Of a stretch of DNA of 18,816 nt, positions 1 to 18,816 are shown piece by piece. This DNA is from Opitutaceae bacterium (GTDB taxonomy: Bacteria; Verrucomicrobiota; Verrucomicrobiia; Opitutales; Opitutaceae), in contig JAISTY010000070.1 in NCBI GenBank assembly GCA_031272375.1, positions 1-18,816 of the forward strand, given 5' to 3'. Both the position numbers and the translations under genes were made by a program. The notes under the pieces were generated by a model. It searched no databases, was not told the origin of the DNA, and was given only the letters and a program-made list of their open reading frames with translations. Every line of letters begins with the position of its first letter. The first letter of the stretch is position 1.

Positions 1-2
1 CG

Positions 3-2312
<2,310 letters not shown>

Positions 2313-2331
2313 AACCCTCCGGACACGATGC

Positions 2332-2394
2332 TCTTCAGCTTTCAGTTTTCAGCTTCCCATCAATCGTAATTCGTAAATCGTCCTTCGCAAATTC
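2332..2394 (+). repeat. 7-bp periodic tract upstream of the rodZ-like start
   Basis: Nine consecutive 7-bp units can be laid out without gaps. The first three (from 2332) are variants of NTTTCAG. The later ones are variants of TAATTCG, for example TAATTCG at 2367 and TAAATCG at 2374. The tract is AT-rich in an otherwise very GC-rich sequence and ends 12 bp before the ATG at 2407. A related tract precedes the sialidase-like gene on the minus strand. Function is unknown; a promoter/leader element or a slippage-prone microsatellite are the options. Confidence 0.75.
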
Positions 2395-2406
2395 CACCCA
2401 CCCACC

Positions 2407-3204
2407 ATGCAAAACATCGGCGAACGTCTCGAGGAAGCCCGCAAACGCAAAAGCCTCTCCATCCGCGATGCCGCGGAAGCCACAAAAATCCGCGGCGAAT
2501 ACCTCAACAACTTTGAAGCCAATAAGTTCAACATAGGCCTCCCGGAGGTCTTTGTCCGCGGCTTCCTCCGCTGCTACGCCGCCCTCCTCGGCCTCCCCGG
2601 CGACACAATCGTCGCCGACTACAAGGCCCTCGGCGTCCACACCGACGAAAAAAAACCCCGCCACGGCGCCCGCGAGGTCTATGGCCGCATGGAACTCCCC
2701 GCGCAAACCGCCCCGTCCGGCAAAGACACCCCCGACCCGCGACAAGCCGCCGCCCCCACCAACCCCAACGCCACCTTCCGCCCCACCCTCCCCCTCAACC
2801 TCCCCGCCAACCCCGCCACCCTCGCCCGCGTCGCGCTCGCCGCCGCCGCCGCCCTCCTCCTCGCCCTCCTCGTCATCTGGGGCGTCCGCGCCCTCACCTC
2901 CTCCGGCAACACCCCCGGCGTCCTCTGGGAACACCCCGCCGACGGCGAACCCGCCATCGGCCTCCTCGCCGAAACCAACGCCGAGGTCGAGGTCACCGAC
3001 GCCTCCGGCAACCTCCTCTACAAAGGCCTCCTCCCCGCCGGCGAACTCCGCCCCGTCCCGCGCCGCGGCAACCTCACCGTCGCCTGCGAAACCCCCGAAA
3101 GCATCCGCGTCGAAATTGACGGAAACCGCCTCCAGCTGAAAAACCCCGCCGACGGCGCCTTCCTCAAACGCGCCACCATCGCCGCCCCCGCGAACCCGAA
3201 GTAA
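2407..3204 (+). CDS. RodZ-like membrane-anchored helix-turn-helix protein
   Basis: 265 residues. Residues 1-75 form an XRE/HTH_25-type helix-turn-helix (opening MQNIGERLEEARKRKSLSI, with the typical YLNNFEANKF and VRGFLRCYAALL stretches), as in RodZ, which links MreB to the envelope and sets rod shape. A Pro/Thr-rich linker follows at about 95-138, one membrane helix at about 140-162 (Ala/Leu-rich), and a periplasmic domain at about 172-258 that looks like the small beta-rich domain of RodZ relatives. The ATG is preceded by ACCCACCCACC and no Shine-Dalgarno site. The next gene starts 16 bp after the stop. Location after ftsK fits a division/shape role, but no mreB is visible here, so the exact role is inferred from architecture. 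Confidence 0.82.
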   Translation: MQNIGERLEEARKRKSLSIRDAAEATKIRGEYLNNFEANKFNIGLPEVFVRGFLRCYAALLGLPGDTIVADYKALGVHTDEKKPRHGAREVYGRMELPAQTAPSGKDTPDPRQAAAPTNPNATFRPTLPLNLPANPATLARVALAAAAALLLALLVIWGVRALTSSGNTPGVLWEHPADGEPAIGLLAETNAEVEVTDASGNLLYKGLLPAGELRPVPRRGNLTVACETPESIRVEIDGNRLQLKNPADGAFLKRATIAAPANPK

Positions 3205-3220
3205 GCCGCGCGCCGCCACC

Positions 3221-3445
3221 GTGTCCCTGCTCGCCGCCGCCACCGTCTGCTGCGTCCTCCCAGCCGCCCTCATCCTCGGCCTCTGGCTCTTCTACGACCG
3301 CCGCGACCACGCCCGCTTCGAACGCGAACGCCGCAAAACCACCTTCTACTGCGTCCGCTGCGGCAAAATCTACGCCCGCCGCGGCCTCCGCGACGAGTTC
3401 CCCTGCCCCGCCTGCGGCCACAAAAACCAACGCCTCCGCTTCTGA
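3221..3445 (+). CDS. Small membrane-anchored zinc-ribbon protein, function unknown
   Basis: 74 residues from a GTG start, 16 bp after the RodZ-like stop, so probably co-transcribed. Residues 4-25 are a membrane helix. Residues 26-41 are strongly charged (Arg-rich). Two Cys pairs, C44-x-x-C47 (CVRCGK) and C62-x-x-C65 (CPACGH), should bind one zinc as a rubredoxin-like/zinc-ribbon knuckle on the cytoplasmic side. It ends with basic RLRF. The short length, the paired Cys motifs and the tight spacing argue for a real gene. I do not recognise a named family. It lies 74 bp before RNase Y, which suggests but does not prove a link to membrane-bound RNA turnover. Confidence 0.72.
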   Translation: MSLLAAATVCCVLPAALILGLWLFYDRRDHARFERERRKTTFYCVRCGKIYARRGLRDEFPCPACGHKNQRLRF

Positions 3446-3519
3446 CCCGCCCCGCCCCTCAAAACATTTGATTTCACACGCCGCCCCCGTAGAAAAACCG
3501 CCCTTCATCCCTCCGAGCC

Positions 3520-5109
3520 TTGTTTTCAGCCATCACAGATTTCACATCGGGACACGCCCTGCTCGGCGGCGTCAACGTCGCGGACATCGTCGAGTTCGCC
3601 TCCCTCTTCTTCATCTCCCTCGCCGCCTGCTTCCTCCTCGTCTGGGCCCTCACCCGCCACACCCGCTACACCGCCCAGCGACAAGCCGCCGACCTCCTCA
3701 CGGTCGACCGCCGCGAGGCCGCCGTCGTCGCCCACGACATCCGCCGCAAGGCCGAGGAGGAAAACGGCGAGCGCCTCGCCAAAATCAACCGCGAGATAGA
3801 CCGCCGCGAAATCGAAATGGAGGTCCGCCTCCGCGAAATCCGCGACCACGAGGAATCCATCGCCCTCCTCGACTACCAGCTCGAGCAACGCACCGAACGC
3901 CTCGCCCGCGAGGCCGCCTCCATCCGCCAGGCCCGCGACGCCATCCGCGAAAAATCCCGCGACCTCCGCAAACGCCTCGAAAACCTCTCCCGCCTCGACG
4001 CCGCCGAAATCGAACGCTCCCTCCGCGACGAAATCCGCGCCGGCTGCGCCGACGAACTCCGCGCCCTCCGCCGCGAAATCCTCGACCGCTCCGAACAGGA
4101 TACCCTCGACCAGGCCCGCCGCATCCTCATCACCTCGATGCAGCGCCTCTCCACAAAACCCAACAACGACATCACCGCCACCATCGTCCAGCTCCCCAAC
4201 GAGGAAATGAAGGGCCGCCTCATCGGCCGCGAGGGCCGCAACATCAAGGCCTTCGAGTCCGAAACCGGCGTCACCCTCCTCATAGACGAAACCCCACAGA
4301 TGGCCCTCATCTCCTCCTTCGACCCCGTCCGCCGCGAAATCGCACGCGTCGCCCTCGAAAACCTCGTCAAGGACGGCCGCGTCCACCCCGCCTCCATCGA
4401 AAACTTCGTCAGGGAGGCCCGCGCCGAGGTTGACCTCGCCATCGGACAGGCCGGCGGCGATGCCGTCCAGAAACTCGGCATCAACGGCCTCCACCCCGAA
4501 ATCGTCCACGCCCTCGGCCGCCTCAAATACCGCTTTTCCTACACCCAGAACGCCCTCGATCACTCCATCGAGACCGGCTTCCTCTGCTCCATGCTCGCCA
4601 GCGAACTCGGCCTCAACCCCGGCCTCGCCAAACGCGCCGGCCTCCTCCACGACATCGGCAAAACCATCGGCGGCGAATTCGAGGGCAGCCACGCCGCCAT
4701 CGGCGCCGAGTTCGTCCGCCGCCACGGCGAAACACCCCTCATCGTCAACGCCATCGCCGCCCACCACGAGGAGGTCAAACCAGAGTCCCTCTACGCCGGT
4801 CTCGTCATCCTCGCCGACACCATCTCCGCCACACGCCCCGGCGCCCGCACCGAGCAGATGGGCAACTACCTCCAACGCCTCAACCGCCTCGAAACCATCG
4901 CCCTCGGCATCGCCGGCGTCCAGCAGGCCTACGCCATCCAGGCCGGACGCGAGGTCCGCGTCATCGTCAACCCCTCCCAAGTGGACGACGACCAGGCCAA
5001 GGCCATCGCCCGCAACCTCCGCCAGCGCGTCGAGGCCGAGCTCCAATACCCCTCCACCATCAAAATCACCGTCATCCGCGAAACCCGCCACACCGAGACG
5101 GCGACTTGA
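3520..5109 (+). CDS. rny: Ribonuclease Y
   Basis: Membrane-anchored endoribonuclease that starts mRNA decay. 529 residues, close to the usual length of about 520. A single N-terminal membrane helix lies at about 22-44. A long charged coiled coil runs from about 50 to 200. The KH RNA-binding domain has its GxxG loop at G236-R-E-G239 (RLIGREGRN). The HD phosphohydrolase domain has H348, the H377-D378 pair (LLHDIGK) and H415-H416 (AIAAHHEE), which carry the metal-dependent active site in this family. The start is TTG at 3520; there is no ATG nearby in frame that keeps the membrane helix, and the upstream sequence shows no strong ribosome-binding site. The gene runs convergently into the beta-barrel gene with only 9 bp between stops and no clear terminator. 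Confidence 0.95.
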   Translation: MFSAITDFTSGHALLGGVNVADIVEFASLFFISLAACFLLVWALTRHTRYTAQRQAADLLTVDRREAAVVAHDIRRKAEEENGERLAKINREIDRREIEMEVRLREIRDHEESIALLDYQLEQRTERLAREAASIRQARDAIREKSRDLRKRLENLSRLDAAEIERSLRDEIRAGCADELRALRREILDRSEQDTLDQARRILITSMQRLSTKPNNDITATIVQLPNEEMKGRLIGREGRNIKAFESETGVTLLIDETPQMALISSFDPVRREIARVALENLVKDGRVHPASIENFVREARAEVDLAIGQAGGDAVQKLGINGLHPEIVHALGRLKYRFSYTQNALDHSIETGFLCSMLASELGLNPGLAKRAGLLHDIGKTIGGEFEGSHAAIGAEFVRRHGETPLIVNAIAAHHEEVKPESLYAGLVILADTISATRPGARTEQMGNYLQRLNRLETIALGIAGVQQAYAIQAGREVRVIVNPSQVDDDQAKAIARNLRQRVEAELQYPSTIKITVIRETRHTETAT

Positions 5110-5118
5110 CCCGCCCCG

Positions 5119-5772
5119 TCAGAACCGCCCCCCGAACCCGATCAAAATCGCGTGCGTGTTCAACGCCGGCGTCCGCACCACGCCGTAATCCCACGTCGTC
5201 AGCGTCCCGCCGTTGATCCGCAAAAAACGGTAGCCCGCGGACAACTCGAACCACTTGTTGAACACCCACCGCACCCCCGCCTGCCCGCCCCAGCTGAACG
5301 CCGCCCGCGAATCCGACGACCATGTGTCCCCCCAGTAAAACCAGCCGCCGTCGTCCGCCTCCGACGCCGACGCCACCGTGACGCCCGCCAGCGGCCCCGC
5401 GTAAAACCCGAAGCCCCCGTCGCGCCCGAACTTGAGATGGTAGGCGTAGCCGAGAAGGAAGGGCGTGAACTCCTCCCGGTAAGTCCCCCGCCAACGCCCT
5501 TGGCTGCCGGTCGAATAAGTTTCCTGCCACCCGAAACACGAAACCCCAAGGCTGACCTCGTGCTCATAACCGCCCCCGAAACGCGCGCCGCCCTCCAGCC
5601 CCGCGCCGAACGCCCCGTGCCCGGACCAGTAGCCGTTCCCCGGAATCACCGCCCCCATGCCCGCCCGGAAAAATCCCTGCGGCTTCGCCGGCTCGACATA
5701 ACGCGGCGCCTGAACGCCGCGGAGTGAAACGGCGCACAGCGCCATCAGCCCCCAAAACATCGTCTTTTTCAT
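5119..5772 (-). CDS. Secreted small outer-membrane beta-barrel protein
   Basis: 217 residues from the ATG whose complement is at 5770-5772 (MKKTMFWGLMALCAVSLRG). This start gives a clean Sec signal peptide with cleavage near residue 22 (GVQA); a longer frame back to 5805 adds 11 residues that spoil the signal and is less likely. The mature part is rich in Gly, Tyr, Trp and Phe with alternating patterns such as GYAYHLKFG, FGFYAGPLAGVTV, AGVRWVFNKWFELSAGYRF and AILIGFGGRF. The last residue is Phe, as in proteins inserted by the BAM complex. It resembles 8-strand OmpA/OmpW-size barrels, but I cannot place it in a named family. It is divergent from iorA and convergent with rny. Confidence 0.8.
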   Translation of the reverse strand: MKKTMFWGLMALCAVSLRGVQAPRYVEPAKPQGFFRAGMGAVIPGNGYWSGHGAFGAGLEGGARFGGGYEHEVSLGVSCFGWQETYSTGSQGRWRGTYREEFTPFLLGYAYHLKFGRDGGFGFYAGPLAGVTVASASEADDGGWFYWGDTWSSDSRAAFSWGGQAGVRWVFNKWFELSAGYRFLRINGGTLTTWDYGVVRTPALNTHAILIGFGGRF

Positions 5773-5828
5773 AGGCAAAACAGGTTGCCGCGGACTGTCC
5801 GCCAATCACTCCCGCCCAACAAGCCCCA

Positions 5829-5862
5829 AAATCCCCGCGCCCCCGCCGCCGGGGATTTTTTT
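5829..5862 (+). terminator. Terminator-like hairpin in the iorA upstream region
   Basis: Perfect 9-bp stem AAATCCCCG (5829-5837) with CGGGGATTT (5850-5858), a 12-nt GC-rich loop, and a run of seven T at 5856-5862. It has the form of a Rho-independent terminator for plus-strand transcription, yet no plus-strand gene ends nearby. It therefore may terminate a leader or small RNA, or act as an attenuator in front of iorAB. On the minus strand the T-run is only four bases, so it is a weaker terminator there. Confidence 0.6.
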
Positions 5863-5864
5863 CT

Positions 5865-5880
5865 GGCGTCACCGGACGCC
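5865..5880. promoter_or_regulatory. Short hairpin between two terminator-like stems
   Basis: GGCGTC (5865-5870) pairs perfectly with GACGCC (5875-5880) around a 4-nt loop. It starts 3 bases after the T-run of the first hairpin, so the region could switch between alternative structures. No T-run follows. Regulatory meaning is inferred only from position. Confidence 0.35.
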
Positions 5881-5907
5881 GGAAGGTGTCTTGCCGCCCG
5901 CTCCCGC

Positions 5908-5940
5908 ACGGCCGCCCGCCGCACGGCGGCGCCGTTTTTT
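5908..5940 (+). terminator. iorA: GC-rich hairpin plus T6 just before the iorA start
   Basis: Outer stem ACGGC (5908-5912) with GCCGT (5931-5935); the inside folds further by GCC/GGC and GCC/GGC pairs with one bulge. Six T follow (5935-5940) and then CCTCCC and the ATG at 5947. This has intrinsic-terminator form but sits 6 bases from the start codon, so it would either stop transcription before iorA or hide the translation start. An attenuation or RNA-switch role is inferred. Confidence 0.5.
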
Positions 5941-5946
5941 CCTCCC

Positions 5947-7596
5947 ATGCCCGCCACAGAAAACACCCAACGCATCCTGATCAGCGGCGACGAGGCCGTC
6001 AGCCTCGCCGCCCTGCATTCCGGCGTCGCCCTCGGTGCCGGCTACCCAGGCACCCCCTCGACCGAAATCCTCGAAACCTTCGCCGAACGCGGCGGCCGCG
6101 CCCAATGGTGCCCCAACGAAAAAGTCGCCCTCGAGGTCGCCATCGGCGCCTCCTTCGCCGGCGCCCGCGCCATCGCCACCATGAAACACGTCGGCCTCAA
6201 CGTCGCCGCCGACCCCCTCTTCACCGTCGCCTACACCGGCGTCTCCGGCGCCCTCATCATCATCTCCGCCGACGACCCCGGCCTCGCCTCCTCCCAGAAC
6301 GAGCAGGACAACCGCCGCTACGCCGTCGCCGCCGGCGTCCCCATGTTCGAACCGGCGGACTCCCAGGAGGCCTACGACTTCCTCCGCGAGGCCGTCGCCT
6401 TCTCCGAAAAATGGAAAACCCCCGTCCTCTTCCGCGTCACCACCCGCGTCTGCCACGCCAAAACCCTCGTCACCCCGCGCCCCCCCGACCCCGCCGTCCC
6501 CGCCCCCGCCTACACCAAGGACATCCGCTCCCGCGTCATGGTCCCCGCCTTCGCCAAACCCGCCCACCTCCGCCTCCGGAAAACCCTCGCCGACATCGCC
6601 GCCTGGAACAACACCTCCGCCCTCAACCGCCTCATCCCCGGCGGCAAATCCCTCGGCATCATCGCCAGCGGCATCGCCTTCGCCCACGCCCGCGAGGCCG
6701 CCCCCTCCGCCTCCTTCCTCAAACTCGGCCTCACCCACCCCCTCCCGGAGCAATTGATAACGGACTTCGTCAAAAGCGTTGACCGCGCCATCGTCATCGA
6801 GGAGGGCGACCCCTTCCTCGCCGACGCCATCCGCGCCCTCGGCCTCAACGTCGAATCCAAGCCCCCCATGTTCCGCTTCGGCGAGCTGAACGTGAACCGC
6901 GTCCGCCGCATCCTCGCCAACGACACCTCCCCCGAACCCCTGCCGCCCCCCGGCAAGCCCCCCGGCCTCTGCGAGGGCTGCGGCCACCGCGCCGTCTTTG
7001 AAACCCTCCGCGACCTCGGCTGCGTCGTCAGCGGCGACATCGGCTGCTACACCCTCGGCGTCCTCCCGCCTTTCGGCGCCGTTGACACCTGCGTCTGCAT
7101 GGGCGCCAGCATCGGCGTCGCCCTCGGCATGCGCCATGTCCTCCCGCCGGAGAAATCCGCCAAAATCGTCAGCGTCATCGGCGACAGCACCTTCATGCAC
7201 AGCGGCCTCACCGGCCTCGTCGAAATGATCTACAACCCGCCCCAAAACGGCCACACCGTCATCATCCTCGACAACAGCACCACCGCCATGACCGGCCACC
7301 AGGAAAACCCAGGCACCGGCCGCAACCTCCTCCACGACCCCACCGGACGCGTCGTCTTTGAAAACCTCATCCGCGGCCTCGGCATCAACGACGTCCACAT
7401 CATTGACCCCCGCCCCGGCGACCCCGCCCTCGGCGAACTCATCACCAGCTGCCTCGGCAACGGACGCCTCAACGTCATCATCGCCCGCCGCCCCTGCATC
7501 CTCGCCGCCGCCCGCATCCGCGAATACGACCGCCGCAACGCCGCCCGCGCCGCGGCAACTTGTCCCTGCGAACATACCCCGGACACCCAACCATAA
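5947..7596 (+). CDS. iorA: Indolepyruvate oxidoreductase subunit IorA, lacking the ferredoxin module
   Basis: Thiamine-diphosphate subunit that decarboxylates aryl-pyruvates (from Trp, Phe, Tyr transamination) to aryl-acetyl-CoA. 549 residues. The frame stays open to 5785, but the ATG at 5947 gives the family N-terminus. The PYR-like domain has GYPGTPSTE (32-40) and CPNEKVALEVAIGAS (55-69). The PP domain has CEGCGHR, GDIGCYTLG, GDSTFMHSG (from 412) and DNSTTAMTG (from 442), which bind the cofactor. Classical IorA proteins end with two 4Fe-4S ferredoxin motifs; here the chain stops about 30 residues after RRPC517, and the tail has only a CPC pair. The partner iorB follows after 25 bp, so the two form an operon. 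Confidence 0.9.
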   Translation: MPATENTQRILISGDEAVSLAALHSGVALGAGYPGTPSTEILETFAERGGRAQWCPNEKVALEVAIGASFAGARAIATMKHVGLNVAADPLFTVAYTGVSGALIIISADDPGLASSQNEQDNRRYAVAAGVPMFEPADSQEAYDFLREAVAFSEKWKTPVLFRVTTRVCHAKTLVTPRPPDPAVPAPAYTKDIRSRVMVPAFAKPAHLRLRKTLADIAAWNNTSALNRLIPGGKSLGIIASGIAFAHAREAAPSASFLKLGLTHPLPEQLITDFVKSVDRAIVIEEGDPFLADAIRALGLNVESKPPMFRFGELNVNRVRRILANDTSPEPLPPPGKPPGLCEGCGHRAVFETLRDLGCVVSGDIGCYTLGVLPPFGAVDTCVCMGASIGVALGMRHVLPPEKSAKIVSVIGDSTFMHSGLTGLVEMIYNPPQNGHTVIILDNSTTAMTGHQENPGTGRNLLHDPTGRVVFENLIRGLGINDVHIIDPRPGDPALGELITSCLGNGRLNVIIARRPCILAAARIREYDRRNAARAAATCPCEHTPDTQP

Positions 7597-7621
7597 CCCA
7601 TCCAAACCATTGACAAATAAC

Positions 7622-8098
7622 ATGAACCCAAAAGTCATCAACGTGGTCATCGGCGGCCTCGGCGGCCAGGGCGTCATCCGCGCCTCCGACGTCCTCGCCG
7701 ACGCCGCCGTCCGCGCCGGCTTCGACGTCAAAAAAAGCGAGCTCCACGGCATGAGCCAGCGCGGCGGCTCCGTCAGCAGCGACGTCCGCTTCGGCCCCCA
7801 AGTCCTCTCCCCCATGGTCCCCGCGGGCGAGGCCGACTTCCTTGTCATCCTCGCCGAGGACCAGGTCGAAACCAACCGCCACGTCCTCAAACCCGGCGGC
7901 GACTTGTTGACGCCCTCGCAAATCCCCCTCGACAAGCTGCCGGTGAAAAAAGGCCTGAACGTCGCCCTGCTGGGAAAGTTGAGCCTCAAACTGCCGCAAA
8001 TCGCCCCGGAACACTGGCGCGCCGCCCTGAAAGCCTGCTTCCCCGAAAAACTGCACGCCTCCAACGAAAAAACCTTCGCCCTCGGCCGCGGCGAATGA
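7622..8098 (+). CDS. iorB: Indolepyruvate oxidoreductase subunit IorB
   Basis: Gamma-type subunit of 2-oxoacid:acceptor oxidoreductases; it pairs with IorA upstream. 158 residues from ATG at 7622, shorter than the roughly 190 usual for IorB, with the missing part at the C-terminus. Seen motifs: GGLGGQGV (11-18), the signature near the start of this domain, and SELHGMSQRGGSVSSDVRFG (40-59), typical of the family. The leader before the ATG is A/C-rich without a Shine-Dalgarno site. An in-frame extension to 7358 overlaps iorA and is not used. Confidence 0.9.
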   Translation: MNPKVINVVIGGLGGQGVIRASDVLADAAVRAGFDVKKSELHGMSQRGGSVSSDVRFGPQVLSPMVPAGEADFLVILAEDQVETNRHVLKPGGDLLTPSQIPLDKLPVKKGLNVALLGKLSLKLPQIAPEHWRAALKACFPEKLHASNEKTFALGRGE

Positions 8099-8219
8099 CC
8101 CGCGCGCCGGAAAAACTAACCCAAAGTTTTGTTTGCCTTCCCAAAAACGCCCTCCAATAAACGCCGCCTTTTCTACTACGCCTGCCGCCCAATTCCGGGC
8201 GAACAGGGGGAACGAACCC

Positions 8220-8948
8220 ATGAAAGAACAACTCAAACTCAACGTCGAAGCCCGCCTCCAAACGGGCCGCAACGCCTCCCGCCGCGTCCGCAAGGCCAAC
8301 AAAATCCCCGCCATCCTCTACGGAAAGCACACCAAACCCGACACGCTCGCCCTCGACGCCCCGGCCTTCACACGCCTCCTCAAGGCCATCGCCGGCCGCG
8401 CCATCATCCTCGAACTCTCCGGCGCCAAGGACAACGCCCTCGCCTTCCTCCAGGAAATCCAGCGCGACCCCATCACCGACCGCTTCCTCCACGTTGACCT
8501 CCAGGAGGTCAAGGCCGACGAAAAATTTGAAATCGAGGTCCCCGTCCAAATCACCGGCGAGTCCTACGGCGTCAAAAACCAGAGCGGCGTCCTCGAAACC
8601 GCCAGCCACACCCTGCGCGTCCGCTGCCTCCCAAAAGACCTCCCCCCCGTCATCGAGGTGGACGTTTCCGCCCTGAAAATCAACGAGACCATCAAGGTCG
8701 GCGAACTGAAACCCGCCGCCGGCGTCGAACTCATGGATGACAAGGGCCAGCCCGTCATCTCCTGCGTCGAACCCGTCGCCGAAATCGTCACCGCCACAGC
8801 CGCAACCGACGCCGCCGCGCCCGCCGCCGGCGCCCCCGCCGCCCCCGGAGCCGCCCCCGCCGCCGCTGCCGCCGCCCCCGCCGCCGACACGAAGGCCACC
8901 CCCGCCGCCGCCGCCGCCGCGAAACCCGCCGCGCCCGCCAAGAAGTGA
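8220..8948 (+). CDS. rplY: Ribosomal protein bL25, CTC form with Ala/Pro tail
   Basis: 5S-rRNA-binding protein of the large subunit. 242 residues: an N-terminal L25 domain (about 1-95; KIPAILYGKHTKP and LQEIQRDPITDRFLHVDLQEV are typical) and the CTC/TL5 beta domain (about 100-185; VPVQITGESYGVKNQSGVLE). Residues from about 190 form a low-complexity Ala/Pro-rich tail ending in AKPAAPAKK, likely disordered. The ATG at 8220 has AGGGGG at 8205-8210, nine bases upstream, one of few clear Shine-Dalgarno sites here and the reason to reject the longer frame from 8133. It heads the cluster with pth, rpsF, ssb and rplI. Confidence 0.95.
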   Translation: MKEQLKLNVEARLQTGRNASRRVRKANKIPAILYGKHTKPDTLALDAPAFTRLLKAIAGRAIILELSGAKDNALAFLQEIQRDPITDRFLHVDLQEVKADEKFEIEVPVQITGESYGVKNQSGVLETASHTLRVRCLPKDLPPVIEVDVSALKINETIKVGELKPAAGVELMDDKGQPVISCVEPVAEIVTATAATDAAAPAAGAPAAPGAAPAAAAAAPAADTKATPAAAAAAKPAAPAKK

Positions 8949-8954
8949 CCTTCC

Positions 8955-8983
8955 CCGCTCCGCCGCGAACAACGGCGGAACGG
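8955..8983 (+). terminator. Hairpin between rplY and pth (weak terminator or attenuator)
   Basis: TCCGCCG (8959-8965) pairs with CGGCGGA (8973-8979) around a 7-nt loop, and CCG/CGG extend the stem across one mismatch. The bases after it (ACGTTCTTT) are only weakly T-rich. It lies in the 49-bp gap before the pth ATG, so it may lower read-through from the highly expressed rplY or protect its 3' end. Confidence 0.45.
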
Positions 8984-8997
8984 ACGTTCTTTGAATC

Positions 8998-9582
8998 ATG
9001 TCCACTTTGCTCCTCGCCGGACTGGGAAACCCCGGTCGCGAATACGAAAACACCCGCCACAACGCGGGCTTCGCCGTCCTCGACGCCCTGGCCTCCAGGG
9101 CCGGCCTCGCCTGGCAGAAACAACGCGCCTTCCGCGCCGAAACCGCCCGCTGGGATCCCGCCCCGGACCGCTCCGTCCTGCTCGTCAAACCCCTCCTCTT
9201 CATGAACGACAGCGGCCCGGCCATCCAGTCCGCCGCGGGCTTCTTCAAAATCCCGGCCGCGGACATCATCGCCGTCCACGACGACATCAACATCCCCTTC
9301 GGCTTCGCCAAGGTCTCCACCTCCGGCGGCCCCGGCGGACACAACGGCGTCGCCAGCCTCATCACCTGTTTCGGACGCGCCTTCACCCGCTACCGCGTCG
9401 GCATCGGCCCAAAGGAACCCAAGCAAATGGAACTCAAGGAATTCGTCCTCGGAAAATTCACTCCCGAACAACAAACCCTCTTTGACCGACACATTGACCA
9501 TCACCTGACCGGAATCCGCGTCCTGCTGGAACAGGGCGCCGACCGGGCCATGAACCTTATCAATCGCAAAACCACCACATGA
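8998..9582 (+). CDS. pth: Peptidyl-tRNA hydrolase
   Basis: Frees tRNA from drop-off peptidyl-tRNA in the cytoplasm. 194 residues, the normal size. Motifs match the family in order: GLGNPG (8-13, N11), NTRHNAGF with catalytic H21, KPLLFMNDSG with N70, HDDINIPFG with D95, GGPGGHNG with N116, and EFVLGKF. These correspond to N10, H20, N68, D93 and N114 of the E. coli enzyme. Its stop overlaps the rpsF start (ATGA at 9579-9582), showing translational coupling. The rplY-pth pairing is very common in bacteria. Confidence 0.96.
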   Translation: MSTLLLAGLGNPGREYENTRHNAGFAVLDALASRAGLAWQKQRAFRAETARWDPAPDRSVLLVKPLLFMNDSGPAIQSAAGFFKIPAADIIAVHDDINIPFGFAKVSTSGGPGGHNGVASLITCFGRAFTRYRVGIGPKEPKQMELKEFVLGKFTPEQQTLFDRHIDHHLTGIRVLLEQGADRAMNLINRKTTT

Positions 9583-9875
9583 AAGACAACACCCGCAACT
9601 ACCGCGCCACCTTCATCCTCGACAACCGGGGCAGGGAGGAGGCCGTCGAACAGCTCGTCGAGAGCCTTAAAAAGGAAATCGAGGCCGTCGGCGGCGCCAT
9701 CACCGCCGTCGAAAACCTCGGCCGCAGGGACTTCGCCCGCGTCACCGACCCGGCGTTCCCCGGCGCCCCCTACGTCGAAATCACCTTCGCCGCCGCCCCC
9801 GCCGCGCCCGCCCTCCTCAAGGAGCGCCTCCGGCTCAACGGCATCGTCTACCGCCTCTTCATCCAAGCCCTCTAA
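9579..9875 (+). CDS. rpsF: Ribosomal protein bS6
   Basis: Small-subunit protein of the platform. 98 residues with the S6 pattern: NYRATFILDNRG at the N-terminus, a helix EEAVEQLVESLKKEI, the strand AVENLGRRDFAR, and a closing NGIVYRLFIQAL. Starts inside the pth stop codon (ATGA overlap). ssb begins 21 bp later, as in the common rpsF-ssb operon. Confidence 0.93.
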   Translation: MKDNTRNYRATFILDNRGREEAVEQLVESLKKEIEAVGGAITAVENLGRRDFARVTDPAFPGAPYVEITFAAAPAAPALLKERLRLNGIVYRLFIQAL

Positions 9876-9896
9876 CCTCCAACACAAACTCCCCCA

Positions 9897-10364
9897 ATGG
9901 CATCCTTTAACAAAGTCATCCTCATCGGCAACCTGACACGCGAACCGGAGACCCGCACCACCCCGAAGGGCACCGCCATCTGCACCTTCGGCCTCGCCGT
10001 GAACCGCAAATACAAGGACGAATCCGGCGGCCTCCGCGAGGAGGTCAACTTCTTCGACATCGAGGCCTGGGGCAAAACCGCCGAGACCATCAGCAAATAC
10101 ATGCGCAAGGGCAGCCCCCTCTTCATCGAGGGCCGCCTCAAATACGACTCCTGGGAGGATAAAAACACCAACCAGAAACGCAGCAGGGTGAAAATCATCG
10201 TCGAAACCGCCCAGTTCATCGGCTCACCGCGCGGCGACTCCGCCCCAGCCCCCGCCGACAACGGCGACGACGACCGCTCCGTCCCACCGCCCCGCGCCCC
10301 GCGCCCAGCCCCCGCCGCCCCGCCACCCGCGCAGGAGAACATTGACGAGGACGTCCCCTTCTGA
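9897..10364 (+). CDS. ssb: Single-stranded DNA-binding protein
   Basis: 155 residues. The OB fold fills residues 1-110 (MASFNKVILIGNLTREPETR, VNFFDIEAWGKTAETISKYM, GSPLFIEGRLKYDSWED). A Pro/Ala/Asp-rich linker follows. The acidic tip ENIDEDVPF ends in the Pro-Phe needed to dock replication and repair partners. Leader is C/A-rich (CAACACAAACTCCCCCA) with no Shine-Dalgarno site. In many genomes rpsR comes next; here rplI follows directly. Confidence 0.96.
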   Translation: MASFNKVILIGNLTREPETRTTPKGTAICTFGLAVNRKYKDESGGLREEVNFFDIEAWGKTAETISKYMRKGSPLFIEGRLKYDSWEDKNTNQKRSRVKIIVETAQFIGSPRGDSAPAPADNGDDDRSVPPPRAPRPAPAAPPPAQENIDEDVPF

Positions 10365-10413
10365 CCCGCGAACTTTCCAACACACGCAACCAACACCAAC
10401 CACCACACCCACC

Positions 10414-11007
10414 ATGGCTCACAGCGAAGTATTGCTCATCAAACCCGTCGGAAACCTCGGCGCCGAAGGCGACCAAGTCAAAGTCCGCGCCGGCTACGCC
10501 CGCAACTATCTCATCCCCCAGAAGCTCGCCGTCGCCCTCACGCAGGCCAACCGCAAACGCGTCGAGGCGTTGAAAAAACGCCGCGCCGAACGCGAGGCCG
10601 CCGAACTCGAGGGCGCCCAGAAACTCAAGGGCTTCATCGAAAAAGTCTCCGTCGTCTTCGTCGTCAAAACCGGCGAGGGCGGCAAAATGTTCGGCGCCAT
10701 CACCGCCGCCGACATCCACCAGAAACTCGGCGAGGCCGGCATTGACCTGGACAAGCGCAAAATCCACCTGCACACGCCGGTCAAGACCCTCGGCAAGCAC
10801 GAGGTGAAAATCCACCTGCACCAGGAAATCACCTTCCAGCTGCCCTTTGAGATCGTTTCGGAAAACCCGATCGAGGAACCCGTCGCCGAGGAACCCGAGG
10901 CGCCCAGGACCGAGAAGGCCCACCCGAAACGCAAGTCCTCCTCCGGCAAGGAGAAAAAGCCCGCCAAGCCCGCGAAAGACTCCCCCGCCGAGGAAAAAGC
11001 GGACTAA
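10414..11007 (+). CDS. rplI: Ribosomal protein bL9 with basic/acidic C-terminal extension
   Basis: 197 residues against about 148 in the classical protein. The N-domain is typical (EVLLIKPVGNLGAEGDQVKV, GYARNYLIPQKLA), followed by the long connecting helix and the C-domain (GKMFGAITAADIHQKL, KTLGKHEVKIHLH). Residues from about 153 are an extra tail rich in Glu, Pro and Lys (ending KPAKDSPAEEKAD). The ATG at 10414 is chosen because it starts the conserved domain; the frame runs open to 10342 and overlaps ssb. The leader is almost only A and C (about 40 bp), without a Shine-Dalgarno site. Confidence 0.95.
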   Translation: MAHSEVLLIKPVGNLGAEGDQVKVRAGYARNYLIPQKLAVALTQANRKRVEALKKRRAEREAAELEGAQKLKGFIEKVSVVFVVKTGEGGKMFGAITAADIHQKLGEAGIDLDKRKIHLHTPVKTLGKHEVKIHLHQEITFQLPFEIVSENPIEEPVAEEPEAPRTEKAHPKRKSSSGKEKKPAKPAKDSPAEEKAD

Positions 11008-11093
11008 CCCGCGGCAACTTGTCCGGGAACCTCACTCAAAGACACAAACCCAATCCAAGAAAACAGCCCCGCGCCGCGCCCCCCCTTTTTTTG

Positions 11094-11121
11094 GGTTCGT
11101 CTTGGTTTGTCTTCGCGTGAG
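11094..11121. repeat. Left arm of a 28-bp inverted repeat
   Basis: The reverse complement of this segment matches 13211-13238 at 26 of 28 positions. The shared core on this strand reads GGTTCGTCTTGGTTT. The two arms face each other across 2.1 kb holding the XRE regulator and the sialidase-like gene. The words belong to a family of short low-complexity intergenic repeats, so it need not be a mobile-element end. Confidence 0.6.
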
Positions 11122-11171
11122 GCAAAAACTCCCATCCAAATTTTTCGAAGCCCTTCCAAACGGGAAGAAAA

Positions 11172-11459
11172 TTGAAACGCGCCGAAACATCCCTGAAGCC
11201 CGTTCGCGGGGCGAATGTCGTCGGGCCGGTCATCCGGTCGCGGCGGCGGGCGAAGCACTTAAAACACAAGGATTTGATCGCGCGTTTGGAAGGCGACGGC
11301 GTGCCGATGGGCGAGCCGGCGCTCTCGAAAATCGAGAACCAGCAGCGGGCGGTGTTGGACTACGAAGTCCTCGCCTTCGCCCGCGCCCTCGGTGTGTCGC
11401 TGGCGAAGCTCTACCCCCCGCGACTGAAGCGCAAGGCGACGCGTAAAATTAAGGGATAG
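11172..11459 (+). CDS. Small XRE-family DNA-binding regulator
   Basis: 95 residues from TTG at 11172, with GGGAAG 4-9 bases upstream as a possible ribosome-binding site. Residues about 17-80 form a helix-turn-helix of the XRE/Cro type: VIRSRRRAKHLKHKDLIARL, then ALSKIENQQRAVLDYEVLAFARALGVSLAKLYP, where ALSKIE is the recognition-helix signature. A basic tail (KRKATRKIKG) ends it. There is no effector domain and no toxin or phage gene beside it, so its target is unknown. It sits alone at the left end of the repeat-rich island, 164 bp after rplI. Confidence 0.75.
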   Translation: MKRAETSLKPVRGANVVGPVIRSRRRAKHLKHKDLIARLEGDGVPMGEPALSKIENQQRAVLDYEVLAFARALGVSLAKLYPPRLKRKATRKIKG

Positions 11460-11796
11460 GTTATTACACAGAGGTCACAGAGGAGGGGGGGAGGGCACGG
11501 AGATTTTTTTGAACAGAAGATAAGAAGAGGGATGAAGAGGGGCGTGTCCTGCAGCAGGGCACCGCATATTAGCAATTGAGAGTGCGCCGCGGGGCGGCGA
11601 AGAGCGGGGGCGTTAGGGACAGGTTAAAAATGCGCCCTGCCGCGGGGCATCGCGTAAAAACAGAGCCTTCGGGCTTGTTCTTCTTATCTTCTGTTCAACG
11701 GATTGGATACTTTGCGCCCTTTGTGATGTCCTTCGCGACCTTTGTGCTGGAACCATCTGAGGATGGAGGAGGCTGGAGCCGCGCGCGGGGGGGTGG
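11460..11796. other. Gene-free spacer with repeat module A
   Basis: No supported gene. It starts with tandem words of the CACAGAGGTCACAGAGG type (11467-11504). It then holds repeat module A (11511-11714) and ends with words of the CCTTTGTG type, the reversed counterpart of the first family. A 74-residue open frame from 11576 runs through the repeats and has no protein-like features. Confidence 0.7.
11511..11714. repeat. Composite repeat module, copy A (inverted ends, variable core)
   Basis: An 18-bp perfect inverted pair, GAACAGAAGATAAGAAGA (11511-11528) and its complement (11679-11696), encloses 150 bp. The left block 11512-11552 matches copy B (13393-13433) at 40 of 41 positions. The right block 11660-11714 matches 13625-13679 at 51 of 55. 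The core differs in length and holds one GGGACAGGTTAAAAAT (11616-11631). It contains no coding sequence. It looks like a non-autonomous element (REP/MITE-like) or a structured RNA element. Confidence 0.7.
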
Positions 11797-13101
11797 TTAG
11801 TATGCCAAGTCGCGGAAGTTCTTGATGCGGTGGAAGGTAATCAGGTTGCCGTCGTGAGCGTTGAGGGCGTCGGCGTCGCCGCTGCGGGAGAGGATGACAA
11901 GGTCGTCGCCGTCAATGTCCATGGCGGCGTAGTGGCGGGCTTGTTTGGGGGAGGGGCCGATGGCAACGACGGCGGCAAAGCACCAATCAACGAGGTTTTT
12001 GGAGAAGTGGAGGACGAGGCGGTGGCGTTCGTTGACTGGGGTGCCAAAGCGTTCGGGCGGCAGCTTGTCGGCACGGGTCATGGAGTCGGTGGATTGGGAG
12101 CCGAGGAGCCAGTAGAGGCCGGTTTTGGGGTCGTGGGTGATGTGGAAACGCATGTGTCCGCCTGGCATTGGGATATAGAGGATTTTTTTGCCGGATGGGA
12201 CGGTTTCGAGGGAGGGAGTGAGGGAGCCGTCGGGGTTTTCGGTGAATTTGCAGAGGGCGGCGTAATTGGAGGGGGCGCCGCTGGCGCGGAGGAGGACGTG
12301 GAAGGTTTTTTGCTTGGGGTCGAACCAGTAATGGTTGGGGTCGGTGATTTGGGCAATGTTGGCTTCGAGCCAGCCGGGAGGGGCGACGCGGAGGGGCTTT
12401 TTCGGGGTGTGGGAGGGGACGGTTGTGGCGTCGGGGAAGTTCATCGGGAAAAACGGGATGCCGAAGTGGTTGAGTTGCGGCAGGTTGTCGCGGTAGCCGG
12501 GAAGGGCGTCCTTGAAGGGGAGTTCGGATGAAAACGTCCATGCCTCGGGGCGCGTGAGGTCGTCGGTTTCCTTTGCGCGAAGGAGGACGGGGGCGAGGTC
12601 GCCGGGGACGTGGGCGTTGATTTCGCGGGCGGGGGCGCGTTCGAGGACGAGGTAAATGAAGCCGTTGGAACGTAGGTAGTTGGTGGCTGACTGGTGCCAG
12701 TTGGGGAGGGTGGAGAGAGGGACGGGGACGGACCAGGTGTTGCCGTTGTCGGTTGAGCGGGAGATGGCGAGTTTGGAGGAGCCGAGGGCGTAGAGGATGC
12801 CGTTGGCGAGGAAGAGGCGCGCCTGACCGGTGCGGAGGACGGCGCGTTCGGTCCAGGTGAGGCCGTGGTCGTCGGAGGTGAGGTAATGCATGCCGAGGGC
12901 GGCGCCGGTGGTGTTTTTGCGGTCGTGTTTGTTGCTCAAGGCGTAGCCGGCAACGAGGCGTCCGTTGGGGAGGGCGAGGAGGGTGGGGTTGTAGAGGGGG
13001 TTTTTGTCAGGGTGCGCGGAGCGGGCGACAACGACATGGTCTTGGGCGACGGGGCGGATGGGCGCGGCGGGCGCGAGGAGGGCAAGGGTTAGGAGGAACA
13101 T
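11797..13101 (-). CDS. Secreted sialidase-like (BNR/Asp-box) protein
   Basis: 434 residues. The N-terminus MFLLTLALLAPAAPIRPVAQ is a short signal peptide. Two Asp-box motifs (S-x-D-x-G-x-T-W) are visible, SDDHGLTW near residue 76 and STDNGNTW near residue 116. They mark six-bladed beta-propellers of the sialidase superfamily. The opening NPLYNPTLLALPNGRLVAGY is like the first blade of these proteins, but the classical F/Y-R-I-P arginine motif is not seen, so sialic-acid cleavage is not established; another glycan-related activity is as likely. The start codon is next to a 7-bp repeat tract and lacks a Shine-Dalgarno site. It is the only minus-strand gene between rplI and purA, has repeat modules on both sides, and may be a laterally acquired cargo gene. 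Confidence 0.8.
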   Translation of the reverse strand: MFLLTLALLAPAAPIRPVAQDHVVVARSAHPDKNPLYNPTLLALPNGRLVAGYALSNKHDRKNTTGAALGMHYLTSDDHGLTWTERAVLRTGQARLFLANGILYALGSSKLAISRSTDNGNTWSVPVPLSTLPNWHQSATNYLRSNGFIYLVLERAPAREINAHVPGDLAPVLLRAKETDDLTRPEAWTFSSELPFKDALPGYRDNLPQLNHFGIPFFPMNFPDATTVPSHTPKKPLRVAPPGWLEANIAQITDPNHYWFDPKQKTFHVLLRASGAPSNYAALCKFTENPDGSLTPSLETVPSGKKILYIPMPGGHMRFHITHDPKTGLYWLLGSQSTDSMTRADKLPPERFGTPVNERHRLVLHFSKNLVDWCFAAVVAIGPSPKQARHYAAMDIDGDDLVILSRSGDADALNAHDGNLITFHRIKNFRDLAY

Positions 13102-13105
13102 GGCG

Positions 13106-13133
13106 GAAATTAGAAATTAGAATTTAGAAATTC
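13106..13133 (-). repeat. 7-bp tandem tract just before the sialidase-like start
   Basis: Four 7-bp units, two of them identical. On the coding strand they are variants of TAATTTC, ending 4 bases before the ATG (CGCC between). The unit resembles the TAATTCG units before the rodZ-like gene. It replaces any Shine-Dalgarno site. Confidence 0.75.
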
Positions 13134-13210
13134 GGGCGAGGGAGGCGGAGGGCGAGGTTGTGTTGTGAAGGCTGAAAAAACAGTTTTGCAAGGGGAAAAT
13201 CGTGGGGGCG

Positions 13211-13238
13211 CTCACACGAAGCCAAACCAAGACGAACC
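13211..13238. repeat. Right arm of the 28-bp inverted repeat
   Basis: Matches the reverse complement of 11094-11121 at 26 of 28 positions; core AAACCAAGACGAACC. A shorter relative (CTCACACGAAGACGCGAAGG) lies at 13369-13388, so the word family is dispersed in this spacer. Confidence 0.6.
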
Positions 13239-13392
13239 AAAGTTTTTTATCCGCAGATTTCGCAGATTTCCGCAGATCTCCAAAAACACTTAATATCAGA
13301 ATGATTCATCCGTGAAATCCCTGCCTTAAAATCCGGGAAATCCGTGGTTGGTTTGGAAACTTCTGTCTCACACGAAGACGCGAAGGCTTTTT

Positions 13393-13679
13393 AACAGAAG
13401 ATAAGAAGCGGGATGAAGAGGGGCGTGTCCTGCCACGGGAGACCGCAGGGACAGGTTAAAAATGAGAGAGGGGGGATTAACAGCCAAGACGCCAAGGGCG
13501 CCAAGGAGTTGGGGACAGGTTAAAAACAAGGACGGGGCGTGTTAGGGACAGGTTAAAAATTCAGGGGCAGGGCGTGTTAGGGACAGGTTAAAAATTCAGG
13601 GGCATGTTGTTTAACCTCTTACGAACAGAGCCTTCGGGTTTATCCTTCTTATCTTCTGTTCAACGGATTGGACACTTTG
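13393..13679. repeat. Composite repeat module, copy B (inverted ends, expanded core)
   Basis: Same layout and orientation as copy A. The inverted pair is AACAGAAGATAAGAAG (13393-13408) with its complement (13645-13660). The core is 191 bp against 107 bp in copy A. The extra length comes from more GGGACAGGTTAAAAAT units, a 35-bp tandem duplication and a GACGCCAAGGGCGCCAAGG stretch. With copy A it flanks the sialidase-like gene as direct repeats. Confidence 0.7.
13448..13595 (+). repeat. Array of GGGACAGGTTAAAAAT words with a 35-bp tandem duplication
   Basis: The 16-mer starts at 13448, 13512 (last base changed), 13545 and 13580, all in the same direction. A 9-base start of it recurs at 13732 and one full copy is at 11616. 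The units 13536-13570 and 13571-13604 are a near-perfect 35-bp tandem repeat. Spacings of 64, 33 and 35 bp and the lack of unique spacers of equal size rule out CRISPR. Confidence 0.75.
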
Positions 13680-13812
13680 GGACCTTCGCGGAACCCTTGG
13701 TGCCCTTTGTGTGAAACGAACGGCATGGCAAGGGACAGGTTGGTTTTAACTGAATTTCCAAATTGAAGCCCGGCGTCCGCGCGTTTCAGTGCCCGCGCTC
13801 CCGTTTTCTCAC

Positions 13813-15351
13813 ATGGCACTTATTCCTTTCTCAAGCCGGCTTGTCGCCGATGTCGGAATCTCCCTCGGCGACGAGGGCAAGGGGCGGCTCATCCCCGAAA
13901 TCGTCGAGGAACTCCGCGGGACGCCCGCGCGCGTCGGCCTCGTCCTCAAGGTCAACGGCGGCGCCAACTCCGGGCACACCGCCGCGGGCATCAAGCTCAA
14001 CCTCCTCCCCGCCGGCGTCGTCGAGCGCGGCGTCGGTCTGGCCATCGGCAGCGGCGTCGTCGCCGACCCGCGCAAAATCCTCTGGGAGGCCCTGCCCCTC
14101 GAAAAGAAAGGCCTCCCCGTCCTCGGACGCCTCCTTGTTGACGAACGCGCGCTCGTCTCCGACCTCACCCACCGCCTGCTCGATCTGGCATGGGAGGACT
14201 ACCGCGTGAACGTCCTCCGCGAGGAGCCGCGCGGCTCCACCGGTCGCGGCATCACCCCCGCCTACCTCGACGAGGTCGGGCAATGGCAGATCACCTTCGC
14301 CGACTTCGCCGGTCCGCGAGAGGTTTTCGACCGCAAACTCGCCCAGCGCGCCGACCGCGCCCTCCGCACCATCCGGCACGTCTGCCAGGTTTCGCCGGAA
14401 ACCTTCTCCGCCTTCTTCGACAAGCTCACCGCCGCCGAGCGCCGCGCCAACGCCGAGGCCCTCCAGCTCGGCGTCTTCCCCGATGCCGAGTTCGACTTCA
14501 CCGTCTTCCGCGGCGCGGAGCCGTTCACGCTGGACGTCGGACGCCTCGCCGAAACCTACTGGCGCGCCGGGCAACGCCTCCTTGCCAACATCGGCGAGGT
14601 CCGCGAGCGCGTCCTCGCGGAGACCCGCGCCGGTCGCACCGTCATTGGCGAGTTCGGGCAGGCCTACTGGCTCGACAAACGCCACGGCTTCCCGCCCAAC
14701 GTCACCGCCTCCCACACCTTCACCCCGGAGCTTTTCCAAAGCGCCGGCATCCCCGTCCAGCCCGTCCACACCTTCGGCGTCGCCAAGGCCTACGACACCA
14801 AGGTCGGCACCCACGTTTTTCTCACGCAAATGGACGACGCCCACCCCCTCGCCGCCCTCCTCAAGAAGCTCGAATTCGGCACCTCCACCGGGCGCCAGCG
14901 CATGGTCGGCTGGGCCGACGCCGTCGAGAAAGGCGACGCCCTCCGCTACGGCGGCTTCCAGGATCTCATGATCAACAAGCTCGACGCCCTCACCTGGAGC
15001 GGCGACTGGCGCGGCGACCTCCTCATCTGCACCGCCTACGAGGACGCCGGCGGGCGCCGTTACCACCACGTCCCGCGCAACGACGCCCTCCGCCGCACCC
15101 TCCGCCCCGTCTATGAAAAGCACCCCGGCTGGGCGGAGGACGTCTCCCGCGCCCGGAAATTCGCCGACCTGCCGCCCAACGCCCGCGCCTACGTCGCCGC
15201 GATGATGCGGACGCTCGTGAACGTCGCCTGGCACGGCGAGCCGCCGCCCGCCGCCGACAAGCTGCCGAACCTCCGCTACCTCGGCGTCGGCCCGGAGCCG
15301 TCCCAGATCATCCGCGACGTTCCGGCGACCGCCGACCTCATCCGCCTTTGA
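13813..15351 (+). CDS. Divergent long adenylosuccinate synthetase (PurA-like)
   Basis: GTP-dependent joining of IMP and aspartate is the family reaction. 512 residues against about 430 in usual PurA. Key motifs are kept but altered: GDEGKGR (19-25, catalytic D20), GGANSGHT (49-56, catalytic H55), [11 protein letters not shown] (141-151), Q283 within EFGQAYWLD (normally EGAQG), [34 protein letters not shown] (356-367) and the guanine-binding NKLD (388-391). Extra length lies mainly around 160-270 and at the C-terminus. The ATG at 13813 puts the phosphate loop at the usual distance; the frame opens a little earlier at 13789. No other pur gene is nearby. It could be the only PurA of a divergent lineage or a specialised paralogue. 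Confidence 0.85.
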
Positions 15352-15413
15352 GCGTCCGCGGCGGCGATTATTTTATTGGGAAAGGCCGCGCGGGCGTGGC
15401 ATCCCTCCCCGCC

Positions 15414-16490
15414 ATGCGAAACGGGGACGGACAGGCCGGTGGCGCGGACGGGGCGGCGGGCGCGCCGCTCGTCTCGGTTCTCCTGCCGACGTGCAACCGC
15501 GCCGCCTACCTGCCGGAACGCATCGCCTCCATCGAGCGCCAGACCTTCCGCGATTTCGAGGTGATCGTCTGCGACTCGAACTCGACCGACGGCTCGCGGG
15601 AACTGCTGGGCGCATGGGCGCGCAGGGACGCCCGCGCGCGGGTCTTCCAGGTGCCGCGCGCCGGCATTTACCCGGCCTGGAACGAGTGCCTGAGGCGGGC
15701 GCGGGGGAAATACGTCCACTGGGCGACGAGCGACGACACGATGGCGCCGGAGACCCTGGAACGGCTGCTCGGCGGCTTGTCGCGGCATCCGGGCTGCCGC
15801 GTGGCGCTGTGCGGGCTGGCGGTGGTCGGCGACGACGGGCGGCTGGTGCCGGGCGAGGCGCAATGGCTGAACTCGCCCTGGGGCGTCTTCTGGGGGCGGC
15901 TCGGTTTCCTGGAACGCGAGCACGTCCGGCGCGCGCCGCTGGACATGGCGCTGGCGGGCGCGCTCCACAATCCGTGGCACTCCTCGAACCAGCTGCTCGT
16001 CGAACGGAGCCTTTACGCGGAGCTTGGCGGCTACCGGACGGACCTCGGACCGGGCGCGGACTTCGAGTGGAACATCCGCGCCGCGGCGGTGGCGGACGCC
16101 GTGTTCGTCCCCGGCGCGATGGCCGTCCTGCGGCGGCACGGCGGCAGCGCGACGGCCCTGAACCGGACGCGCAACACGGCGGACATGGACATCAAGATAC
16201 GGATTTTGTCGCTGGCGCTGGAATGGCTGCGGGGGCGGGACGCCGGGCTGGCGGCGCGGCTGGAGGCGGCGGGCTGGCGGGAGCCGTTTTTGCTGCAGGG
16301 CGCGTTTTACCACTGGCGCGAGCGGGGCTGGCTGCGGGGGCTGCCGGCGCTCGCGCGGTTCCTCGCGGGCGGCGGCTTGTCGCGGGCGGGTTTCGCGCTG
16401 TGTTTCCTGGCGAACGCCGCGCGGGGCAAGGAGGCCGTCCGGGGGGCGCTGGCGCGCCGCGTCGCCCGCCGCGCCGGGCTGCCATTGTGA
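15414..16490 (+). CDS. Family 2 glycosyltransferase
   Basis: 358 residues from ATG at 15414; a TTG at 15348 overlapping the purA-like stop would add 22 residues with no domain content. The GT-A fold opens with LVSVLLPTCNRAAYLPERIASI (split over 19-40), QTFRDFEVIVCDSNSTDGS (43-61) and IYPAWNECLRRARGKYVHW. The metal-binding motif is S106-D-D108. Conserved ED-type acceptor region: GADFEWNIRAA. It transfers a sugar from a nucleotide donor to an unknown acceptor, probably for surface glycans, in line with the ligase-family gene downstream. Leu codons are mostly CTG and many Ala codons GCG, unlike the CTC/GCC-dominated genes of the first 11 kb. Its stop is 18 bp from the 3' end of the convergent tRNA gene. 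Confidence 0.88.
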   Translation: MRNGDGQAGGADGAAGAPLVSVLLPTCNRAAYLPERIASIERQTFRDFEVIVCDSNSTDGSRELLGAWARRDARARVFQVPRAGIYPAWNECLRRARGKYVHWATSDDTMAPETLERLLGGLSRHPGCRVALCGLAVVGDDGRLVPGEAQWLNSPWGVFWGRLGFLEREHVRRAPLDMALAGALHNPWHSSNQLLVERSLYAELGGYRTDLGPGADFEWNIRAAAVADAVFVPGAMAVLRRHGGSATALNRTRNTADMDIKIRILSLALEWLRGRDAGLAARLEAAGWREPFLLQGAFYHWRERGWLRGLPALARFLAGGGLSRAGFALCFLANAARGKEAVRGALARRVARRAGLPL

Positions 16491-16500
16491 GCGTTCCCCC

Positions 16501-16507
16501 AAAAAAA
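16501..16507 (-). terminator. T7 run just after tRNA-Pro
   Basis: On the tRNA strand, CCA is followed by one G and then seven T. No separate stem is seen, so the tRNA acceptor region itself or the T-run alone would have to end transcription. It may also lie in the 3' end of the convergent glycosyltransferase mRNA. Confidence 0.35.
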
Positions 16508-16508
16508 C

Positions 16509-16585
<77 letters not shown>

Positions 16586-16706
16586 TTGCGGGCGCGGATA
16601 ACTCCATGAAGCCGCCGCCCCGGCAAGCCGAAAGGCCGCCCGGCAAACGCGGGCGCGGGGGGCGTTCCGGTTTTCAACGCGAGGGGCGCGCGGCGCGGGG
16701 GGGGCG

Positions 16707-16997
16707 TCATTGCCCCTGGCCGTCGAAGCGGAAAACGCGCTCCTCCGGCTTCGCGTAGTCGAGGCGCCGGCGGATCATCAGCTCGACGTATTCGCGGTCG
16801 CTCACAAGGCGGCGGGCGGCGCGCTCCTGCTCGGCGAGGGCGCGCTCCTTGTCCCGCAGGCGGCGCTCGGACGCCGCGGCCTCGCCCCGGACCTTTCCGT
16901 ATTCGCGGTGGTCGCGGTAGAGGGAGACGGCGCCCCAGACGGCCGCCACGCAAAAGGCGAGGAATAGGAAAAAATGAGTCACGCGAATCCAGTTCAT
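16707..16997 (-). CDS. FtsB/DivIC-like septum formation initiator
   Basis: 96 residues from the ATG complement at 16995-16997 (MNWIRVTHFF). The longer frame to 17123 adds 42 Pro/Arg-rich residues before the membrane helix and is rejected. One membrane helix lies at about 8-27. A charged coiled coil follows at about 30-65 (EAAASERRLRDKERALAEQE). It ends with the family pattern SDREYVELMIRRRLDYAKPEERVFRF, matching the x-P-x-Y-x-E-x-x-A-R-x-x-L-x-x-x-x-P-x-E logic of FtsB/DivIC. In the family it joins FtsL and FtsQ at the septum to activate peptidoglycan synthesis. It is divergent from the ligase-family gene. Confidence 0.85.
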   Translation of the reverse strand: MNWIRVTHFFLFLAFCVAAVWGAVSLYRDHREYGKVRGEAAASERRLRDKERALAEQERAARRLVSDREYVELMIRRRLDYAKPEERVFRFDGQGQ

Positions 16998-17202
16998 TTC
17001 CGGGGCGGCTTGGTTGACGGCGCGAACCCATAGCGGGGGCGGCGCGCGGCGCACGCACAAAATCGGCGGCGTCCAAAAGAAGGTGGACGCGCGCGGGGCT
17101 TCGCCCCTTCCTCGGACGCGCAAGCTCCCGCCACCCGTGAATTTTCAAGACGCAACACCCTCCCCGCGGCCCGCGCCGCAGCCCGCGCCCTTCCGGGGAA
17201 AA

Positions 17203-18702
17203 ATGGAACTCCACCCGCTGGAAAAACTCCTGCTGTTTCTCGCCGGGGCGCACCTGTGCCTCCTGCCGTGGATGTTCGGCGCCATGCACGTTTGGAGCCA
17301 GCTCGCCAGCCTCGGTCTCGCGTTCGCGGGCTTCGCCGTCGCGCTCCTGCCGCGGCGGCACGCGGAGGTGCGCGCGCCCGGCGGCGGCACGCTCACCGTC
17401 CCCATGTGGCCGCGCCTTTTGCGCTTCCCCGTTTTCTGGCTCGGGCTGCCGCTGCTCGGCTACATGCTCGTCCAGGCGCTCAACCCCGAAAGCGCCTACA
17501 CCGTCACCGGCTACCTTTCCTACGGGCGCCCGCTTTACAAATGGACGCTGGCGCCGCTCGCCTACGTCGAGTGGCTGCCCTCGGGCGTGGCGGCGCCGCT
17601 GACGGACGCCGAGATGGGCACGTGGCGCGCGCTGCTGATTTACGGGCAGGCCTGGCTCGTCGCCTGCGCGATGTGGACGGGCATCACGCGCCGCTCGTCC
17701 ATCGTGGGGCTGCTGACGGCCGTGGTCGTCAACGCGGCCGTTTTCGCGGCGGTGGGCATCGCGCAGCGGTTCGCCAACTCGCTCGACATGCTGTGGTTTC
17801 TTCCCGCGCCGCGGCACGTGTCGTATTGGTTCGCGGGCATCATCTACAAGAACCACGCCGGAGCCTACATGAACCTCGCGGCGGCGATCAGCACGGGGCT
17901 TTTGTGCCGGCACATCGGGCGCGGCGACGGCGCCCGCGGGCGCCCCGCGCCGCTGTTCGCGCTCTTCAACATCCTCCTCGGCATCGCGATTTTCATCACG
18001 CAGTCGCGCGGCGCGTTTTTCCTGTTCGCGGCCTACACCGCGCTCTCGCTGCCGGTGATCATCGTGCGCGGCATCCGCGCCCGCGACGGGGGGCGCGTCG
18101 GGATTGTCGTGTTCGCGGCCGTCGCCGCCGTGCTCATCCCCGCCGCCGTCCTCTCGATGCGGTTTCTCGACATCAAGCAATACACGCCGCGCTACGAGAG
18201 CCTCCTGAAGAAGTGGGCGGAGGACCGGTGGACGGAGGACGCCTCCTACGTCCTGCGCGAGAAGACGCGCGAGATCACGCTGGAGATGGCAAAGGACCGG
18301 CTGTGGCTCGGCTGGGGCGCCGGCAGTTTCCGCTACATCTACCCCTCCTACGCGAGACGGCTGCACCCGGAGGTGCTCGGCGCCCCCGGACGCGACCGCC
18401 GCTGGGAATACGCCCACAACGACTACGTCCAGTTTCTCGCCGAGTTCGGCGTCGTCGGCAGCTCCCTTGCCGCGCTTCTGCTCGGCTCCGGCCTCGTCCA
18501 GCTGATCCGCCGCCGTTTCTGGCGCTACCCGCACATCGCGCTGATGTTCCTCGGTCTCCTTGTCACGCTGGCGCACTGCTGGGTGGATTTCCAATCGCAC
18601 AACCCGGCCATTCTCCTGCTCTGGTGCGGCGCCGCCGCGCTGCTCGTCCGCTGGGCGGGCTTCGAGGGCTACCTCCGCCACCGCCGCTCCTCCCCCGATT
18701 GA
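17203..18702 (+). CDS. O-antigen ligase family (WaaL/Wzy-type) membrane protein
   Basis: 499 residues from ATG at 17203 (MELHPLEKLLLFLAGAHLCL), just before the first membrane helix; a GTG at 17137 would add 22 Pro-rich residues. About ten hydrophobic helices are visible. The Wzy_C pattern is present: TQSRGAFFLFAAY (S268-R269), then a loop with DRLWLGWGAGSFRYIYP and HNDYVQFLAEFGVVG (from H405), followed by C-terminal helices. Proteins with this pattern ligate or polymerise surface polysaccharide at the periplasmic face of the inner membrane. Sequence alone cannot tell ligase from polymerase. The unusual feature is the 50-residue stretch of helices and loop between about 110 and 160 (YTVTGYLSYGRPLYKW). 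Confidence 0.85.
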   Translation: MELHPLEKLLLFLAGAHLCLLPWMFGAMHVWSQLASLGLAFAGFAVALLPRRHAEVRAPGGGTLTVPMWPRLLRFPVFWLGLPLLGYMLVQALNPESAYTVTGYLSYGRPLYKWTLAPLAYVEWLPSGVAAPLTDAEMGTWRALLIYGQAWLVACAMWTGITRRSSIVGLLTAVVVNAAVFAAVGIAQRFANSLDMLWFLPAPRHVSYWFAGIIYKNHAGAYMNLAAAISTGLLCRHIGRGDGARGRPAPLFALFNILLGIAIFITQSRGAFFLFAAYTALSLPVIIVRGIRARDGGRVGIVVFAAVAAVLIPAAVLSMRFLDIKQYTPRYESLLKKWAEDRWTEDASYVLREKTREITLEMAKDRLWLGWGAGSFRYIYPSYARRLHPEVLGAPGRDRRWEYAHNDYVQFLAEFGVVGSSLAALLLGSGLVQLIRRRFWRYPHIALMFLGLLVTLAHCWVDFQSHNPAILLLWCGAAALLVRWAGFEGYLRHRRSSPD

Positions 18703-18725
18703 ACGCCCTCCCCCGCCCCGCCCGA

Positions 18726-18751
18726 GTTGTCCCCAGGCGCCTGTGAACAAC
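18726..18751. repeat. Near-perfect 26-bp palindrome
   Basis: Starts GTTGT and ends ACAAC, centred on CAGGCGCCTG (18734-18743), with two mismatched pairs. It holds TTGTTCACA on the minus strand (18742-18750), one base off the DnaA-box consensus TTATNCACA, and a weaker second box in the other arm. A further stem, CAACTT/AAGTTG, follows at 18748-18765. It lies in the gap after the ligase-family gene at the window edge, so it may be an operator or upstream region of the next gene. Confidence 0.5.
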
Positions 18752-18816
18752 TTGGGGAGAAGTTGCGCTTGAAACGGCGGGCGCGCCGCCAATTCTCCGC
18801 GCCGTTCCACCCGCCG

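Follow-up and report, generated by a model that had tools for sequence, protein, structure and literature searches.

The stretch of DNA considered here (the window, 18,816 nucleotides of contig JAISTY010000070.1 from an Opitutaceae bacterium) opens within an ftsK gene, which is separated by a 94-bp spacer from a rodZ-like gene, and it is in this spacer that a 7-bp periodic tract is found at 2332-2394. The features on which the following account depends are these.

3..2312, plus strand: ftsK, upstream of the spacer, its 5' end cut by the window edge (Pfam PF01580, PF17854, PF09397)
2332..2355, plus strand: TTTCAG-type heptamer block (TCTTCAG CTTTCAG TTTTCAG CTT), lag-7 identity 13/17
2353..2359, plus strand: seam unit CTTCCCA (unit 4), which from its sequence fits neither unit type
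2361..2394, plus strand: AATCGTA-type heptamer block (CAATCGTA ATTCGTA AATCGTC CTTCGCA AATTC), lag-7 identity 16/28 over 2360-2394
2395..2406, plus strand: pyrimidine-rich leader before the ATG, read from the sequence as CACCCACCCACC
2407..3204, plus strand: rodZ-like gene with HTH_25 and RodZ_C domains (Pfam PF13413, PF13464)
11571..11600, plus strand: decayed half-element AGCAATTGAGAGTGCG, then a GC-rich stretch resembling a hairpin, one of 18 matches in the source genome at no more than one mismatch
13106..13132, minus strand: a second heptamer array, GAAATTA x3.9 (Tandem Repeats Finder)

A preliminary description of the tract had placed a run of nine 7-bp units 12 bp before a start codon, and its coordinates, period and distance are right: identity is 31/56 at lag 7 and 28/49 at lag 14, no other lag between 1 and 24 exceeds 0.39, and the tract ends at 2394 with the ATG at 2407. 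It was also right that the tract is AT-rich in GC-rich surroundings (39.7% GC versus 66.3% for the window) and that the gene downstream is rodZ-like, as the two Pfam domains indicate. When the tract was shuffled 100,000 times under a first-order Markov model, 16 of the shuffles reached a score of 31 at lag 7 (p = 0.00016), and the p value becomes 0.0045 when any lag from 3 to 19 is permitted. Within the window the score is equalled by 38 of 18,754 overlapping 63-bp segments, the highest value (34) belonging not to the tract but to a C/G-rich coding stretch near 10,268. The period had further been called strict and the tract a single one with shifting units. Strict says too much: unit 4 and unit 9 (CAAATTC, 2388-2394) lie outside both types, and the change from TTTCAG-type to AATCGTA-type units is really that between two heptamer arrays in a single register. 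The AATCGTA block appears by its sequence to resemble a decayed right arm of the elements described below, and the exact 19-mer AATCGTAATTCGTAAATCG that it holds at 2362-2380 is common to contig C24 of the source genome and to relatives. The sequence of the window spacer contains no left arm, no small hairpin and no partner arm, and its predicted fold is not significant (z -1.24).

Selection at a promoter or ribosome-binding site had been suggested for the tract, which is not the best account of it: a scan of 2250-2450 found no sigma-70-like promoter, and no Shine-Dalgarno sequence could be seen by eye before the rodZ-like ATG. At 2303-2321 the minus strand carries a single terminator-like site, versus 0.5 expected. 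The ftsK-rodZ spacer was readable at 26 of 30 loci, the source genome included, with four unread; inspection by eye found no AATCGTA or TTTCAG array in the 25 readable relatives, and some of their spacers were seen to carry other inverted repeats. Regulation specific to rodZ was ruled against on this ground, and a rodZ-specific role of the tract is probably absent. In 15 of the 26 leaders (loci L132-L159) a CTAACT or TTAACT ends 7-12 bases before the rodZ-like ATG, and it could be the -10-like element of a near-leaderless promoter; the leader in the window is without it.

The source assembly comprises 1.46 Mb in 242 contigs and is 67.6% complete. Period-7 arrays were counted in the window contig and in 40 of the 242 contigs (together 211 kb of readable sequence, nine all-N contigs excluded), contigs C24 and C134 being among the 40 as chosen for having matches. 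Genes in this and the other samples were called with a home-made codon-usage caller seeded with the window genes, which made 73-79% of the samples coding and gave approximate starts. The 38 kb of non-coding DNA held 11 arrays and the 173 kb of coding DNA three; of the 11, seven lay no more than 100 bp from a start (10.1 kb), two no more than 100 bp from a stop (8.5 kb) and two elsewhere. A scan showing period-7 tracts no commoner near starts than elsewhere was to have counted against the earlier reading; this did not come about, the arrays of this genome being denser near starts than in coding DNA, but other such arrays exist beside the tract. Lags of 4, 5, 8, 10, 11, 13 and 14 gave 1, 6, 3, 3, 1, 1 and 7 arrays, respectively, in this non-coding DNA. 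Twelve regions of the sample, ten of them non-coding, reached the lag-7 score of the tract. Only two of the 11 arrays had a mirrored partner within 200 bp, and no strong inverted repeat (score of at least 16) was present in 37 spacers of this genome.

The AATCGTA unit together with the ordered 19-mer occurs at three places in the source genome, all with the expected polarity: on C24, 11 bp before a start; in the window; and on C134, immediately behind a stop, where the end of the contig truncates it. Apart from that at 2332-2355, no TTTCAG block was found in this genome. A further family, to which the half-element at 11571-11600 belongs, consists of AACAATT arms, then AGAGTGCG, then a GC-rich hairpin; it has 18 matches in the source genome, where the backward control has none, and one or two in four of the other 99 genomes of the set, about the rate of the backward control (one match in each of ten genomes). 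Among 15 distinct half-elements viewed in the source genome, a start lay within 150 bp on the arm side in eight and a stop in none. On contigs C134, C71, C91, C223, C157 and C159 heptamer arms also sit either no more than about 120 bp from position 1 or at the contig end, which suggests that these repeats break the assembly.

Both unit types of the tract recur beyond the source genome. TTTCAG triplets were found in 11 of 100 genomes of the host family (backward control in one genome) and AATCGTA triplets in 20 of 100 (backward control 0). The ordered 19-mer AATCGTAATTCGTAAATCG, with no more than one mismatch, occurs in 14 of 387 genomes of the phylum, seven of which have a single match and carry no weight, since controls match in four of the 387; genomes G104 and G194, which belong to another family and measure 2-3 Mb, have 199 and 280 matches. 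The copies in these two genomes adjoin GC-rich hairpins inside longer repeated blocks. By eye, variant units follow one another in the same order at different loci and in different genera. When 72,556 plasmids were searched with a 35-nt consensus of the AATCGTA arm, 21 matched at E up to 10 (12 of them at E of 0.02 or less), namely 18 cyanobacterial, two Bacteroides and one Bernardetia plasmid. Two Planktothrix plasmids hold eight arrays by pattern, of which two are inside annotated genes and the other six all share the border polarity. Viral carriage was set aside; IMG/VR contains one exact match to the 19-mer.

In relatives the arrays lie at gene borders and are often paired. Sampling bears on these figures, as the first stretches of G045 and G079 were mostly picked around pattern matches and only an evenly spaced sample of G045, which is poorer, is unbiased. 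In G079 there were 55 non-coding and 17 coding period-7 arrays, with 28 near starts versus 27 near stops, the corresponding figures for the hit-chosen stretches of G045 being 24 versus 26; the arrays thus flank stops as often as starts, which tells against the earlier suggestion of start-linked selection. Many spacers in both genomes open and close with mirrored heptamer arrays. A mirrored partner within 200 bp was present for 30 of 55 arrays in G045 (mostly hit-chosen) and 40 of 55 in G079 (70 of 110 together), and for two of ten in the evenly spaced sample, where 400 kb held just these ten non-coding period-7 arrays and lag 13 gave as many, so that density is uneven and other periods exist besides 7. 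Period-9 runs (CATCTCCCATATCTCCCATGTCTCCCA) lie beside heptamer half-elements at about 1465-1510 and 2480-2520 of locus L221, and 7 is therefore not the sole step in that genome.

Among spacers of 30-220 bp, the only ones screened, inverted repeats scoring at least 16 were present in 37 of 139 in G045 (mostly hit-chosen) and 32 of 150 in G079, and in none after one shuffle of each spacer in the two genomes. Of these 69 repeats 43 are heptameric and 26 are not. The outer edges of the 43 heptameric pairs lie at a median of 5 bp from stops (39/47 within 12 bp) and 23 bp from starts (13/39 within 12 bp), and their borders are start/stop in 25 cases, stop/start in 14, stop/stop in four and start/start in none, start/start spacers making up 27 of 326 overall. 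A single polarity rule, in which each unit family has a main orientation relative to the nearer gene, accounts for 104 of 112 arrays and for 50 of 54 in the AATCGTA family; consistency is defined here by the majority direction in each family, which puts its floor at one half; paired arms are not independent of each other, and 19 of 131 arrays are left out because their family has fewer than three members or a border is missing. The AATCGTA block of the window has the border polarity of its class in relatives, and the TTTCAG block is oriented as on the right side of spacers there. Of 24 distinct TTTCAG arrays of the host family, 10 have an ATG-started open frame that begins no more than 45 bp to their right, and 4 have one that near to their left.

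The structure of a complete element is best seen in the AATCGAA family. Counted by hand with partial copies included, the places that match the G079 copy (locus L108, 5669-5768) number about 45 in G002 and 21 in G050. Forty element places were fetched, of which 37 contain the element; the other three had been chosen for the TTCTTAA family and gave no match. In its usual form the element is about 100 bp long and non-coding, with terminal inverted repeats, and consists of a heptamer arm of 32 bp, the hairpin GGAGC-NNCC-GCTCC, a core of variable sequence, the hairpin CGCGC-GGNA-GCGCG and the arm in mirror image. Of 29 copies, 20 have arms that agree at no fewer than 27 of 32 positions, and in the other nine an arm is truncated or replaced. 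At L251, L252, L257, L266 and L267 the left arm is swapped for another shared sequence (GGCAGACTGTCG...), which gives these copies the look of recombinant half-elements. Four full elements chosen for folding gave z of -7.2 to -9.8. An alignment (A1) of 23 of the 40 fetched places and four others, in which one outer unit is trimmed from most left arms, was used to look for compensatory change. Double changes were found in five of 33 pairs, one of them broken in seven of the 27 sequences, with a covariation term of -0.22, and arms matched their own partner at 26.1 of 32 positions versus 25.5 across copies (permutation p 0.046); neither result was persuasive as evidence of selection on arm pairing.

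At orthologous spacers of relatives, whole elements of about 100 bp are present or absent. In a syntenic region of G002 and G050 (95.6% identical) there are three indels of at least 45 bp, two being elements and one a 2.7-kb difference, and in a syntenic region of G002 and G079 (83.8%) there are four, all elements. Whole elements thus account for six of seven such indels over the two comparisons (five distinct elements), a count that misses one element known from the comparison of orthologous spacers. One element occurs in G002 only, where the spacer measures 191 bp versus 35 and 38 bp in G050 and G079 by our own gene calls, and since it is absent from both others a lineage-specific gain in G002 is the simplest reading. 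No clear target duplication was seen at two G002 junctions, at which the flanks have diverged. Smaller changes also occur, the left arm of the G079 copy being one 7-bp unit shorter than its G002 counterpart. A Y1 transposase was rejected as the explaining gene because it does not discriminate between genomes: Y1_Tnp matches were found in 19 of 20, the exception, G022, having five AATCGTA matches. A RAYT gene of the REPIN kind would be flanked by the same repeats; of four loci flanking Y1 genes, one has a single weak heptamer match and none a small hairpin.

It seems reasonably probable, in the light of these comparisons, that the tract is what is left of one or two heptamer arms belonging to inverted-repeat elements dispersed between genes. 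The period, the families, the pairing, the polarity, the copy number and the presence or absence of whole elements are observed directly in relatives. The complete element there is about 100 bp long: four to five heptamers make up the left arm, then come a small GC-rich hairpin, a short variable core and a second hairpin mirroring the first, and the right arm repeats the left as its reverse complement. These elements are gained and lost whole in short intergenic spaces, usually directly after a stop codon, each unit family being oriented one way relative to the neighbouring gene; an enzyme acting in trans would move them, and copies would then decay by point mutation, by loss of 7-bp units and by loss of an arm. 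Before the rodZ-like gene, right-arm sequence of two families would remain, giving the AT-rich stretch upstream of the coding sequence, and we infer that the window copy arrived as an element and is decayed rather than selected. Unit, polarity and position give good support for placing the AATCGTA block in this class; support is weaker for the TTTCAG block, of which no second copy was found in its genome. It could also be that AT-rich stretches before starts have been co-opted as leaders, and that hairpins after stops protect or end transcripts.

Other explanations have to be weighed against this one. The 7-bp units might have grown in place as a microsatellite by replication slippage and then diverged, with no mobile element involved, and continuous slippage had indeed been proposed for the tract. 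Heptamers prevail among long simple repeats in many bacteria, for which a polymerase-contact explanation has been put forward (cited second-hand in the available parts of PMC4679880 and PMC4692102), the difference between the G079 and G002 copies is a change of one unit, and the window tract has no partner arm. What slippage leaves unexplained is the mirrored pairs, the fixed polarity, the unit order common to loci and genera and the whole-element indels, all of which fit the decayed-element reading, and in the tract itself two different unit types abut; we regard an origin by slippage in place as unlikely.

A selected leader is less likely still. The AT-rich heptamers would here be kept as an unstructured 5' leader or a protein site (e.g. 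for ribosomal protein S1), helping translation to start without a Shine-Dalgarno sequence, and this may be a later use of an element arm. It would accord with the seven-to-two preference of the source-genome arrays for starts over stops, with the nearness of its half-elements to starts and with the translational role suggested for TAACTGA repeats ending just before starts (MacGregor 2015, PMC4679880, in the part available). Against it, the arrays of relatives are equally common at stops and their paired elements lie closest to stops, the unit sequences differ widely, and 25 relatives show by eye no array at the ftsK-rodZ locus. Chance or compositional periodicity, noticed while scanning 18.8 kb, could draw on the modest p value with lags 3 to 19 permitted and on the 1-in-7 chance that two blocks share a register, but it is very improbable, as both blocks match units that recur as family arrays with near-zero backward controls and both stand at the expected place and in the expected orientation.

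Heptanucleotide repeats of cyanobacteria are named STRR and have been described since the 1990s, and small dispersed repeats were reportedly found inside cyanobacterial heptamer arrays in 2008. Like the arrays here they are tandem intergenic heptamers, and 18 of the 21 plasmids matched by the AATCGTA consensus are cyanobacterial; they belong to another phylum, however, and the likeness rests on arrays and polarity and not on the arm-hairpin-arm structure. Tandem 7-bp units lying mainly in non-coding DNA, by which STRR and long simple sequence repeats are recognised, are what is seen in the tract and its genome. The GGGAATC and GGGGA(C/T)T heptamers of Xanthomonas and Nostoc are intergenic with a preference for four units, inverted pairs numbering 70 and 75 in two Xanthomonas genomes; their authors put forward quadruplexes as an explanation and cite no role as established (Rehm et al. 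2015, PMC4692102). Arrays of about four 7-bp units, intergenic and often in inverted pairs, are common to both systems, as is a position near starts on one strand and stops on the other with under-representation between divergent genes (PMC4692102, in part). One-polarity inverted pairs of this type are found in relatives (104/112 arrays; 43 pairs), whereas the window tract shows the polarity only. The units AATCGTA, AATCGAA and TTCTTAA, unlike those of Xanthomonas, have no G-runs and are unable to form the quadruplexes put forward for those repeats, and the TTTCAG and AATCGTA units of the tract contain no run of two or more G and so lack the quadruplex character of the Xanthomonas type. The arrays here, unlike the Xanthomonas repeats as far as the available description goes, are the ends of hairpin-bearing elements of about 100 bp with whole-element gain and loss; most Xanthomonas repeats lie between the same genes in two Xanthomonas species (PMC4692102, in part), in contrast to the turnover seen here.

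The TAACTGA direct repeats of Beggiatoaceae, for which translational control has been suggested, stand just before starts (MacGregor 2015, PMC4679880). Like the tract they are heptamers ending a few bases before a start that has no canonical ribosome-binding site, and they have a single unit type, which stands before starts and is nearly always in direct, forward orientation, one inverted case being reported (PMC4679880). The arrays here have several units, mirrored pairs and positions at stops as well as starts, so the tract, with its other units and a class that also borders stops, does not belong with them. REPINs (Bertels and Rainey 2011, PMC3116915, in part), like BIMEs, are dispersed extragenic inverted pairs of short palindromic units that form a hairpin and are gained as a unit, as are the elements here, and Opitutus terrae is described in the available part of another article as rich in GTAG REPs (PMC3733652). 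Inverted pairs, a hairpin core and many copies characterise the AATCGAA family (G002, G050, G079) and were not seen at the tract. Unlike REPINs and BIMEs, the arms here are heptamer arrays and neither GTAG nor CGTC tags the hairpin foot: in alignment A1 ATTG or the variable core precedes the small hairpins of the AATCGAA element, and the one place where GTAG appears is across the right hairpin's loop. Being short (about 100 bp) and non-coding, with 32-bp arms as terminal inverted repeats, the AATCGAA element shares these characters with MITEs. Open-licence full texts gave no account of such elements in the host family, which is no proof of absence from print. Heptamer pairs at gene borders are already known; what is new here is other sequences, another host group and evidence of gain.

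That bacteria carry more heptamer repeats than expected has been remarked on for years, with no agreed cause. Here several unrelated heptamers share a single architecture, and whole elements are gained and lost in relatives, one gain being assigned to a lineage; both observations weaken explanations by quadruplexes or by translation alone, and the turnover makes the origin of heptamer arrays testable by comparison of close strains. A more speculative proposal, which we hold to be possible but doubtful, is that period-7 inverted border arms form one cross-phylum class of mobile intergenic elements (Verrucomicrobiota, cyanobacteria, Xanthomonas) in which geometry is conserved and sequence is not, with about four 7-bp steps per arm, mirrored and flush with genes, moved by an enzyme that reads the 7-bp step or the hairpin. 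If true, it would replace the quadruplex explanation and account for the prevalence of heptamers among long repeats. A periodic tract before a start in the host family should at any rate be compared with this repeat class before regulation is proposed.

Several other repeats occur in the window. An Rfam scan found nothing besides a tRNA gene on the minus strand at 16512-16585 (RF00005, 68.9 bits). The GAAATTA array at 13106-13132 is separated by 4 bp from the start of the gene at 11797-13101 on the minus strand. A 35-bp tandem repeat x2.8 (GTTAGGGACAGGTTAAAAATTCAGGGGCAGGGCGT) occupies 13508-13604, and a piece of it, GGGACAGGTTAAAAA, recurs in single copies near 11615, 13450 and 13515; the same long spacer holds a period-10 array, ATCCGCAGATTTCGCAGATTTCCGCAGAT, at 13250-13290. 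The sequence AACAGAAGATAAGAAG...GGGATGAAGAGG is found twice (about 11507-11710 and 13385-13665), each time with the mirrored CTTCTTATCTTCTGTTCAACGGATTGGA downstream, and these stretches look like another dispersed inverted-repeat family, present also at locus L090 on a contig of the source genome.
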